Notes under the pieces: generated by a model
What the model was told of the DNA's origin: nothing
Database searches by the model: none
Seen by the model: only the letters and a program-made list of their open reading frames with translations
Made by a program: the position numbers and the translations under genes
Shown here: one piece after another, positions 1 to 64,000 of the stretch
Layout: each line of letters begins with the position of its first letter
How positions within the stretch are numbered: position 1 is the first letter of the stretch
Assembly: GCA_011390635.1 (NCBI GenBank)
Contig: JAABSA010000020.1
Location: 1-64,000 of the forward strand
Source of the DNA: Desulfotignum sp.
GTDB lineage: Bacteria; Desulfobacterota; Desulfobacteria; Desulfobacterales; Desulfobacteraceae
Length of the DNA stretch: 64,000 bases
Direction: 5' to 3'

Positions 1-740
1 GCATTGACCATGGTGGGTTTGGGGGCCGGCACCCCGAACAGGATGTCCGACACTTCTGTGGCGATCATGGACCCGCCCCAGCCGTCGGACAGGGCATTGC
101 GCAGCCCATGGGTCAGCAGGCTGACCCAGTCGTTGTCCACGCCCATATGGGTGCGGTGCATCATTTCCGAGGTTTCCCTGTCAATCCCCCTGGGGGTGAT
201 ACCTGCCTTGTCCCATAATTTCCGGCGTTTTTCCGGTGCCCGGCTGACCAGGGTCACCGATTTTTTGCGCATGCCGTAATCTTCCATCATGGCATCGGCC
301 AGTTCTCCGGCAACGGCCAGGGCCTCTTTCCCATCGGTTTTAAGGCCGTATTCGCCGGCCACTCGTCTGAGTTTTTCCTCACTCCTGATCCGGTATCCGG
401 GTGCCTCTCCTTTGGAAACCGCTTGGAGCACCTCCACAAGATCCCTGCCGTGATCGGAATGGGACGCAGCCCCGGCGGCAATCATGCGGCAGAGGTTCCG
501 GGCCACGATGATATCGGCATCTGCACCGCATACGCCTGTCTGGGGGCCCTGGCCGAATGGGTCCACCCGGCAGGGCCCCATGATGCAGATCCGGCAGGAC
601 AGTCCCATGTCGCAGAAGCCGCACTGGGGCTGCTGGGCTTCGTGACGGTGCCAGACCGTTTCCACTTTGTCTTTGACCGCTTTGTCAAATAATAGATTTC
701 CGTCGCTGGTAACTGAAACATCTGTTTTGGGGTCAAACAT
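1..740 (-). CDS. cooS: Anaerobic Ni-Fe carbon monoxide dehydrogenase catalytic subunit, partial (C-terminus off window)
   Basis: Catalyses CO + H2O to CO2 + 2 e- + 2 H+ in the cytoplasm. The frame opens at ATG 740 behind a GGAGG Shine-Dalgarno and stays open to the left edge, so only about the first 246 of the usual ~630 residues are visible and the Ni-binding C-cluster ligands lie outside. The N-terminal cluster region is clear: Cys40, Cys43, Cys49, Cys52, Cys57 and Cys71, in the context CGFCDMGLSCRIC, then MGPCRVDPFG and GVCGADAD. Cys49/52/57/71 fit the B-cluster ligands. The D-cluster pair is Cys40-X2-Cys43, with Ser48 where CX7C-type enzymes have Cys. The gene is last of three co-directional genes and starts 2 bp after the cooF stop, which points to CO-derived electrons passing to CooF and then to the flavoprotein. 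Confidence 0.93.
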   Translation of the reverse strand, partial: MFDPKTDVSVTSDGNLLFDKAVKDKVETVWHRHEAQQPQCGFCDMGLSCRICIMGPCRVDPFGQGPQTGVCGADADIIVARNLCRMIAAGAASHSDHGRDLVEVLQAVSKGEAPGYRIRSEEKLRRVAGEYGLKTDGKEALAVAGELADAMMEDYGMRKKSVTLVSRAPEKRRKLWDKAGITPRGIDRETSEMMHRTHMGVDNDWVSLLTHGLRNALSDGWGGSMIATEVSDILFGVPAPKPTMVN

Positions 741-742
741 GT

Positions 743-1351
743 TTACCTCCTTATTGCTGCACCAGCCTTCATGGTGGCCTGTTTCAGGGTGTTGTAAAGG
801 GCAACCGTATCCGGAAGGCCCTGGGCGGCGGCATCCGAAGACATGGTGCGGGCCACCTGCCGGGTTTTTTCATTCATGGCATGCGTCATCTCATCGTAGA
901 CCAGGGCGCCGGTCTTGCAGACCTCAGCGCAGGCCGGGATCTGTCCCCGGGCCACGCGTGCGTCGCAATTGTCGCATTTCACTGCCACGGTTTTTCCCGG
1001 CGGGGCTGCAGCCTCCTCATGGAACCGCAGCACCCCGTATGGACAGGCCATGGCACACGATGCACAGTTGATGCACCGGTCCGGGTTGATGAATACCGTG
1101 TGTGCGGCTGCATCACGAAAGATGGCCCCTGCGAGGCAGGCCAGCTGGCATGGCGCGGGGTCGCAGTGGCGGCACCGGTTGGGAAATCCCTGGTTGAACA
1201 GCCCGGCGCCCACATGCACCCGGGGCCGGGGCTTCGGGGTTTCATGCACAGCGGCAAAAAGAGATTCTGACGTTGCGTGTGCCGCAGCGCAGGCCAGCAT
1301 ACACTGCATGCATCCCACGCATTTTTCCGGATTGACAATGACTTGTTTCAT
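743..1351 (-). CDS. cooF: CooF-type polyferredoxin (four 4Fe-4S motifs)
   Basis: A 202-residue electron carrier that accepts electrons from CooS. Four cysteine clusters are visible in order: CVGCMQCMLACA (~10-20), CRHCDPAPCQLAC (~58-70), CINCASCAMACPYG (~90-103) and CDNC...CAEVC (~122-143). This is the arrangement of the CooF/HycB family of hydrogenase and dehydrogenase iron-sulfur subunits. An in-frame ATG lies 27 codons upstream, but ATG 1351 has a strong GGAGGACAG ribosome site and directly precedes the conserved MKQVIVNPEKC start, so I chose it. The gene sits between a pyridine nucleotide flavoprotein and cooS with tight spacing. No hydrogenase genes are visible nearby, so the partner is more likely the flavoprotein than an energy-converting hydrogenase. 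Confidence 0.9.
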   Translation of the reverse strand: MKQVIVNPEKCVGCMQCMLACAAAHATSESLFAAVHETPKPRPRVHVGAGLFNQGFPNRCRHCDPAPCQLACLAGAIFRDAAAHTVFINPDRCINCASCAMACPYGVLRFHEEAAAPPGKTVAVKCDNCDARVARGQIPACAEVCKTGALVYDEMTHAMNEKTRQVARTMSSDAAAQGLPDTVALYNTLKQATMKAGAAIRR

Positions 1352-1432
1352 CTGTCCTCCTCTGGGCGCGTGTTTGAGATATAACCTGCCATAAGGCGTG
1401 TTTTTTTTCATTTGCCCATCTGTATAATCCAT

Positions 1433-2662
1433 TTACAGCAGTTTGCTGTAATCAAAATGCAAAGACATCAGATACGCCTTTGGTATTCTGACAGGTATCC
1501 GGTTTTCGATCATGGCCCGTAAAATTCCCCCCTGCTCAATCTGGTTGACCAGGACGGCTCCCACGAGGATGTCCCTGCAAAATACCAGGCTGCGGTAAAC
1601 ACCGGCCTTTTCGCCGCCGGCCTGAATGATCTCTAGATCGTCTGCACCATCCGGATTCGCCAGCCCCACGGTCATGACATCCAGTCCGAAAATCCGCATG
1701 ACGTTTCTGCCCAGACTGCCCGGACAGGCCACTTTTCTGCCGGCCATGTTGTATCCTGCGATTCTGCCCTGGATGGCGGCTTCCGGCCATATGGCATTGA
1801 TCCAGCGTTTTTGACGGGCAATGTCCATGGATTCGGCTGCATCACCGGCCGCATAGATATCCGAAACACTGGAACAAAGATACGGGTCCACCAGAATACC
1901 GTAATCAATTTCAATGTCGTTTTCTGCAATAAATCCCAGAGACGGGTCAACACCCTTGCCCACGATGACAAGATCACAATCCAGTGTTTCCCCCGAATCC
2001 AGGCAGGCTTTTTTGACCCGGGTCTCACCGTCAAATGAAGAGACGCTGACCCCTACTTTTACGGATAATCCACGGGCCTGAAGTTCTTTGAGGATCATTC
2101 TGCCGGCGGTTGGGTCCACCTGCATGGCCAGGGGATAAGCCGATGTGATCAGCATGGTGACCTTTATACCCCGCTTTAACAGCGCATGGGCCGCCTTGAA
2201 TCCCACCAGTCCGCCGCCCAGCACCAGGGCGTTTTTTATCCCCAGTGAGATGGCCGCCAGATGATCCAGCACATCCTTCTGGGTCCGCATGGTGAAAATA
2301 TTGCCCAGCTCTGCCCCCGGAACCCTGATATGCCTGGCATCCGCCCCCGAGGCAATCAACAGTTTTTGGAAATCGATGTCTGTGCCGTTTTCAAGATGAA
2401 CAAACTTTTTTTTCACATCCAGGTGTGCCACGCGATGTCCCAGAACAGGCGTAATGTCCAGGTCTTCGTATATATTGCCTGCAAAAAGGGGCAGTTTTTC
2501 GTGGGGTTCGGATCCTTCCAGGACATAGGAGATCATGGGGCGGCTGTACGGGGGAAACGTCTCGTCACTGACCATGAAAATGGCAGCGCTGGTGTCCATC
2601 TCGCGGATGGCCCTGGCAGCATTGATCCCGGCAATTCCGTTTCCGATAATCAGGTGTTTCAT
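1433..2662 (-). CDS. FAD/NAD(P)-dependent oxidoreductase of the CooS-CooF-FNOR type
   Basis: A 409-residue two-dinucleotide-binding-domain flavoprotein. The FAD-binding GxGxxG is at residues 7-12 (GNGIAG) at the extreme N-terminus. A second Rossmann motif, GGGLVG, at ~149-154 would bind NAD(P)H. The C-terminal FAD contact YAAGDAAE is present around residue 270. ATG 2662 follows a GGAGGTG site. It is the first gene of the CO operon, 81 bp before cooF. CooS-CooF-flavoprotein gene sets are a known CODH context in anaerobes, in which the flavoprotein is thought to reduce NAD(P)+ with CO-derived electrons. Substrate specificity cannot be read here, and a rubredoxin or other acceptor is an alternative. 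Family assignment is firm; the physiological acceptor is inferred. Confidence 0.85.
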   Translation of the reverse strand: MKHLIIGNGIAGINAARAIREMDTSAAIFMVSDETFPPYSRPMISYVLEGSEPHEKLPLFAGNIYEDLDITPVLGHRVAHLDVKKKFVHLENGTDIDFQKLLIASGADARHIRVPGAELGNIFTMRTQKDVLDHLAAISLGIKNALVLGGGLVGFKAAHALLKRGIKVTMLITSAYPLAMQVDPTAGRMILKELQARGLSVKVGVSVSSFDGETRVKKACLDSGETLDCDLVIVGKGVDPSLGFIAENDIEIDYGILVDPYLCSSVSDIYAAGDAAESMDIARQKRWINAIWPEAAIQGRIAGYNMAGRKVACPGSLGRNVMRIFGLDVMTVGLANPDGADDLEIIQAGGEKAGVYRSLVFCRDILVGAVLVNQIEQGGILRAMIENRIPVRIPKAYLMSLHFDYSKLL

Positions 2663-2729
2663 GACACCTCCGCAGGTTCCAGATAAACGATAGATACCCG
2701 GTTGCCATCAGACGAAAAAAGTGTACACA

Positions 2730-2754
2730 GCGTGAATTTCTGTCAATTTCACGC
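2730..2754. promoter_or_regulatory. Candidate operator: 7-bp inverted repeat downstream of the CO operon promoter
   Basis: GCGTGAA and TTCACGC form perfect arms around an 11-bp centre, about 26 bp beyond the predicted -10 of the CO operon. The arm spacing does not fit the N6 spacing of CRP/CooA boxes, and no CooA-like TGTC-N-GACA pair is visible, so the binding protein, if any, is unknown. Confidence 0.3.
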
Positions 2755-2780
2755 CCTTGTTTTCCCTTGGAGCTCAAATT

Positions 2781-2810
2781 TTTGTATGATGAACCCGGTT
2801 TGTTTGTCAA
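2781..2810 (-). promoter_or_regulatory. Putative sigma-70-type promoter of the CO operon
   Basis: On the minus strand a perfect -35 TTGACA (2805-2810) is followed by an 18-bp spacer and TACAAA (2781-2786, four of six matches to the -10). It points toward the flavoprotein-cooF-cooS operon about 120 bp downstream. The long leader between it and the gene holds the inverted repeat at 2730-2754. Pattern match only. Confidence 0.4.
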
Positions 2811-2890
2811 GAAAAAAAACCGCTGGTTTCTCTTTTGTTCAAATCCAAAATCAAACTTGACTTTCAAATTGTCCATGTTATTTTGTAAAT

Positions 2891-4051
2891 ATGTTTCAAA
2901 GATGGATATCTTTACCGGTACATAAAAGCTGCCTGATCATCGGTCCCAGACGGTCGGGAAAAACGACCCTGCTCAAGCAGCGGTATCCAGGCATTCCCTA
3001 TGCAACCCTGGATGACCTGGATCTGCTGGACTGGGCCAAACAGGATCCCAAGGGATTTATCAGCCGCCTGGGTGATCACGCAGTCATCGATGAAGTCCAG
3101 CGCCATCCCCTGCTCACCGTTGCGGTAAAATATGCGGTTGACAATCAGAATGCCTTGTTTCTCATGACCGGATCCAGCACCATCGGCCTGATGGATGCTG
3201 CCGCAGATACCCTTGCCGGCAGAATTGAGATCATATCGCTGCCCACCGCGTGCTGGGGAGAAAACCAGGGAGAGCCGACCCATTCAATCTTTCATGAAAC
3301 AGCGGAGCTGCCCCAGATCAGGGAAGCCAATAGATGCCTTGAAGATGCCATCACCTATGGTCAGTTCCCGGAAGTTCTGTCAGTGACGGATTTGGAAGAA
3401 AAAAAGAACCTGTTGACCAATTATAAAAACACCTATTTTACCCGGGACCTGATGCAGCTGTCCAATATTGAAAACCTGGACGGGCTGCTGGCTGTTTTTC
3501 ACCATATCAACCGGTCCATCGGTTCTCACCTGGAGATTTCCAATTTCGCCAGGGAGTCGGCCCTGAGCCATCCCACGGCAAAAAAATACCTTAATGCACT
3601 GCAACAGACACAGTTGACTTTCAGGCTGTACGGATATCAGTACGGCCCGGCAAAACGGTTTGTCAAAGCCGCCAAAATCTATGTGGCGGATACCGGCATT
3701 TTCTCCAGCTTCAACTCCCCGGTCAGCCAGGGTCAGCGCATTGAAAATTTCGTTATTGCCGAACTTGAAAAACGCAGAAAACTGGGGTTTATCAAAACAG
3801 ATCAGTTTTATTACTATAAAAGTGCCGGCGGGAGTGAAATCGATCTGGTGTTTGAAAAGGATCATACCCTGTACGCCATTGAAATCAAACATACCAGGCG
3901 CCCGGGACCCAGAGACTTCAGAAATCTCAGACAGTTCATGCTTCAGTCAGAACGGCCGGTCAACGGGTTTTTGTTTTATTCAGGCGATGCATATGACCGG
4001 TATGGGGATATCCGCCTGATTCCCATCGGGGCGCTTTACAGGGGCTGTTGA
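2891..4051 (+). CDS. AAA-family ATPase with DUF4143 (ATP-binding protein of unknown role)
   Basis: A 386-residue protein of the widespread AAA_14/DUF4143 family. Walker A GPRRSGKTT is at 18-26, the Walker B region AVIDEVQ at ~64-70, and a sensor-like FLMTGSS follows near 95-101. The C-terminal third has the DUF4143 features, including the KSAGGSEIDLVFE stretch that resembles a PD-(D/E)XK-like fold, and IEIKHTRRP. Members are single, scattered genes of unknown function, often suspected to be defence or selfish ATPases. It has no operon partner: the CO operon diverges on one side and cphA converges on the other. The long AT-rich leader and the decayed scraps just downstream suggest a site of past insertion. 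Confidence 0.85.
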   Translation: MFQRWISLPVHKSCLIIGPRRSGKTTLLKQRYPGIPYATLDDLDLLDWAKQDPKGFISRLGDHAVIDEVQRHPLLTVAVKYAVDNQNALFLMTGSSTIGLMDAAADTLAGRIEIISLPTACWGENQGEPTHSIFHETAELPQIREANRCLEDAITYGQFPEVLSVTDLEEKKNLLTNYKNTYFTRDLMQLSNIENLDGLLAVFHHINRSIGSHLEISNFARESALSHPTAKKYLNALQQTQLTFRLYGYQYGPAKRFVKAAKIYVADTGIFSSFNSPVSQGQRIENFVIAELEKRRKLGFIKTDQFYYYKSAGGSEIDLVFEKDHTLYAIEIKHTRRPGPRDFRNLRQFMLQSERPVNGFLFYSGDAYDRYGDIRLIPIGALYRGC

Positions 4052-4139
4052 GCCTGGATCGCAAGCCTGGATTGGTCGGCACTGCGGGATCAAGCGCCTG
4101 GACACGATCGTCATCAAGGGTCATCTGACTCGTTCTCAT
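3960..4139 (-). pseudogene. Possible relic of a ribbon-helix-helix (CopG/MazE-like) antitoxin gene
   Basis: A 59-codon frame whose first ~17 residues (MRTSQMTLDDDRVQALD) resemble the N-terminus of ribbon-helix-helix antitoxins, which commonly begin MRT-TQMTL-D-LV--VD. After that the similarity is lost and the frame runs into the antisense of the ATPase gene, so a functional antitoxin is unlikely. Its ATG overlaps, in an ATGA arrangement, the stop of another short coding-like frame (4136-4210), as in translationally coupled toxin-antitoxin pairs. The assignment is from memory of the family and is tentative. Confidence 0.3.
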
Positions 4140-4210
4140 GAAACACCTTCATCGTATGGACAATAATAGCGGTAATAATCCACATTGAAACGTTGTTTAA
4201 GATCATCTCT
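4136..4210 (-). pseudogene. Short coding-like scrap upstream of the antitoxin relic
   Basis: About 24 codons ending ..YYRYYCPYDEGVS-stop, with the TGA overlapping the ATG of the antitoxin-like relic. The frame loses meaning where it meets the end of cphA at 4212. It looks like the 3' end of a gene once translated with the relic. No family recognised. Confidence 0.22.
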
Positions 4211-4211
4211 G

Positions 4212-6824
4212 CTATAAATGGGTGACCATCTGCCGGTACCGTTTCATGATCTGGCCCATGACCGGTTCCAGTTCATCCGGTTGAATGACCAGCAAATCTC
4301 CTGGTTGGGCTTTGGAAAAAATATATTCCACTGCTTTGTCCGGTTCCGGAACGATTTCAATCCGGTTTTCTGAAAATCCGCCCTGAATCAATCCCTCATA
4401 AACCAGGTCCTGGGTTTCTCCGGCCGGCCGGTGACGGGGATCAAAATCGGTCAGAATGATATGATCGTAGACCAGGGCCAGGGCTCTTCCAAGTTCCATA
4501 AGTTGTTCGTCTGTTCTGCTGCCTGTGCCGTGACACAGCCCGATTTTTCTGCCCGGTGAGAGCCGTGGCAGTAATTTTGCCATGGCCCGGGCTGATTCCG
4601 GATTATGGCCGTAATCCAGAAGCACCTTGTATGTCTGGAAATCAAATAAATTCATGCGGCCCGGATTCTGGTTTACGGAAGGATAGAAGGTCATCACCCC
4701 GTTTCGAATCTGGTCAACGGATAGCCCTAATCCGTGAAGGGCCCCGATGGCAGCAAGGGCATTGGCCGTGTTAAAGTCGATGATGCCCCCGAAGGTGATA
4801 GGGATTTCTTCCAGGGAACAGATATGAATATCCTGCTGTTTTTTTCGGATGACCGCATTCTGGCTGGTGACGGTGACAACGGTTCCCCCTTTTTTTACAT
4901 GGGCGGTAATGTCTGGATTGTCAGGGTCCAGGGAAAATAAAATAATATCGCCCCGGGCACGGTCCAGAACGGTCATGGTCATGGGGTCTTCTGCATTTAA
5001 AACCGATGTCCCTGTTTTTTTGACAACCTCGATGACCGTTGACTTGACCAGGGACAATTCTTCCTGGGATTCAATCCAGTCAGAACCCAGATGGTCTTTG
5101 CCGATATTCAAAAGCACGCCCACATCCACCTCGGTAACCCCCAGCCCCCTTCTGGCAATGCCCCCCCGGGCCACTTCCAGTACAACGTGGTCCACTGTGG
5201 GTTCCCGTAACACGATCCCGGCGCCCTCCGGACCGCTGTAGTCCCCTGACAGAACCGGATTTCCGTCTATTATGATGCCGGTCGTACAGGCAAGACCCAC
5301 GATTTTTCCCGAATACTTCAATGTATGGGCGATCAATTTACTGGTGGTGGTCTTGCCGTTTGTCCCGGTGACTGCCAGAACAGGAACCTGGACATATCCT
5401 TCGGGGAAAAGCATATCCACAAGGGGTTTTGCCACATTCCTGGGCCGGCCGCCGGTAGGCTCCAGATGCATCCTGAATCCGGGTGCGGCATTGATTTCCA
5501 CCACTTTTATTCCGGACGGGTCCAGGGGAAGGGATATGTCTGCTGCCAGGGCATCGATGCCAGCACAATCCAGGCCGATGATCCCGGCGGTCCGTTCGGC
5601 CATCCTGCGGATCTCCGGATGTACCTCGTCGGTCACATCTGTGGCAGTCCCCCCCTGGCTTAAATTGGCAGTGGCCTTTAAATAAATTTTCTCCCCTTTT
5701 TGGGGCCGGGAGTTTAGGCAAAGTCCTTTGAGGGCCAGAAGTCTTTCGGTCATGGCATCTATTTCAACCTGTGTAAGGACTTTTTCATGCCCGAACCCGC
5801 GAAGGGGATCGGCATTGAGGATGTGAATCAGTTCTCTGATGGTGGATGTTCCATCTCCGATGACATGTGCGGGTTCCCGCCTGGCAGCGGCGGCCAGTTT
5901 GCCGTCAATGACCAGAAAGCGATAATCTCCGCCATGCACATATTCTTCAACAATCACATCCGGATAAAAGGCTTTGGCCGCAAAAAATGCCTGTTCCAAC
6001 TGATCCAGGTCTGTCACATTGATCGTGGAGCCATTCCCGTGGTTCCCCACATCCGGCTTGACAACCACAGCCGCACCGATGTCATGAAAAGCGTCAACCG
6101 CCTCTTCCAGGGTTGACACCACCCGGCCTTCCGGCACAGGGATGCCGGATTTTTGCAATAAAATCTTGCCCCTGGTTTTTTCATCGGCAATTTCCACGGC
6201 AATGGCAGAGGTATTACCGGTTATAGAGGCCTGAATCCGTTTCTGGCGGGCACCATATCCCAGCTGGATATAACTTTCTTCATTCAGCCGGATATATGGG
6301 ATGCCCCTTGAAAGGGCTTCTTTAACAATACTCCATGTCGTGGGTCCCAGCATATGATCTTCACGCAGAATTTTGAGATCGGAAATAACCTTGTTGACAT
6401 CAAACGGCTTTTTTTCTGCTATGGCCTCGAATATGGAAATGGCCTCCTGTGCCGCTTTTAATCCGGCATGTTCCACCAGGTATCTGAAGACGACAATATA
6501 AATTCCCTTTTGGGACGTCCCCAGGGTTTTTCCGTATCCAACCGCCATGCCGGACAGGCATTGAAGCTCAATGGCAATATGTTCAATAATATGACCGGCC
6601 CAGGTGCCCCTTTCAAGTCTCTGAATAAATCCGCCGGGTTTGCCGATGGAGCATTCGTGCTCGTGGAGGGTCGGCATCAAGGCTGTCAGCCGGTCTGAAA
6701 AGCCTTTTATTGTATCCGAAGGACGGCTCTCGTAGTCTTTAATATCCAGTACCATGAATATGGCGGAATGCCGGGTATATCGATTGGGGCCGCGCAACGC
6801 TCTTAACTCCAGTATATCAATCAT
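4212..6824 (-). CDS. cphA: Cyanophycin synthetase
   Basis: Polymerises aspartate and arginine into the multi-L-arginyl-poly-L-aspartate storage polymer, using ATP. At 870 residues it has full CphA length and domain order: an N-terminal domain (~1-160, with KPGGFIQRLERGTWAGH), an ATP-grasp domain (~200-470, with VVVKPDVGNHGNGST at ~254-268 and VVEINAAPGF at ~441-450), then a Mur-ligase-like domain with P-loop GTNGKTTT at ~487-494. GTG at 6827 is possible, but ATG 6824 has AAAGGA at better spacing and shares its A with the cyanophycinase TGA, so the two are translationally coupled. It is the last gene of a four-gene operon. Both synthesis and degradation genes are co-transcribed, implying turnover of the polymer as a dynamic nitrogen reserve. 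Confidence 0.95.
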   Translation of the reverse strand: MIDILELRALRGPNRYTRHSAIFMVLDIKDYESRPSDTIKGFSDRLTALMPTLHEHECSIGKPGGFIQRLERGTWAGHIIEHIAIELQCLSGMAVGYGKTLGTSQKGIYIVVFRYLVEHAGLKAAQEAISIFEAIAEKKPFDVNKVISDLKILREDHMLGPTTWSIVKEALSRGIPYIRLNEESYIQLGYGARQKRIQASITGNTSAIAVEIADEKTRGKILLQKSGIPVPEGRVVSTLEEAVDAFHDIGAAVVVKPDVGNHGNGSTINVTDLDQLEQAFFAAKAFYPDVIVEEYVHGGDYRFLVIDGKLAAAARREPAHVIGDGTSTIRELIHILNADPLRGFGHEKVLTQVEIDAMTERLLALKGLCLNSRPQKGEKIYLKATANLSQGGTATDVTDEVHPEIRRMAERTAGIIGLDCAGIDALAADISLPLDPSGIKVVEINAAPGFRMHLEPTGGRPRNVAKPLVDMLFPEGYVQVPVLAVTGTNGKTTTSKLIAHTLKYSGKIVGLACTTGIIIDGNPVLSGDYSGPEGAGIVLREPTVDHVVLEVARGGIARRGLGVTEVDVGVLLNIGKDHLGSDWIESQEELSLVKSTVIEVVKKTGTSVLNAEDPMTMTVLDRARGDIILFSLDPDNPDITAHVKKGGTVVTVTSQNAVIRKKQQDIHICSLEEIPITFGGIIDFNTANALAAIGALHGLGLSVDQIRNGVMTFYPSVNQNPGRMNLFDFQTYKVLLDYGHNPESARAMAKLLPRLSPGRKIGLCHGTGSRTDEQLMELGRALALVYDHIILTDFDPRHRPAGETQDLVYEGLIQGGFSENRIEIVPEPDKAVEYIFSKAQPGDLLVIQPDELEPVMGQIMKRYRQMVTHL

Positions 6825-7663
6825 CACTGTCCTTTGATCTGTTTTGATAATGGTGTGAGAAAACGTCTGTTTTTGAAATGGTACCCATATCCGTTAACCA
6901 GTGAATGGATGCGCACATTTTCTACCGCAATAGGCCCGCCCGGTTTAATATCCATGATGTTGGAATGGGCAATATCATTGCCGTCGACAATAATGACCTG
7001 GCCTGTACCAATGACTTCAATCATTCCATCTCCCTTGAGGACAACCCCTGAGTCTTCACCGATACCAACGCCGATGCAGGTGGGATTCGTTGTAACGATC
7101 TGGACCAGACGTCCGATACGGCCCCTTGCCATAAAATGGGTATCAAAAATAATATTTTTTACAAAACCAAATCCGGCTGTGGTAAAGACTCTGCCTTTAA
7201 ACAGTCCTTGTTCACTCTCCCCTTCATAAATCATGGTATCGGAAAACACCGCTGCTCCGGCACTGGTGCCTGCGACGAGTGCGCCGGATTCAAGCCGGTT
7301 TTGAATCGCGGCAAGGGTTTTTGATCCACCCATGATGGTTGTCAATCTCAACTGGTCACCACCGGTAAGAAAAATCAAATCAACATCTTCAAGGGTTTTG
7401 GCCAGTGCTTTGCTGTTTGCCTGGACCCTTGTTTCAATGGCCAGGATCTTTATTTCAGATGCGCCAAGTGTCTTGAATATCTTTTCATAATCTTTGCCCC
7501 GCTGCCGGGGTTCTTCACTGGCAGTGGTGATGATACCGACCTTGTAAACAGGTTTTCCGACTTCCCGGATAACCCGTTTGAGTACAACCAGATCATTGGC
7601 CTTGTCTTCATTTCCGCCGATGGCAATAAGACGTCCCCGGAAAAAAGAGTTTGCTGCCATCAT
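6824..7663 (-). CDS. cphB: Cyanophycinase
   Basis: Hydrolyses cyanophycin to beta-Asp-Arg dipeptides; a cytoplasmic serine-type exopeptidase of the peptidase S51 family. The nucleophile Ser134 lies in GTSAGA (132-137). The IAIGGNED start and FLTGGDQLRL (~98-107) are also typical. Length is 279 residues, as expected. The frame extends further upstream, but ATG 7663 directly precedes the conserved N-terminus and lies just inside the 3' flank of the ornithine aminotransferase, whose stop is at 7687. No isoaspartyl dipeptidase gene (IaaA or the metallo type) is present in the window, so the released dipeptide must be cleaved by an enzyme encoded elsewhere. Confidence 0.94.
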   Translation of the reverse strand: MMAANSFFRGRLIAIGGNEDKANDLVVLKRVIREVGKPVYKVGIITTASEEPRQRGKDYEKIFKTLGASEIKILAIETRVQANSKALAKTLEDVDLIFLTGGDQLRLTTIMGGSKTLAAIQNRLESGALVAGTSAGAAVFSDTMIYEGESEQGLFKGRVFTTAGFGFVKNIIFDTHFMARGRIGRLVQIVTTNPTCIGVGIGEDSGVVLKGDGMIEVIGTGQVIIVDGNDIAHSNIMDIKPGGPIAVENVRIHSLVNGYGYHFKNRRFLTPLSKQIKGQ

Positions 7664-7686
7664 TATTTCATTTCCATGAGATATAA

Positions 7687-8895
7687 TCAGGACAGATCCG
7701 CAAACACATCGTTGATCCGTTCCATGGCCCAGTCGATGTCTGGTTTTGTAATCACCAGGGGCGGGGCGAACCGGATGGTCCAGGTGTGGGTTTCCTTGCA
7801 CAGGATGCCTTTTTCCTGGAGGGCTTCGCAGATGGGTCTGGCACCGCCTGAAACATTTTTGTGCAGCTCGATGGCGATCATCAGGCCGATGCCCCGGACC
7901 TCTTTGATGGCCGGGTGCTGGATTTTCCGCAGCTGTTCCAGGAAATAGGCCCCCATGTCGGCTGCGTTTTCAATCATGTTTTCTTCCTTCAGTACCTTGA
8001 GGGCGGCCCGGGCCACGGCGCAGGCCAGGGGGTTTCCGCCGAAAGTGGAACCGTGCTGACCCGGCTGGAGCAGGCCCAGCACCGCTTCATTGGACAGCAC
8101 GGCAGATACCGGATAAAACCCGCCGGAGAGTGCCTTGCCGATGAGGGTGAGATCCGCCTGCACCCCTTCGTGTTCCTCGGCCAGCAGTTTGCCGGTGCGG
8201 CCTAAACCGGTCTGGATCTCATCTAAAATCATGAGCACGTTCTTTTGGGTACAGATCTCCCTGACCTTTTTCAGATACCCTTTGGGCGGAATGATGACCC
8301 CGGCCTCCCCCTGGACAGGTTCCACCAAAAACGCCACGGTGTCCGCCGTGATGGCTGCTTCCAGGGCATCGGCATCCCCGAACGGAATGACGGTGAATCC
8401 CGGGGTGAAAGGCCCGAAGTTCTGTCTGGCATTGTCATCCGTACTGAACCCGATGATGGACAGGGTCCTGCCGTGGAAATTGTCCGCGCACACAATGATC
8501 TGTGCTTTGTCCTTTGTCACCCCCTTGGATTCATATCCCCATTTTCTGGCGCACTTGATCACGGTTTCCACAGCCTCTGCCCCGGAGTTCATGGGCAGCA
8601 TCTTGTGGGAGTCGGTGAGTTCACACAGTTCTTCATATAAAAGGGGCAGCTGGTCATTGCGGAAGGCCCGGGAGGTGAGGGTGAGTTTCTGTGCCTGGTC
8701 CACCATGGCCTGGTAGATTTTCGGGTGGCAGTGGCCCTGGTTTACGGCGGAATAGGCGGACAGACAGTCCAGGTATTTATTGCCTTCCACATCCCAGACC
8801 CAGATGCCGGATCCTTTGCTGAGTACCACATCCAGGGGCTTGTAGTTTTTTGCCCCGAATTGATTTTCTTTTTTGATGAGTTCTGATGTTTTCAT
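7687..8895 (-). CDS. rocD: Ornithine aminotransferase
   Basis: PLP-dependent class III aminotransferase, probably ornithine + 2-oxoglutarate to glutamate-5-semialdehyde + glutamate. The 402-residue sequence has the family hallmarks: NSGAEAVE (~103-110), the PLP-binding [12 protein letters not shown] (~224-235), Schiff-base Lys254 in LIGKALSGG, and [12 protein letters not shown]. The N-terminus [12 protein letters not shown] matches ornithine rather than acetylornithine or GABA enzymes. ATG 8895 was chosen over an upstream start because it follows GGAAC and matches family N-termini. In this operon it would dispose of the ornithine derived from cyanophycin arginine, linking the polymer to glutamate and proline. 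Confidence 0.9.
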
Positions 8896-8921
8896 TATAC
8901 CGTTCCTTTCCACGGGATTGC

Positions 8922-9089
8922 TCAATCCATGCCCATCCGGGCCTCAACCAAGGCGATTTCTTTTAAGAGGTCATCTTTTTCTTCAGGGGTTATGTCCGAT
9001 TTGGAAAGCCTTTCCTGCAGCGCCAGCAGAATCATCTCTTCTCTGTATTCCCTGCAGGTGTATGGGCTTGGTTTACGTTCGGTTTCCAT
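8922..9089 (-). CDS. Small conserved-looking cytoplasmic protein (55 aa), first gene of the cyanophycin operon
   Basis: A 55-codon frame from ATG 9089 to TGA 8922, ending 26 bp upstream of rocD on the same strand. The product is charged and predicted helical, with blocks [18 protein letters not shown] and [20 protein letters not shown]. It has no cysteine motif beyond one Cys, no signal peptide and no membrane segment. Codon use (acidic/lysine-rich, clean third positions) resembles real genes here, but the ribosome site is weak (GAGAGGG about 16 nt upstream). I do not recognise the family. Its place at the head of the operon suggests a leader or regulatory partner of the cyanophycin genes. 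Confidence 0.55.
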
Positions 9090-9330
9090 GGGCAGTTGTA
9101 GTTTTCCCTCTCTAAATGCGTATTTGTTCTTCCTATCATACCTTTTTGGAAAAAACCAGGCCGGATGCAGAAGACCTGCAGGCGGAGGAATTCTTTGTCA
9201 AACAGGTAAAAAATGGGTGTGCCGTTTCCTTGGATCCGCTTGACGCAGGAAGTGTAGCATGATAAGGATGCAATTACAAATGAAATTGAATCGTGAAACA
9301 CCCATTTCCAAAACCAGGAGATGCAATGCC

Positions 9331-10275
9331 ATGTTGGATGTCTCGAGAACCACTGATACCGTGCTGATGGTCCGGCCCTATGATTTCGGATTTAACGAGG
9401 AAACCGGACAAGACAATGAATTCCAGCATCATCCGGAAGCATCTGAAAGCGAGATCAACCGGAAAGCCAATGCCGAGTTTCAGGCCATGGTGGATACCCT
9501 CAGACAAGAAGGGGTCACCGTACTGATCCTTGAAAAACCGGCCAAAGACTATCCCCGGACCCCGGATGCCATTTTCCCCAACAACTGGTTTTCCACTGAA
9601 CACGACGGTACCCTGCTCACCTATCCCATGGCTGCGGTGAGCAGGCGCCATGAGCGGAGGCCCGAGGAGGTGGAAAAACTACTGGTGGCAAATGGCTACA
9701 AAATCCGGAATGTCATTCACGTGGGGGCCCTGGACGAGCGCAGACGGTTTCTGGAAGGCACCGGGAGCATGGTAATCGATCACCGGGCCGAGGTGGTGTA
9801 TGCGGCACGATCCCACCGCTGCCACGAAGACCAGTTCGATAATTTCATCCGGCTTCGGTTCTATAAGGAAGGAATTTTGTTTGATACCCTAAGTTCCAGG
9901 GGAAGGCCCATTTACCATACCAACGTGATCATGAGCATCGGGGACCGGTTTGCCGTGATATGCCTGGACTGCATTCCGGACCCGGCCCAGCGGGAACGGG
10001 TCCGAACCTCCCTGGAACAATCGTTTGCGGTTATCGAAATATCCATGGACCAGATGGAGAACCATTTTTGCGGCAATATCCTCCAGGTCAACTCAGCCGG
10101 GGGACGTCCCCTGATCGTCATGTCCCGGCGTGCCCAACAAGGATTTGAGCCATCCCAGATGGAGCGACTGGCGCGTTATGGCAAGATCCTGGCCATGGAA
10201 CTGGACACCATTGAACAGGTGGGGGGCGGCAGTGCCCGTTGCATGATGGCCGAGATCTTTTCTGAAAAAAAATAA
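9331..10275 (+). CDS. ctlX: Citrulline/arginine-type hydrolase of the amidinotransferase fold (CtlX-like)
   Basis: A 314-residue guanidino/ureido-modifying enzyme of the pentein (arginine deiminase/DDAH) superfamily. The expected catalytic residues are visible: Cys304 in GGSARCMMAE near the C-terminus, His196 in IYHTNVIM, and Glu142 in FLEGTGSMV, plus an FPNNWFS substrate-loop motif at 82-88. The length and C-terminal Cys match the CtlX citrulline hydrolase/ArgZ catalytic-domain group more than classical ArcA. ATG 9331 with AGGAG at 9316-9320 is preferred to an earlier ATG at 9259. It diverges from the cyanophycin operon, so a role in taking arginine or citrulline to ornithine, which RocD would consume, is the economical reading. 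The exact substrate is inferred. Confidence 0.75.
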   Translation: MLDVSRTTDTVLMVRPYDFGFNEETGQDNEFQHHPEASESEINRKANAEFQAMVDTLRQEGVTVLILEKPAKDYPRTPDAIFPNNWFSTEHDGTLLTYPMAAVSRRHERRPEEVEKLLVANGYKIRNVIHVGALDERRRFLEGTGSMVIDHRAEVVYAARSHRCHEDQFDNFIRLRFYKEGILFDTLSSRGRPIYHTNVIMSIGDRFAVICLDCIPDPAQRERVRTSLEQSFAVIEISMDQMENHFCGNILQVNSAGGRPLIVMSRRAQQGFEPSQMERLARYGKILAMELDTIEQVGGGSARCMMAEIFSEKK

Positions 10276-10301
10276 CGTTTCCTATGAAAAACATCTGGTT
10301 T

Positions 10302-11585
10302 TCAGATTGTCCAGGTACGGGCAGCCAGTTCCACCGGATGCACCGCCCGGATACGGGAGCCTGACATCCCCAGATGTGAGCGGATCTGAAGCAGGCAGCC
10401 CGGGCACGGGGTGGTCACCAGATCGCAATGACTTTGTTGAACTGCCCGGGCTTTTTTGTGACCGAGGGTCCTGGAAAGGTCCGGGTTTTTCAGCGCACAG
10501 AGCCCGCCGCCCCCGCAGCATTCGTCAGCGCCGTCAAGCATTTGGACATCCAGACCGGGAAGACGTTTGAGAAAGGCTTCCACTCCGGTGCCGGCATGCA
10601 TGCCGCGGTTCAGGTGACAGGGCAGATGGATTGCGGCCCGCTGGTCTAATGGGGTGGGACCGGATATGAAATGATCCAGCTCCGCCAGGTATTCATTGAT
10701 ATCCTGGACCCTCCGGGAAAGCCTTTCCGCCAGGATGCCCAGGACCGGATCCCGGCGGAACCTGTCCGGATATTCGTTTTTCAATGTATTGCCGCAGGTG
10801 GCGCAGAGGGTGAGCACCGGTGCCTGCCCGTCCAGAGCCGCCAGATTCTTCCGGCAGCTTTTGTCCAGAAGACCGGCATGGCCGCTCAGGGACGCCGGTG
10901 CTCCACAGCAGGCCTGGGACCGGGGTATCCGGATTCTGATACCGTTTTCCCCCAGTACCCGGATTGCCGCAACCAAAGGACGGGTATCCAGAAATCCAAA
11001 AAAACAGCCAGTGAACAGGAGCACTTCCCCTTTGACGGAACGATGGGCAGGCGGGTCGATTACCTCTGGCCATTCATCTGCCCGGTGGCTGATAAAAAGG
11101 TCCGGAATGGACCGGCCTGCCAGGGCCTGTGGCAGAAAAAGGGGCAGATGCCTGATCACCGGTTCATTCCGGCTATCAGGGGGTGTTTCCGGTTTCAGCC
11201 GGACAAGGCTCAGTATGCGCATGGCCCGGGACAGAAAAGGCCGGTGTTCCAGTGCCAGCTTCAGGCCCATGGCCTCCAGTTTCATCCCAACATCCTTTGA
11301 ACCCGAGGTCATTCTTGCTTTTTCCGTCCGGATGGATCCTGCGGCATCCACCCCTTTGGGACACGCATCGGTACATCCCAGGCATTGAAGGCAGGAATGA
11401 ATGGCCGACTCATACCGTTGCCCCGGCTGGATCTCGTTTTGCACCACGGCCCGTATCAGGTCCAGCCGTCCTCTCGGGGACAGGGTTTCGATGCGCGCAT
11501 CCCGGTAGACCGGGCATACGGACAGACACCGGCCGCACCGTTCACACGCAGGTCCGGGATCGTGGCAGGCCTGGATCACATCCAT
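10302..11585 (-). CDS. glcF: GlcF-type iron-sulfur subunit of a 2-hydroxyacid dehydrogenase
   Basis: A 427-residue (Fe-S)-binding subunit that carries electrons from the GlcD flavoprotein. Two N-terminal 4Fe-4S motifs are visible, CERCGRCLSVCPVY (~19-32) and CLQCLGCTDACPKG (~66-79). Two CCG-type domains follow, with SQACCGAPASLSGH and GADECCGGGGLC, as in GlcF, LldE and HdrB-like proteins. ATG 11585 has TAGGAGAAAA just upstream and lies 7 bp after the glcD stop. The electron acceptor, probably a quinone or an electron-transfer chain component, is not encoded nearby. The N-terminal Cys-rich region argues for a GlcF rather than an HdrD label. Confidence 0.87.
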   Translation of the reverse strand: MDVIQACHDPGPACERCGRCLSVCPVYRDARIETLSPRGRLDLIRAVVQNEIQPGQRYESAIHSCLQCLGCTDACPKGVDAAGSIRTEKARMTSGSKDVGMKLEAMGLKLALEHRPFLSRAMRILSLVRLKPETPPDSRNEPVIRHLPLFLPQALAGRSIPDLFISHRADEWPEVIDPPAHRSVKGEVLLFTGCFFGFLDTRPLVAAIRVLGENGIRIRIPRSQACCGAPASLSGHAGLLDKSCRKNLAALDGQAPVLTLCATCGNTLKNEYPDRFRRDPVLGILAERLSRRVQDINEYLAELDHFISGPTPLDQRAAIHLPCHLNRGMHAGTGVEAFLKRLPGLDVQMLDGADECCGGGGLCALKNPDLSRTLGHKKARAVQQSHCDLVTTPCPGCLLQIRSHLGMSGSRIRAVHPVELAARTWTI

Positions 11586-11592
11586 TTTTCTC

Positions 11593-12957
11593 CTACCACC
11601 CGCATTTGCCGGGATTGAGTATGCCCGCAGGGTCCAGCAGCTGCTTCAGTTCCCTTCCCAGGGAGATCTCCACAGGGGAAAGCTCATCACCAAGATAACC
11701 CGATTTTTCAATGCCGATGCCGTGTTCTCCGGAAAGGGTTCCGCTGATGGAAAGAACAAATCGGCACATCTGTTTTTCCGCAGACAAAAAGGCCTGTTTC
11801 TGTATCGGGTCATCCGGATCATAGATGAACATGGGGTGGAGATTGCCGTCTCCGGCATGGGCGATGAGCACCATTTCCAGGCCGTGGTCCGATGCAATAT
11901 TCTGAAGGCCCCGGATGCCCCGGGCAATGCAGGATACCGGCACGGCAAAATCAAGGGTCTGCAGAAATCCGGCATTTCTGACCAGGGCTGCGGTTCCTCC
12001 TTTTCTGGCCTGCCACAGCTGTGCCCGGGCCTGATCGGTCCGGGCTGATTCAAGATGGATGGCACTGCTGCACGCGGATTCAAACCGTTTTTTTTGATCC
12101 GGCCAGCGCTCCGGGCCGTCGTCGAATTCCACCAGCAGTGCCGCTGCAGCATCACCGGGAAAAGTCAAACCGTAGACCCGGGACACCGCGGCCAGGAAAC
12201 GGTCGTCCATCAGTTCCATGGTGGATGGGGTCAGGCTGTTTTCAATAATGGCGGCAACCGCATCTGCAGCCGTTTCCATGGTGCTGAAATAGACCAGGCT
12301 GGTCCGGGGTGGGGCTGGGGCCGGGATCAGCCTGAGGCAGGCTTCGGTGATCACACCCAAAAGCCCTTCACTGCCGCAGATGGCCCGCTTGAAATCAAAT
12401 CCGGAAACCGATTTGATACAGGGACCGCCGGTTTTCAGTATCCGGCCGTCCGCCAGGACCATGGTCAGTCCCAGAATATAATCCGCTGTCACCCCGTATT
12501 TGACCCCGCTGGCACCGCCTGCGTTGGTGGCGATATTCCCGCCGATTGTACAGTAGTCGGCCGAGGTGGGATTGGGTGGATAGCACAGTCCCCGGGCAGC
12601 CACCCGGGCCTGAAGGTCGGCCGTGACTACACCGGGCTGGGTGCGCACCAGCCGGTCCGTGACCGATATCTCCAGAATTCGGCTCATCCGGGTCATGGCC
12701 ATGACCATGCCGCCTTTTACCGGAACAGGACCGCCGGTGAGGCTGGTGCCCGCCCCCCTGGGGGTGACGGGAATCCGGTACTGGCAGGCCAGGGCCAGAA
12801 TTTTTGATACCTCCCGGGTATCTTCCGGCAGGACCACCAGATCCGGCAGGCCCCGGGCAAACATGTCATAGGAATAGGCCATCCGGTCTTCAGGGGCGGT
12901 CAGACACCGCTCCTTTCCCAGAATCGCTTCAAGATCGGCCATGAGGGCAGGAGTCAT
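11593..12957 (-). CDS. glcD: GlcD-type FAD-linked 2-hydroxyacid dehydrogenase
   Basis: A 454-residue FAD_binding_4/FAD-oxidase_C protein of the glycolate/D-lactate dehydrogenase family. FAD-contact motifs are seen in order: VTPRGAGTSLTGGP (~69-82), NIATNAGGASGVKYG (~143-157) and GSEGLLGVITE (~192-202); near the C-terminus are AHAGDGNLHP and SGEHGIGIEK. Two starts are possible; ATG 12957 has GGAG 9 nt upstream and begins one base after the aminotransferase TAG, so I prefer it to ATG 12972. The substrate could be glycolate, D-lactate or another 2-hydroxyacid; the linked TRAP transporter fits such an acid. Confidence 0.88.
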   Translation of the reverse strand: MTPALMADLEAILGKERCLTAPEDRMAYSYDMFARGLPDLVVLPEDTREVSKILALACQYRIPVTPRGAGTSLTGGPVPVKGGMVMAMTRMSRILEISVTDRLVRTQPGVVTADLQARVAARGLCYPPNPTSADYCTIGGNIATNAGGASGVKYGVTADYILGLTMVLADGRILKTGGPCIKSVSGFDFKRAICGSEGLLGVITEACLRLIPAPAPPRTSLVYFSTMETAADAVAAIIENSLTPSTMELMDDRFLAAVSRVYGLTFPGDAAAALLVEFDDGPERWPDQKKRFESACSSAIHLESARTDQARAQLWQARKGGTAALVRNAGFLQTLDFAVPVSCIARGIRGLQNIASDHGLEMVLIAHAGDGNLHPMFIYDPDDPIQKQAFLSAEKQMCRFVLSISGTLSGEHGIGIEKSGYLGDELSPVEISLGRELKQLLDPAGILNPGKCGW

Positions 12958-12958
12958 T

Positions 12959-14128
12959 CTATTTTTCTCCATGGTGTATCAGGTATCGCTGGAGCCTGTC
13001 CATGGCCTGATGCAGCCGTTCACGGGGAAGGGTGCAGGCAATGCGGATACATCCTTCGCAACAGCTGCCAAAGGCATACCCCGGCACCACCACCACCTGT
13101 TCGCTGTTAAGAAGGCCGATGGCAAATTCTCTGGAATCCGGGTGAATGCGATGTATGTCGGCAAAGACATAAAAGCTGCCACTGGGCCGGACCAGGCTGA
13201 TCCCCGGCATGGCTGCCAGGCGGTCGCAGACCAGGTTGATCCGCTGCTCAAAGGTGGCGGTCATCTGTTCGATAATCCGGCTGTCCAGATCCAGAGCCGC
13301 AATGGCCGCCCGCTGCCCCACACTGGAGGCACAGGCCGTGGAATAATTGACCACCTTGAGCATCTGGCTGATGAGGGCCTCGGGCCCGTAACAGAACCCG
13401 ACGCGCCAGCCGGTCATGGCATAGGTTTTGGAAAATGACTTGACAACCAGGGTCTGTCGGTCCATGCCCGGCCGGGTATAAATGGATTCCGGTGGTTCGG
13501 TAAAGGCGATCCGGTCGTAGACTTCATCGGATATTACCACCAGGTTGTGCCGGCGGGCGATATCCGCAATCTTATCCAGCAGATCTCCTGGCAAAATCGA
13601 ACCGGTAGGGTTGTTGGGGGAGTTGAGTAAAAGTATCCGGGTCCGGGGGGTGACGGCGGCTTCTATGACGTCGGGATCCGGGAGAAACCCCTGATCGAAA
13701 CGGGTTTCAACAGGGACGGCATGGCCCCGGGCAAAGGCGATATGGGCCAGATAATCCGGAAAATGGGGTTCCATCAACAATACCTCCTCCCCGGGTTCCA
13801 GCAGGGTTCTGAAGGCTGCGGTAAGGGCCCCCATGGCACCATGGGTAATGAGTATCATGGGCGGGGTCACGGAAAGACTGGTTTTGCTGCTCAAAATATC
13901 CGCCAGTTTTCTCACCAGTTCAGGGTCGCCCTGGGACGGGGTGTAATGGGTGCAGCCGTTTTGTGCATCATCAAACGCCCTGGCTGTGATTTGAGGCGGT
14001 GTGGGAAAATCCGGTTCACCAATGCCCAGATTGATCACATCGGGCATGCCCTGTGCCAGCTGTCCCATTTCCCGAATCACCGAATATCTAAGATCCTGGA
14101 CGGTTTTTGACAGCCGAATTGCGTTCAT
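12959..14128 (-). CDS. Class I/II pyridoxal-phosphate aminotransferase
   Basis: A 389-residue fold-type I aminotransferase of the aspartate aminotransferase superfamily. It shows NLGIGEPDFPTP (~33-44), the NSPNNPTGS substrate/PLP loop (~169-177), SDEVYDR (~199-205), and the Schiff-base lysine in KSFSKTYAMTGWRVGF (~229-244). ATG 14128 follows AAGGAAAT. It is followed by glcD and glcF and preceded by the TRAP genes, so it probably transaminates the 2-oxoacid made by GlcDF (for example glyoxylate to glycine or pyruvate to alanine), or generates the acid from an amino acid. The specificity cannot be read from the sequence. Confidence 0.88.
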   Translation of the reverse strand: MNAIRLSKTVQDLRYSVIREMGQLAQGMPDVINLGIGEPDFPTPPQITARAFDDAQNGCTHYTPSQGDPELVRKLADILSSKTSLSVTPPMILITHGAMGALTAAFRTLLEPGEEVLLMEPHFPDYLAHIAFARGHAVPVETRFDQGFLPDPDVIEAAVTPRTRILLLNSPNNPTGSILPGDLLDKIADIARRHNLVVISDEVYDRIAFTEPPESIYTRPGMDRQTLVVKSFSKTYAMTGWRVGFCYGPEALISQMLKVVNYSTACASSVGQRAAIAALDLDSRIIEQMTATFEQRINLVCDRLAAMPGISLVRPSGSFYVFADIHRIHPDSREFAIGLLNSEQVVVVPGYAFGSCCEGCIRIACTLPRERLHQAMDRLQRYLIHHGEK

Positions 14129-14200
14129 TTTATTTCCTTAAAAAAAGACCTGTATGGTCATCTATTCATTCTTGAGTTGTTGTGCCCGGTTGCGCCACCG

Positions 14201-15481
14201 CTATAGGTAGCCCAGAAGTCCGGGAATCCAGAGTATGACAGAGGGGATGTAGGTCACCAGGATGAGGACGGCCATCTCCAGAATGAGAAAAGGCAACACC
14301 GACCGGATGATCCGGCTCAGACTGATCCCGGTCACCCCGCAGACCACAAAGAGACAGACCCCCAGCGGCGGGGTCAGCAATCCCACAGCGATGTTCAGCA
14401 CCATGACCAGCCCGAAATGGAGCGGATCGATACCCAAAGCAGTGGTCACACTCAGCAGGGTGGGGGCCAGGATGATGATGGCGGCACCGCCCTCCAGAAA
14501 CATGCCGATGAAAAGCAAAAAAATATTGATGATCATCAAAATGACATACGGGTTATCGGTCAATGCGGTCATGGCCCCTGCAATCCGGGTGGGTATCTGC
14601 TCGGATGTCAGAATCCAGGCAAAGATATTGGCCATCCCGATGATCAGCAGCAGGACCGCCGTGGTGGTGCCGCTTTCCACAAAAATCTGGACCAGGTCTC
14701 TGAACGACAGCTCTTTGTATATGAACCGGCCCAGGAGAAAGGCATAAAACACTGCGACGGCAGCTGATTCCGTGGGGGTGAAAATACCGCCCAGAATGCC
14801 TCCCAGAATGATGATCGGTGCCAGCAGGGCGGGGACGGCTGATATGAACTCTGTAAAAATGATCCCCGGGCTCAGGGGAAAGGATTCCCTGGGAAATCCA
14901 TACCGGATTGCCATGAAAAAACTCAATCCCATCATGGAAAGACCCAGTATCAGCCCCGGAATAATGCCGGCAGCAAACAGGCCGCCAATGGAAAGGCCGG
15001 TAGTTACCCCCATCAGAACCATGAGGATGGATGGCGGGATAATCGGTCCCATGGTGGCTGAAGCTGCAGTAACAGCGGCGGAAAATCCGGCCGGAAACCC
15101 TTTCCGGGTCATACCCGGCACCATTATGGTGCCCATGGCGGCGGCATCAGCCACGGCAGAGCCTGAAATTCCCCCAAAGAACATGGAGGCCAGGATATTG
15201 GTATGGGCAAGTCCGCCGGGAACCCGCCCCACCAGTACATTCGCAAAATCAATGAGGCGCCGGGTGGTCCCGCCCCGGTTCATCAACTCCCCGGCCAGCA
15301 CAAAAAAGGGAACCGCCATCAATGGAAACGAATCAATTCCGGTGAACATGCGCTGGGCAATGAGCAGCAGCGGCACATCGCCGACGATGAGTGCGGCCAG
15401 GGAGGTGATGCCCAGGCTAAAAGCCACGGGAAATCCCAGAATCATGGTTCCCAAAAATACCAATGTCAGGGTCAGAATCAC
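14201..15481 (-). CDS. dctM: TRAP transporter large permease
   Basis: A 426-residue DctM-type membrane subunit of a sodium-driven tripartite ATP-independent importer. About a dozen hydrophobic helices are visible, and the typical LAGELMNRGGTTRRLIDFA and GGISGSAVADAAAMGTIMVP motifs are near residues 62-80 and 93-112. Translation appears to begin at GTG 15481 with AGGAGA 9 nt upstream; no good ATG is near. It follows dctQ by 12 bp in the order dctP-dctQ-dctM. The substrate is probably the 2-hydroxy or 2-oxo acid processed by the downstream aminotransferase and GlcDF. Confidence 0.93.
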   Translation of the reverse strand: MILTLTLVFLGTMILGFPVAFSLGITSLAALIVGDVPLLLIAQRMFTGIDSFPLMAVPFFVLAGELMNRGGTTRRLIDFANVLVGRVPGGLAHTNILASMFFGGISGSAVADAAAMGTIMVPGMTRKGFPAGFSAAVTAASATMGPIIPPSILMVLMGVTTGLSIGGLFAAGIIPGLILGLSMMGLSFFMAIRYGFPRESFPLSPGIIFTEFISAVPALLAPIIILGGILGGIFTPTESAAVAVFYAFLLGRFIYKELSFRDLVQIFVESGTTTAVLLLIIGMANIFAWILTSEQIPTRIAGAMTALTDNPYVILMIINIFLLFIGMFLEGGAAIIILAPTLLSVTTALGIDPLHFGLVMVLNIAVGLLTPPLGVCLFVVCGVTGISLSRIIRSVLPFLILEMAVLILVTYIPSVILWIPGLLGYL

Positions 15482-15493
15482 CGCGGCTTTCTC

Positions 15494-16030
15494 CTAATCC
15501 CGGCTGCAGCCGGCAGCAAGGTTTTCTGATTTGTCAAAGATTGTTGCCGGTGAAACAAACCGGTTCAACAGACCATCCAGAATGACCAGAATCATCATGG
15601 CGCTGCCGGCCGGAATCGCGGAAAACGGAATCAGCATGGAAATTTCCATAGCCGGCGAGGCCTGGTCTGCGTTGAAACCGGCAAACCGGATCCCCTGCCA
15701 GCAAAGAACTGACAAAAAAATGGCCATGCCGGTCTGGACCAGAACATGGACTGCTGATTCCAGTCCAGGCGGCAGTTTTTCAACCAGAAAGGTGACCCCG
15801 ATGTGACGTTGTTTTTCCAAAGCGATCACACTGCCCAGCATCCCCATCCAGATCATCAGATAGCGGGCGCACTCTTCGCTCCAGGGAAACGGCACATATA
15901 TCACAAACCGGAAAAACACCTGGAACAGGATCAGCACCGTCATGGAAAGGCCGAGAATCAAAAGCATCCATCGGCAAAACCGGATTTGAAGACTGACCAG
16001 CCGGTTGATGATAAATGAGAAAGTATTCAT
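15494..16030 (-). CDS. dctQ: TRAP transporter small permease
   Basis: A 178-residue DctQ subunit with four predicted membrane helices (roughly 20-40, 50-70, 90-110 and 130-150). The family motif ECARYLMIWMGMLGS lies near residues 53-67 and the HIGV segment follows. ATG 16030, five bases after GAAGG, is preferred to the TTG codon immediately upstream. It lies between dctP (stop at 16040) and dctM. It joins the large permease and binding protein in a three-part importer. Confidence 0.9.
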   Translation of the reverse strand: MNTFSFIINRLVSLQIRFCRWMLLILGLSMTVLILFQVFFRFVIYVPFPWSEECARYLMIWMGMLGSVIALEKQRHIGVTFLVEKLPPGLESAVHVLVQTGMAIFLSVLCWQGIRFAGFNADQASPAMEISMLIPFSAIPAGSAMMILVILDGLLNRFVSPATIFDKSENLAAGCSRD

Positions 16031-16039
16031 CAAAACCTT

Positions 16040-17125
16040 CTATGGGAGTTCCTTGAGCATGTCATTGGCTGCCTGAATGGTATCGGCAATGATCTGATCT
16101 GCCCGGTCCCCGATTTTTTTCTCAGCTGCGGCAGCATCTGCCAGGGCTTCTTCCACCCAGTCTTTTCCAATTTTTTCAGTGATGAAATCCAGGGCAGCCG
16201 GTTGGGCCAACGATCTGAACTGACCCAGCTCTTCGGCATTCGGTTTGTGGATTTCCATGCCTTTGGCTCTCAGGGCTTCAACGCCCTTTATGTTGGCTTC
16301 CTGGCTGAATCCGTTGTGGTTGGCAGCCAATACTTTGGCGGCCTCAGCCACCACCGTCTGCTGGTCCGGGGTCAGCTTTTTGGTAAAGAACTGATCATTG
16401 ATAAAAATGAACAGAGGATTGTACAGGTGGCCGTCCAGAATCATGTATTTCTGCACTTCATAGAATTTCATGTCATGGATCAGTACAACGGGGCATTCCA
16501 TCCCGTCCACCACATTCTGCTGCAGGGCCATGTACAGTTCTCCGAAAGGCAGGGGAGTCGGATCGGCGCCCAGGGCCTTTACCAAAGACATATGCGCCGG
16601 ATTCTGCATGGTGCGCACCTTAAGACCTGCCATGTCAGCCGGTTCTTTCACCAAACGGATGTTGTTGGTGAAATGGCGGTATCCGTTTTCCGTGGTGCCC
16701 AGAATACGGACCCCGGTTTTTTCCAGAAAGGCCTGGCTGAACCGGGATGCGGTTTCCCCTTCAAAAAATTCCCAGGCAGCCGGAGCGCTGGAAAACAGAA
16801 ACGGAATATCATAGAGCATGACGGCATTCAAAAATCCGGGCACCGGACCGGAAGTAAGGGTTCCCATTTGAATGGTTCCCATGCGGATACCTTCCAGTGC
16901 TTCTCTTTCGTCGCCCAGTTTCCGGGCGTGAAACACCTGAACATCCACCGCGCCATCCGTGCCTTTTTCAACCTGGTGTTCAAAAATTTTCAAGGCTTTG
17001 ACCGTCCGGTTGTCCGGATTTTCCGGACCGGCATTGGCCACTTTTATAACGATTTTGGCACCTGCCGGGGAAGACAGCATCACCAGAAAAACAACGGCCA
17101 TACAGAAAAGAACTAATTTTTTCAT
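16040..17125 (-). CDS. dctP: TRAP transporter solute-binding protein
   Basis: A 361-residue periplasmic DctP-family receptor. It has an N-terminal signal peptide (MKK, hydrophobic core to ~20, cleavage after ..SSPAGA). The family signature GTTENGYRHFTNN (~144-156) and the substrate-anion arginine region LKVRTMQNPAH (~168-178) are visible, with GMECPVV near 209-215. ATG 17125 follows AAAGGAG. First structural gene after the GntR regulator; its leader carries a sigma-70-like promoter and paired direct repeats. A carboxylate ligand is expected for this family. Confidence 0.93.
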   Translation of the reverse strand: MKKLVLFCMAVVFLVMLSSPAGAKIVIKVANAGPENPDNRTVKALKIFEHQVEKGTDGAVDVQVFHARKLGDEREALEGIRMGTIQMGTLTSGPVPGFLNAVMLYDIPFLFSSAPAAWEFFEGETASRFSQAFLEKTGVRILGTTENGYRHFTNNIRLVKEPADMAGLKVRTMQNPAHMSLVKALGADPTPLPFGELYMALQQNVVDGMECPVVLIHDMKFYEVQKYMILDGHLYNPLFIFINDQFFTKKLTPDQQTVVAEAAKVLAANHNGFSQEANIKGVEALRAKGMEIHKPNAEELGQFRSLAQPAALDFITEKIGKDWVEEALADAAAAEKKIGDRADQIIADTIQAANDMLKELP

Positions 17126-17185
17126 GGGAATACAACTCCTTTCATTCTTTTTGGATAAACAGAGAAATCATCCGGTAAAAAAATA

Positions 17186-17207
17186 CAATTACAAATGCAA
17201 TTACAAA
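17186..17207. promoter_or_regulatory. Paired 10-bp direct repeats in the dctP leader (candidate GntR operator)
   Basis: CAATTACAAA occurs at 17186-17195 and again at 17198-17207, a 12-bp period, just downstream of the predicted -10. Position and repetition suit a repressor site that blocks early transcription; the adjacent GntR protein is the obvious candidate ligand. Confidence 0.35.
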
Positions 17208-17208
17208 A

Positions 17209-17237
17209 TCGATATCAAAAATATTACAGTGTGTCAA
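17209..17237 (-). promoter_or_regulatory. Putative promoter of the TRAP/2-hydroxyacid operon
   Basis: Minus-strand TTGACA (17232-17237), 17-bp spacer, TATCGA (17209-17214). It lies between gntR and dctP and about 85 bp upstream of the dctP start. The -35 is perfect; the -10 is weak, as expected for a regulated promoter. Confidence 0.35.
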
Positions 17238-17305
17238 GATGTTCATCCGCTTATTTTGAATCTTTGTCTAGGCCTAAAACGGTCGGATTCGCGCTGGAGT
17301 CAGCA

Positions 17306-18001
17306 TCACCAGTTCAGGTTATAGTCCTTGTCTGTCTGGGATTCCATGCTCGAAAGGACCGCATCACGTACAGCGGTCAGATGATGCCGCAAAGCTTTCT
17401 GAGCGGCTCTGATGTCGCCTTTTTCCAGATGCTCCAGGATAACCTGGTGGTGGGTTCCGAACCGCTGCCTGGGGGAAATATAGAGAACCACCCCGCGGTT
17501 TTTCAGGTAGAGCATTTCAAACAGGTTGCGCATCAGCCGCTCACCGGCGGAACCGCAGGAAATCCTGGCCAGGGTGATGTGAAATGTCATATCTGCCATA
17601 AGAACATGCCGGGCGGAATCTTTTTCCAGGGCATCCAGGTGAGTGGCCACGGCATTTTCAAGTTCCTGCCAGCCTTTTGCTGTTATCCGGCTGAGAATGG
17701 TTTCAAAACCTGCGGATTCCAGGGCCATGCGAAGGCTAAAAATATCCTGGATCATCTCCGGGGTATTGGTTTCCAGAAAATACCCCTTGTTGGGCACATG
17801 CCCCAGGATTCCTTGAAAGTGGAGCAGTTTCAGGGCCTGGATCACCGGTGTGGGACTCATGTCCAGCCGCTTGGACAGATCTCTTGCGTTAAGCCGGAGA
17901 GCAGAGGTGATCTCGTTGCTGAACAGCATGTTTTTGATACCGTTTACCGCCCGCAGGGTCAAATCTTCATTCCCGGCGTTGGGCCGAGTGTTCTTCTCCA
18001 T
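17306..18001 (-). CDS. GntR/FadR-family transcriptional regulator (FCD domain)
   Basis: A 231-residue regulator with an N-terminal winged helix (~15-80; ARDLSKRLDMSPTPVIQALKLL is the recognition region) and a C-terminal all-helical FCD ligand-binding domain (~90-220). The FCD metal-ligand pattern is visible as D and H residues in LMADMTFHITLA, then THHQVILEHLEKGD and ALRHHL. The family usually senses small carboxylates. Immediately upstream and co-oriented with the TRAP-aminotransferase-GlcDF genes, it is the likely local regulator. ATG 18001 begins a normal-length protein. Confidence 0.87.
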   Translation of the reverse strand: MEKNTRPNAGNEDLTLRAVNGIKNMLFSNEITSALRLNARDLSKRLDMSPTPVIQALKLLHFQGILGHVPNKGYFLETNTPEMIQDIFSLRMALESAGFETILSRITAKGWQELENAVATHLDALEKDSARHVLMADMTFHITLARISCGSAGERLMRNLFEMLYLKNRGVVLYISPRQRFGTHHQVILEHLEKGDIRAAQKALRHHLTAVRDAVLSSMESQTDKDYNLNW

Positions 18002-18066
18002 TCATCGTTTCCGGTTCAGCTTGGGTTCAAATTGCCCAAATGAGCTACCATGCTCTGCCATTCCTG

Positions 18067-18327
18067 TCAACAGATACAGGAATTTTTGCCGGGATAATCC
18101 CATACAGGTTTGGTATCCGGCATATCGCAATAGCCGTCTGCGCTTTCATTGCACTGCGGAGTGGTTTCCGACAGTGCCAACGCATCGTTTGCTGCGGACC
18201 TGCACAGAATGTTAAGCAGCATCTGCTGGTTTTCACTCATGCGGTCCAGGGTCTGTCGATCCGGCATGAGTTCAGCCATTGATAAAGAAACAAACAATGA
18301 GACGACGGCTTCGGGATGATCTTCCAT
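18067..18327 (-). CDS. Small protein of unknown function (86 aa)
   Basis: An 86-codon frame. ATG 18327 is chosen because it has a strong AAAGGAG ribosome site six bases upstream; the longer frame start lacks one. The N-terminal half is helical and hydrophobic (EAVVSLFVSLSMAELMPD), the middle is helical (QTLDRMSENQQMLLNILC), and the C-terminus is short, polar and holds four of the five cysteines (C47, C64, C72 and two at the end, as CIC), hinting at metal binding or disulfides. No signal peptide is convincing. It diverges from the sigma-54 activator and could be its target. Family not recognised. Confidence 0.5.
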   Translation of the reverse strand: MEDHPEAVVSLFVSLSMAELMPDRQTLDRMSENQQMLLNILCRSAANDALALSETTPQCNESADGYCDMPDTKPVWDYPGKNSCIC

Positions 18328-18508
18328 GACAGACTCCTTTTTTTGTGTAACATAAATCAGATTCAATGTTTAATCCTTGTTTTTTGAAGACAGCAAGATT
18401 CAGACCATCTTGAAGCTGGTACTTGTGAAATGAACATGGAGACTTGTCGGCAGGCATTCAGCGGTTTTTTTAAGGAAAAAAATTTTATTCGATATTCCAT
18501 GTACGGAG

Positions 18509-18544
18509 TGTATCAAAACACATACATGTATTTGATTTGATACA
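18509..18544. promoter_or_regulatory. 36-bp near-perfect palindrome, probable operator
   Basis: The dyad is centred at 18526.5. Outer 9-bp arms TGTATCAAA/TTTGATACA are perfect, the central ATACATGTAT is perfect, and 16 of 18 paired positions match overall. A third half-site TGTATCAAA lies at 18621-18629, abutting the activator ATG. It sits in the 302-bp region between the 86-aa ORF and the sigma-54 activator gene, which holds no other gene. Probable autoregulatory binding site of the activator or of another dimeric regulator. Confidence 0.5.
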
Positions 18545-18629
18545 ATTTGATCTGTTTTTTGACCTATGTTTCCATTTTTTTCTCGACATTTGGGATACCA
18601 GCTTCTATATTCATCCCAGGTGTATCAAA

Positions 18630-20024
18630 ATGAATACAATAAAAGAAATAACCGAAAAGCTGAGACTCTACGAGCGGATATTTGACAATATCAATGCCGG
18701 CGTGCTGGTGATCGATGCTGATGGGTATATCACCCACTTTAACAAGCCTTACGGCCGGTTTCTGAACATGGACCCCAGTGCCCAGATCGGCCGCCATTGT
18801 ACCGAGGTGGTTGAAAACACCCGCATGCATATCGTGGCCCGGACCGGAGAAGCTGAAATCAATAAATCCCATCGCATTAAAGGCCAGGACATGGTGGTTC
18901 AGCGCATTCCCATCAAAAAGGACGGGCAGGTCATCGCTGTTTACGGCCAGGTCATGTTCAAGAACGTGGCTGAAGTCCGGGAGCTGGCCGCAAAACTGTC
19001 TGTGCTGGAATCCAAAGTGCAGCTGTTTGAAAAAGAGATATTTGACCTGCGCGCCACCAGATACACCTTTGACTGCATTATCGGCCCCAGCGATGCCATC
19101 ACCCGCCTCAAGCAGGAGGCGCAAAAAGCGGCATCCAACAATTCCGGCGTACTGGTGACCGGTGAGAGCGGCACCGGCAAGGAGCTTTTTTCCCAGGCGA
19201 TCCACAATGCAGGTCCAAGAAGACTTCATCCGTTTGTGCGGATAAATTGTGCGGCCATTCCAAAGGACCTGCTGGAATCAGAGTTGTTCGGATATGAAGA
19301 AGGTGCGTTTACAGGGGCGAGGACAAAGGGGAAACCCGGAAAGTTCGAGCTGGCCAATAAAGGCACCATATTTCTGGACGAAATCGGTGATTTGCCCCTG
19401 GATATGCAGCCCAAACTGCTTCGGGTACTTGAGGAAAAAGAGTTTGAACGCATTGGCGGCACAAAAGTTCTCCGGTCGGATTTCAGGGTGATATGCGCCA
19501 CCAACCAGAATCTGGAAGAGATGATGAAAAAAAACAGATTCAGGCGGGATCTGTTTTACCGGCTGAATGTCATCCCTGTTCACATTCCACCGCTGCGGGA
19601 GCGGCCGGCTGATATCCTGCCCCTGGCAAAGCATATGTTAAAAAAGATTGCAAAAGAAGCCGGCCGTCCGGTCATGAAAATAGAAAAAAAAGCAGCCAAA
19701 GAAATTGAGCGCTACCATTGGCCCGGCAATGCCAGGGAACTGTCCAATGTACTGGAGCGGGCCATGTATGCCTCGGGTAATGATATTATCTACAAAGGGG
19801 ATCTGCCCTTCAATCTGGCAGCCGCTGAAGATGTCTCTGGCAGGCTGTCAAAGCCCACCCTGAAAAACGCCCGTAATGAGGCCCAGATAAAGGCGATCTA
19901 TCAGGCACTGGCAAGAACCGGCTACAACAAGGCAAAAGCCGCCAGGCTACTGGGCATCCACCGGACACTGCTGTATAAAAAAATGAAAAAATATAACATC
20001 GGCCTGATGCCGGAGCAGGATTAG
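18630..20024 (+). CDS. PAS-domain sigma-54-dependent transcriptional activator (Fis-type HTH)
   Basis: A 465-residue bacterial enhancer-binding protein. A PAS domain covers ~8-115 (INAGVLVIDADGYITHFN), followed by a short coiled coil (~115-142). The AAA+ core has Walker A GESGTGKE (178-185), the sigma-54 contact loop GAFTGA (225-230) and Walker B TIFLDEIG (246-253), and an R-finger region FRRDLFYRLNV. A Fis-like HTH ends the protein (NKAKAARLLGIHRTLLYKK). ATG 18630 is used because PAS similarity begins right after it and the upstream extension is hydrophobic leader-like sequence with palindrome DNA in it. There is no receiver domain, so control is through the PAS sensor. Target genes are not certain; the divergent 86-aa ORF and the liv operon are neighbours. 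Confidence 0.9.
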   Translation: MNTIKEITEKLRLYERIFDNINAGVLVIDADGYITHFNKPYGRFLNMDPSAQIGRHCTEVVENTRMHIVARTGEAEINKSHRIKGQDMVVQRIPIKKDGQVIAVYGQVMFKNVAEVRELAAKLSVLESKVQLFEKEIFDLRATRYTFDCIIGPSDAITRLKQEAQKAASNNSGVLVTGESGTGKELFSQAIHNAGPRRLHPFVRINCAAIPKDLLESELFGYEEGAFTGARTKGKPGKFELANKGTIFLDEIGDLPLDMQPKLLRVLEEKEFERIGGTKVLRSDFRVICATNQNLEEMMKKNRFRRDLFYRLNVIPVHIPPLRERPADILPLAKHMLKKIAKEAGRPVMKIEKKAAKEIERYHWPGNARELSNVLERAMYASGNDIIYKGDLPFNLAAAEDVSGRLSKPTLKNARNEAQIKAIYQALARTGYNKAKAARLLGIHRTLLYKKMKKYNIGLMPEQD

Positions 20025-20115
20025 GGCAAGGTTCACCGGGATAGAACAGCCGGGAAAATTTCATGGTTCTGACAATTGCAGCAGATCAGGATCCGGCGGT
20101 TCAAGCCCGGTGCGG

Positions 20116-20286
20116 TCATTTGTGCAGAACGGGCACCAGGAACACAAAACAAGCCACCAGGAAAAACAATGATCCCATAAATCCCAGCCAGTCCCGGGCC
20201 TGGATGGCGGCTGCCATGAAAAATACAGCCGAGATGATGAACAGCATCCAGCCCCATACCTGGCATTTTTTTTCAAACAGGGTCAT
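20116..20286 (-). CDS. Small two-helix membrane protein at the end of the ABC importer operon (56 aa)
   Basis: ATG 20286 has a good AAGGAAG ribosome site five bases upstream. The 56-residue product has two hydrophobic helices, about residues 11-28 (VWGWMLFIISAVFFMAAA) and 33-53 (LGFMGSLFFLVACFVFL), joined by a short polar loop (QARDW) that is typical of a helical hairpin. There is no signal peptide or lipobox. It follows the substrate-binding protein gene after a terminator-like hairpin, so it would be made at a lower level. I do not know the family; association with LivM/LivH-type permeases is suggested by position only. Confidence 0.6.
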   Translation of the reverse strand: MTLFEKKCQVWGWMLFIISAVFFMAAAIQARDWLGFMGSLFFLVACFVFLVPVLHK

Positions 20287-20300
20287 TGGTTCTTCCTTTT

Positions 20301-20343
20301 AAAAATATAACAGCCGCCCCTGCCACAGAGCTGGGACGGCTGT
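20301..20343 (-). terminator. Hairpin with T-tract between the binding-protein gene and the small membrane protein
   Basis: On the minus strand ACAGCCG (20337-20343) pairs with CGGCTGT (20310-20316), with three further G-C pairs inside, followed by TTATATTTTT (20300-20309). It lies 23 bp after the binding-protein stop. It is probably a partial terminator that lowers expression of the last gene. Confidence 0.5.
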
Positions 20344-20366
20344 CTGATTTCAGCTGTGACCGGTTC

Positions 20367-21590
20367 CTACTGCTTGATCCATCTGGGGACCTGGAACTGG
20401 TAGTCTTTATAGGGTTTGGTTGGCGGGTCCGTGAAGATGGCCACCATTTCACCGTTCTGCACCTGATAGTGAGCGATCGGTACATCCCCGCCGGCTCTCA
20501 TGACATGGTCATCATCCCATTTCCACCACCCGGTTTCACCTTTGTAGCCTTTTGTGGCGATGTAGTCTGACACGGCATCGTGGTTTTTCTCATCTCCTAC
20601 CGCTTCCACGGCAGTGGCCCATGCCTTGACACCGGAATAGGCAGCCCAGGAGCCGGCCTGGGGCAGATGGCCCCAGATGGTTTCAAATTTATCCAGCCAG
20701 GCCTGGGCTTCCGGGGTTGGTGCCTCAGGAGTCGGCATGGCCGTGGGCACTTCCCCCAGCAGGCCGTCTGCTTCCTTGCCCATGGTTTCCACCACCTCCC
20801 TGGGTACCAGGGAATATCCATAGCTTAAAATGGAGTTGGTGGGCCGCTGCATGAACTGCCGGAAAAAGGTGATCACTTCCTGGGCGGACACGATTTCCAC
20901 ATGGATGATGGCTGGTTTGATTCTGCGGATCTGGGTCAGCAAAGGTCCCCACTGGTTTGTGCCGTAAGGTACCAGTTCATGCATGGCCACATCCCACCCT
21001 TTTTCCTTGAAATTCTTTTTCAGGGTGTCTCCCACTTCCGTGCCCCAGGCATCGTCTGCCGTAATGATCACCGCTTTTTTGTTGGGGTATTCATAGGGCA
21101 GGGCCATGAGCACATTGAACATGGACTGGGCCTGGTTGATGCCGGTGTCGGTGAGCTGGAAGATGTTTTTGTATTGTTCTCTGTCCTCGTTGAACACATC
21201 CACGGCAGCCTGGGAGCCGTCATCGGCAAAGAAGGGCGCCGTGTACTTGCCGTACGCACGGACATCCTGGCCCCATCCTGCCCAGCCTGCGTGCACGGAA
21301 TCCACATCGATCTGGCCGCACAGATAATCAGCCCCCTGCATGACCCGTTCCGGGGCAAACTCCTGGGTGTCAAAACGCACGGGTTCCAGCTGTTTTCCCA
21401 GCAGGCCGCCGTTGTCATTGATCTCGTCGATGGCCATTTTAATGCCTTTCCAGTAGTTGTCTCCGGTGTCGGTGTACGGGCCGGTCATGGCCAGGGGCAC
21501 TCCCACCTTGATGGTGTCGTTGGCCCACAGGGCTGTGGCCGGGATCAGACCCAGTGCCAGTATCAATAAAATACCAAATGCTTTTTTCAT
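20367..21590 (-). CDS. Periplasmic amino-acid/amide-binding protein of a Liv-type ABC importer
   Basis: A 407-residue type I periplasmic binding protein (Peripla_BP_6 family). A signal peptide covers ~1-24 (MKKAFGILLILALGL, cleaved near ATALWA). The typical start of the mature protein is IKVGVPLAMTGPYTDTG (~28-44), followed by AIDEINDNGGLLGKQ. ATG 21590 is preferred to ATG 21596 because GGAGG lies six bases before the former and abuts the latter. The family binds branched-chain amino acids, amides, urea or aromatic acids; the ligand cannot be told. It is the fifth gene in the operon after the two ATPases and two permeases. Confidence 0.9.
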   Translation of the reverse strand: MKKAFGILLILALGLIPATALWANDTIKVGVPLAMTGPYTDTGDNYWKGIKMAIDEINDNGGLLGKQLEPVRFDTQEFAPERVMQGADYLCGQIDVDSVHAGWAGWGQDVRAYGKYTAPFFADDGSQAAVDVFNEDREQYKNIFQLTDTGINQAQSMFNVLMALPYEYPNKKAVIITADDAWGTEVGDTLKKNFKEKGWDVAMHELVPYGTNQWGPLLTQIRRIKPAIIHVEIVSAQEVITFFRQFMQRPTNSILSYGYSLVPREVVETMGKEADGLLGEVPTAMPTPEAPTPEAQAWLDKFETIWGHLPQAGSWAAYSGVKAWATAVEAVGDEKNHDAVSDYIATKGYKGETGWWKWDDDHVMRAGGDVPIAHYQVQNGEMVAIFTDPPTKPYKDYQFQVPRWIKQ

Positions 21591-21626
21591 GTTCATCCTC
21601 CTGAAATGTTAAGATTCCCGGGAGAT

Positions 21627-21641
21627 CAGGGCCTGGCCCTG
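21627..21641. other. Perfect 7-bp-arm hairpin before the binding-protein gene
   Basis: CAGGGCC-T-GGCCCTG sits in the 62-bp gap between livM and the binding-protein gene. Intercistronic hairpins at this position commonly stabilise or process mRNA so that binding protein exceeds permease. No T-tract follows, so it is not an obvious terminator. Confidence 0.35.
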
Positions 21642-21652
21642 TCCCCCTATGA

Positions 21653-22624
21653 TTAATGGGTTATGCTATGCTTGTTTTTTGAAAACAACCGCTCAAACAG
21701 CCCCACAATGCCATCGGGCAAAAGCAGCACCAGGACCACCACCATGGCCCCCATGGTGATGGGCCTGTATGGACCCAGGGGGGAGAGCAGTTCATTGACG
21801 ACAATGGTGATAAAGGCCCCGATGACAGCACCGGGAAATTTGCCCACCCCGCCGATGACCAGGATCACCATGAGGGTGACAAACAGGTCGATGCCCAGCA
21901 TTCTTGTGGACAGCATGCCCACGTAATGGGCGTAAAATCCCCCCATCATGCCGGTGAGAAAAGAGGTCAGGGCAAATACCATCAGTTTATATTTAAAGGC
22001 AGACACCCCCAGGCAAATGGCAAATTCCTGGGAATCTTTCAATGCCAGAAACGCCGTACCCCAGTGAGATTTGATCACCACAAGAATGATGACTGAACAC
22101 ACCACCGCCACCAGGAAAAACAGGTAAAAATAGGGCACCGGACTGGCCGTGGTAAAGGTGTACCCGAAAATGGTCATGGGTTCGATGGTCAAAAGTCCCC
22201 GGGTGCCGCCGGTGCCGATGGCCCGGCCGATGTCTCCTTTGAGGACCGGTTCCAGGATCATGTGTACTGCAAAGGTGACCAGTGCAATATAGGCACCCTT
22301 GAGCTTGAGGCAGGGCAGGCCCACCAGGATGCCTATGGCGGCGGTGATGCCGCCGGCAATGAACACCGCAAAAATGGGGGGAATGCCAAACTGCCCCGAA
22401 ATAATGGCCGAAGCATAGGATCCCATGACAAAAAACGCCACCTGGCCGAAGGAGAAAATACCGGCAAATCCCATGATCAGGTCCCAGCAGGAGGCCACCA
22501 CCGACCAGATCAGGCACATGATCAGGATGTGCATGATAAAATTGGTACCCCCGAAAAACAGGGGCAGAAGCGCCACAATGGCCCAGATGACCGCCAGCAG
22601 AATGGTAATGCGTTTGTGATCCAT
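21653..22624 (-). CDS. livM: LivM-type ABC importer permease
   Basis: A 323-residue inner-membrane permease of the branched-chain amino acid importer class, with about nine to ten hydrophobic helices. The LivM features GFAGIFSFGQVAFFVMGSYAS appear near residues 52-72 (split by family loop positions) and the EAA-like coupling region GLPCLKLKGAYIALVTFAV near 102-120. A C-terminal GGVGKFPGAVIGA motif is present. ATG 22624 lies 4 bp after the livH stop. It heterodimerises with LivH. Confidence 0.9.
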   Translation of the reverse strand: MDHKRITILLAVIWAIVALLPLFFGGTNFIMHILIMCLIWSVVASCWDLIMGFAGIFSFGQVAFFVMGSYASAIISGQFGIPPIFAVFIAGGITAAIGILVGLPCLKLKGAYIALVTFAVHMILEPVLKGDIGRAIGTGGTRGLLTIEPMTIFGYTFTTASPVPYFYLFFLVAVVCSVIILVVIKSHWGTAFLALKDSQEFAICLGVSAFKYKLMVFALTSFLTGMMGGFYAHYVGMLSTRMLGIDLFVTLMVILVIGGVGKFPGAVIGAFITIVVNELLSPLGPYRPITMGAMVVVLVLLLPDGIVGLFERLFSKNKHSITH

Positions 22625-22628
22625 TAAT

Positions 22629-23501
22629 CTATCCCCATTTTCCCATCAACCCCTGGGGCCGGACCGCCAGGGTGGTCAACAATACGGCAAACAACACAAT
22701 CAGGGTCCAGGTCATGCCGAAATACCATCCCACAAATGACTCGAGCATGCCCACAATAAACGCGGCATACAGCCCGCCCCTGATGGAGCCCATGCCGCCG
22801 AAAGCCGTGATCACCCATGCCTTGACCAGAATGTCCCACCCGCCCATGGGGGTGATGAAATATTTTTGGGCCAGCAGGATTCCCCCCATGCCCACCATGA
22901 CCGTGGAAATGGCAAAGGTGGCGGCAAAGACAAATTCCTTGGGAATCCCCACGATCTGCGCACCGGCCGGGTTCTGGGCCACGGCCCGCACCGACATGCC
23001 CGTACGGGTGTTGTTGAGAAACCAGCGGAACATCAGAATGCCGCCGATGGACAGAAAAAAGATCCCCACATCCTGGTGGGACAGATAAAAATCTCCGGCC
23101 TCAAAACTGCCTTCCAGAAACGGGGGCAGCGATTTCATGCGGGACCCGAATATCACCTGAAAGGAGTTATCCAGAAATAATGCCAGGCCTAAGGTGATCA
23201 TCATCACCTTGATTTCCCAGTCATCTCTTTTGCGCAGCGGCGCTACCAGGGCTTTTTCCACAAAATATCCAAAGACCAGCAAAATGGGAACAGCCAGCAA
23301 AAATACCAGAAAATAGTTGTTGATAAAGGAAAGGCCAAACAGCAGGAACGCAATGTATCCGCCCAGGCTGTAAAAGGACCCATAGGCAAAGTTGAAGGCT
23401 TTGGACACACCGTAAATCAGGGTGAGGCCCACGGCCATTAGGGCATAGACAGATCCGTTGATCAGGCCGCTGATAATGACATCCGCAATTTCGAAGATCA
23501 T
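22629..23501 (-). CDS. livH: LivH-type ABC importer permease
   Basis: A 290-residue permease with about eight membrane helices. The N-terminal GLINGSVYALMAVGLTLIYG (~13-32) is diagnostic of LivH, and AFGGMGSIRGGLYAAFIVGM follows near the C-terminus. ATG 23501 follows the livF stop at 23514 and is preceded by AGGAGG. It forms the membrane channel with LivM. Confidence 0.92.
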   Translation of the reverse strand: MIFEIADVIISGLINGSVYALMAVGLTLIYGVSKAFNFAYGSFYSLGGYIAFLLFGLSFINNYFLVFLLAVPILLVFGYFVEKALVAPLRKRDDWEIKVMMITLGLALFLDNSFQVIFGSRMKSLPPFLEGSFEAGDFYLSHQDVGIFFLSIGGILMFRWFLNNTRTGMSVRAVAQNPAGAQIVGIPKEFVFAATFAISTVMVGMGGILLAQKYFITPMGGWDILVKAWVITAFGGMGSIRGGLYAAFIVGMLESFVGWYFGMTWTLIVLFAVLLTTLAVRPQGLMGKWG

Positions 23502-23513
23502 ATGGGGTTCCTC

Positions 23514-24218
23514 CTACATGCCCAGGAAAATTTCTTTTAAGTGGTCATTGCCCAATGCATCTTCCCTGGAGCCTTCAAAGCTGATGCGCCCTTCTTCGAG
23601 TACATACAATTTGTCCGCCAGAGTGGTGATCTGCGGAATGTTCTGTTCCACCACCAGCAGGGTGATACCCTGGGCATTGATCTGTTTGATGATCTTTGCC
23701 ACTTCGTCTCTCAGGTTGGGCTGGAGCCCCAGGGAGGGTTCGTCTATGGCCAGAAACCTTGCATTGGACATCAGCCCCCTGGCAATGGCCAGCATTCTGG
23801 CTTCCCCGCCGCTCATGGTGGCGGCCGATTGGGATTGCCGGTCCCGCAGCCGGGGAAACAGGTCGAACACCTTTTCGAGGTTGTCTTTTTCATGGGAGCG
23901 GGCAGATCGTGAATAGGCGCCCAGTTTCAGGTTTTCCAGCACGGTCATCTGGGGAAACAGCTCGCGGTTTTCCGCAATATAGGTGATACCCATGTTCACC
24001 AGTTTTTCAGACCCCATGCCCGTGATATTTTCCGACTCATATTCCATGAGACCGGTCACTTTTTCCACCAGGCCGCAGATGGATTTGAGCACCGTGCTTT
24101 TGCCATGGCCGTTGGGCCCCAGCATGACCACCACCTGTCCTTTTTTCACTTCCAGGGACACATTTTTCAACACATGAAAATCCTGGTAATAGGCGTTTAC
24201 ATCCACAAGTTTAATCAT
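23514..24218 (-). CDS. livF: LivF-type ABC importer ATPase
   Basis: A 234-residue ABC ATPase. Walker A is GPNGHGKST (34-42), with His at the position that is normally Ala; the signature is SGGEARMLAIARGL (~134-147) and Walker B is FLAIDEPSLGL. ATG 24218 follows GGGGGA and overlaps the livG stop by 8 bp. The frame extends upstream without a ribosome site. It pairs with LivG to energise the importer. Confidence 0.92.
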   Translation of the reverse strand: MIKLVDVNAYYQDFHVLKNVSLEVKKGQVVVMLGPNGHGKSTVLKSICGLVEKVTGLMEYESENITGMGSEKLVNMGITYIAENRELFPQMTVLENLKLGAYSRSARSHEKDNLEKVFDLFPRLRDRQSQSAATMSGGEARMLAIARGLMSNARFLAIDEPSLGLQPNLRDEVAKIIKQINAQGITLLVVEQNIPQITTLADKLYVLEEGRISFEGSREDALGNDHLKEIFLGM

Positions 24219-24921
24219 GGCTGTCCCCCAGATAGCATTCAATGACCCGGGGATCTGACGTGACCTCTCTGGGGTCTCCGCAGCAGATTTCCGTGCCGGT
24301 TTCAATGATCAGAAGTGTCTGGGTCAATTCCGTGAGCACTTTCATGAAATGTTCGATGATGATGATGGTCACCCCTAAATCCTGGTTGATGCGCCGGATC
24401 AGGTCCATGAGCTGGATGATTTCACTGGCATTGGATCCGGCCATGGGTTCGTCCAGCATGAGAATTTCGGGCCGGGTAGCCAGAGCCGCGCCGATCATGA
24501 GCATTTTTTTGTCCAGCAGATTGAGGCTGCCGGTGGGGGCATCGCGTTTTGCCGCAAGGTTTGTAAATGCCAGTACCGTGTCCACATGATCTTTGTCAAA
24601 CCCTTTCTGGCTGCCGAAATAGCTGCCCACTTCAATGGATTTTTCCACGGTGAGGCTGGGAAATGTCTGGGGGATTTGAAAGGTTCTGGCAATGCCCAGT
24701 CTGGCAATGACATGGGGAGGCATGCCCGTGATGTCCTGATCTTTGAAGGAAATTGTGCCTTTAAAATCATACAGCCCTGTGATAAGGTTATACAAAGTTG
24801 ATTTTCCCGCCCCGTTGGGACCGGCAATGCCGAACACCTGACCCTGGCTGACCTCAAAGCTGAGGTTGTTGACGGCTGTCAAAGCCCCGAATTTTTTGGT
24901 GACGTTGGTCACGCGCAGCAT
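24211..24921 (-). CDS. livG: LivG-type ABC importer ATPase with an unusual signature motif
   Basis: A 236-residue ABC ATPase and the first gene of the importer operon. Walker A GPNGAGKST is at 33-41, Walker B EILMLDEPMAGS at ~152-163 and the switch His in IIEHFMK. LivG-specific GIARTFQIPQ is at ~76-85. Where LivG normally has an (S/Y)GGQ(Q)R-type signature, residues 132-141 read SLNLLDKKML, so the canonical LSGGQ is missing. ATG 24921 has GGAAGGGG upstream and matches the family N-terminus; a longer upstream frame lacks one. Confidence 0.9.
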   Translation of the reverse strand: MLRVTNVTKKFGALTAVNNLSFEVSQGQVFGIAGPNGAGKSTLYNLITGLYDFKGTISFKDQDITGMPPHVIARLGIARTFQIPQTFPSLTVEKSIEVGSYFGSQKGFDKDHVDTVLAFTNLAAKRDAPTGSLNLLDKKMLMIGAALATRPEILMLDEPMAGSNASEIIQLMDLIRRINQDLGVTIIIIEHFMKVLTELTQTLLIIETGTEICCGDPREVTSDPRVIECYLGDSHD

Positions 24922-25153
24922 GTTACCCCTTCCTCCCCTTTGTTTACCCCGGACACAGGACTTGTGTATCACATAGTATGTGATATGTATTGCCCGCTGC
25001 ATCCATACCATGGCTGTGTGTTGAAATCAAGTTTTTTGTTTGGCATCTGAAAATTCAAATGCGAAATATATTGAAGAATAGAAATTTCTTTGGTATTAGA
25101 AAACCTCATAATGATATACAACAAAAAATTTTAAAACAAGGGAGAACCAATTC

Positions 25154-25648
25154 ATGAAAAACCCCTCCAGAATGATATCTTTGCTGGCTGCCCTGTTAAT
25201 CGGCCTGTGCATCCAAGTGCCATCGGCCCTGGCTGAAGAGGGAAACACCCCTGAGAGCGCGGTAAAGGCCTTTGCCGGTGCGTATTTTATGCTGGATGAG
25301 ACAATGTCGGACCACCTGAGCCAGGATGCCCTTGTCAATGAACATGGGGTGAACATGGTGGAATTATATTTTCGGGTAAAAAAACAGGAAGCGGCCAGCC
25401 GTGGATATGAACTGGATTATCTGAAAATGCGGCCCATACTCATGAAAACCCAGGTGGTGTCGGAAGATGACAGTGCCGCCACCATTGCGCTTACGGCTGT
25501 TTTGATCCGCAGTATAAATCCGTTGTACCGTATGGTGGGGTATGTGTTCGGGCTGCTGGAAGAACATGAGGTCCGGACCACGGTCACTGTGGTAAAGGAA
25601 AACGGGATCTGGAAAGTCGGACCGGGAGCGCTTGACCTTCCTGCATAA
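25154..25648 (+). CDS. Secreted protein of unknown function (164 aa)
   Basis: ATG 25154 follows GGGAG. Residues 1-27 form a signal peptide (positively charged start, LLAALLIGLCI core, cleavage near PSALA-EE). The mature ~137 residues contain TPESAVKAFAGAYFMLD (~32-48) and end with the TVVKENGIWKVG pattern (~145-156). This NTF2-like/DUF4878-type layout (helix, then a strand pair near the end) is a guess. It stands alone between two minus-strand operons and converges on the Mla operon end. Function not recognised. Confidence 0.7.
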   Translation: MKNPSRMISLLAALLIGLCIQVPSALAEEGNTPESAVKAFAGAYFMLDETMSDHLSQDALVNEHGVNMVELYFRVKKQEAASRGYELDYLKMRPILMKTQVVSEDDSAATIALTAVLIRSINPLYRMVGYVFGLLEEHEVRTTVTVVKENGIWKVGPGALDLPA

Positions 25649-25675
25649 CAGGGTATGTAATCTCCGGGCACCCTG

Positions 25676-26302
25676 TCAATCAAGGGTGTCCATATCCCTG
25701 AAAAAATCTGCAAGAATATTCTCAAGGCAGCGGTTCCAGGCCTGTACCAGCGCTGCAGGGCGGTCCCGGGTTGTTGGCTCAGAAGCGGCATAGACCTGGT
25801 TGATCACCGGGATAAACCCTTTGTCTGTCTGCTGTTCAAGGATCAGCCGCAGGGACATGACGGCCCGTGGATGTGCAGGATTTCTGATGTCTCCGTAAAG
25901 TTGCATTATTTTCCCCGACAACCGGAAAAAGATGCCAGATGGGTCACTGGCAGGCACAGGCCGGAAAAAAGCGGAATTGTACAATGCTTCTTTGACCGCA
26001 TCTGAGATCATCCGCGCCGGAGAAACCATGAATTTGTTGTAGTAATCTCCTGTGAACCGGCCCTGGGATACCTGGTATATAAAAAAATTGGTTTCAAATT
26101 CAGGGGAAATGTCAAATTGTCTGACCAAAAGGCCTCTTCCATTTTCAAGCCCGGCAGATATTTTTACAGGCAGGGGAGGATGGATGCGAAACAGATTTTT
26201 TTCCGGGAAATCTTTTTGTATGCCGGCGCAGCCGTTCAGGCAAAGGATCACCAGAAGCATGCACCCCCCTGTGACCACACCCTGAATAATGGTCTTGTTC
26301 AT
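25676..26302 (-). CDS. ABC-type transport auxiliary lipoprotein of the Mla/Pqi system
   Basis: A 208-residue outer-membrane-type lipoprotein: signal segment with lipobox LNGC (Cys ~25), after which the mature chain starts AGIQKDFPEKNLFRI. The middle (SPARMISDAVKEALYNSAFF) and the C-terminal helix resemble ABC_trans_aux/PqiC proteins, which connect MCE complexes with the outer membrane. Its start overlaps the mlaD stop in an ATGA arrangement. It is the last gene of the operon. No MlaC-type soluble carrier is present, which is common for operons of this type. Confidence 0.75.
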   Translation of the reverse strand: MNKTIIQGVVTGGCMLLVILCLNGCAGIQKDFPEKNLFRIHPPLPVKISAGLENGRGLLVRQFDISPEFETNFFIYQVSQGRFTGDYYNKFMVSPARMISDAVKEALYNSAFFRPVPASDPSGIFFRLSGKIMQLYGDIRNPAHPRAVMSLRLILEQQTDKGFIPVINQVYAASEPTTRDRPAALVQAWNRCLENILADFFRDMDTLD

Positions 26303-27390
26303 TTTTCCCCTTTGATATTTTCTTCAGACATTTTTTTGGGAGGCCGTTCAAACAGCAGGCGGCCGGGGTAGTGTTTGATTTCAATGCTCAATTGTTTCAG
26401 GTTTTCCGAGGTTTGTTCAAAATTGTCAAGCGTCTTGTTGATGATGTCGGTGTTGAGCCAGACCATGGTTTCCAGCATTTTAACGGTTTTATTGAGACTG
26501 CCCAGCAGGGTATCGATCTGCCCGGAAACCTGTTTAAGTCCTTTGTCTGTCCGGGTTTCCAGATCCCGGGTCAGTGTCCTGGCATTGGCTGCGGTATGCA
26601 TCAGATCCTCCAGGGTTTTGTCAACCGGTTCCGATGCTTTGTCCACCATGCCCCTGATGCCGGCAAAAGATCCCCGGGCATCCTCTATCATTTGATGAAA
26701 CTCCGGAGACCCAAGGGTATCCGACAATTGCCGGTTGGTTTCGCGTATTTCCTGTAACAGCTTTGATGTCTGTTGAGAGATACCGACCAGGTCAAACTCT
26801 GAGGTTTTCCGGTTCATGGTTTCCAGCAGTTCCTCCAGGTTGGAAACCATCCCTAACAGGTTCATCTCGGACAGATTTTCCAGAATCAGGTTCAAGGCAT
26901 CTCCGAATCGTTTGATATTGCTTTTCCGGGAAGGTATATAAAGGTGTTCCGGCTGCCAGGTGATATCCAGATCTGATGCATCAGGAAAATAATCGGTTTC
27001 CAGGTAGGCAGCCCCGGTCAGGCCTTTGAAACTCAGATAAACGGTGAGCCCGTTTTCGATGGCCTTACGTGCGGCCTGTTCAGGATCTTTTGTTTTAGAT
27101 CCTACAAATACATCCGGGTCCAGGGTGAATATCACCAGCACATAATTGGACAAGGTCCCATAGTATTTTGTCGGCGTGGTAATGGATTTTACCGTCCCGA
27201 TTTTCACGCCCTTGTATTTGACTTCAGATCCCACATCCAGGCCCTGGACAGATTCATCAAAACTGGTCTCGGCCAGCATTTCTTTTGTCATAAATTGTCC
27301 GGCGCCGAAGGCAATGAGAAAGCCAACCGCAAGGCCAAAAGAGAGGATCACAAATAATCCGAGTTTGAAGTAATTGGTATTCCGGGTCAT
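26299..27390 (-). CDS. mlaD: MlaD-family MCE protein
   Basis: A 363-residue single-pass inner-membrane protein: N-terminal helix ~9-28 (FKLGLFVILSFGLAVGFLIA), one MCE domain ~38-125 (VQGLDVGSEVKYKGVKIGTV is the signature), and a long C-terminal helical/coiled region ~155-350 with repeated leucines (for example TSKLLQEIRETNRQLSDTL). It binds phospholipid and makes the periplasmic bridge of a lipid ABC transporter. Overlaps mlaF and the lipoprotein gene by 4 bp each. Confidence 0.88.
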   Translation of the reverse strand: MTRNTNYFKLGLFVILSFGLAVGFLIAFGAGQFMTKEMLAETSFDESVQGLDVGSEVKYKGVKIGTVKSITTPTKYYGTLSNYVLVIFTLDPDVFVGSKTKDPEQAARKAIENGLTVYLSFKGLTGAAYLETDYFPDASDLDITWQPEHLYIPSRKSNIKRFGDALNLILENLSEMNLLGMVSNLEELLETMNRKTSEFDLVGISQQTSKLLQEIRETNRQLSDTLGSPEFHQMIEDARGSFAGIRGMVDKASEPVDKTLEDLMHTAANARTLTRDLETRTDKGLKQVSGQIDTLLGSLNKTVKMLETMVWLNTDIINKTLDNFEQTSENLKQLSIEIKHYPGRLLFERPPKKMSEENIKGEK

Positions 27391-28151
27391 GGCTTTTTGT
27401 CTCTTTCGGGGTTCCGGTTAAAAAACTGGTACACATAGGCATTGGAGGCATCTGCTTTCAGATCTTCGGGTGCTCCTCTGGCAATGATGCTTTTGGTGTC
27501 TTTTTCCAGCATGATGGTGTTGTCTGCAATGGTTAAAATGCTTTCCAGTTCATGGGTGACGATCACAAAGGTGATCCCCAGTGTATCTGCCAAATCCATG
27601 ATCAGAAAATCCATCTCCGCGGATGTCAAGGGGTCCAGCCCGGCGGACGGTTCATCCAGGAAAACAATGGCCGGGTCCAGTGCCATGGCCCGTGCTATGG
27701 CTGCCCGTTTTTTCATGCCCCCGCTCAATGCGTCGGGCAGCAGATCTCCCTGGCCGGTGAGATCCACCAGCTTGAGTTTGGCCCGGGCAATCGTTTGTAT
27801 GGCATCAAAAGGCAGCCGGGTGTATTCTTTCAACGGCAGCATGATATTTTCCAAAACCGTCATGGAACCGAACAGGGCACCATTTTGAAATGCCACACCG
27901 ATTTGCTGCAGCAGCTGGTTCCGTTTTTTCCCCCGGGCTGTGATCATGTCCTGTCCATGGATCAGAACCCGGCCGGATACCGGGGGCAGAAGACCTATCA
28001 TATGCTTGAGCACCGTACTTTTGCCGCAGCCCGACCCCCCTAATATCACAAATATTTCTCCTTTTCTGATGTCAAAACTAAGGTCTTCCATGATGGCCTC
28101 GCCGTGATACCCGGCATACAGGTGCTCGACTTTTATAATGGTTTCTTTCAC
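27387..28151 (-). CDS. mlaF: MlaF-type ABC transporter ATPase
   Basis: A 254-residue ABC ATPase of the Mla lipid transporter. Walker A GGSGCGKST (38-46), signature LSGGMKKRAAIARA (~143-156), Walker B AIVFLDEPSAGLDP (~161-174), switch His in VIVTHELES. The MKKR in the signature is typical of MlaF/Ttg2A. ATGA overlaps with mlaE (upstream) and mlaD (downstream) indicate coupled translation. Confidence 0.92.
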   Translation of the reverse strand: MKETIIKVEHLYAGYHGEAIMEDLSFDIRKGEIFVILGGSGCGKSTVLKHMIGLLPPVSGRVLIHGQDMITARGKKRNQLLQQIGVAFQNGALFGSMTVLENIMLPLKEYTRLPFDAIQTIARAKLKLVDLTGQGDLLPDALSGGMKKRAAIARAMALDPAIVFLDEPSAGLDPLTSAEMDFLIMDLADTLGITFVIVTHELESILTIADNTIMLEKDTKSIIARGAPEDLKADASNAYVYQFFNRNPERDKKP

Positions 28152-29275
28152 ACACCCAACATATAATAAAGGATTGAAAAAATACCGTCAAACACGGCAA
28201 TGAGAACAATGGAGGACACAACCGCCCTGGTGGCGGCCTCACCTACGGCGGACGGACCCTGACTGGTCTGGTATCCGCGGATACAGCCGGTGGCAGCAAT
28301 CAGGATTCCAAACACAAAACATTTGATGATGCCGCCGGTAAAATCCCCCCAGGAAACAAATCCCACCACCTGGTTGTAATAAGCGACAAAGGGGTGGCCA
28401 AGGGAGAGAATCACCACAGCACCCCCTAAAATGCCCACCAGAATGGCAAATACAGTGAGCAGCGGTGTCATCAATGTGGAGGCGATCACCCGGGGAAGGA
28501 TCAGAAACCGCACCGGTTCCAGACCCATGATGGTCAAGGCATCGAGTTCCTCATTGATTTTCATGGTGCCGATTTCAGCGGCAAACGCGGATGCCGACCT
28601 GCCCGCCAGGACAATGGCGGTCATTAAAGGCCCCAGTTCCCGGACCATGGCTATGCCGACAAGGTTGGCCACATAAATTTCCGCACCGAACATCTTCATG
28701 GGAATGGCTGACTGGAATGCCATGACAAGTCCCACAATAAAGCTGATAAGGGCCACGATGGGCAGTGCATTTGCCCCGGCCTGCTCCGCCACCCGCAGGG
28801 TTTCACCCCACCGTATTTTTCCCGGATGGGCAAGGCTTGATAAAAATGCCCAGAAAATTTCGCCCAAAAAAGCAATAAAGGTGTGGGCATCATATAAGAA
28901 ATCCGCAACTGAGCGGCCTTTTTTTTCTACAAATGACCGGGCCCTGCCTGTGGGAGCGGTGGTGTCCGGGGAGGGTTCCGGGCCTGCCTTTCGGATACGC
29001 TCCACCAGGGCGGTAGATGCCGAATCCAGGCCGGTAATCTTGGTTTTGTCCCAGTTCCGCCCCAGGGCCATCTTGTCCAGATGGGCGATGAAGGCCGCGC
29101 CTGCGGTATCAAAGTAATCGACTTCGGAAAGATCAATGGCCAGGGCCGGACCGTTTCCCTGGCGTAACCCGTTGCCTGCCTTTTCCCATACATCAGCAAT
29201 TCCTGCAGCATCCAGACGTCCGGAAAAGGCAAAAAACAAAAGTGTGTCGGTGTGGTCAACTGTCAGGTCTGCCAT
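28148..29275 (-). CDS. mlaE: MlaE-type permease with N-terminal STAS domain
   Basis: A 375-residue fusion. Residues ~1-95 form a STAS domain (ALAIDLSEVDYFDTAGAAFI), the equivalent of MlaB; after a linker the MlaE permease starts near 130, with about five to six helices and the diagnostic VRELGPLMTAIVLAGRSASA and AEIGTMKINEELDALTIMGL blocks. ATG 29275 is chosen since AGGTGA lies just upstream; an earlier ATG at 29299 lies inside the prmA 3' end. It moves phospholipids with MlaF and MlaD, and begins 4 bp after the prmA stop. Confidence 0.9.
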   Translation of the reverse strand: MADLTVDHTDTLLFFAFSGRLDAAGIADVWEKAGNGLRQGNGPALAIDLSEVDYFDTAGAAFIAHLDKMALGRNWDKTKITGLDSASTALVERIRKAGPEPSPDTTAPTGRARSFVEKKGRSVADFLYDAHTFIAFLGEIFWAFLSSLAHPGKIRWGETLRVAEQAGANALPIVALISFIVGLVMAFQSAIPMKMFGAEIYVANLVGIAMVRELGPLMTAIVLAGRSASAFAAEIGTMKINEELDALTIMGLEPVRFLILPRVIASTLMTPLLTVFAILVGILGGAVVILSLGHPFVAYYNQVVGFVSWGDFTGGIIKCFVFGILIAATGCIRGYQTSQGPSAVGEAATRAVVSSIVLIAVFDGIFSILYYMLGV

Positions 29276-29279
29276 GTGC

Positions 29280-30203
29280 TCACCTGTCTTTATGTGCAAC
29301 GGTCAGGGTCACCCATTCATCCAGAAGTTCCTGGTGCACAATTTCCAGGCCATGGCGGTGCAGGGCATCTGCCACTTTTGGCATGTGATCCTGGATAATG
29401 CCGGAAAGAATGGCACAGGCATGCGGTGCCATGCGTTTTGTAATGTCTTCCAGAATCTCCACAATGGTCTGGGCGATGATATTGGCGGCGATCAGGTCAT
29501 ACATAATCGGCTCGGTCTGATCCAGGCGGCAGGTGTACAGACTATATCTTTCTTGCGGGATCTGGTTTTTTTCCAGGTTTTTGCCGGAGATGCCCACGGC
29601 TATGTCATCTGTATCAATGCCGGTGAGACGGGCTGCACCAAGCCTGGCTGCCGCGATCATCAGAATGCCGGAACCGCAACCCACATCCAGAAACGTCTGG
29701 CCGGGTTTCAGGCGGTTTTCAATCTGCCGGATGCACATGCAGGTGGATGGATGGGTGCCCGTGCCGAATGCCATGCCCGGATCCAGGTGGATAACAATAT
29801 CATCGGGGCCTGGTTCAAAGGGTTTCCATGCCGGTTTGACCACAATGCGGTCGGTGATGCGCACTACATCAAAATATTGTTTCCAGGATTCTGCCCATTG
29901 CTGGTCATCCACGTTTTCAGCCCGGATGGTAACCTGGATGCCTGCTGTTGCAAGATTTCGGGCATGGTGCCGGATTTTTTCAAGGGTTTTGTGGGAAAAA
30001 CCGGTGTCAGGCAGGTATCCTTCAATGGAATTTTCAAGGGGTATGGCCAGGGTCCGGGTGCCGAACCCTTCATCCGGCTCCGCTATGGGCAGGTTGCATA
30101 CCACGCCTGTGATGCCGGAGGAAAAAAACATATCACAGACCAGTTCTTCAGCCAGCTCCAGGTTGTCGGAGTCAAATGCAGCAGTGATTTTTGTAAATTG
30201 CAT
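29280..30203 (-). CDS. prmA: Ribosomal protein L11 methyltransferase
   Basis: A 307-residue SAM-dependent methyltransferase that modifies ribosomal protein L11. The PrmA signature LDPGMAFGTGTHPST (~145-159) is clear, followed by SAM motif I LDVGCGSG (~177-184) and the IAANIIAQ acceptor-type motif (~240-247), where N-I resembles the N-(I/L)-(L/V) seen in this family. N-terminal ~1-120 is the substrate-recognition domain. The gene is first in the Mla operon, 4 bp before mlaE, and diverges from the second PrmA-like gene at 30330. Confidence 0.9.
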   Translation of the reverse strand: MQFTKITAAFDSDNLELAEELVCDMFFSSGITGVVCNLPIAEPDEGFGTRTLAIPLENSIEGYLPDTGFSHKTLEKIRHHARNLATAGIQVTIRAENVDDQQWAESWKQYFDVVRITDRIVVKPAWKPFEPGPDDIVIHLDPGMAFGTGTHPSTCMCIRQIENRLKPGQTFLDVGCGSGILMIAAARLGAARLTGIDTDDIAVGISGKNLEKNQIPQERYSLYTCRLDQTEPIMYDLIAANIIAQTIVEILEDITKRMAPHACAILSGIIQDHMPKVADALHRHGLEIVHQELLDEWVTLTVAHKDR

Positions 30204-30329
30204 GAATGGTCAGATCTTTCTTTTTGATAACAGTCTTGAACTTTTTGGCAGCAGTCTTGAAATTTCCATGTGAAAAGATTATTTTTCAATTTTTTGACAA
30301 AGTCAAATTTTATTTTATAAACTGCGTTT

Positions 30330-31193
30330 ATGGAAAAGGCTGTCCGGCATATGGAAAACCCCTATCAGAACCTGGTCATCTATTATTTTGAAGGCAGGAT
30401 TGAGCCGGGCGGAGCCGTGACAGCGGATCCGCGGTTTTTAGGCAACTGGCAGGAGGCGGACTCGGCGTTTGTGTTTTTTTCCGAGCCTGTCCCCTCTTTT
30501 GCAAAACAGATGGCAGACCAGTATCCGGATGCCAGTCTTGCGGATGTGTATGAAATGACCTGGGAACAATGGCACGGGGACAGTATACACTCCTATTGTC
30601 TGGAAAAGTTTTATGTGTATCCGCCATGGGAGCGGCCGGCAGATGATCCGGACAGGCGCAACATCATGCTGGATCCCGGGGTGGTGTTCGGTACCGGTCT
30701 GCACCAGACCACCCGGGACTGCCTGGAGCTGATACACCATTTGTGCAGCAAAAACAATATTGAAACAGTGGTGGACATCGGCACCGGCACGGGACTTCTG
30801 GCTTTGGGGGCTGCCGCCATGGACTGCCGACGGGTCCTGGCCTGTGATTTCAACCGTCTGGCTGTGGAAACGGCCCGTAAAAATATAGCCCTCAACCATT
30901 GGGATGACAGGGTTCTCGCATTTCAGGCCAGGGGGGAAACCATGATGGAACTGCCCTGTGATCTTGTGGTGGCCAATATCCATTATGATATCATGCAGCA
31001 GTTACTTGCCTCTCCGGAGCTGCTGGACAGACAATACCTGATTCTGTCCGGTCTGCTGCACTCCCAGGCCCGAAAAGTGGTGGAAACGCTGACAAAAAAA
31101 CAGGTACACATCCTTCAGCACAGATGTCCTGACGGCATATGGAATACCTTTCTGGCCAGGCCGTCTATGACAGCTTCCTGTGGAGTAAATTGA
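30330..31193 (+). CDS. PrmA-like methyltransferase paralogue
   Basis: A 287-residue protein sharing PrmA landmarks: LDPGVVFGTGLHQTTR (~112-127), SAM motif I VVDIGTGTG (~147-155), and VVANIHYDIM (~214-223). The THPST of classical PrmA reads LHQTT here, and the acceptor-type motif differs (ANIHYD). The N-terminal domain is distinct, so the substrate may not be L11. The neighbouring minus-strand gene is the canonical prmA, starting 126 bp away, so this is a diverged second copy. ATG 30330 or ATG 30351 could start; neither has a strong ribosome site. It is followed 24 bp later by an EamA permease. Confidence 0.8.
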   Translation: MEKAVRHMENPYQNLVIYYFEGRIEPGGAVTADPRFLGNWQEADSAFVFFSEPVPSFAKQMADQYPDASLADVYEMTWEQWHGDSIHSYCLEKFYVYPPWERPADDPDRRNIMLDPGVVFGTGLHQTTRDCLELIHHLCSKNNIETVVDIGTGTGLLALGAAAMDCRRVLACDFNRLAVETARKNIALNHWDDRVLAFQARGETMMELPCDLVVANIHYDIMQQLLASPELLDRQYLILSGLLHSQARKVVETLTKKQVHILQHRCPDGIWNTFLARPSMTASCGVN

Positions 31194-31217
31194 TGCTGCA
31201 AAAAAAGAAAGTACACC

Positions 31218-32117
31218 ATGTCTTCTGATTCTTCTTTGGTTGTTCGAAAGGCCCTGATCAGAACCGTTGCTGGTGCCATGATGATCAGCTTTTCAGCGGT
31301 TTTTGTGAAACTGGCCCATGTGAACCCCACGGTATCCGGTTTTTACCGGGTGTTTTTCGGCGGGTGTTTTCTGCTCATTATTCTGCTGGTCCGCAGGGAA
31401 CTGCGCTGGTACGGGTGGCGGTTTTTGGGGCTTGCCCTGGTCACCGGTGTCTTCTTCGCCCTGGACCTGTATGCCTGGCACCGCAGCATTCAGTATGTGG
31501 GGCCGGGACTGGCAACCATTCTGGGCAATTTTGAGGTGTTCATGGTGCCGGTGGTGGCATTCATGATTTATGGAGAAAAGCCGTCCCTTCGACTGGTCCT
31601 TTCGGTGCCTCCGGCCATGGCAGGGCTTTTCATGATCGTGGGCACCCCCTGGGGCCAGCTGGCCCCGGATTTTCGCATCGGGATCTATTATGGCCTTGCC
31701 ACGGCGGTGTTTTACACTGGGTTTTTAATGGTGTTCAGAAAAATGCAGTCCCATGCAGACAGTCCGCCCGCACTGTACAACCTGATGGTGGTGTCTTTTG
31801 CAACGGCCCTGTTCCTTGGCCTGGAAATGGTGCGCACCAATGAGTCATTTGCCATTCCAGATGCGCAGTCCCTGGCAGCCCTGGGAGGTTTGGCCCTCAT
31901 GAGCCAGACCCTGGGATGGTTTCTCATCGGCCATTCTCTGCCCAAAATACCGGCGGCCATTGCCGGGTTGATTCTGCTGCTTCAGCCCTCCCTTTCTTTT
32001 GTATGGGATGTGCTGTTTTTCGACCGGGAAACGTCGCTCATGGCCTGGGGGGGTGTGGTGCTGGCCTTGTGCGCCATCTATATCGGGGCTATCAGCGGCA
32101 AGGCGGATAAAACATGA
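31218..32117 (+). CDS. EamA/DMT-family permease
   Basis: A 299-residue drug/metabolite-transporter-family protein with ten predicted membrane helices in two EamA repeats. The first repeat contains NPTVSGFYRVFFGG (~36-49) and LDLYAWHRSIQYVGPGLATI (~80-99); the second repeat ends GGVVLALCAIYIGAISG near the C-terminus. Such proteins export small metabolites or amino acids; no specificity can be read. It lies 24 bp after the PrmA-like gene and is probably co-transcribed. Confidence 0.85.
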   Translation: MSSDSSLVVRKALIRTVAGAMMISFSAVFVKLAHVNPTVSGFYRVFFGGCFLLIILLVRRELRWYGWRFLGLALVTGVFFALDLYAWHRSIQYVGPGLATILGNFEVFMVPVVAFMIYGEKPSLRLVLSVPPAMAGLFMIVGTPWGQLAPDFRIGIYYGLATAVFYTGFLMVFRKMQSHADSPPALYNLMVVSFATALFLGLEMVRTNESFAIPDAQSLAALGGLALMSQTLGWFLIGHSLPKIPAAIAGLILLLQPSLSFVWDVLFFDRETSLMAWGGVVLALCAIYIGAISGKADKT

Positions 32118-32197
32118 TACCGCCTCTTCTGGCTAGCTGTGGCCGGTGTCCGGGGTCATCGCATGCAAGGCAGCAGGGAAAGTCTTGGAAGCAGGCC

Positions 32198-32273
32198 GCC
32201 CCCTGTGGTGCATTCCTGCCGGCCAGAGATCCTTGGGGTTCTGACAGTCCGGCAGGAATGCACCACAGGGGGC
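32198..32273. repeat. Perfect 25-bp inverted repeat with 26-bp spacer
   Basis: Left arm 32198-32222 and right arm 32249-32273 are exact reverse complements over 25 bp (each includes CCTGTGGTGCATTCC or its complement). It lies in the 366-bp convergent gap after the EamA gene, which contains no gene. No T-tract follows, so it is either a bidirectional stop or a mobile palindromic unit. Confidence 0.7.
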
Positions 32274-32374
32274 TCACGCTGCGCAATGGGTACCCTGGTC
32301 GGTTATACTGGTCGCTGTTGCGCTGGATAACAGATTCCGGGTTGACCAGGGATCATTAGATGTGATTTCCCTGG

Positions 32375-32400
32375 CCCGGCACCGGATAACCGGTGCCGGG
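32375..32400. terminator. Perfect 11-bp hairpin with ATAA loop
   Basis: CCCGGCACCGG-ATAA-CCGGTGCCGGG, at the convergent junction of the EamA gene and the carboxymuconolactone-decarboxylase-like gene. Downstream on the + strand a short TTTT follows at 32407-32410. Probable bidirectional terminator. Confidence 0.5.
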
Positions 32401-32483
32401 GGGTGCTTTTCATCTGGTGTGATCATCACCGCCACCGGGCTTTCCGGGTGTTTCAACCGGATCTGCACAGGTGCGGTGATGGT

Positions 32484-32873
32484 TTATTCCAGCTCTCCGC
32501 GTTCTTCCAGCACCTTTTTCAGGGTGGACAGGGCGGTGTTTGCTGCGGGTACCCCGCCGTAGATGCTGGTCTGGAAGATCACTTCTGCAACTTCTTCTTT
32601 TGTGCATCCCACATTCAGGGCTGCATGGATGTGCAGGGCCAGCTCTTCGGGTTTGGAAAGCACGGTGAGGGCTGCCACGGTGATGAGCTGCCGGGTGGTG
32701 TGGGGGATTTTTTCTCTGGCATACATCTGGCCGGTGATGTACAGGGACATGTCTTTGGCCAGGTCTTTGTCAAAGAACCGCCACAGGTTGTAGGGCTTGT
32801 CTTCATCCTTTACCGTGGAAAAGTACAGTTTGGCGGTTTCTCCGGTTTTTTTTGCAATCTCTTTGGGGTCCAT
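32484..32873 (-). CDS. Carboxymuconolactone decarboxylase (AhpD-like) family protein
   Basis: A 129-residue all-helical protein. The family core is seen at ~58-105: TTRQLITVAALTVLSK, then LHIHAALNVGCTKEEVAEVI and a C-terminal helix. Members with a CxxC act as peroxidases; this protein has a single cysteine in NVGCTKEE and lacks CxxC, so it is unlikely to be an AhpD peroxidase. ATG 32873 has AAGGAG at ideal spacing. It lies 11 bp after the acyl-CoA dehydrogenase stop, so it belongs to that operon; a decarboxylase or lactone role in glutaryl/glutaconyl metabolism is possible but unproven. Confidence 0.8.
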   Translation of the reverse strand: MDPKEIAKKTGETAKLYFSTVKDEDKPYNLWRFFDKDLAKDMSLYITGQMYAREKIPHTTRQLITVAALTVLSKPEELALHIHAALNVGCTKEEVAEVIFQTSIYGGVPAANTALSTLKKVLEERGELE

Positions 32874-32884
32874 GGAGAACTCCT

Positions 32885-34057
32885 TTATCGGTTGGCTTTC
32901 CTGAATCCCAGCTGATCCAGGGCGATGATCCATTTGCAGATATTGGCGGAGCCTTCCACCATGGAGTAGGTGGGAGCGTCTCTGTAGTAACGGGCCACGG
33001 GGTATTCTGTGGAATACCCATAGGCGCCCATGATACGCATGGCATAGTTGGAGGCCTTTGTTGCCACTTCACCGGCCAGGTATTTGGCCATGGCAACATC
33101 CAGGCCGTTGTTGAGCTGGCCCTTGTCCTTGGCTACGGCCGCCTTGTACACCACCAGCCGGGCTGCTTCGATTTCCGCTGTGATCTGGGCGATCATGTCC
33201 TGGTTCATCTGGAACTCACCGATTTTTTTGCCGAACTGTTTTCTGTCATTGCAGTATTTTGTGGCCACATCCAGGCAGGCCTGGGCCAGGCCGACGCCAC
33301 CTGCCGCAGCTGACAGCCGGGTCTGGTTCAAAGAGGAGAACACGATTTTGGCGCCGTCTCCGGGTTTGCCCAGCAGGTTTTCCTTGGGTACTTTGACGTT
33401 GTCTAAAAACAGCTCACCCGTGGGGGAAGAATGGGACCCCAGTTTTTCCAGAGAAGATGTCTTGATGCCGGCAAAATTTTTGGGTTCGATGACAAAGGCG
33501 GACAGGCCCTTGGAGCCGGCGGCTTTGTCGGTATAGGCATAGTAGAGCAGGCAGTCGGCTACGTGCGCATTGGAGATCCAGGTTTTGGAGCCGTTGATCA
33601 GCCAGTGGTCTCCCTTGTCTTCGGCCGTGGAGGCCATGGCCATGACATCGGAACCGGCATCCGGTTCGGTGATGCCGAAACCACCGATGTATTCGGCTGT
33701 GCAGAGCTTTTCCACATATTTTTTGCGCACTTCTTCGTTGCCGTATTTGTAGATGGTGTACCCGCATCCCAGCATCTGCATGTTTACCTGAACCCGCAGA
33801 GAAGAGGAGACCCGTGCCAGCTCCTCGGTGATGATCATGGCGGCCAGGAACCCGTTTTCCATACCTTCTCCACCGTATTCTTCGGGGATCACGGTACCGA
33901 AACATCCCAGGTCCCTGCCCAGGGGCCGCATGGCTTCGTCAATGGGCAGGTAGTGTTTTTCATCCCATTCATCAGCATAGGGTTCAATCTGTTTTTTGGC
34001 AAAATTTCTGATTTCCTTTTGAATCATCTGAAGGTCTTTGGGCAATGTAAAATCCAT
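32885..34057 (-). CDS. acd: Glutaryl-CoA dehydrogenase, probably the non-decarboxylating type
   Basis: A 390-residue acyl-CoA dehydrogenase that would oxidise glutaryl-CoA to glutaconyl-CoA with FAD. Visible: FGITEPDAGSDVMAM (~127-141), LINGSKTWISNA (~153-164), GSHSSPTGELF, and the C-terminal SMVEGSANICK with catalytic Glu368. As recalled, the sequence is closely similar throughout to the structurally characterised Acd of Desulfococcus multivorans. The residue before the catalytic Glu is Val367, whereas decarboxylating mammalian enzymes have Tyr there; this fits a dehydrogenase that leaves the carboxylate on, for a separate decarboxylase. The neighbouring GcdA-type carboxyltransferase and biotin carrier support that. 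No electron-transfer flavoprotein gene is in the window. Confidence 0.85.
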   Translation of the reverse strand: MDFTLPKDLQMIQKEIRNFAKKQIEPYADEWDEKHYLPIDEAMRPLGRDLGCFGTVIPEEYGGEGMENGFLAAMIITEELARVSSSLRVQVNMQMLGCGYTIYKYGNEEVRKKYVEKLCTAEYIGGFGITEPDAGSDVMAMASTAEDKGDHWLINGSKTWISNAHVADCLLYYAYTDKAAGSKGLSAFVIEPKNFAGIKTSSLEKLGSHSSPTGELFLDNVKVPKENLLGKPGDGAKIVFSSLNQTRLSAAAGGVGLAQACLDVATKYCNDRKQFGKKIGEFQMNQDMIAQITAEIEAARLVVYKAAVAKDKGQLNNGLDVAMAKYLAGEVATKASNYAMRIMGAYGYSTEYPVARYYRDAPTYSMVEGSANICKWIIALDQLGFRKANR

Positions 34058-34072
34058 GGTTTCTCCTTACAA

Positions 34073-34903
34073 TTAAATGTTTAAAAATGATGGGGGTGTT
34101 GGTTTACAACGGGTGACGGACTCGGGCTGTCCCATGGCCCGGGAAAAGGCGCATGCCGCATCCGTCAATAAGGTAATGCAATGGGAAAAATGGTGTTTGT
34201 CCCGGGTTCGAATCTCCGGGACGGCCAGACTCAGGCTGGCCAGAATCCTTCCATTATAGTCAAACACCGGGGCGCTCACAGAGCCGATGCCGGGGGTTCG
34301 TTCCCCCAGGCTTACGGCATATCCCCGGGTTTTGATTTTTGCAAGTTCCGCTGCCAGCGCATCCGGATCCACAATGGTGGCCTCTGTCACCGGTGCGGGT
34401 GTGACGGCGGCAAAATATTCCTTTTGAAAAGCGTCACTGGAAAACGCCAGCAGGCATTTGGCAGAGGCCCCGGCAAACAGCGGGGACTGGTTGCCTATGG
34501 GCATGCCTGCCTTGAGTGCACGGTTGGATTCAATGGTGTCGATGCAGATACGCAGATGTCCCTGGATAATGTTCAGGTAAACGGTTTCACAGGTTTTCTG
34601 AGCCACCGTTTCCATGAACTGTCTGCCCGTACCGGTAAGGTTGTTGGTATTGTTCAGGTGTTCTAAAAACCGGTAAAAAATATTGCCAGCAACGTATTGC
34701 CGGGTCCTGGTGTCCTGGCGCACAAACCCGTAGGATTTAAGGACCGAAAGTATCCGCTGCACCGTTGCCGGGCTGAATCCCAGTTCGCCGGACAATTCTC
34801 TGGTTCCCCAGCTGGCCTTGTCATCCTGGAATTTGAGCAGGATTTCCAGGGCCTTTTCAATGGCATTGTGTTTTCCGGACGGCGCTTTTTTGGTCATGGT
34901 CAT
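34073..34903 (-). CDS. IclR-family transcriptional regulator
   Basis: A 276-residue protein: N-terminal winged HTH (~10-70; LSGELGFSPATVQRILSVL) and a C-terminal IclR effector domain (~85-260, with SPLFAGASAKCLLAF and KTRGYAVSLGERTPGIGSVSAPVFD). ATG 34903 is used; TTG 34921 and ATG 34897 are alternatives and none has a strong ribosome site. It is first in line with the acd gene, 15 bp apart, and divergent from the gcdA side. IclR proteins commonly sense aromatic or dicarboxylic intermediates, which suits a glutaryl-CoA pathway regulator. Confidence 0.85.
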   Translation of the reverse strand: MTMTKKAPSGKHNAIEKALEILLKFQDDKASWGTRELSGELGFSPATVQRILSVLKSYGFVRQDTRTRQYVAGNIFYRFLEHLNNTNNLTGTGRQFMETVAQKTCETVYLNIIQGHLRICIDTIESNRALKAGMPIGNQSPLFAGASAKCLLAFSSDAFQKEYFAAVTPAPVTEATIVDPDALAAELAKIKTRGYAVSLGERTPGIGSVSAPVFDYNGRILASLSLAVPEIRTRDKHHFSHCITLLTDAACAFSRAMGQPESVTRCKPTPPSFLNI

Positions 34904-34959
34904 GTTTGTTCTATATTTCAAAACGTTGTTTCATATAACGATGTAGCTAATCAAAAAAC

Positions 34960-35025
34960 AACCCCTTTTGTCAAGAAAAAATGTGATTAAAAATATGATT
35001 AAAAAATTGCTTGACAAAGGGGTTT
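34960..35025. promoter_or_regulatory. Long imperfect inverted repeat containing TTGACA in both arms
   Basis: AACCCCTTTTGTCAAG (34960-34975) pairs with CTTGACAAAGGGGTTT (35010-35025) with one extra T. Each arm carries TTGACA reading outward. On + strand TTGACA (35011-35016) has TATTTT 18 bp later (35035-35040). On - it points to the iclR gene. The 313-bp gap (34904-35216) has no gene; it holds this element and the hairpin at 35172-35208. Probably divergent promoters with a shared operator. Confidence 0.35.
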
Positions 35026-35163
35026 CATTCTTTCTATTTTACATAAAATAAAACAGTGTATTATATTACGAAACAATTTAAGTGGATAGAAGATATTGAA
35101 ATTTCAGATGGTTACGCGTAAAATAAGTGATAAAAACAGATGAAAGGGCAAAAAAATTGGTAT

Positions 35164-35208
35164 AAAAATCAGGCAAAGTGCCGGAAGATGAAATTTCCGC
35201 ACTTTGCC
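35164..35208 (-). terminator. Rho-independent terminator of the biotin carrier gene
   Basis: On the minus strand, 8 bp after the 35217 stop, GGCAAAGTGC pairs with GCACTTTGCC over 10 bp (arms 35199-35208 and 35172-35181) with GGAA/TTCC extending it, then a T-rich run (35164-35169). Confidence 0.65.
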
Positions 35209-35216
35209 CTGAAAAA

Positions 35217-35432
35217 TTATTCGATAACCACCATGACCTGGCTGGTTGCCACTTTGTCATCTACGGCTACATTCACCTCTTTGACTGTGCCGTCAACCGT
35301 TGCCACGATGGGGTTTTCCATTTTCATGGCTTCCAGAATAACCAGTTCCTGGCCTTCCTCAACCGCATCTCCTGGTTCGACCAGTACATCGATAATGGTG
35401 CCGGGCATGGGGGATAAAATTTCAGTACTCAT
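35217..35432 (-). CDS. Biotin carrier protein (glutaconyl-CoA decarboxylase gamma-type)
   Basis: A 71-residue stand-alone biotinyl domain. The biotinylation motif EAMKM has the acceptor Lys37. The chain is a complete single barrel (SPMPGTIIDVLVEPGDAVEEG, then the biotin turn, then GTVKEVNV) without the Ala/Pro-rich linker of most decarboxylase gamma subunits. It is encoded 209 bp from gcdA and divergent from it. Together with the carboxyltransferase it would carry CO2 from glutaconyl-CoA to a membrane decarboxylase subunit. Rho-independent terminator just downstream. Confidence 0.88.
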   Translation of the reverse strand: MSTEILSPMPGTIIDVLVEPGDAVEEGQELVILEAMKMENPIVATVDGTVKEVNVAVDDKVATSQVMVVIE

Positions 35433-35641
35433 CCACTTCTCCTTTGTTTTTTTGGTTACAATAATTCATAATAACCTTCACCAGTTGTTTGGGAAAGTAT
35501 ATCTTTTCTTTCAACAGAACAGTCTAACCCTATACTTAAAGGAAAAATTAAAGTCAAGTGCGTATATTTGCCGGTTGATTCACCCGTTTGGAATGACGAT
35601 GCCGGTCAGATCTTATAATACTTTTTCTTCAGGAGTCTTTT

Positions 35642-37375
35642 ATGCGACAATATTTTGAAAAAATGGAATCCTTTGGCAAGGAACTCAACAAAGGACAGAT
35701 GCGCAGTTCGGAAAAAAACATCCAGCAGATTGCAGAAGTGGAAGCCGGCATTGATGCGGAAGTGGAAAAGGTGAAAAATGCGGGTATGCCCGAGGAAAAA
35801 ATCAACGCCAGGGGCAGCATGACGGTTTGGCAGCGCCTGGAATACCTGGTTGATCCCGGCACCTGGCATCCATTGCACACCCTGTTCAACCCGGAAGATA
35901 ATGAAGAAGGCACCACCAACGTCATTGACGGCCTGGCCAAAATTTCCGGCAAATGGGCGGTTGTCATAGGGTTTGACAACAAGGTCATGGCCGGTGCCTG
36001 GCTCCCGGGCCAGCCGGAAAATATTTTCCGGGCCACCAATATCTCCAAGCGCCTGAACATCCCCCTGGTATGGCTGGTGAACTGTTCAGGGGTCAAGCTG
36101 ACGGAGCAGGAAAAATTTTATGCCAACCGCAGGGGTTCCGGCACCACTTTCTACCGCCATGCAGAGCTGGAGCAGCTGGGAATTCCGGTTCTGGCCGGCA
36201 TTTACGGCACAAACCCTGCCGGCGGCGGATACCAGGGCATCAGCCCCACCATCCTGTTTGCCCACAAGGACTGCAACATCGCCGTGGGCGGGGGCGGAAT
36301 CTTAAGCGGCATGTCCCCCAAAGGCTTTTTTGATGTGGAAGGGGCCGAACAGTTGATTTCCGCAGCCAAACAGTACAAAGCCAAACCCCCGGGATCCGTG
36401 GAAGTCCACCATGACCACACCGGGTTTTTCCGGTATGTGTATGAAGAGGAAAAAGGGGTGCTGGACGGACTCAAAGATTATATGAAAGACATGCCCGCCT
36501 ATAACCCGAAATTTTTCCGGGTGGCGGAACCCAAAGAGCCGATATTTCCCGCAGACGATGTGGCCCGCCTGATGCCCTTCAACCAGAAGCAGATCTATGA
36601 TTTCCGTCAGGTGCTCTCCCGCCTTGTGGACGGCAGCGAGCACATGGAATACAAGCCGAAATACGGCCCGGAGATCTACACCGGTCTGGTAAAGGTGGAC
36701 GGGTATTTGATGGGGATCATCGGCAACAACCAGGGCTGGCTGGGCGAAGGCTATCCAGAATACGCGGATTACCCGGGCATCGGCGGCAAGCTGTACCGCC
36801 AGGGTCTGATCAAGATGAACGAATTTGTCACCCTGTGCGGCAGGGACCGGATTCCTTTGATCTGGTTTCAGGACACATCGGGCATTGATGTGGGAGATAT
36901 TGCGGAAAAAGCCGAACTGCTGGGTCTGGGCCAGTCGCTGATCTACTCCATCCAGCAGACCGACATCCCCATGATTCTCATCACCCTGCGCAAAGGCACG
37001 GCTGCGGCGCATTATGTCATGGGCGGTCCCACGGCCAACCGGCACAATGCTTTTACATTGGGTATTGCCACCACCGAGATTTATGTCATGCACGGGGAAA
37101 CCGCTGCCGCTGCCAGCTATTCCCGGCGCCTGGTCAAGGAAAAAGATGCCGGCCGTCCCCTGGAGCCGGTCATTGACAAGATGAACACCCTGGCCAGGGA
37201 ATACCATGACAATTCCAGACCGGCCTATTGCGCCAAATATGGAATGGTGGATGAGGTGGTGAAAATGAGGGAACTGAGAAACTATCTCAAGGCCTTTGCG
37301 GGTTCCGCCTACCAGAACCCGAAATCCATCTGTCCCCAGCACCATCTGATCACCCCCAGAATTATCCGGGGATAA
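35642..37375 (+). CDS. gcdA: Glutaconyl-CoA decarboxylase alpha subunit (biotin-dependent carboxyltransferase)
   Basis: A 577-residue carboxyltransferase of the acyl-CoA carboxylase family, transferring the carboxylate of glutaconyl-CoA to biotin. Two crotonase-like halves are visible: oxyanion-type glycine blocks GTNPAGGGYQGISP (~183-196) in the first half and YVMGGPTANRHNAFTLG (~459-475) in the second. Length and start (MRQYFEKMESFGKELNKG) match the GcdA/glutaconyl-CoA decarboxylase alpha type rather than propionyl-CoA or methylmalonyl subunits. ATG 35642 follows CAGGAG. It produces crotonyl-CoA with the biotin carrier. The sodium-pumping beta subunit is not seen in this window. Confidence 0.87.
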   Translation: MRQYFEKMESFGKELNKGQMRSSEKNIQQIAEVEAGIDAEVEKVKNAGMPEEKINARGSMTVWQRLEYLVDPGTWHPLHTLFNPEDNEEGTTNVIDGLAKISGKWAVVIGFDNKVMAGAWLPGQPENIFRATNISKRLNIPLVWLVNCSGVKLTEQEKFYANRRGSGTTFYRHAELEQLGIPVLAGIYGTNPAGGGYQGISPTILFAHKDCNIAVGGGGILSGMSPKGFFDVEGAEQLISAAKQYKAKPPGSVEVHHDHTGFFRYVYEEEKGVLDGLKDYMKDMPAYNPKFFRVAEPKEPIFPADDVARLMPFNQKQIYDFRQVLSRLVDGSEHMEYKPKYGPEIYTGLVKVDGYLMGIIGNNQGWLGEGYPEYADYPGIGGKLYRQGLIKMNEFVTLCGRDRIPLIWFQDTSGIDVGDIAEKAELLGLGQSLIYSIQQTDIPMILITLRKGTAAAHYVMGGPTANRHNAFTLGIATTEIYVMHGETAAAASYSRRLVKEKDAGRPLEPVIDKMNTLAREYHDNSRPAYCAKYGMVDEVVKMRELRNYLKAFAGSAYQNPKSICPQHHLITPRIIRG

Positions 37376-37534
37376 TCTTTGCCACAAGGGTATGGACATG
37401 CGGTGCCGGTCCGGAGTATGATAGGTTTTTCCGGGCCGGCACCACACCCCCGGGACAGCGGGACAGCAAGGCAGCATAAAAACAAGGTATATTTTCATTG
37501 CAATGAACCCAGATTTACCATACAGGAGGGAACC

Positions 37535-38305
37535 ATGGCAGAATCCGAATTTTTACTCATCCAGAAAGACGATCAGGTGGCCCGGATCACTTTGAACCGG
37601 CCCAAACACAATGTCCTCAATATTCCCATGATGAAAGATTTGAACGCGGAACTGGAAGCCATTGCCGCAGATGACATGCTCAAATGCCTGGTGATCACAG
37701 GGGAGGGCCCAAGCTTTTGTGCCGGTGTGGAAGTAGGAGATCACAAACCCGAACAGGTGGATGAAATGGTGGCCGTGTTCAACCGGATTTTTGAGATCAT
37801 CAACACGATCGATATCCCGGTGATCGCCGCAGTCAAAGGCGCCTGCCTGGGCGGGGGCATGGAACTGGCCATTGCCTGTGATATCGTAATTGCCGAGAAA
37901 AAAGCCAAATTCGGCCAGCCCGAGATCAAGCTGGGGTTTTTCCCGCCCTATGCAGCCCTGCGCCTGCCCGAGCTGGTGGGCCCTGCCAAAGCCATTGAAA
38001 TCGTCACCACCGGCAAAACCTACAAAGCCAAAGAAGCCAGAAAACTGGGTTTTGTCAGCCAGGTGGCAGATGAAGATGAATTTGTTGATGCCGTAGAATC
38101 CTATGTCACGAATATCTGCATGGCCTCACCGTTGATCATCCGCTTAAACAAACGGGCCGTAAAACGCCACATCGGCACCAGCTTTTTCCAGGGTCTTGAC
38201 CTGGTCTCCAACTATTTTCTCAAAACCCTGATGAAAACCGAAGACACCCTGGAAGGCATCGCCAGTTTCGAAGAAAAACGCAAACCTGAATGGAAAAACC
38301 GATAG
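37535..38305 (+). CDS. Enoyl-CoA hydratase/isomerase family protein (dienoyl-CoA hydratase-like)
   Basis: A 256-residue crotonase. Oxyanion-hole motifs are FCAGVEVGDH (~50-59) and GACLGGGMEL (~92-101, with a catalytic-type Glu), and a second Glu in FGQPEIKLGFFPP (~116-128). Both positions expected for a hydratase are kept. The VEVGDHKPE and GFFPPYAALRLPE stretches resemble cyclohexa-1,5-dienecarbonyl-CoA hydratases (Dch/BamR) of anaerobic aromatic metabolism more than short-chain crotonases; this is from memory. ATG 37535 follows CAGGAGGG. It is encoded 159 bp after gcdA. It may act on crotonyl-CoA or on a dienoyl-CoA of benzoyl-CoA breakdown. Confidence 0.78.
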   Translation: MAESEFLLIQKDDQVARITLNRPKHNVLNIPMMKDLNAELEAIAADDMLKCLVITGEGPSFCAGVEVGDHKPEQVDEMVAVFNRIFEIINTIDIPVIAAVKGACLGGGMELAIACDIVIAEKKAKFGQPEIKLGFFPPYAALRLPELVGPAKAIEIVTTGKTYKAKEARKLGFVSQVADEDEFVDAVESYVTNICMASPLIIRLNKRAVKRHIGTSFFQGLDLVSNYFLKTLMKTEDTLEGIASFEEKRKPEWKNR

Positions 38306-38376
38306 GGGTCAGAAGTTAGCTTTTTTACCTTTTTTTGAATTCTTCTCCCACACCGGCAAAGGGAGCGCATCCATAA

Positions 38377-38418
38377 CGGCAGGGGGGGCACATCTGCCTT
38401 CCTGCCGCTGTATTTTTT
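38377..38418 (+). terminator. Hairpin with T-tract after the glutaconyl-CoA genes
   Basis: CGGCAGG (38377-38383) and CCTGCCG (38401-38407) pair across a 17-nt loop, with TTTTTT at 38413-38418. It lies 71 bp after the hydratase stop in a 280-bp gap that has no gene. Confidence 0.45.
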
Positions 38419-38585
38419 GCGGGCGTTACGGTTCTACCATTACAGGTGACCTTGGAAAATTATAATCACTTTGTGATTTTTGCCTTGTAAAATAACATCG
38501 ACACCATTATTTTTACCCGGTAAAATGTATAAGCATTGGAAACGCTCTTTTTTCCACCGGCCTGATCTGACACAGGAACCCGCCC

Positions 38586-39266
38586 ATGATATATGATAAA
38601 GACAATTTGCAGCTGTCTATGATCCAGCGATTTGCGGCCCCGGACGGCTGTACCGTCCTGGAGATCGGGTGCGGGGACGGCCGGCTGTCCGTGATGCTGG
38701 CCCGGGATACCCGGCGCTATATTGCCATCGACCCGGACGGAGAGTCTGTCACCAAAGCACGGCGGCAGACTGGTAATGCCGAATTTTTCATCGGTTCCGG
38801 GGAAACGCTGCCCTTTGGGGAGGCGTTATTTGACAGGGTCATTTTCATCCTTTCGCTGCATCACCAGAACAGCCGGCAGGCTTTGATGGAAGCTCACCGG
38901 GTATTGAACCCAGCCGGCCAGATGATCATTCTGGAGCCGGCTGCAGACGGAGAATTCCAGCAGTTCTTCCATCTGTTCGATGACGAGACCAATGCCCTGA
39001 CGTCAGCTGTACACGCCATCCTTCACAGTCAGTTTGAGCTGATTTGCCAAGAGGAGTTTTCGGTACCTGCAGAATTTGATGACCTGGCAGACCTTTATCA
39101 GTATCCCTTTGACCAATCCCCGGCCGATGAAACCGGCCGCTCCAAAATTCTTGCAAAACTTCGGCAGTTCCGAGGCGACATAAAAGAAGGGCAGACGATT
39201 CAGCTGTTTGACACAATTCATATATATTCATTGGTAAAACGTACGGGCAAGGTGGGCCAGGGATAG
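38586..39266 (+). CDS. Class I SAM-dependent methyltransferase
   Basis: A 226-residue protein with motif I VLEIGCGDGRLS (~23-34), an acidic motif II position in AIDPDGESV, motif III-like FDRVIFILSLHH (~81-92) and LNPAGQMIILEPA (~105-117), as in the Methyltransf_11/UbiE-like group. ATG 38586 follows AGGAAC. It is a stand-alone gene between terminator-like hairpins. The substrate cannot be inferred; quinone or lipid methylation is possible but unsupported. Confidence 0.8.
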   Translation: MIYDKDNLQLSMIQRFAAPDGCTVLEIGCGDGRLSVMLARDTRRYIAIDPDGESVTKARRQTGNAEFFIGSGETLPFGEALFDRVIFILSLHHQNSRQALMEAHRVLNPAGQMIILEPAADGEFQQFFHLFDDETNALTSAVHAILHSQFELICQEEFSVPAEFDDLADLYQYPFDQSPADETGRSKILAKLRQFRGDIKEGQTIQLFDTIHIYSLVKRTGKVGQG

Positions 39267-39311
39267 ATCCCGACAGTAATAAATCATCTCACATCGGGAT
39301 TCCCGCTTTTT
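39267..39311 (+). terminator. Putative terminator of the methyltransferase gene
   Basis: ATCCCGA (39267-39273) and TCGGGAT (39294-39300) pair across a 20-nt loop directly after the stop codon, with TTTTT at 39307-39311. Confidence 0.4.
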
Positions 39312-39561
39312 CCATAAAAACCAATGAAAGCGATTTGTCTACTACCAGCTCCTTAAACAGTTTATATCCCAACCTGTCACAAAGACGAATGTTAGCGATA
39401 CTCTTCGTCCCTGTAAACAATTCATACCTTTTAAGGTCAGAAAATGCGCATCTATTGTCATCAGTCTTGTGCCGATCCTTTGCTTCCCGCCCAATCGGTG
39501 CCTGTTTTTTCATTACGGGTCGCACAGGATCATGCATGGCAGCACACTTAAACCAGAGCAT
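39289..39561 (-). pseudogene. Truncated GNAT acetyltransferase remnant
   Basis: The last ~45 codons (CAFSDLKRYELFTGTKS, then IRLCDRLGYKLFKE and LSLVFMEK) match the C-terminal beta strands of GNAT N-acetyltransferases, in which ELFTG-KS--NI-LYE-LGYK is typical. The N-terminal half, including the acetyl-CoA loop (Q/R-x-x-G-x-G/A), is missing and is replaced by unrelated sequence. The complete family is ~150-170 residues. It has no convincing start or ribosome site. A gene remnant in a 491-bp region between the methyltransferase and the CvfB-like gene; the rest of that region shows only a hairpin. Confidence 0.5.
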
Positions 39562-39757
39562 TGCTCTTTCCCTTCACCGGCTGGTGAAAGGGCAGCTGCC
39601 ACAACCGTTGGTCTGACCAGGGTCTTATACTCAATGCGATAATTCCTTTTCCGTCTGTTCATAGATTTTCATTTGCCATGCTTGCCATGTCTATTGGGGT
39701 TATTCCCTTTTGCCTCATAACAAATTGAAGCCCAGAGTCGTAAGATATCATTTTTAT

Positions 39758-40675
39758 TCATTTTATCAGACCAATCCCGTTGTCTTTTAATTCTATCAAT
39801 CTTTTTTTATACAGACTGCCCACGGCCCTTTTGAATTCCTTTTTGCTCATGGAAAACCTCTTGCGGATTTCTTCAGGAGAGCTTTTGTCATGGCAGGGGA
39901 TAAATCCCCCGGATTTATCTAACCGGTATAAAATGACTTCCGCTGATTTGGGAACCGATGAGTACCCGGGTTTTTTCATGCTCAGATCAATTTTTCCATC
40001 CTCACGGATCCGCATAATATACCCTTTGCACGTATCCCCGATAAATAATTTTTGATAGGTTTCATTTAAGTACATCATCCCATAGTATCGATTATCAACG
40101 ACTGCCATTATCCCAATAGTAGTAATAGAGTGAACAATCAAGTCAACCTGCTGCCCGACCTTCAGATCCCTGGTGTTTTTATCACAATTGGCAGAAATTT
40201 GCGTCGTACCATAAAGCCTGTGTGTTCTGTTATCCCGGCAGATTTTGACCAAATATTTTTTCCCGGGTTCCATCCTGTCCTGCTGCTCATTTCTGGGTAC
40301 CAGCAAATCCTTTTCCAGTCCCCAATCCATAAAGGTTCCAAAAGGGGCAACATCTTTTGCGATTAAAAAAACAAAATCACCCACCACGCCTGCAGGTTTT
40401 ACAGTGGTTGCCACCAGGCGATCTTCAGAATCAGTGTACACAAATACATCAAGGGAATCGCCAATTGACAGTTTTTCCGGAACATATTTATTGGGCAGCA
40501 GAACCCGGTCATCTCCAGAGCTTAAATACACGCCAAAATCCGATCTGGCTTGAACACCCAACCGATTATATCTGCCAATTTCAATATGGGTCTCAAGCTC
40601 TGACGTATTTGATTTTCCTGCATTCTTTTGTAAATGCATCCATGCATTTTTACCGTTTGATTCTTTACCTGACAT
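39758..40675 (-). CDS. cvfB: S1-domain RNA-binding protein (CvfB/YitL family)
   Basis: A 305-residue cytoplasmic protein with tandem S1-like OB-folds and a C-terminal winged-helix. The first S1 repeat begins near IEIGRYNRLGVQARSDFGVY (~32-51); the next contains DVAPFGTFMDWGLEKDLLVP (~107-126), and GYIMRIREDGKIDLSMKKPG (~217-236) marks a third OB region. The C-terminal winged helix has FSMSKKEFKRAVGSLYKKRL (~273-292). ATG 40675 has GAGGAAT upstream. The family is linked to virulence-factor expression and RNA metabolism in Firmicutes but its biochemical role is not settled. It stands alone here. Confidence 0.85.
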   Translation of the reverse strand: MSGKESNGKNAWMHLQKNAGKSNTSELETHIEIGRYNRLGVQARSDFGVYLSSGDDRVLLPNKYVPEKLSIGDSLDVFVYTDSEDRLVATTVKPAGVVGDFVFLIAKDVAPFGTFMDWGLEKDLLVPRNEQQDRMEPGKKYLVKICRDNRTHRLYGTTQISANCDKNTRDLKVGQQVDLIVHSITTIGIMAVVDNRYYGMMYLNETYQKLFIGDTCKGYIMRIREDGKIDLSMKKPGYSSVPKSAEVILYRLDKSGGFIPCHDKSSPEEIRKRFSMSKKEFKRAVGSLYKKRLIELKDNGIGLIK

Positions 40676-40747
40676 TACGGATTCCTCACTGTGAAAGTTA
40701 TCCCGGTATCATATCATATTAATTACGTTCTTGATACATGATCAGCT

Positions 40748-40770
40748 TGAGATCACAAATTGTGATCTCA
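40748..40770. promoter_or_regulatory. Perfect 11-bp-arm palindrome
   Basis: TGAGATCACAA-A-TTGTGATCTCA. It overlaps the stop codon of the 49-codon ORF and ends the exporter operon. The single-base centre suggests a protein-binding site rather than an RNA hairpin loop. No T-tract is present. Confidence 0.4.
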
Positions 40771-40917
40771 GGGGTTGGCGCTGCAGGCAGTCTTGAAATC
40801 ATGTTCCGACAGCGGGTCAAAGTGGACGGTGTCGATTGCCCAGTCCGGATAATGGTACGCCGGGATATCTACCACCATATGGCCGTGTTCCGCCACAAGG
40901 GTTCCGTCCGTGCACAT
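40768..40917 (-). CDS. Possible small protein (49 aa) or gene remnant after the exporter genes
   Basis: A 49-codon frame from ATG 40917 to TGA 40768, 23 bp after the ABC permease stop. The product is His/Asp-rich and reads like real protein (DGTLVAEHGHMVVD, IPAYHYPDWAIDT, VHFDPLSEHDF). The same frame is open for 12 codons further upstream (to the TGA at the permease end), with protein-like sequence (FTLERHF), so it may be the remaining C-terminus of a larger gene. No ribosome site is visible. Not recognised. Confidence 0.35.
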   Translation of the reverse strand: MCTDGTLVAEHGHMVVDIPAYHYPDWAIDTVHFDPLSEHDFKTACSANP

Positions 40918-40940
40918 AAAATGGCGTTCAAGCGTGAAAA

Positions 40941-42107
40941 TTATGAGTTGTTTTCAGATACTCTGGCCATGAATCGGGTCCAGATCCAGGTCAGAAGCAG
41001 GTAGAAAAAGCTGAGGCCCCACATACAGAGCCATTCATCCATTACCTGTTCGAAGGAAGCGCCCATCTGGGCCATTCTCAGTCCGCCGGAAATCCCCCAG
41101 GTGCTGGGCAACAGCATGGAAATGGCCCTTATCCAGTGGGGCATGGTTTCCACTGGCCATGAAAATCCGGAGATAAGAACTGCAACCATTGAGCTCCAGA
41201 CAATCATGATGATTGATGATTCCCTGCTTTTGAAAAAACCTGCCAGAAATTGTCCCATCAGGACAACCGACAGCAGGAACGGAAGCAGGAAGACAAACAT
41301 GTCAAGGACCCCGGTCCGCAGCGGGAAATCCCAGATCTGGTAGACTACCTTGTAAAAGAAATAGATGTGGATCAGGTACAGGGACATGCAGGCAATTGTT
41401 CGGCCGAGGATTCTGACCAGGGGGCCTCCCTGCAGCGGGATCACTGCCTTTTTTTCCTGCAGCTGTTCGCGGCGCGTTCCGGAAAGCATACCGATGCCTA
41501 TCAGCATGGTCTGCTGGAGAAGCAGGAGCAGGACAGCCGGGACAATATAGGTTGCATAGCCCATGTGGGGATTGAACAGCGACCTGCTTACCAGGTTGAG
41601 AGACGACCGGTCTATCAGGGCTTTTTCATGGGACCATCCCCGGGCCTTGAAACGGCTGACTTCTATTCCGGCCGACATGGTCCGGACCGTCATGACAAGC
41701 CCGGTCATGGCCTGCCTGTAAACCAGGAAGTAGGTGGCATCCACATATGCTGAAACATAGGTTTTCCGGCCCTGCAGCACATCTTTTTCAAATCCTTCAG
41801 AAATGACCAGTATCCCGCTGGATTTTCCTGATTCGATTTTTCGGCGGGCCTGTTCCATGTCCGGGTCCCGGGAAACAACCTGTATCAATTCTGATGCATC
41901 GGTCATTCTCGCCAGCTGCCGGCTCAGTAACGAATTGTCATGGTCAACGATCGACAGCGGCACCTGTTTCAACACCTCGCTGGAATAGGGCAGCGGGTAT
42001 ACAAAGGAATAAAGTACGACGGCTCCGACCATGATGATCAAGACCCCGGGGTCCCTGAATATGGCGTTCAGTTCAGTGAAGATGTTGCAAAACAGGTTTC
42101 TGATCAT
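40941..42107 (-). CDS. ABC-2-type export permease (second copy)
   Basis: A 388-residue membrane subunit of an ABC exporter. One helix near residues 20-40, an extracytoplasmic domain (~45-165) and five to six C-terminal helices (~175-385), the ABC2_membrane_3/YhhJ-YbhR layout. ATG 42107 overlaps the upstream permease stop as ATGA, with GGGGAA before it. It pairs with the preceding permease and the HlyD and TolC genes. No ABC ATPase gene is adjacent on either side, so the exporter ATPase must be supplied in trans or the system is incomplete. Confidence 0.85.
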   Translation of the reverse strand: MIRNLFCNIFTELNAIFRDPGVLIIMVGAVVLYSFVYPLPYSSEVLKQVPLSIVDHDNSLLSRQLARMTDASELIQVVSRDPDMEQARRKIESGKSSGILVISEGFEKDVLQGRKTYVSAYVDATYFLVYRQAMTGLVMTVRTMSAGIEVSRFKARGWSHEKALIDRSSLNLVSRSLFNPHMGYATYIVPAVLLLLLQQTMLIGIGMLSGTRREQLQEKKAVIPLQGGPLVRILGRTIACMSLYLIHIYFFYKVVYQIWDFPLRTGVLDMFVFLLPFLLSVVLMGQFLAGFFKSRESSIIMIVWSSMVAVLISGFSWPVETMPHWIRAISMLLPSTWGISGGLRMAQMGASFEQVMDEWLCMWGLSFFYLLLTWIWTRFMARVSENNS

Positions 42108-43288
42108 GCTTTTCCCCAGTAACGGCTGTCGGTCATATGGCTTTTGAACAAAGGGATCAGGCAATAGCCTGTGCCAACGAATACAAGCATGATTAAAAGA
42201 TCAGGGACAGAAACAGATATCGGGGCCTGGCGCAGGGTCTGTTCCTGGAACAGGTGGAGATAATGGGTAAGGGGAAGCAGGCTGCTCCATGCTTTGCCCA
42301 GGACCGGCATCCCCTCCAGCGGAAAGGTAATGCCCGCAAATGCGAAAGCGGTGCCGGAAAGAAAAGAGGAAGCACTCAGTGCCACGCGCAGGCTGGGAAA
42401 AATAAATACCAGGATAAGTCCGTATGCCATGTAGGCCAGGATCAGGAATATAGTGCCGGCAATCAGGACGGCACCGGATCCCCGCAAAGGAACGCCAAAT
42501 CCGAGAAGTATGATTGTCAGCATGATCAGTCCCACCAGGCTGAAACACAGAAAGTAGACGGCCAGCTTACCGGTGACCGCCCACCAGACGCTCCCCCCGG
42601 CGGTTTTCAGCCATTGTTCTGCGGTCCGGTTTTTGAATTCGCTTCCCAGGGCCATCACGGTGACCATCAGGACAAAAATCTGCAGAAAGGTGGGACAAAG
42701 AGCGGCCGAAAGAAAGTACATGTAGTTGAGCTGGGGATTGAACAGGACATGGCGGTCGATTTTTACCGGATCTAAAAGGCTCATCGCCTTTTCCTGCATG
42801 GCACCGCCCTGCATCCGGGAACGGATATTCAGGCCGGCTGATATGGTAGAAACAACTGCCTGGAGGCTGCTTGAAACGATGCTTCCCGGAAGCAGCATCT
42901 GGGTATTGGTGAAGCCAATGACCTCCCCTCCCTTTCCTTCCAGGATATCTTTCTCCAGGGACTGTGGAATGTGCAGCCAGGCGTAGATTGCTCCCTCCAG
43001 CATCAGGTTCCTTGCTTCAACAGGATCGGCTGCCTGAAAGGCGACCCGGATAACGGGGGATGTGTCTACAGCCCTGATCAGGGAACGGGAGAGTTTTGAG
43101 TGATCAAGATCAACCACAGCTACCGGAAGTTCATGGGGATACGGCTCGGAAAACAGGCCCCAGATCAGGATGAACGAAAGCAAAGGAAACACGAACATTG
43201 CCAGGGGATAGCGGGCGTGCTGCCTGATACGCAAAAGTTCCCGCGTAAATACTGCCAGAAATCCGCTTCGTCCCTTATTCCCGGGCAT
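42104..43288 (-). CDS. ABC-2-type export permease (first copy)
   Basis: A 394-residue paralogue with the same architecture: TM ~25-45, extracytoplasmic domain ~50-180 (ending near LNIRSRMQGG), then multiple helices (CPTFLQIFVLMVTVMALGSEF and AFAGITFPLEGMP near 310-330). It overlaps the hlyD stop by 14 bp and its own end overlaps the next permease by 4 bp. As in the YhhJ/YbhS/YbhR export systems, the pair makes one channel with a membrane-fusion protein. No ATPase is encoded nearby. Confidence 0.85.
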   Translation of the reverse strand: MPGNKGRSGFLAVFTRELLRIRQHARYPLAMFVFPLLSFILIWGLFSEPYPHELPVAVVDLDHSKLSRSLIRAVDTSPVIRVAFQAADPVEARNLMLEGAIYAWLHIPQSLEKDILEGKGGEVIGFTNTQMLLPGSIVSSSLQAVVSTISAGLNIRSRMQGGAMQEKAMSLLDPVKIDRHVLFNPQLNYMYFLSAALCPTFLQIFVLMVTVMALGSEFKNRTAEQWLKTAGGSVWWAVTGKLAVYFLCFSLVGLIMLTIILLGFGVPLRGSGAVLIAGTIFLILAYMAYGLILVFIFPSLRVALSASSFLSGTAFAFAGITFPLEGMPVLGKAWSSLLPLTHYLHLFQEQTLRQAPISVSVPDLLIMLVFVGTGYCLIPLFKSHMTDSRYWGKA

Positions 43289-44279
43289 CGGGAAGGTCCT
43301 TTCGGGAAACCAGGACGCTCATGCCCGGCCGCAGCCCGATGATACTGTCCAGGGGCCTGGCCCTTATTTCGAACGTCTTGAGATCGAATCCACCGGATGC
43401 GCTGGTGGATCTCCAGGTGGCATAATCACCAAGAGGGGCAATATAGCTTATCTCCACTGGAAACGTTTTGTCGCCCAGGGCGGGGACCGACACTGGAAAC
43501 ACCCGGTCCATTTCTATTCCTGCCAGGTTATCTTCCCTGATATTGAAGGTGATCCAGATATCATCCAGATCCAGGATGGTGACCACGGGGTAGCCGGCAT
43601 TGACCACCTCTCCGGGATTGACCAACAGGTGGATCACTTCCCCGCTGAGGGGCGTCTTCAACCGGGTTTCATCCAGATAGCTTTCAACTTCGGTTACTGC
43701 TCCCCGGGCCTGGTCAACCATGGCTGAAGCTGCCTGGCGGTCCTCCTTTCTTGTTCCTTCCAATGCCATGTCATATTGGGAACGGGCCGCAGCCGAGGCT
43801 GCTTCAGCTGATTTCCATCCGGCTTGGGCCTCATCCCGCCGCTGTCCCGGAACGATGCCGTCCGCATACAGGCTGTTTATACGCCTGTACGTCTTTTCAG
43901 CCAGCTCCGCGGCTTCCCGGGCCTGTTTCCAGAGATTCATGGCAGCTTCCACTTCCTGGCTCCTGGCCCCGGCATCTGCCTTGTCCTTCTGGGCGGAAGC
44001 GGCTTTTCGGGCTGAGGAAACCTGGCTGAGCCTGGCGGTGATTTCCGGGCTGTCAAGCTGCAGAAGGCTGGTTCCCTTTTGGACGTATTCCCCTTCTTTC
44101 ACAAACACGTCAGAAACACGCCCGGCGATTTTGACAGCCAGATTGACCTGGGTGGCATCGACCTCACCCTGTATGTATTGAACTTCGGGTTCCTGCAGGT
44201 ACAGGGTCAGTCCCCAGACGATACCGATTAAGACGAGAATACCGGTAAGCGGCTCTAATATTGTCCGCATGCGTTTCAA
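43275..44279 (-). CDS. HlyD-family membrane fusion protein
   Basis: A 334-residue periplasmic adaptor: N-terminal membrane helix ~8-25 (LTGILVLIGIVWGLTLYL), a biotinyl-lipoyl-like segment (~38-62; VNLAVKIAGRVSDVFVKEGE), a coiled coil (~75-205) and a beta-barrel, with the family motif TRLKTPLSGEVIHLLVNPG. Translation most likely starts at TTG 44279: GGAGG lies seven bases before it, and TTG overlaps the tolC TGA. The next ATG (44270) has no spaced ribosome site. It bridges the ABC-2 pair to TolC. Confidence 0.83.
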   Translation of the reverse strand: MKRMRTILEPLTGILVLIGIVWGLTLYLQEPEVQYIQGEVDATQVNLAVKIAGRVSDVFVKEGEYVQKGTSLLQLDSPEITARLSQVSSARKAASAQKDKADAGARSQEVEAAMNLWKQAREAAELAEKTYRRINSLYADGIVPGQRRDEAQAGWKSAEAASAAARSQYDMALEGTRKEDRQAASAMVDQARGAVTEVESYLDETRLKTPLSGEVIHLLVNPGEVVNAGYPVVTILDLDDIWITFNIREDNLAGIEMDRVFPVSVPALGDKTFPVEISYIAPLGDYATWRSTSASGGFDLKTFEIRARPLDSIIGLRPGMSVLVSRKDLPDARE

Positions 44280-45721
44280 TGTTCGACCTCCATAATGTTT
44301 CCTGCCAGGTATTGGGAAAATTCCGTTCCACGTCCACACGCTTCCAGGAGCCGGGCAAATGCAACGTCAAAGTTATACGCAGCCAGAAGTCTTTCCACCC
44401 GGGTCTCAGACAAAGTGAGCTGCGCGTCTACAACATCCAGTGATGTGGCAAGCCCTTCTTCAAAAGAACGTATCCTGGCGCGGATATTTTCCTGGGCAAG
44501 ATCTACCGAGGACTGCAGGGAATCATACTGCTCACGGGCTTTCATCATTTCCTGGTAGCGGGAAGACACCAGGGTTTCCAGGTCTCTGGCCAATTTGCGC
44601 TGCATCAACTCAGCCTGGTTTTCTATGTTACGGGCGGCCGCGATCTTGTTGGTCCTGGTTCCGCCATCAAAAACAGTGAAATTGATCCCTGCGCCTATAG
44701 ACCAGACCGGGTCCAATTCTGTCAAATCATTTTCGTAGAGTTCCCTGGTACCGAAAAGATATACCGTGGGAAAACGTTCAGATTTGGCGGCTTTCAGGTT
44801 TTCCCCGGCCTTGTTCCGGACAGCTTCGATCTGGGCCATTGCCGGATGGTGAAGCCGGGCCTGACTGATAAAAGATGCTTCCCGGTCGACTGACTGCAGG
44901 AGGAACAGCGGAGAGACGGGGGTCACAGGGTTTTTTACAGCCAGAATGCCGGCAAGCGCTATCTTTGCCAGATCCAGGTCACGGAGCGATGCCTTGAGTT
45001 CCCTTTCAGCCCGGGCCTGGGCGACCCGGGCATGAAGCACTTCGGTTCTTGCAATAAATCCTTCCTCCTGCAGCCGCCGGGCCTGATATACATGCAGGTT
45101 CAAGGCATCCAGGACCTCTTTGCGGATCTGGTACACATGGTCGGCCAGCCGTACGGCATAATAGTATTTGACCAGTTCCGACGTCAGGGTATCTTTGGTC
45201 TGGTCGAGTTTTGCTGCTGATTCGCGGATACCGGCATCCGCTGCTTTCTGGGCGGCTGAGATCCTGCCCCCGGTGTACACCGGCCAGGTTACGTTCAGCT
45301 GTGACTTGAAAAAGGTATCATCCTGAACCGTTTCGTTAAACGAGGGGACCGCTGCCGATGGTATTGCAGGGTGCAAAGTAAGCATTACGTCCCTGATAGG
45401 ATTCAGATCCAGGTCAATCGATTCATTGATCCGGACAAACTGGCCGCTGAGTGTTACCTCGGGAAAGTACAATCCCCTGGTCGCTTTTGCCTCGTATTTC
45501 TTTTGTTCAACCTCGGAAGCAGCACGTAAAACAGATTCGTTCCGGGAGATCATCATCTCCATGGCCTGGGTGAAAGTCAGCGCTTTTTCGGAAGATGCCT
45601 GGGTGGATACCTGATCCAGAAGAAGAGTTCCCATGATCATGAAGACCAGTAAGCCTTTCCGGACAGTTATTGTATGTATCTTTGTCAAATTGTATTTTCG
45701 ATATTTGCATTCTATTTTCAT
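44276..45721 (-). CDS. TolC-family outer membrane efflux protein
   Basis: A 481-residue OEP-family channel. Signal-anchor-like N-terminus ~20-42 (VRKGLLVFMIMGTLLL) then the mature protein; two OEP repeats with long helices, and characteristic FNPV-type features such as VTWPVYTGGRISAAQK and INFTVFDGGTRTNKI at equivalent positions (~150 and ~350) where TolC has outer-membrane strands. ATG 45721 follows GGGAAG. It lies 32 bp after the transglutaminase stop and is followed by hlyD in an overlapping arrangement. Confidence 0.87.
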   Translation of the reverse strand: MKIECKYRKYNLTKIHTITVRKGLLVFMIMGTLLLDQVSTQASSEKALTFTQAMEMMISRNESVLRAASEVEQKKYEAKATRGLYFPEVTLSGQFVRINESIDLDLNPIRDVMLTLHPAIPSAAVPSFNETVQDDTFFKSQLNVTWPVYTGGRISAAQKAADAGIRESAAKLDQTKDTLTSELVKYYYAVRLADHVYQIRKEVLDALNLHVYQARRLQEEGFIARTEVLHARVAQARAERELKASLRDLDLAKIALAGILAVKNPVTPVSPLFLLQSVDREASFISQARLHHPAMAQIEAVRNKAGENLKAAKSERFPTVYLFGTRELYENDLTELDPVWSIGAGINFTVFDGGTRTNKIAAARNIENQAELMQRKLARDLETLVSSRYQEMMKAREQYDSLQSSVDLAQENIRARIRSFEEGLATSLDVVDAQLTLSETRVERLLAAYNFDVAFARLLEACGRGTEFSQYLAGNIMEVEH

Positions 45722-45753
45722 TACTTCCCTGTAAGATATCCTGGTGTCTGATT

Positions 45754-46554
45754 TTATGAATGTGTGTTCCTGTTGATGCACTCTACCTGGACTTTTTGGG
45801 AGGCGGGGTAAACGGCGGGCCCGAACTGATTGTATACAGCCACATCGGCGGCATCCCGCCCATAGCCGATAGCCACGTATCCTCCTTTTATTTTGGTCTG
45901 TGTGGCATCAAAAGTGTACCAGCGTCCCCCCACATATGCTTCGAACCAGGCATGGAGATCCATGGGCGTCAGTTGATGAAGATAGCCCACCACCATGCGG
46001 GCCGGGATGCTGATGCTTCGGCACAGGGCAATGCCCAGATGGGACAGGTCCCGGCACACTCCCCATCGCCTTGCATTGACATCCACGGCCGAAACCTGGA
46101 CGTCACTTTCAAACGGCTTAAAGTCGATGGTCTCTCTGAGCCAGTTTCTGATAGCAGCCACCTGGTCATATCCCGGCAGATATCCTGCAGTGATGGAGGC
46201 GGCCATCTGGCTGAACTGGTCCGACTCACAGTACCGGCTGGGCAGCAGAAAGCCCAAAACCGCATCCGGCAGGTTCTGGATCTCCACAAACGGGCTCCCC
46301 GGGGCTTCATCCATGGTCTCCGACGTCCTTACCTCCGCTGCCGTGTATATACCAAAGGCCCCGGGCGGAGCAATCAGGCGCTGGCACAGGTTGCCGTATC
46401 CATCGGTGAATTCAAATACCGGCACACTGGGCACAATGGTGTATTTTTCAAGGGCCACCCACTGCTGTGCCCCGCTGCGGGGACGCAGCATGAGCACAAA
46501 CGGGGTGGGAACGGTAATGTTAAAGTCCAGATCACAGCTGGTACGCAGCCACAT
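45754..46554 (-). CDS. Transglutaminase-like protein, head of the exporter operon
   Basis: A 266-residue protein with a beta-rich N-terminal domain (~1-105) and a transglutaminase/papain-like core. The triad is intact: Cys167 ([11 protein letters not shown]), His201 ([12 protein letters not shown]) and Asp216 (YTFDAT). No signal peptide is visible, so it is probably cytoplasmic. ATG 46554 follows GGAGG eight bases away. It is co-directional with and 32 bp upstream of tolC-hlyD-ABC2-ABC2, and divergent from the ATP-grasp/alpha-E operon, whose other members include two more transglutaminases. It may act as a peptidase, amidase or amide-linking enzyme. Confidence 0.83.
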
Positions 46555-46570
46555 ATTGTTCGCCTCCGGG

Positions 46571-46717
46571 TATCACCATGATATAATTATTCAATAACGG
46601 TCATGCCCTGGCGGGCACAACAAAGAACAGTCCGGCAGGTTGTTCTTATATATAAAAAAAATCAGCAAAACGCAGCCCCCCGCTCTTTTGGCCGCCGGGA
46701 CACATGCCATGGTGATA
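46571..46717. promoter_or_regulatory. Inverted 10-bp repeat in the divergent control region
   Basis: TATCACCATG (46571-46580) and CATGGTGATA (46708-46717) are exact reverse complements 127 bp apart. They lie in the 302-bp gap between the exporter/transglutaminase and the ATP-grasp operons. A shared regulator binding both sides, perhaps with DNA looping, is possible. A further hairpin (AAGAACA/TGTTCTT, 46623-46647) lies between. Confidence 0.3.
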
Positions 46718-46784
46718 TTCTATCAACCGGAACAGTTTTGGGCAATGGTTTTTCACCATCACCCTGTAAGGACCGTATTATTCC

Positions 46785-46813
46785 TTGACACGGCAGCAAT
46801 TATGTAATTATCT
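46785..46813 (+). promoter_or_regulatory. Putative sigma-70 promoter of the ATP-grasp operon
   Basis: TTGACA (46785-46790), exactly 17 bp, TTATCT (46808-46813). It lies 44 bp upstream of the GTG start of the ATP-grasp gene, in the 302-bp divergent intergenic region. Confidence 0.45.
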
Positions 46814-46856
46814 GGCAGTACAACCCTTAGTGCTTTACCTTGTGAAAGGAGCTGCC

Positions 46857-48401
46857 GTGAATTTTTCCAATTATGACACCCAGGGATTTTATGACGAATT
46901 GTTCGATCAGGACAATGTTCCCAGGCCCGGTGCAAAACTGCTGATTGAAAAAATAGAATCTCTGCCCGAGAACGACCTGATGCTCAAACAGCGTTCGGCT
47001 GAAACCGCCCTGCTTCAGCTTGGTAACACATTTGCGGTGTATGGCAGCGAGGAGGGGACCGAAAAAATACTTCCCTTTGACATGATTCCCCGCATCATTG
47101 ACAACCGTGACTGGAAAAAAATCGAGATGGGGCTGCAGCAGCGGATCTATGCACTGAATAAGTTCATTCATGACATTTACCATGACAAGAAAATCATAAA
47201 AGACAAGGTGGTTCCTGAAGATCTGATCATGACCTGCGCAACCTACCGCAAGCAGTGTGAGGGGCTGGTCCCCCCCAAATCCATCTGGTGCCATGTTACA
47301 GGGACAGACCTTATACGTGACAGTGACGGCCTGTTTTATGTCCTTGAGGACAACATGCGATGCCCGTCAGGTGTCTCATATGTGCTGGAGAACCGCCAGG
47401 TATTGAAGCGCACCTTTCCCCATGTGTTTGCCGACTCCGGGGTCCGGCCGGTGGATGAGTATCCCAACAAGCTTCTGGCCACCCTGGAGAACCTGGCCCC
47501 TGCAACGGTGTCAGAATCCAAAATCGGTGTGTTGACCCCGGGTATATACAATTCCGCCTATTTTGAGCATTCATTTCTGGCCCAGCAGATGGGGGTTGAA
47601 CTGGTGGAGGGCCAGGACCTGGTGGTGACCGACGGATTTGTGTACATGCGAACCACCAAAGGCCTGCAGCGTATTGATGTGATATACCGCCGCCTGGATG
47701 ATGATTTCATGGACCCCAAAGCATTCCGGGCCGACTCCATGCTGGGGGTTCCCGGCATTATGGATGTGTACCGGGCAGGCAGAGTGGCCATGGCCAATGC
47801 CCCGGGTACCGGCATTGCAGATGACAAGGCCGTTTATGCCTATGTTCCCGAAATCATCCGCTATTATCTGGGTGAAGATGCCATTCTCCCCAATGTCCCC
47901 ACCTTTATCTGCCGGGAGGACAAGGCCAGGGCACATGTTCTTGAGAATCTGGACAAACTGGTGGTCAAGGCGGCCAATGAATCCGGTGGTTACGGCATGA
48001 TGATCGGTCCCCATGCCAGTGAGGCGGAACGGGAAAAATTTGCCCTTCTGATCCAGAAAAATCCCAGAAACTACATTGCCCAGCCCACCATCTCCCTTTC
48101 CCGGGTTCCCACCATTGTGGGGGACCATTTTGAGGGACGGCATGTGGATTTGCGGCCCTATATCCTCTATGGAGAGGAGATTTATGTGATGCCCGGCGGC
48201 CTCACCCGGGTGGCATTGAAAAAAGGTTCCCTTGTGGTCAATTCCTCCCAGGGCGGGGGCACCAAAGATACGTGGATCACCGACAGCGGCGCTGGAGAAG
48301 ATGAGAATCATTCCCAGACACAGTATCACGTCCCTTTTTCCCAGTCTCAATCTCAGACCCTAACCCGCAGTGACGACATCACAGGAGGGAACCATGCTTA
48401 G
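46857..48401 (+). CDS. Circularly permuted ATP-grasp protein (COG2308 type, stand-alone)
   Basis: A 514-residue amide-ligase-like protein. GTG 46857 is the start: AAAGGAG lies five bases before it. Motifs kept: LEDNMRCPSG (~161-170, E-D-N metal/ATP site), LVVKAANESGGYGMMIG (Lys-containing strand and glycine loop) and HVDLRPYILYGEEIYVMPGG (catalytic-type R and acidic residues near the C-terminus). Together they look like an intact ATP-grasp. Family members are predicted to ligate amino acids or make peptide-like products, with no experimental substrate known to me. It overlaps the alpha-E gene by 8 bp. Confidence 0.85.
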   Translation: MNFSNYDTQGFYDELFDQDNVPRPGAKLLIEKIESLPENDLMLKQRSAETALLQLGNTFAVYGSEEGTEKILPFDMIPRIIDNRDWKKIEMGLQQRIYALNKFIHDIYHDKKIIKDKVVPEDLIMTCATYRKQCEGLVPPKSIWCHVTGTDLIRDSDGLFYVLEDNMRCPSGVSYVLENRQVLKRTFPHVFADSGVRPVDEYPNKLLATLENLAPATVSESKIGVLTPGIYNSAYFEHSFLAQQMGVELVEGQDLVVTDGFVYMRTTKGLQRIDVIYRRLDDDFMDPKAFRADSMLGVPGIMDVYRAGRVAMANAPGTGIADDKAVYAYVPEIIRYYLGEDAILPNVPTFICREDKARAHVLENLDKLVVKAANESGGYGMMIGPHASEAEREKFALLIQKNPRNYIAQPTISLSRVPTIVGDHFEGRHVDLRPYILYGEEIYVMPGGLTRVALKKGSLVVNSSQGGGTKDTWITDSGAGEDENHSQTQYHVPFSQSQSQTLTRSDDITGGNHA

Positions 48402-49371
48402 CCGCGTTGCAAGTTCCATTTACTGGATGACACGGTATATCGAACGGGCGGAAAACATTGCCCGGTTCATCAGTGTCAATCTGAATCTGACACTGGATTT
48501 TCCTGCTGAAGCCAGCCGGCAGTGGCAGCCCATCATCATGGCCACAGGGGATCACCAGTTGTTTGAAAAAAAACACGGTACGGAATATTCCGCCAGGAAT
48601 GTGATCCATTTTCTTGCCCTGGATCAGGAATACAGCAACTCCATTATTTCCTGCCTGCGGGCGGCGAGGGAAAATGCCCGCTCCGTGAGGGAAATCATCT
48701 CCTCTGAAATGTGGGAACAGGTAAACCGGTATTACCTTGAATTAAAGCAGGCCGGCACCACTGATTATGCCAGCCGTAATCCCCATAAATTTTTCAAGAT
48801 CATCATCATGCGGGGCCACATGTTTACCGGCCTGTTATATTCCACCATGTCCCACGGCGAGGCTTTTCAGTTTGCCCTGACCGGTCTGCTGCTGGAGCGG
48901 GCAGACAAAACCTCCAGAATTCTGGATGTCAAATATTTCATGCTTCTGCCACAGGCTGGAGAGATCAATACCCCTTATGACTCCATTCAATGGGCTGCGG
49001 TGCTCAAATCGGCCAGTGCTCTTGAAATGTACCGCAAACGGTTTCACCGGATCATACCCAGACATGTGTGTGATTTTCTGATCTTTGACGGGGAGTTTCC
49101 CCGCTCCATCCGCTATTGTCTTAAAATGGGAGAGCAGTCGCTGCATAAAGTTTCAGGGACCCCTGTGGGGATGGTGTCCAATCCGGCGGAAAAGGCTCTG
49201 GGAAGGCTCTGTGCAGATCTGGATTATTCCGATATTGATGAAACCATCTCCATGGGCATGCACGAATACCTGGATGACCTGCAGACCAAGATAAACGTGG
49301 TGGGCGGCTGTATCCATGATGCATTTTTCAAGGTGGCAACTGTGCCAGACAATGGGGGTGCAGCGCAATAA
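48394..49371 (+). CDS. Alpha-E domain protein (COG2307 type, stand-alone)
   Basis: A 325-residue all-helical protein. It starts ATG 48394 after CAGGAGGG, overlapping the ATP-grasp gene by 8 bp. Family landmarks: SSIYWMTRYIERAENIARFI near the N-terminus (~5-24), RENARSVREIISSEMWEQVN (~90-109), and ILDVKYFMLLP mid-chain. No catalytic motif is apparent; the domain is thought to act as a helper or scaffold for the ATP-grasp protein. A second alpha-E is fused to the other ATP-grasp (52979-55738). Confidence 0.85.
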   Translation: MLSRVASSIYWMTRYIERAENIARFISVNLNLTLDFPAEASRQWQPIIMATGDHQLFEKKHGTEYSARNVIHFLALDQEYSNSIISCLRAARENARSVREIISSEMWEQVNRYYLELKQAGTTDYASRNPHKFFKIIIMRGHMFTGLLYSTMSHGEAFQFALTGLLLERADKTSRILDVKYFMLLPQAGEINTPYDSIQWAAVLKSASALEMYRKRFHRIIPRHVCDFLIFDGEFPRSIRYCLKMGEQSLHKVSGTPVGMVSNPAEKALGRLCADLDYSDIDETISMGMHEYLDDLQTKINVVGGCIHDAFFKVATVPDNGGAAQ

Positions 49372-49467
49372 CCCTGTGAAAGCGGTTCCCGGCATCTTCA
49401 GCCAAGAACAGTGCCGGAAACCCCCTTTTTTTCATAAAAAACAAAAAAATAACCTGGGAGACCCCCT

Positions 49468-52400
49468 ATGGCCATTCAAGTGGCGCTTTACCATAAAACA
49501 GACTATATCTATGACCGGAAAATTCATTTGGGACCCCAGGTGGTCCGGCTGCGGCCGGCACCCCACTGCCGCACCCCTGTTTTGAGTTATTCCCAGACAA
49601 TTCTTCCTAAAGCGCATTTCATCAACTGGCAGCAGGATCCCTTCAGCAATTACCTTGCCCGGTTGAATTTTCCAGAAAAGACTGATCATTTTTCCATTGA
49701 AGTAGATCTTCTGGCCGAAATGATCATTATCAATCCCTTTGATTTTTTCCTGGAACCCTATGCGGAAAAATTTCCCTTTACCTACAAACCTGAGCTGGCA
49801 AAGGATTTGAAACCCTTTCTGGAGGTGGATCCGCCCGGCGGAAAACTGACTGAATACCTGGCATCCATTGACCGCACCAGGGTGGACACCAACAATTTTC
49901 TGGTCATGGTCAATCAGAACCTGGAGAAGCTGATTTCTTATAAAATCCGCATGGAACCCAATGTGCAGAGCAGTGAAGAAACCCTTACCAGACTGAGTGG
50001 TTCCTGCCGGGATTCCGCCTGGCTTCTGGTCCAGATCATGCGCCACATGGGCCTTGCGGCTCGGTTTGTTTCCGGTTATCTGATTCAGCTGGCCCCGGAT
50101 GTGAAATCCCTGGAAGGTCCTTCCGGACCGGAGCAGGATTTCACCGATCTCCATGCATGGGCCGAAGTCTATCTGCCGGGTGCAGGCTGGATCGGCCTTG
50201 ATGCCACATCAGGCCTTCTTACCGGGGAGGGACACATCCCCCTGGCCTGCACCCCGGATCCACGGAGTGCGGCACCCGTGACCGGTGGTCTGGAAAAATG
50301 CGAGGTGGCGTTCAATCATACCATGCGCATCACCCGGATCCACGAAGACCCCCGCTCCACAAAACCCTATCCCCAGGAAATCTGGAGGCAAATTGAAAGC
50401 CTGGGATACCGGGTGGACCAGGAAATCAACCGGGAAAACATCACCCTGACCATGGGGGGGGAACCCACCTTTGTCTCTGTGAAAGATATGGAGGGGGATG
50501 AGTGGAACACCGGTGCTGTCGGTCCCACCAAAAAGCCGATGTCCGTTGCGCTGCTCAAGAGACTGCGGGCAAAATGGGCCCCGGGCAGTCTGCTCCATTT
50601 CGGCCAGGGCAAATGGTACCCTGGTGAATCGCTGCCCCGTTGGGCCTTAAGCTGTTTCTGGCGCAAAGACGGAAAGCCGGTGTGGAGAGATGATGCCCTT
50701 CTGGCCGACGAGGACAAAGATTATGGGTTTGGTCCGGAACAGGCCCTGCATCTGATGGTCACCATCACCAGGATACTGGGGGTGGATGCAGAATATGTCA
50801 TCTCTGCCTATGAAGATATCTTCCACTGGCTCTGGAAAGAGCAGCGCCTGCCGGTCAATGTGACGCCCGAGGATTCCAGATTGAAAAATGCCGAGGACCG
50901 TTCCCGGATGACCCGGGTGTTTGAAACCGGCCTGGGATCGGTAACCGGGTATGTACTGCCCCTGCAGAAAGGTTCCTGGAAAACCGGTCCCTGGCATCTG
51001 AAAAGCCCGGAGCTTTTTCTCATTCCCGGAGATTCGCCAATGGGCCTGCGGTTGCCCCTGGATTCTCTTCCCTGGGTGACAGAAGAGCAGTTTCCCCATG
51101 TGGTGGAAGAGGACCCCATGGGGAAAAAGGACCCATTGCCGGATCCTTTGACGTCACCGGCGGACAGGGAACAGATAAAGGCCCTGCACAAGGCCCGTCA
51201 GTCCCAGCAGCACCTTGACGGGCGGCCCGAAGAGGCGATACGCGATGATGTCATGCCGCAACCCAAACCCTTTGCAGACCCCCGGCCCTCTGTGGGAGAA
51301 TCTGCGGCCTGGGTGATCCGGACAGCCTTGTGCATCCAGCCCAGGGACGGCCGGCTCTATGTGTTCATGCCGCCCATGGAACGTGCCGTGGATTATTTTG
51401 AGCTGATAACCGCCATAGAGGATGCTGCCGCCGTCACCGGGATGCCGGTGGTCATCGAGGGATATACCCCGCCCTTTGACCACCGCTTCAACCGTTTCAG
51501 CATCACCCCGGATCCCGGTGTCATGGAGGTAAATATCCATCCGGCCCACACCTGGCAAGAGATGGTGAAGACCACCACCGAACTCTATGAAGAGGCCCGG
51601 CAGACCAGTCTGGGAACCGAAAAATTCATGCTGGACGGCCGTCACAGCGGTACCGGGGGCGGCAACCATATCATCATGGGAGGTGCCACCCCCGGAGAAA
51701 GTCCCTGGCTTAAACGGCCGGATCTGCTCAAAAGCTTTCTTACCTACTGGAACAACCATCCATCCCTTTCTTATCTTTTTTCAGGACTGTTCATGGGGCC
51801 CACCAGTCAGGCCCCCCGCATTGATGAGGCCCGCCATGACACATTGTATGAACTGGAGATCGCCTTTGATGAGCTGAAAGTCCGGACCGGCAGCCAGGAT
51901 ATGCCCTGTCCCCCCTGGCTGGTGGACCGTCTCTTCCGGCATCTGCTCACCGATCTTACCGGCAACACCCACCGGGCCGAGTTCTGCATTGACAAGCTGT
52001 ATTCGCCTGACAGTGCCACAGGGCGGCTGGGACTGGTGGAGTTCCGCTCTTTTGAAATGCCTCCCCATGCCTTCATGAGCCTTGCCCAGCAGCTGCTTTT
52101 GCGCATCTTCATGGTGAAATTCTGGAAAACCCCGTATGAAGAAAAACTGGTCCACTGGGGAACCACCCTCCATGACCGGTTCATGCTGCCGTATTATGTG
52201 TGGCAGGATTTTGGTGATGTGCTCCAGGAACTTACCCGGGACGGGTATCCCATGAAACCCCAATATTTCCACCCCCATTTTGAATTTCGGTTTCCCTTTG
52301 TGGGAAAGGTGACCCATGCCGGCATGGAGATGGAACTGCGAACAGCCATTGAACCGTGGCATGTGCTGGGTGAAGAACCCGGCGGCGGGGGAACCGCCCG

Positions 52401-52836
52401 ATATGTGGATTCTTCCCTTGAAAAGATGCAGGTGCGGGTGAAGAACATGACCGATTCCCGCCACCTGGTGCTTTGCAACGGCCGGCCTTTGCCCCTGCAG
52501 CCGACAGGCACCCGGGGAGAGTTTGTGGCCGGTGTCCGTTACCGGGCGTGGCAGCCGCCTTCCTGCCTGCATCCCACCATCGGATCCCATGCCCCCCTTG
52601 TTTTTGACCTGGTGGACACCTGGAGCCGCAGATCCATAGGGGGATGTACCTACCATGTTTCTCATCCCGGGGGCCGCAGCTATGATACCTTTCCTGTGAA
52701 TTCCTATGAGGCGGAAGGAAGGCGGGTTTCCCGGTTTTTCAGCGTTGGGCACACCCCGGGTATAATGGATGATATTCCTGAAAAAAAGGTGAGCAGCGCC
52801 TTTCCCCATACCCTGGATCTGCGCCGAAAAGCCTGA
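49468..52836 (+). CDS. Transglutaminase-DUF2126 two-domain protein (COG4196 type)
   Basis: A 1122-residue protein. The N-terminal transglutaminase domain (~1-260) keeps Cys180 (SGSCRDSAWL), His229 (DLHAWAEVYL) and Asp245 (GLDATSG). The C-terminal DUF2126 (~300-1110) is predicted, by Iyer and colleagues, to be a circularly permuted glutamine-synthetase-like ligase: GTGGGNHIIMGGA (~728-740) and VEFRSFEMPPH are conserved-looking. This gives one chain with an amide-cleaving or exchange domain and an amide-forming domain. No signal peptide. ATG 49468 follows GGGAG. It is in the same direction as the ATP-grasp and alpha-E genes, 96 bp after the latter. Confidence 0.87.
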   Translation: MAIQVALYHKTDYIYDRKIHLGPQVVRLRPAPHCRTPVLSYSQTILPKAHFINWQQDPFSNYLARLNFPEKTDHFSIEVDLLAEMIIINPFDFFLEPYAEKFPFTYKPELAKDLKPFLEVDPPGGKLTEYLASIDRTRVDTNNFLVMVNQNLEKLISYKIRMEPNVQSSEETLTRLSGSCRDSAWLLVQIMRHMGLAARFVSGYLIQLAPDVKSLEGPSGPEQDFTDLHAWAEVYLPGAGWIGLDATSGLLTGEGHIPLACTPDPRSAAPVTGGLEKCEVAFNHTMRITRIHEDPRSTKPYPQEIWRQIESLGYRVDQEINRENITLTMGGEPTFVSVKDMEGDEWNTGAVGPTKKPMSVALLKRLRAKWAPGSLLHFGQGKWYPGESLPRWALSCFWRKDGKPVWRDDALLADEDKDYGFGPEQALHLMVTITRILGVDAEYVISAYEDIFHWLWKEQRLPVNVTPEDSRLKNAEDRSRMTRVFETGLGSVTGYVLPLQKGSWKTGPWHLKSPELFLIPGDSPMGLRLPLDSLPWVTEEQFPHVVEEDPMGKKDPLPDPLTSPADREQIKALHKARQSQQHLDGRPEEAIRDDVMPQPKPFADPRPSVGESAAWVIRTALCIQPRDGRLYVFMPPMERAVDYFELITAIEDAAAVTGMPVVIEGYTPPFDHRFNRFSITPDPGVMEVNIHPAHTWQEMVKTTTELYEEARQTSLGTEKFMLDGRHSGTGGGNHIIMGGATPGESPWLKRPDLLKSFLTYWNNHPSLSYLFSGLFMGPTSQAPRIDEARHDTLYELEIAFDELKVRTGSQDMPCPPWLVDRLFRHLLTDLTGNTHRAEFCIDKLYSPDSATGRLGLVEFRSFEMPPHAFMSLAQQLLLRIFMVKFWKTPYEEKLVHWGTTLHDRFMLPYYVWQDFGDVLQELTRDGYPMKPQYFHPHFEFRFPFVGKVTHAGMEMELRTAIEPWHVLGEEPGGGGTARYVDSSLEKMQVRVKNMTDSRHLVLCNGRPLPLQPTGTRGEFVAGVRYRAWQPPSCLHPTIGSHAPLVFDLVDTWSRRSIGGCTYHVSHPGGRSYDTFPVNSYEAEGRRVSRFFSVGHTPGIMDDIPEKKVSSAFPHTLDLRRKA

Positions 52837-52978
52837 AGCGTGTCTGACCCGAAAAAAGGTTGTTCTTGCATCCGCACTGGATTTTTGGTAATATTCGGGC
52901 TTCCTCTGTACGGGGTAGAGGGCGATTGAACCATATTTTACAATAGTCCGGAGTCCGGGTACATAAAAAACCAAAGCC

Positions 52979-55738
52979 ATGTCATCACAGTCACAATCTT
53001 CACTTTCACAGACAGGCGACGGCCTGCAGCCCTTTGGGCTTTCCGGGCAGGAGAATCAATCTTCCGTGCCCCCTGGCGGAATGCAGAAAGATCCGTCCGG
53101 TATAGCACCGGTCTTTCCAGCCGATTTTGCCTTTGGGAATGTCTGCAGCCCGTTATCCGGTCCGGATAAGACACCGGACCCACACTGGCAGGGACTTGTC
53201 ACCTATCTCAACAGTCTGGGGACAGCGGAGCTGGAAAGGCGCTGGAAAAAAGCGGAACAGATACTGCACGAACATGGGGTGGCCTATGACATTTTCAGTG
53301 AGCAGGATGGGAAGCAGCGACCCTGGGAGCTTGACCCCATTCCTTTTCCTGTACCGGCAGACACCTGGGAGTTCCTTGAAAAAGGAATCTGCCAGAGAAT
53401 GCGGCTTTTGTCTGCCATTTATGCCGACATCTACGGTTCCCAGAAACTGATTGAAAAAAACCATCTGCCGCCGGAACTGTTTTTTGCCAACCCGCGTTTT
53501 CTGCGTCAGTGCCACGGTATTTGCAACAAAGAGATCCCCAGATTTCACTTTCATTCAACAGACCTGTGCCGGTTTCCCGACGGGGGATGGCGTATTTTTT
53601 CCGACCGGACCCAGACACCTTCCGGTGCCGGATATGCCCTTGAAAACCGTATTATTCTTTCCCGGATTCTGCCCCGCATGTTCCACGCAGGCAAGGTGCA
53701 CCGTCTGGCCCCTTTTTTCAAGGCGTTTTACCGTTCACTCATGGAAATTTCCGGCATGCAGAAACGGGAACCTTCCATTGTAATGCTTACATCCGGGCCC
53801 GCCAGCCCCACCTATTTCGAACATGTATTTTTGTCCCGGTATCTGGGATTTACCCTGGTGGAGAGCAGCGATCTCACCGTGCGAAACGACGGGGTGTTTC
53901 TTAAAACCCTTGGAGAGATGCTTCCGGTGGATGTTATTTTACGGCGCATTGAGGATGTTCATTGCGACCCCCTTGTATTCGGCAGTACTTCTGCTGCGGG
54001 GATTTCAGGCCTGGTCCAGGCGGTACGTTCGGGAAAGGTGGCGGTGGCCAATCCCCTGGGTAGCGGTATACTGGAGACCCCGGGACTGATTCCCTTCCTG
54101 CCCGGTCTGTGCCGTCTCATTCTTGGTGAAGAACCCATTCTCCAGGATCTGCCCACCTTATGGTGCGGCCAGGAAACAGCCCTGAACACGGTTCTGTCCC
54201 GTATGGCAGACGCAGATGATCCTGTCATCATTTCATCCGCCTTTTCCGATCCACGCATCCCTTCCGTGGACACCAGTTCCCTGAGCCGTGACAACATGGA
54301 CCGCCTCATGGCACAGATCAAAGCAGCCCCCTATGCCTTTGTGGGCAGGGACATCCCGATGCCCTGCACCCTCCCGGTATGGGAAAAGGGCAGGATTCAA
54401 AACCGCATTACCAGTATGCGCATGTTCTCCACAGCCACAACTTCCCTGCTCCAGGAAACCGGAGCAGGTCTTTGGGCGGCTGCAGAAAAAAATATTTCAG
54501 TGATGCCCGGGGCCTTGACCCGGATGGCAGATCACGGGGAATCATTTTTGATAAATACCGGACAGGGACAGGGACAGGGAAGTAAGGATACCTGGTGCTT
54601 TTCAAAGGAAGTGGTGGAATACAAGAGCATGATGCACAAATTTACTGACGGCCTTGACATTCACCGGGGGGGTGATCTCACCAGCAGGGTGGCCGATAAC
54701 ATGCTCTGGCTGGGGCGGTATGTGGAACGTACAGAAGGCATGCTGCGGGTGATCCGCAGTGCCCTGATCCGCCTGAACAGTGAATCTCCCCTGGACATGA
54801 TCAGGGAGTTTCCTTTTCTGCTGCGGATCATGACTAACCTTGATATCAGCTCCCATAAGCTTTCTCAGCCCGGAGCCTTTTATAACATGCGGATCCTTGA
54901 ATCGGAAATTGTGGATCCTATTTTCAGTTCCCAGCATCCCGGCAGTATCCGAAACGCCCTTGACAGCGTCAGGCAGGTGGCAGCCAGTGTCCGGGACAGG
55001 CTCTCCAATGATTCCTGGCATATCCTTGGGCGCATGGAAAAGCAACTCAAGCAATTTGAACCCCACCGCCACAATCAGGCCAGCGAAGCCCAGGAACTGG
55101 TCAGCGAAATGATTCTGACCATGTCTGCTTTTGCCGGACTTGCCCTGGAAAGTATGACCAGAAGCATGGGGTGGCGCTTCATGGATATGGGGCGGCGGCT
55201 TGAACGGGCCGGATACATGATTACCCTGCTCAAGAGCCTTTTTTCTGAAAAAGGCAAGCCCAGGACAGACGAGATGGAGGTACTTCTGGAAGTTGCCGAC
55301 AGTACCATTACCTACCATAACCGATACCGCACCACCCTTTTGATGGCCCCCATCGTGGATCTTCTGCTTCTGGATGAACTCAACCCCAGGGCCGTTGGTT
55401 TCCAGATGGCAGCCCTGTCCGACCATGTGGAGAAGCTGCCCCGAAGTACCCCGGCCACCGTGTGGACCAGGGAGGAAAAAACCATGCTGGATCTTACCAC
55501 CCAGCTGCGTCTGGCTGATATTCACACCCTCCTGGAGATGACCCCTGAAGGGGAAATGCCGCAGCTCAATCAGCTGCTTGAACGGTTGTACAAAGGGATT
55601 AAGGATCTTGGAAAACAGATCACCCAGCATTATCTCAGCCGTATCGAGACTGAAAAACAGTTGAGAAATGCCTTTGAAATATCTGCTGCGGACGTTTCTG
55701 CCGACCCGGGAGGTAAGAGCAGTCATTATGAAATATAA
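52979..55738 (+). CDS. Circularly permuted ATP-grasp/alpha-E fusion, ATP-grasp motifs degenerate
   Basis: A 919-residue fusion: ATP-grasp-like half ~60-540, alpha-E half ~570-890 (DNMLWLGRYVERTEGMLRVI is the start of the latter). Compared with the stand-alone ATP-grasp upstream, key sites have changed: the E-D-N site is FSDRTQTPSG, the Lys-Ala-Ala-Asn-Glu glycine loop is replaced by VIISSAFSDPR, and the late DLRP-type motif is lost, although SVMPGALTRMA and GQGSKDTW are kept. It may be a pseudo-enzyme partner. The start is ATG 52979; no clear ribosome site is visible. The C-terminus overlaps the start of the next transglutaminase gene by 11 bp. Confidence 0.82.
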   Translation: MSSQSQSSLSQTGDGLQPFGLSGQENQSSVPPGGMQKDPSGIAPVFPADFAFGNVCSPLSGPDKTPDPHWQGLVTYLNSLGTAELERRWKKAEQILHEHGVAYDIFSEQDGKQRPWELDPIPFPVPADTWEFLEKGICQRMRLLSAIYADIYGSQKLIEKNHLPPELFFANPRFLRQCHGICNKEIPRFHFHSTDLCRFPDGGWRIFSDRTQTPSGAGYALENRIILSRILPRMFHAGKVHRLAPFFKAFYRSLMEISGMQKREPSIVMLTSGPASPTYFEHVFLSRYLGFTLVESSDLTVRNDGVFLKTLGEMLPVDVILRRIEDVHCDPLVFGSTSAAGISGLVQAVRSGKVAVANPLGSGILETPGLIPFLPGLCRLILGEEPILQDLPTLWCGQETALNTVLSRMADADDPVIISSAFSDPRIPSVDTSSLSRDNMDRLMAQIKAAPYAFVGRDIPMPCTLPVWEKGRIQNRITSMRMFSTATTSLLQETGAGLWAAAEKNISVMPGALTRMADHGESFLINTGQGQGQGSKDTWCFSKEVVEYKSMMHKFTDGLDIHRGGDLTSRVADNMLWLGRYVERTEGMLRVIRSALIRLNSESPLDMIREFPFLLRIMTNLDISSHKLSQPGAFYNMRILESEIVDPIFSSQHPGSIRNALDSVRQVAASVRDRLSNDSWHILGRMEKQLKQFEPHRHNQASEAQELVSEMILTMSAFAGLALESMTRSMGWRFMDMGRRLERAGYMITLLKSLFSEKGKPRTDEMEVLLEVADSTITYHNRYRTTLLMAPIVDLLLLDELNPRAVGFQMAALSDHVEKLPRSTPATVWTREEKTMLDLTTQLRLADIHTLLEMTPEGEMPQLNQLLERLYKGIKDLGKQITQHYLSRIETEKQLRNAFEISAADVSADPGGKSSHYEI

Positions 55739-56630
55739 GATTTCACACCGAACCTGGTATCAATACAGCAGTGACGCGTCACTTTCCCATAATGAGATTT
55801 TTTTGACGCCCCGGAACACACCGGTCCAGAGCTGTATGGAAAGCGATATCACCTTGATACCTTCTCCTGCGGCCATTTCCCGAAGACAGGATTATTTTGG
55901 AAACCATGTGACCACTACCACCATCCAGGTTCCCCATGATCTATTTGAAATCAATGCAATCAGCCAGGTAAGCCTGACGTCCCCTTCCGTAGTGGCCCCC
56001 GATAAGACCCCTGCCTGGGAAGAGGTACGGAAAGCTGTATGGCAGCATGCCAGTCCTGAAGATCTCGATGCATTCCAGTTCGCCTTTGCCTCTCCCATGA
56101 TTCCGAAAGATGACCGGTTTGGTCATTGGGCCAAAGAAATTTTTGTCCCGGGAACGCCCATTCTACAGGCCGCCCTGGGATTGACCCAAAAAATATTCAC
56201 CGAATTCACATATGATCCCCGGGCAACCACTACCACCACTGCCGTGGACAAGGCCTTTGAGCTCAAACGGGGCGTTTGCCAGGATTTTGCACACATTGAG
56301 ATTGCCTGTTTGCGTTCTCTGGGACTGGCTGCCCGATATGTGAGCGGCTACCTGCACACCCTCCCGCCTCCGGGAAAACCCAAACTCATCGGATCCGACG
56401 CCTCCCACGCCTGGGTGGCCATTTATATTCCTGGAACAGGCTGGGTGGATATTGATCCCACCAACAATGTTATCCCGACAGACCAGCACCTGACCCTGGC
56501 ATGGGGACGGGACTACAGTGATGTGACCCCGGTAAAGGGAACCGTTCTGGGGGGAGGTAAGCACAAACTCAGTGTGGCAGTGGATGTGACCGCTTTGGTG
56601 AGTCACGGGGATATAAATCATGGCGGTTGA
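55728..56630 (+). CDS. Transglutaminase-like protein, third of the cluster
   Basis: A 300-residue protein. The N-terminal domain (~1-110, MKYKISHRTWYQYSSDASLS) is the transglutaminase N-terminal type; the core has Cys184 (RGVCQDFAHIE), His227 (SHAWVAIYIPG) and Asp243 (VDIDPTNN). No signal peptide. ATG 55728 lies inside the end of the fusion gene, so translation may be coupled; GGAGG is 14 bases upstream. Last gene of the + strand operon; a decayed gene begins on the opposite strand right after. Confidence 0.85.
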   Translation: MKYKISHRTWYQYSSDASLSHNEIFLTPRNTPVQSCMESDITLIPSPAAISRRQDYFGNHVTTTTIQVPHDLFEINAISQVSLTSPSVVAPDKTPAWEEVRKAVWQHASPEDLDAFQFAFASPMIPKDDRFGHWAKEIFVPGTPILQAALGLTQKIFTEFTYDPRATTTTTAVDKAFELKRGVCQDFAHIEIACLRSLGLAARYVSGYLHTLPPPGKPKLIGSDASHAWVAIYIPGTGWVDIDPTNNVIPTDQHLTLAWGRDYSDVTPVKGTVLGGGKHKLSVAVDVTALVSHGDINHGG

Positions 56631-56760
56631 TGCCTCATGTCAATCACCTGGCGGCAGTTGTATGAACCGCGGCGTTTTCGAAAAATCCCCATTCGTGCAG
56701 GGAGGGTTCTGCAAATGCCGGGAACTGACGTCTGAGAAATGCTGTGTCCAACTGGATCAT
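56631..56760 (-). pseudogene. Relic of a class V aminotransferase (frameshifted N-terminal fragment)
   Basis: ATG 56760 follows AAGGAG, and the first 30 codons read MIQLDTAFLRRQFPAFAEPS, then LHEWGFFENA, like the N-terminus of PLP enzymes of the cysteine-desulfurase/class V family, where ..W-FFENAGGSY-CRQVID.. is typical. The frame then shifts: the next reading frame gives SYNCRQVIDM. A single missing G (GCCGCGGTTCATAC for GCCGGCGGTTCATAC) would account for it. The sequence stops at the end of the transglutaminase gene at 56630, so the rest of the enzyme is gone. Stop of the shortened frame at 56644. Confidence 0.55.
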
Positions 56761-56795
56761 GCGTTTCTCCTTGGTATTATCCTTGGTTCATGAAT

Positions 56796-57716
56796 TCATC
56801 GGAACCGGATTGCCGGCTGTTTTCGGCCGGTGATGCGCTGGTAACTTTCATCGGGATATCCCAGGGCCACGGCAGCGTGGATGGTTTCCGATTCGGGGAT
56901 TCCCAGTTCTTTCTGGATGGACCGGTCTGCGCCCATGGCAGCCACGGCATAACCGATCAGGCAGGAGCCCAGGCCCATGGTGTGGGCGGCCAGCAGGATA
57001 TTGCTGGCCGCCAGCAGGGCATCCTCTTTGGGACAGCTGGCACCGGGGGATGACCCGATGAGAATGAGGGCGGGTGCGCCGTGGAAGAGCCGGTCCCGCT
57101 TTTCTTTTTCCATCTGCTCCATGGCGGTTTTGACTGATTCGTAATAGTTGGTGTAATAATGGTCCAGGGTTTTGGCCCCGAAAAGGGCCAGAGATTTTCG
57201 CAGCAGAAAGTTCTCCGCTTTTTTGTTCATCCGTTCGAAAAAAGCTTTGATGGATTGTCCCAGGGCCAAAACTTCGGGCCGGGAGGACAGACAGGTGAAG
57301 GTCCAGGCCTGGCTGTTGGTGCCGGAGGGGGCAAATACCGCAAGCCTGATGAGATCGGTCAGTTTGTCTTTTTCCACCGGGGTCTGCTTGTAATGCCGGC
57401 AGGATCGTCTGGAGCATATGAGCCGGGCCAGATTTTGGGTGGGAAGGCCTCTGCCCGGAGGAAGCCAGGCAGGGTCCGTTGCAAAGGTGGTAAAATCCTG
57501 CAGGTCTGGATCCAGGGCCGGGATGGTGATGGCACTTTCCGGGCAGGCAGCCATGCAGTGGCCGCACTGCAGGCACCGGGCGGTGCTTGTGTCGGATGCT
57601 GCATGGGCAATGCTGTTTTTCAGAGAAAGAATGTCTGACGGGCACACCCGGATACAGTTGCCGCAGCCGGCGCACCGAGAGGGGGCAATGGTTACGCAGG
57701 TGGATGTCAAATGCAT
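56796..57716 (-). CDS. Ferredoxin-nitroreductase fusion protein
   Basis: A 306-residue protein: N-terminal 2 x 4Fe-4S ferredoxin domain (~1-65; CAGCGNCIRVCPSD and CLQCGHCMAACPE) and a C-terminal FMN-dependent nitroreductase domain (~85-300; RRSCRHYKQTPVEKDKL, then APSGTNSQAWTF, and the later GLGSCLIGYA). Ferredoxin-coupled nitroreductase-like enzymes reduce unknown electrophiles in anaerobes. ATG 57716 follows AAAGGACA; an upstream ATG at 57749 is in frame but without a ribosome site. Divergent from the alcohol dehydrogenase at 57806. Confidence 0.85.
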   Translation of the reverse strand: MHLTSTCVTIAPSRCAGCGNCIRVCPSDILSLKNSIAHAASDTSTARCLQCGHCMAACPESAITIPALDPDLQDFTTFATDPAWLPPGRGLPTQNLARLICSRRSCRHYKQTPVEKDKLTDLIRLAVFAPSGTNSQAWTFTCLSSRPEVLALGQSIKAFFERMNKKAENFLLRKSLALFGAKTLDHYYTNYYESVKTAMEQMEKEKRDRLFHGAPALILIGSSPGASCPKEDALLAASNILLAAHTMGLGSCLIGYAVAAMGADRSIQKELGIPESETIHAAVALGYPDESYQRITGRKQPAIRFR

Positions 57717-57805
57717 TTGTGTCCTTTTTTTCAGATTGAAACCTACCATTTTTCATCATTATCGTATAATAAAAGGGAATTAACGATAATAACAAGGGGT
57801 TTGTT

Positions 57806-58978
57806 TTGGAGTTTGATTTTTTTGTCCATCAGCACCTGTATTTCGGGCCGGGGAAACTGTCTCGGCTGCCGGATCTGGCAGTGGGTTACGGCCGCAACCT
57901 GCTGCTGATCACCGGTGCAGCCTCTTTTGTGAATGGCCCGCATTGGGAGCCTCTCTTAAAAGGAATTGAAGCGGCAGGAGTTGCCGTGTATACAGCTGAA
58001 ATTCAGGGAGAACCCGGTCCGGGTGATATCGATGGGATTGTGCAAAGATATGCCAGCCGCCCTGTGGATGTGGTGGCGGCCGTGGGCGGGGGCAGTGTGC
58101 TGGATGCGGGAAAGGCCGTATCTGCCATGCTGCCCCAGAATGGTCCGGTGACCGATTTTTTGGAAGGGGTGGGGACCCGGACCCATGACGGACGGAAAGT
58201 CCCGTTCATTGCGGTCCCGACCACAGCGGGCACCGGCAGTGAGGTCACAAAAAATGCCGTGATCAGCCGGACCGGAGAAAACGGGTTTAAAAAATCGCTG
58301 CGCCATGACCGTTTCATGCCGGATGCAGCCCTGGTGGACCCGGAGCTGGCATGTACCTGCCCGAAAGATATTACGGCGGCCTGCGGCATGGATGCGTTGA
58401 CCCAGCTGCTGGAATCCCTGGTTTCCACAAAGGCATCCCCCATGACCGATGCGCTGTGCATCAGCGGGCTGGAAGGATTCGGCACGGCCCTGCAGCGGTG
58501 TGTGGTGCAAGAACCTGAAGATCTGGACAGCCGCTCCCGCCTGGCATATGGAGCATATCTGTCCGGGATGACACTGGCCAATGCCGGCCTGGGGGTAGTG
58601 CACGGATTTGCCTCGGTGATCGGCAGCATGGTGGACATGCCCCACGGGAAAGTGTGCGGTACCCTGCTGGCACAGGCCACCCGGGAGAATATCAAGACCC
58701 TGATGGCACAGGATCCCGGGCATCCGGTTCTGGAAAAATATGCCCTGGTCGGTAGGATATTGGCGGGCCGAATCCCGGAAACAGACCGGGCAGCGGGCTG
58801 CACCCTGCTCATGGATCTGCTGGATGAGTGGACCGATCGATTCCATATGCCCCGGCTGGGCGCTTTTGGAATCACCTCCGGCCGCATCGGGCAGATCGTG
58901 GATGCGGCCGGCCAGAAAAACAATCCTGTGCACCTGTCCGGGGATACGATGAAGAGAATATTGGCAAAGCGCCTGTAA
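57806..58978 (+). CDS. Iron-containing alcohol dehydrogenase
   Basis: A 390-residue Fe-ADH family NAD(P)-dependent dehydrogenase. NAD-binding GGGSVLDAGKAV is at ~93-104, VPTTAGTGSEVTKNAVI at ~137-153, and the Fe-ligand region DMPHGKVCGTLL at ~276-287 with further ligands in AGLGVVHGFASVIG. Translation starts at TTG 57806: AAGGGG lies six bases before it and the frame has no suitable ATG earlier. Primary alcohols, 1,3-propanediol or lactaldehyde are possible substrates. It is divergent from the nitroreductase. Confidence 0.87.
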   Translation: MEFDFFVHQHLYFGPGKLSRLPDLAVGYGRNLLLITGAASFVNGPHWEPLLKGIEAAGVAVYTAEIQGEPGPGDIDGIVQRYASRPVDVVAAVGGGSVLDAGKAVSAMLPQNGPVTDFLEGVGTRTHDGRKVPFIAVPTTAGTGSEVTKNAVISRTGENGFKKSLRHDRFMPDAALVDPELACTCPKDITAACGMDALTQLLESLVSTKASPMTDALCISGLEGFGTALQRCVVQEPEDLDSRSRLAYGAYLSGMTLANAGLGVVHGFASVIGSMVDMPHGKVCGTLLAQATRENIKTLMAQDPGHPVLEKYALVGRILAGRIPETDRAAGCTLLMDLLDEWTDRFHMPRLGAFGITSGRIGQIVDAAGQKNNPVHLSGDTMKRILAKRL

Positions 58979-59105
58979 GAGCCAATCGCTATAACAAGAA
59001 GTTGCCGGACCCTGTGTTTGGTTTGACACTTCGGCATGTTATCTATCATTATTATAAAGAATACCAATCCAGGAGCTGTCAAGGATCCAGGCCGGCAGTA
59101 AGACA

Positions 59106-59115
59106 CCCCCCCCCC
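59106..59115. repeat. Run of ten cytosines upstream of the histidine kinase gene
   Basis: C10 lies in the 235-bp gap between the alcohol dehydrogenase and the kinase, about 100 bp before the kinase ATG. Homopolymeric C tracts of this size can vary in length by slippage, but there is no evidence of variation here. Confidence 0.9.
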
Positions 59116-59213
59116 TCGGGGACGGTCTGCTGCCAACCTGCCTGCCTTTACCATAAATTTCAGACCGGTAAAACCGGTTGACCCGGGGCGGACACTGTCG
59201 TATTACATCTGAT

Positions 59214-61472
59214 ATGAAATCATTTTTCCAATGGCTGAAAAATTTAAATATCAGGACCAAGCTGCTGGGGGGTCATACCCTGGTCATTGTTCTTGCCGTG
59301 ATGGCGGGCGGCGGCATCATCATCTCCCGGGTGCAGACCACCATAGAAACCCATATTGAAAGTGAATTGACCAATGCCACCGCTGCCATCCGGCATATGG
59401 TGCGCACCGCCGCATCCACCTCCATCAAAAATCACCTGCGGGCCGTGGCGGAAAAAAACCTGGAAATTGTCCAGTCTGTCTATGAGGAGTTTGAACAGGG
59501 CCTTATCACGGAGACCCAGGCCAAAGAACTGTGCCGGAAAATTCTTTTCAGCCAGACCATCGGCAAGACCGGGTATATTTTCTGCGCCAATACAAAAGGC
59601 ATTGCAGCGGAACACCCCAATCCCGGGGTGACCGGAAAACGTTTCATGGACCGGAATTTTGTCAGAGAAATGATCCGCCTGAAAACCGGGTACCTGGAGT
59701 ATGAATGGAAAAATCCGGAAGAGGATGCCATGAAGCCCAAGGCCATGTACATGAGTTATTTTGCGCCCTGGGACTGGATCATTGCAGTGTCTACCTATCA
59801 GGAAGAGTTCAGGGAGCTGGTAAAAATCTCGGATTTCAGAGAAGGCATTCTGGATTTGACCTTTGGGAAAACCGGATATGCCTATATCAACGACTCTTTG
59901 GGAAACCTGATTGTCCACCCTTTTATCACCGGCAATTACTATGATGCCCGGGACAAGGACGGCCGTTATTTTGTCCGGGACATGTGTGAAAAAAAGAACG
60001 GCAAGGCGGTGTATTCCTGGAAAAACCCCGGTGAAGCGGAACCCCGGGAAAAACTGGTGATATTCAATTATATCCCGGAATATGACTGGATCATCTCCTC
60101 TGCCAGCTACCTGGATGAAATCTATGCCCCCTTGAACACGGTTAAAAAAATTATCACCGGGATTGTGGCACTTATTTTTGTTCTGATCATCGGGACCTCT
60201 CTATTGGTAAACCGCTCTGTGATCACCCCTTTGCAGGCCCTGATGAAACGGTTTGACCGGGGTGCTGCCGGAGATTTCACCGTCCGCATGCCCGTGGCAT
60301 CCACCGATGAGATCGGCCAGCTGGCTGGATATTTCAACCGGTTCATGGAAAAACTGACCCTCTTCCGGCAAAACCTGGAATCGGAGATCGCCCAACGCAA
60401 AAAAAACGAACACGCGCTGAGCCTGTCAGAAGAGATGTTTTCCAGGGCGTTTCACAGCAATCCGGCCGGCATGTTCATGGCGGTTCTGCCGGAAGGAAGA
60501 ATCATCAATGCCAATGACAGCTTTCTTTGTATCACCGGTCACCGTTTTCAGGATCTCATGGGCAGAGACATTCAAACGTTGGATTTTTTTACTCCCCGCC
60601 GGGACGGCCAGAAACTGCTGGCAGATATCCGGGAACAGGGTCCGGTGAAAAACCGGGAAATCGGATTTTTGAACCGGGCCGGAGAATGCCGCCAGGGTCT
60701 GATATCCGCCGAAAAAGTGGAACTATGGGGTGAAATATGCATTCTGGCAGCCATGGAAGATATGACAGACTTTCAGCGTATGGAACAGGAGATTCTGAAT
60801 ATCAGCCTTCGGGAACGCAGAAACATTGCCATGTCCCTGCACGATGATCTTTGCCCCCAGCTCATCGGCATAGAAGTAATGACCAAGATGCTCCTCCGGC
60901 ATCTGAACAAGGCCCCGGTCCGGGCCAACCTGACAGAGGAGATCTTGCGCACCGAAAAGATCAGGGCACTCATCCGGGACACGATCCAAAAAACCCGGAC
61001 ACTGTCCCGGGGGCTTGAACCGGTCAATCTTGCAGACCGGGGGTTTGATGCCTCGCTGGCCGCACTGGCCGCCTATGTCCGGGAGGTGTTTTTGATCCCC
61101 TGCACCTTGTCCTGGAAACTGGATTTTCCCCCGTTTGCCGACAACACGGAGGCCACCCATGCCTATTACATTGTCCATGAAGCCTTACACAATGCGGTCA
61201 AGCACTCAGGGGCAACCGGCATCACCATTTTTGTGACCAAAGAGTCAACAACCATTTGCATGGGGGTTTTGGATAACGGCAAAGGATTTGATTCCCCAAA
61301 AAATACCCGGGGCATGGGGATTCGGATCATGACCTACCGGGCCGCCCGTATCGGCGGGACGCTTGCCTTTGACCAGGTGCCGGCCGGCGGCACCCGGGTG
61401 ACCCTGGTGCTTTCCCTGCATACCCATAATGGAATACCCGCACATGAAAAAAATCACCATTCTCATTGTTGA
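59214..61472 (+). CDS. Tandem-Cache sensor histidine kinase (NarL/DegS type)
   Basis: A 752-residue membrane sensor: TM1 ~22-38, two tandem Cache domains (~40-205 and ~215-305, each with a GKTGY start and a W-x-W-I-I type end, PWDWIIAVSTY and EYDWIISSASY), TM2 ~312-332, HAMP ~334-387, PAS ~404-520 and a HisKA_3/HATPase core. His543 in AMSLHDDLCPQL is the phospho-acceptor, with N-box HEALHNAVKHS and G-box LDNGKGF. ATG 59214 lacks a strong ribosome site; an earlier GTG/ATG frame extension is unlikely. It overlaps its response regulator by 29 bp. The tandem Cache layout suggests a small extracellular ligand such as a carboxylate or amine. Confidence 0.88.
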   Translation: MKSFFQWLKNLNIRTKLLGGHTLVIVLAVMAGGGIIISRVQTTIETHIESELTNATAAIRHMVRTAASTSIKNHLRAVAEKNLEIVQSVYEEFEQGLITETQAKELCRKILFSQTIGKTGYIFCANTKGIAAEHPNPGVTGKRFMDRNFVREMIRLKTGYLEYEWKNPEEDAMKPKAMYMSYFAPWDWIIAVSTYQEEFRELVKISDFREGILDLTFGKTGYAYINDSLGNLIVHPFITGNYYDARDKDGRYFVRDMCEKKNGKAVYSWKNPGEAEPREKLVIFNYIPEYDWIISSASYLDEIYAPLNTVKKIITGIVALIFVLIIGTSLLVNRSVITPLQALMKRFDRGAAGDFTVRMPVASTDEIGQLAGYFNRFMEKLTLFRQNLESEIAQRKKNEHALSLSEEMFSRAFHSNPAGMFMAVLPEGRIINANDSFLCITGHRFQDLMGRDIQTLDFFTPRRDGQKLLADIREQGPVKNREIGFLNRAGECRQGLISAEKVELWGEICILAAMEDMTDFQRMEQEILNISLRERRNIAMSLHDDLCPQLIGIEVMTKMLLRHLNKAPVRANLTEEILRTEKIRALIRDTIQKTRTLSRGLEPVNLADRGFDASLAALAAYVREVFLIPCTLSWKLDFPPFADNTEATHAYYIVHEALHNAVKHSGATGITIFVTKESTTICMGVLDNGKGFDSPKNTRGMGIRIMTYRAARIGGTLAFDQVPAGGTRVTLVLSLHTHNGIPAHEKNHHSHC

Positions 61473-62115
61473 AGATCACCCCATTTTCCGAATGGGGATA
61501 AAGGATATGATCGACCACGAACCGGATATGCAGGTCTGTGGCGAAGCCGAAGATGTGGACACCGCCATCTGCCTGATCGACACCTGGAAGCCGGATCTGG
61601 TCATCGTGGATCTGTCCTTGAAAGACAGCAATGGCGTGGATCTGGTCAAAGAAATCCATGACCGGTTCCCGTCCTGTTCCGCCCTGGTGCTGTCCATGCA
61701 CGATGAAGCCCTGCACGCCGAGCGCTGCCTCCAGTCCGGGGCCAAAGGATACATCATGAAACAGGAAGCGTCGGAATCCGTGGTGGAAGCGATCCGTAAC
61801 ATCTTGGCCGGACACATTCACGTCAGTCAGCGGATCATGAACCATATTCTGAACATCTATCAGAATCAGCCGTCCACCGCGCATGAATCCCCCCTGAAGC
61901 GGATTTCAGACAGAGAACTTCAGATTTTCAGGCTCATCGGCCTGGGACTTTCCTCCAAACAAATCGCCGTGCAGCTGAACATCAGCATCAAAACCGTGGG
62001 TACTTACCAGGAACGGATCAAGGAAAAACTGAATCTGAAAACCGCCCGGGAGCTGCTCCGGCATGCCGTGATCTGGGTGGAAACCGGGCACATGGAACCT
62101 TCTGACAGCCTGTAG
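61444..62115 (+). CDS. LuxR/NarL-type response regulator
   Basis: A 223-residue regulator: receiver ~1-125 with phospho-acceptor Asp56 (DLVIVDLSLKD) and acidic pair E10-D11, and a C-terminal LuxR HTH ~150-215 (LSSKQIAVQLNISIKTVGTY). ATG 61444 is 29 bp before the kinase stop, so the two are coupled. The partner kinase is the adjacent Cache sensor. The first target may be the membrane protein/acyl-CoA synthetase genes that follow on the same strand; this is inferred only. Confidence 0.92.
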   Translation: MKKITILIVEDHPIFRMGIKDMIDHEPDMQVCGEAEDVDTAICLIDTWKPDLVIVDLSLKDSNGVDLVKEIHDRFPSCSALVLSMHDEALHAERCLQSGAKGYIMKQEASESVVEAIRNILAGHIHVSQRIMNHILNIYQNQPSTAHESPLKRISDRELQIFRLIGLGLSSKQIAVQLNISIKTVGTYQERIKEKLNLKTARELLRHAVIWVETGHMEPSDSL

Positions 62116-62256
62116 GAATTTCACCCACACCATTTCCAGGTTTCTCCGTACACACATCTGGGTATCGGCCCTATTTTTTTATCTCTCCAAAAGCCCTATG
62201 ACAGTATTCCATGGTATGTCCCGGACAAAAACCCAAAATCTGTAAGGAGAAAAAAA

Positions 62257-63609
62257 ATGGCAATCAAACGGCAAGACGGAAGTCCCCAGCCCGGCATTTC
62301 CTGGGGAAAATTCACCACCCGGATCCCCGGGATTCATGTTACTTTTTCTTTGCCTGAAATCATCCAGGGCGGTCTGCTGACAACCGCCACCGGCGGTGTG
62401 GTGGCAGCCCTGACCATGCGGTATTTTCAGGTTCCCTTTGAGGTGGCCTGGGCTGTGGTGTTGATTCAGCTGTTCTGGCTGTGGGTCATCCCCACGGTGG
62501 TGTGCGGCGAACCCTATGCGCCGGGATGGATCACCCCGGCCCTGCCTCTGGTCATGACATTTTTGGCAGGATTCGAGGCAGGGCTGCCGGCCATTCACGC
62601 CATGATGGCCGTGACCGTGTGCGTGTCGGCTATTTTTTTGTTTTTTGCACTCACCGGGCTGGGCAAGCGGTTTTTTCAATGGGTCCCGATTGAATTGCGG
62701 GCCGCCATTATATTCGGCGGGTCCATTGCCGCATTCAATGCGGAATTCGGCCGCATGGCCGATATGCCCGTCACCCTGCCCATTGTCTGGGCCGTGGTGT
62801 TTCTGCTGATGTTTTCCGTCTGGTTTACCCGGGCCAGGCAGAAAAGCCAGATCCTGAACCTTCTGGGCTCCATGGCCCTGCTGGTGGGATTTCTGGTGGC
62901 TGCCGTGGTGGGACCGCTTTCCGGAGAAATTGCCTTTGATATCCAGTGGGGACTGCATATTCCACAGATTACGGCCTATGTCCAGGCAGTCTCTCCATTT
63001 TCCGTGGGCTGGCCCGGCCTGGATCTGTATGTAAAGGCATTTCCCCTGGCTTTGATGATCTATATTTTTATCTTCGGCGACCTGGTTCTGGGCACCACCC
63101 TTCTGGAAGATGCCGGAAAAAAACGGCCCGATGAAACCCTGACATATGACAACACCCGAAGCCATGTCATCCTGTTTATCCGGAACATGGGGCACCTGCT
63201 CACTGCCGGACCGTTCATTCCCCTGCATGGCCCCATCTGGACCGGAGTCCATGTTTTTCTGACCGAACGGTACAAATCCGGGCGCCGGAATATGGATTCC
63301 TTTTTCACTGGCACATTCAACTGGTACTGGCCGGCCTTTATTCTGATTTTTCTGGTACCGGTGGTGACTTTCATGAAGCCGCTTCTGGCCGTGGCCCTGT
63401 CCATCACCCTGATTCTGACCGGGTTTGCCTGCGCCTATATTGCCATCTCCATGGTGAAAACCCCTGCTGCCCAGGGCTATGCCTTTTTCGTAGGCATGGT
63501 CATTGCCAAATTCGGGCCTGCCTGGGGCATGGCCATAGGTGTCGGCCTTTATCTGCTGCTTCTGGCCCGGAAAATCCCAGGCATCTCCCCGGAACCTGAA
63601 AAGGCCTGA
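62257..63609 (+). CDS. Multi-pass membrane protein, possibly a permease
   Basis: A 450-residue protein with about 11-12 hydrophobic helices and very short loops (for example GGLLTTATGGVVAALTMRYF, then APGWITPALPLVMTFLAGF). No ATPase or binding-protein partner. The P-rich helix breaks and a GGSIAAFNAEFG stretch vaguely recall NCS2/SulP-type transporters, but I do not recognise the family. ATG 62257 has AAGGAG upstream. It is followed 46 bp later by an acyl-CoA synthetase, so a role in uptake of a carboxylic acid that is then activated is a reasonable guess. Confidence 0.7.
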   Translation: MAIKRQDGSPQPGISWGKFTTRIPGIHVTFSLPEIIQGGLLTTATGGVVAALTMRYFQVPFEVAWAVVLIQLFWLWVIPTVVCGEPYAPGWITPALPLVMTFLAGFEAGLPAIHAMMAVTVCVSAIFLFFALTGLGKRFFQWVPIELRAAIIFGGSIAAFNAEFGRMADMPVTLPIVWAVVFLLMFSVWFTRARQKSQILNLLGSMALLVGFLVAAVVGPLSGEIAFDIQWGLHIPQITAYVQAVSPFSVGWPGLDLYVKAFPLALMIYIFIFGDLVLGTTLLEDAGKKRPDETLTYDNTRSHVILFIRNMGHLLTAGPFIPLHGPIWTGVHVFLTERYKSGRRNMDSFFTGTFNWYWPAFILIFLVPVVTFMKPLLAVALSITLILTGFACAYIAISMVKTPAAQGYAFFVGMVIAKFGPAWGMAIGVGLYLLLLARKIPGISPEPEKA

Positions 63610-63655
63610 AAAAACAATATTTTACAAACCAATTCATAAAAAAAAGGAAAAACAT

Positions 63656-64000
63656 ATGCCGACAAAATTGATTACCCCCACACCCAGTGCCCATGCCTGT
63701 CCTTTGCTCATCAAAAACCTGCTGGATACCCCGCTGATCTATTCCCCGGACCAGGAGATCGTCTACCGGGACCAGCACCGCTATAACTACCGGACTTTCA
63801 GTCAGCGGGTGCAGCAGCTGGCAGCCATGCTGGAAAAACTGGGGGTCGGCCCCGGTGATACCGTGGCTGTCATGGACTGGGATTCCCACCGGTATCTGGA
63901 ATGTTTTTTTGCCGTGCCCATGATGGGGGCGGTGCTCCACACCATCAACATCCGGCTGACACCGGATCAGCTGATTTACACCATCAACCATGCCGAAGAT
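63656..64000 (+). CDS. Acyl-CoA synthetase/AMP-binding protein, partial (C-terminus off window)
   Basis: The first 115 residues of an AMP-forming ligase. Visible: IVYRDQHRYNYRTFSQRVQQ (the early N-domain core, ~35-54), a GVGPGDTVAVMDWDSHRYLE strand (~63-82) and FFAVPMMGAVLHTINIRL (~84-101). The INIRLT signature is typical of fatty-acyl-CoA synthetases. ATG 63656 follows AAAGGAAAA. The gene continues past the right edge, so P-loop and adenylation motifs cannot be seen. Confidence 0.87.
   Translation, partial: MPTKLITPTPSAHACPLLIKNLLDTPLIYSPDQEIVYRDQHRYNYRTFSQRVQQLAAMLEKLGVGPGDTVAVMDWDSHRYLECFFAVPMMGAVLHTINIRLTPDQLIYTINHAED

What the first reader, a model, noticed from the sequence alone, without database searches (positions are those of the whole stretch)
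40941..46554. Transglutaminase-TolC-HlyD-ABC2-ABC2 operon with no ATPase
Seen: a transglutaminase (45754-46554) ends 32 bp before tolC, and tolC, hlyD and two ABC-2 permeases follow with overlapping starts and stops. Known: ABC-2 exporters of this type need an ABC ATPase, usually encoded next to the permeases (as in YbhFGSR). No P-loop gene is in the stretch from 38 to 57 kb. Inference: the exporter either borrows an ATPase or is specialised, and the transglutaminase at its head suggests its substrate is made or trimmed by that enzyme.
Basis: partly seen in the sequence, partly recalled or inferred. Interest (0 to 1): 0.65.

Follow-up and report, generated by a model that had tools for sequence, protein, structure and literature searches.

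The report
ABC-type exporter without its ATPase
This four-gene bacterial pump looks like an ATP-driven exporter but lacks the ATP-burning part, and so do its sampled relatives in several bacterial groups, so it may run on another energy source; the enzyme gene in front of it is probably a chance neighbour.

Summary
In detail: tolC, hlyD and two ABC-2 (PF12698) permease genes overlap at 45721-40941(-), a transglutaminase ends 32 bp upstream, and no P-loop ORF was found at 38-57 kb. The missing ATPase is not local loss: the unit recurs without one in Desulfotignum and two other genomes of its phylum, and 14 of 17 opened plasmid loci (Alpha-, Gammaproteobacteria, Bacteroidota) have HlyD plus two permease domains and no ATPase. 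In a 76-row tree all 46 ATPase-less permeases lie on one side of one branch (93/88). The motif [KR]ExExG[ST], at the probable ATPase-coupling helix, occurs in 29 of 30 ATPase-linked permeases and 0 of 46 others; the one exception is also the linked row nearest to them. The best-scoring ABC-2-type ATPases of the own genome (three) and one relative (six) have membrane partners beside them. Likeliest: an ABC-2-fold tripartite exporter working without a dedicated ABC ATPase; energy source unshown. The transglutaminase link is not supported: none of five relatives with readable DNA upstream of tolC has it there, and all five carry a promoter-like site absent here. New variant of a known kind.

The parts
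44276..45721 (-). tolC-type outer-membrane channel (481 aa)
   Evidence: PF02321 E 3.5e-57 for the longer ORF 44276-45781; start ATG 45721
43275..44279 (-). HlyD-family periplasmic adaptor (334 aa, TTG start, 4-nt overlap with tolC)
   Evidence: PF16576; best NCBIfam model PRK03598 'secretion protein HlyD', 146.5 bits, below its cut-off of 393
42104..43288 (-). ABC-2 permease 1 (394 aa, 14-nt overlap with hlyD)
   Evidence: PF12698 E 7.3e-48; permease 1 group of the tree, 100/99
40941..42107 (-). ABC-2 permease 2 (388 aa, ATGA overlap with permease 1)
   Evidence: PF12698 E 7.8e-50; permease 2 group of the tree, 100/100
42566..42640 (-). altered coupling segment of permease 1 (residues 217-241)
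   Evidence: lacks [KR]ExExG[ST]; E and GK kept
41403..41477 (-). altered coupling segment of permease 2 (residues 211-235); in 11 of 23 family rows, not here, it is also 2-9 residues shorter than in linked permeases
45754..46554 (-). transglutaminase-like protein (266 aa), probably a neighbour rather than a part of the pump
   Evidence: PF01841; WGVCRD, LHAW, FDAT at residues 164, 200, 215 (reading them as the Cys-His-Asp triad is recalled); ortholog in 1 of 12 other genus genomes, not beside tolC there
45722..45753 (-). 32-bp TGase-tolC junction, without the promoter-like site seen upstream of tolC in five relatives

Best explanation
tolC-hlyD-permease1-permease2 encode a tripartite inner-to-outer-membrane exporter of a distinct family: two unequal ABC-2-fold subunits, each with a large loop after the first membrane helix, form the inner-membrane unit, HlyD is the adaptor and TolC the outer channel. 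The family has long been without an ABC ATPase and does not depend on a dedicated one. Shown here: gene content and order, conservation without a nearby ATPase, one-branch ancestry of the permeases, absence of the coupling motif of ATPase-linked relatives. Inferred: the permeases form a 1:1 pair (they are one chain in some relatives), export small toxic or hydrophobic molecules as other HlyD/TolC pumps do, and are driven by something other than an ABC cassette, most simply an ion gradient. The transglutaminase is not a part.
For: Permease 2 orthologs at 87-91% in 7 of 12 other genus genomes; four-gene order in L036, L038, L039, L040, L041, in same-family G030 (29-43% identity) and in G188 of another family (39-50%). 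14 of 17 plasmid loci opened have HlyD and two permease domains and no ATPase; the other 3, at 22-25% permease identity, have one. The ATPase HMM found no ABC ATPase next to the unit in 24 loci (flanks are short in four of them, see below). Tree: 46 of 46 ATPase-less rows on one side of one branch, 93/88, one change in 94% of 200 bootstrap trees; permease 1 and 2 groups 100/99 and 100/100. Motif [KR]ExExG[ST] in 29 of 30 linked and 0 of 46 ATPase-less rows. One-chain permease pairs in L061, L062, L063. The three best-scoring ABC-2-type ATPases of the own genome and the six best of G011 have a membrane gene beside or fused to them.
Against: No transport was measured. L048, an ATPase-linked permease of the own genome, also lacks the motif and is the linked row placed next to the ATPase-less group (branch 3.28 long, so its place is unsure): absence of the motif alone does not prove independence from an ATPase. 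The separating branch, 93/88, is below the tool's starred level. Permease 1 keeps E or D in 22 of 23 rows, and mostly the GK, in the coupling segment. The three membrane positions charged in at least 60% of rows (permease 1: 241, 298; permease 2: 236) are charged in linked permeases too, so no RND-like relay can be named. [quoted passage not shown] A tolC gene adjoins in only 6 of the 14 ATPase-less plasmid loci. Orphan ATPases: maps cover 25 of 34 hits in the own genome, only the best four were interpreted; the genome is 96.4% complete. Flanks were under 1 kb on both sides for L038 and L051, and 2 bp and 1.7 kb on one side for L037 and L064. Structure models were unusable.
Confidence: 0.6

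Rival explanations
1. The pump borrows an ABC ATPase encoded elsewhere (a shared ATPase, as MsmK serves several sugar importers; recalled).
For: Exporters of this fold that I know of use an ATPase (recalled); permease 1 keeps part of the coupling segment, and L048 shows that a linked permease can lack the motif; 97 PF00005 matches exist in the genome (150 of 193 candidates scored).
Against: Motif absent in 46 of 46; units without a nearby ATPase on plasmids of several phyla; best-scoring ABC-2-type ATPases have membrane partners.
Confidence: 0.22
2. The ATPase gene was lost locally and the transporter is decaying.
For: None found.
Against: Intact frames and 87-92% permease identity across the genus; no adjacent ATPase in the relatives.
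Confidence: 0.03
3. The permease pair is not a pump but a passive or regulatory inner-membrane scaffold for HlyD-TolC.
For: No energy-coupling residues special to the group found; no ATPase.
Against: Kept two-permease composition and one-chain pairs fit a transport core; not decisive.
Confidence: 0.12
4. Transglutaminase and exporter are one functional operon in which the enzyme makes or trims the substrate.
For: 32-bp gap, same strand, no promoter-like site in the gap; a weak promoter-like site (9 of 12) lies upstream of the transglutaminase at 46745-46717 (site counts are at shuffle level).
Against: Pairing seen only in this genome: none of 5 relatives with readable upstream DNA has it; G012 has an ortholog away from tolC; the gene is divergent from an ATP-grasp/Alpha-E/TGase cluster at 46785-56630.
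Confidence: 0.05

Closest known systems
YbhFGSR of E. coli
   Same: HlyD-family adaptor next to two PF12698-type permeases in one gene run
   Different: No YbhF ATPase; YbhS and YbhR fall on the ATPase-linked side of the tree and have the coupling motif
YhiI-RbbA-YhhJ of E. coli
   Same: HlyD-like protein plus two ABC-2 membrane domains; both window permeases hit the permease part of the RbbA model
   Different: The ATPase fused to the permease in RbbA is absent; 76 and 71 bits against a cut-off of 1050
RND tripartite pumps such as AcrAB-TolC (recalled)
   Same: Adaptor, TolC and an inner-membrane unit without ATPase; one-chain permease pairs would have two large loops, as RND proteins do (recalled)
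   Different: Permeases match ABC-2 families, not RND; no charged membrane residue special to the group
YhgE/Pip/EsaA proteins (ABC-2-like without known ATPase; recalled)
   Same: 1 of 12 permease 1 members hits TIGR03061 weakly (E 8.3e-6)
   Different: The window's permease 1 is not the member that hits; no HlyD/TolC partners in those systems (recalled)

Membership tests
ABC-2 exporter (PF12698) | ABC2_membrane_3 domain | tested here: met
   E 7.8e-50 and 7.3e-48, over the cut-off
ABC-2 exporter (PF12698) | cognate ABC ATPase, adjacent or fused | tested here: not met
ABC-2 exporter (PF12698) | coupling-segment motif [KR]ExExG[ST] of the linked permeases | tested here: not met
   0 of 46 against 29 of 30; not universal among linked ones
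YbhFGSR-type system | HlyD adaptor plus two permeases in one gene run | tested here: met
YbhFGSR-type system | permeases group with YbhS/YbhR | tested here: not met
   other side of the branch
RND pump | RND membrane domain | tested here: not met
   only PF12698 and PF01061 match the permeases at E 0.01
Tripartite efflux system | TolC and adaptor encoded with the inner-membrane unit | tested here: met
   met here; 8 of 14 ATPase-less plasmid loci have no tolC beside the unit
Tripartite efflux system | energised transport | not testable with these tools
   needs a bench assay

The most novel reading that the evidence does not exclude
A widespread family of tripartite exporters has turned the ABC-2 membrane fold into an ATPase-free pump that draws on an ion gradient, a convergent counterpart of RND pumps, in some members already one two-permease chain.
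Probability: 0.4. Interest if true: 0.85.

Novelty: new variant of a known kind. Interest (0 to 1): 0.58.

Why it matters
In all 11 annotated records among the 14 ATPase-less plasmid loci these genes are called 'ABC transporter permease' (three records carry no annotation there). If the family never uses an ABC ATPase, that label misleads, and the ABC-2 fold can export without its motor or with an unrecognised one. Seven of the 14 units sit on plasmids typed conjugative or mobilizable. The question is testable in laboratory strains.

Tried and rejected
Local ATPase loss: rejected on the relatives. Transglutaminase as partner: rejected as a general feature. Defence role: no PADLOC match at E 0.001 for the four proteins given, that is both permeases, HlyD and the transglutaminase; TolC was not given. 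Solved structures: permease 1 alone (phmmer) and the permease 2 alignment gave only marginal matches, ABCG-type chains, a putative ABC type-2 transporter domain and, at E above 0.2, esterases. Structure prediction of both permeases with six close sequences each gave pLDDT 34 and 41, so no fold search was run. A viral-contig scan with the permease 2 alignment found no relative. Confidence in the best explanation was lowered from 0.65 in my draft to 0.6 after setting out that L048 both lacks the motif and lies next to the group.

Literature: ten searches were answered. None of the titles and abstract starts shown describes such a family, but lists were capped (for example 15 of 43, 15 of 29, 8 of 126) and most subscription papers are not held. 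I saw passages only, by term, of PMC12838394, PMC9505733, PMC12669032, PMC10434189, PMC8277102, PMC9329510, PMC11971408 and PMC7190983. PMC12669032 reports growth reduction on closantel for insertion mutants in BT0562 and BT0563 of B. thetaiotaomicron, called multidrug ABC transporter genes; PMC10434189 lists BT3902-04 as ABC transporter permeases and HlyD family protein. Whether these belong to this family was not tested, as no such genome was reachable.

Selection and dropped rows: 17 plasmid hits were opened out of 277 and 270 matching records, picked from the displayed lists by taxon; all 17 went into the tree. From, eleven genomes were re-fetched with wider flanks; short-flank loci L015-L034 were otherwise left out of the tree, as was G010 (contig ends). 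Of 22 genomes nine were re-fetched. The second permease of some loci and the L049 permease were not picked up by the BLAST step that made the rows. In one search at most four candidates per genome were scored.

Full report
What is there. On the minus strand, 46554-40941, lie a transglutaminase-like gene, tolC, hlyD and two PF12698 permeases. The junctions are a 32-bp gap, then overlaps of 4, 14 and 4 nt. Beyond 28.2 kb no ORF of the set has a Walker A pattern, and an HMM of 26 ABC ATPase domains matches only the three ATPases at 23.5-28.2 kb in the window.

Relatives in the genus. Of five matching genome-contig loci four are titled Desulfotignum sp. and one Desulfobacteraceae; I take the window to be Desulfotignum (phylum Desulfobacterota, recalled). 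Permease 2 has an ortholog at 87-91% identity in 7 of 12 other genus genomes; several of the five without one are incomplete. Four loci (L036, L039, L040, L041) show tolC-hlyD-permease1-permease2 with at least 5.5 kb read on both sides and no ABC ATPase; L038 shows the four genes with under 1 kb on either side, and L037 and G010 are cut by contig ends. The same order occurs in G030 of the same family (TolC 29%, HlyD 43%, permeases about 33%) and in G188 of another family in the phylum (TolC 40%, HlyD 50%, permeases 39 and 44%). In 395 phylum genomes, own genome included, only the own genome and G188 score above 400 bits with the permease 2 profile; the best match outside these two is 142 bits (at most four candidates per genome scored). 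The unit is patchy in its own phylum.

Wider family. tblastn against plasmids gave 277 records for permease 2 and 270 for permease 1. I opened 17. Fourteen have HlyD and two permease domains without an ATPase: Agrobacterium, Paracoccus yeei, Rhizobium, Photobacterium, Haematobacter, Azospirillum, Microvirga, Ensifer, Enterobacter, Parabacteroides, Bacteroides, Acinetobacter, Novosphingobium, Sphingobium. Three have an ATPase and are more distant (22-25% permease identity): an E. coli plasmid, Paracoccus denitrificans, Sinorhizobium. A tolC gene adjoins in 6 of the 14: Photobacterium, Parabacteroides, Bacteroides, Acinetobacter, Novosphingobium, Sphingobium. In Microvirga, Ensifer and Enterobacter both permeases are in one open frame of up to 781, 780 and 759 aa; the first two have an HlyD gene on each side. 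With the ATPase HMM, 21 of 24 ATPase-less loci show no ABC ATPase at all; the window has three, 12.7 kb or more away, L060 one and L062 two overlapping frames, on the other strand and more than 4 kb away.

Tree. Of 76 permease rows, 46 come from ATPase-less units and 30 from ATPase-linked ones, with YbhS, YbhR, YhhJ and RbbA of E. coli K-12 among the latter. The ATPase-less rows need one change of label; the branch has 93/88, and 94% of 200 bootstrap trees agree; shuffled labels need 23.8 on average. Permease 1 and permease 2 are separate groups of 23 rows each (100/99, 100/100). So the two paralogs parted within the ATPase-less group and each spans several phyla. The root is a midpoint, so the direction, loss of an ATPase, is inferred. 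L048, an ATPase-linked permease of the own genome, is drawn next to the ATPase-less group on a branch of 3.28.

Coupling segment. Aligned to the E. coli YbhR motif, 29 of 30 linked rows have [KR]ExExG[ST]; the exception is L048. None of 46 ATPase-less rows has it. In permease 2 the segment is 2-9 residues shorter in 11 of 23 rows (not in Desulfotignum); in permease 1 it is altered but keeps E or D in 22 of 23 rows. That this segment touches the ATPase is recalled knowledge of ABC-2 permeases; PMC11971408 (passages) describes one cytoplasmic coupling helix per TarG subunit of a type V transporter, near a loop of its ATPase.

Orphan ATPases. Searched with an ATPase linked to a PF12698 permease, the own genome gives 34 hits. 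The three best have a membrane gene beside them and the fourth sits in an lpt-like gene order (my reading) (L048 and L049). Maps or window sequence cover 25 of the 34 hits; I interpreted only these four. In G011 the six best have a permease match or many-helix gene beside or in the same frame. This does not prove that no ATPase is shared.

Energy. In 16 non-redundant rows per group, the three positions inside hydropathy-predicted helices that are charged in at least 60% of rows are charged in linked permeases too; permease 2 has invariant Y33, Y37, Y41 and Q199. The ion-gradient step is inference. PMC7190983 (passages) claims Na+(Li+)/H+ transport for YbhFSR besides ATP-driven efflux, and speculates that it may also use proton-motive force; that system has an ATPase. 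PMC8277102 (passages) holds that only type IV and MacB-like ABC transporters take part in tripartite assemblies, which speaks against calling ours a proven tripartite pump.

Transglutaminase. A 59% ortholog occurs in 1 of 12 other genus genomes (G012), where the next gene is not tolC. None of the 5 relatives with readable DNA upstream of tolC (L036, L038, L039, L040, L041) has it there, and their genomes have no match at E 1e-10. All five have TTGAAA-N16-TATANT upstream of tolC (L041 also fits with 18), which the window lacks. L039 and L040 are nearly identical there, and the scan's site counts (2 against 1.6 and 2 against 0.7 in shuffles) do not show more than chance, so only the shared position supports it. 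No promoter-like site was found in the window's gap. I read this as a local junction that put tolC behind the transglutaminase, which is divergent from an ATP-grasp/Alpha-E/transglutaminase cluster at 46785-56630.

Verdict. A real, conserved, ATPase-less relative of ABC-2 exporters; new variant of a known kind. It probably works like a tripartite efflux pump. By fold it belongs with ABC-2 exporters, but the ATPase and the coupling motif were tested and not met, so it is not filed as an ordinary member.

Noticed in passing
46785-56630 (+): Cluster of ATP-grasp (PF14403), Alpha-E (PF04168), a 1122-aa ORF, an ATP-grasp/Alpha-E fusion and a 320-aa transglutaminase; relatives of the last three lie together in G012 (L112).
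   Followed up: partly
L061:6792-9137, L062:6786-9128, L063:6977-9256: Both permeases in one open frame without an ATPase; in L061 and L062 with an HlyD gene on either side.
   Followed up: partly
L055, L056: Agrobacterium and Paracoccus plasmids carry near-identical exporter units close to a catalase-family/Dyp-type or other peroxidase gene group.
   Followed up: no
L036, L038, L039, L040, L041 upstream of tolC: Shared TTGAAA-N16-TATANT promoter-like site, missing in the window.
   Followed up: yes
L048:5983-7116: Own-genome PF12698 permease beside an ATPase that also lacks the coupling motif, on a very long branch next to the ATPase-less group.
   Followed up: partly
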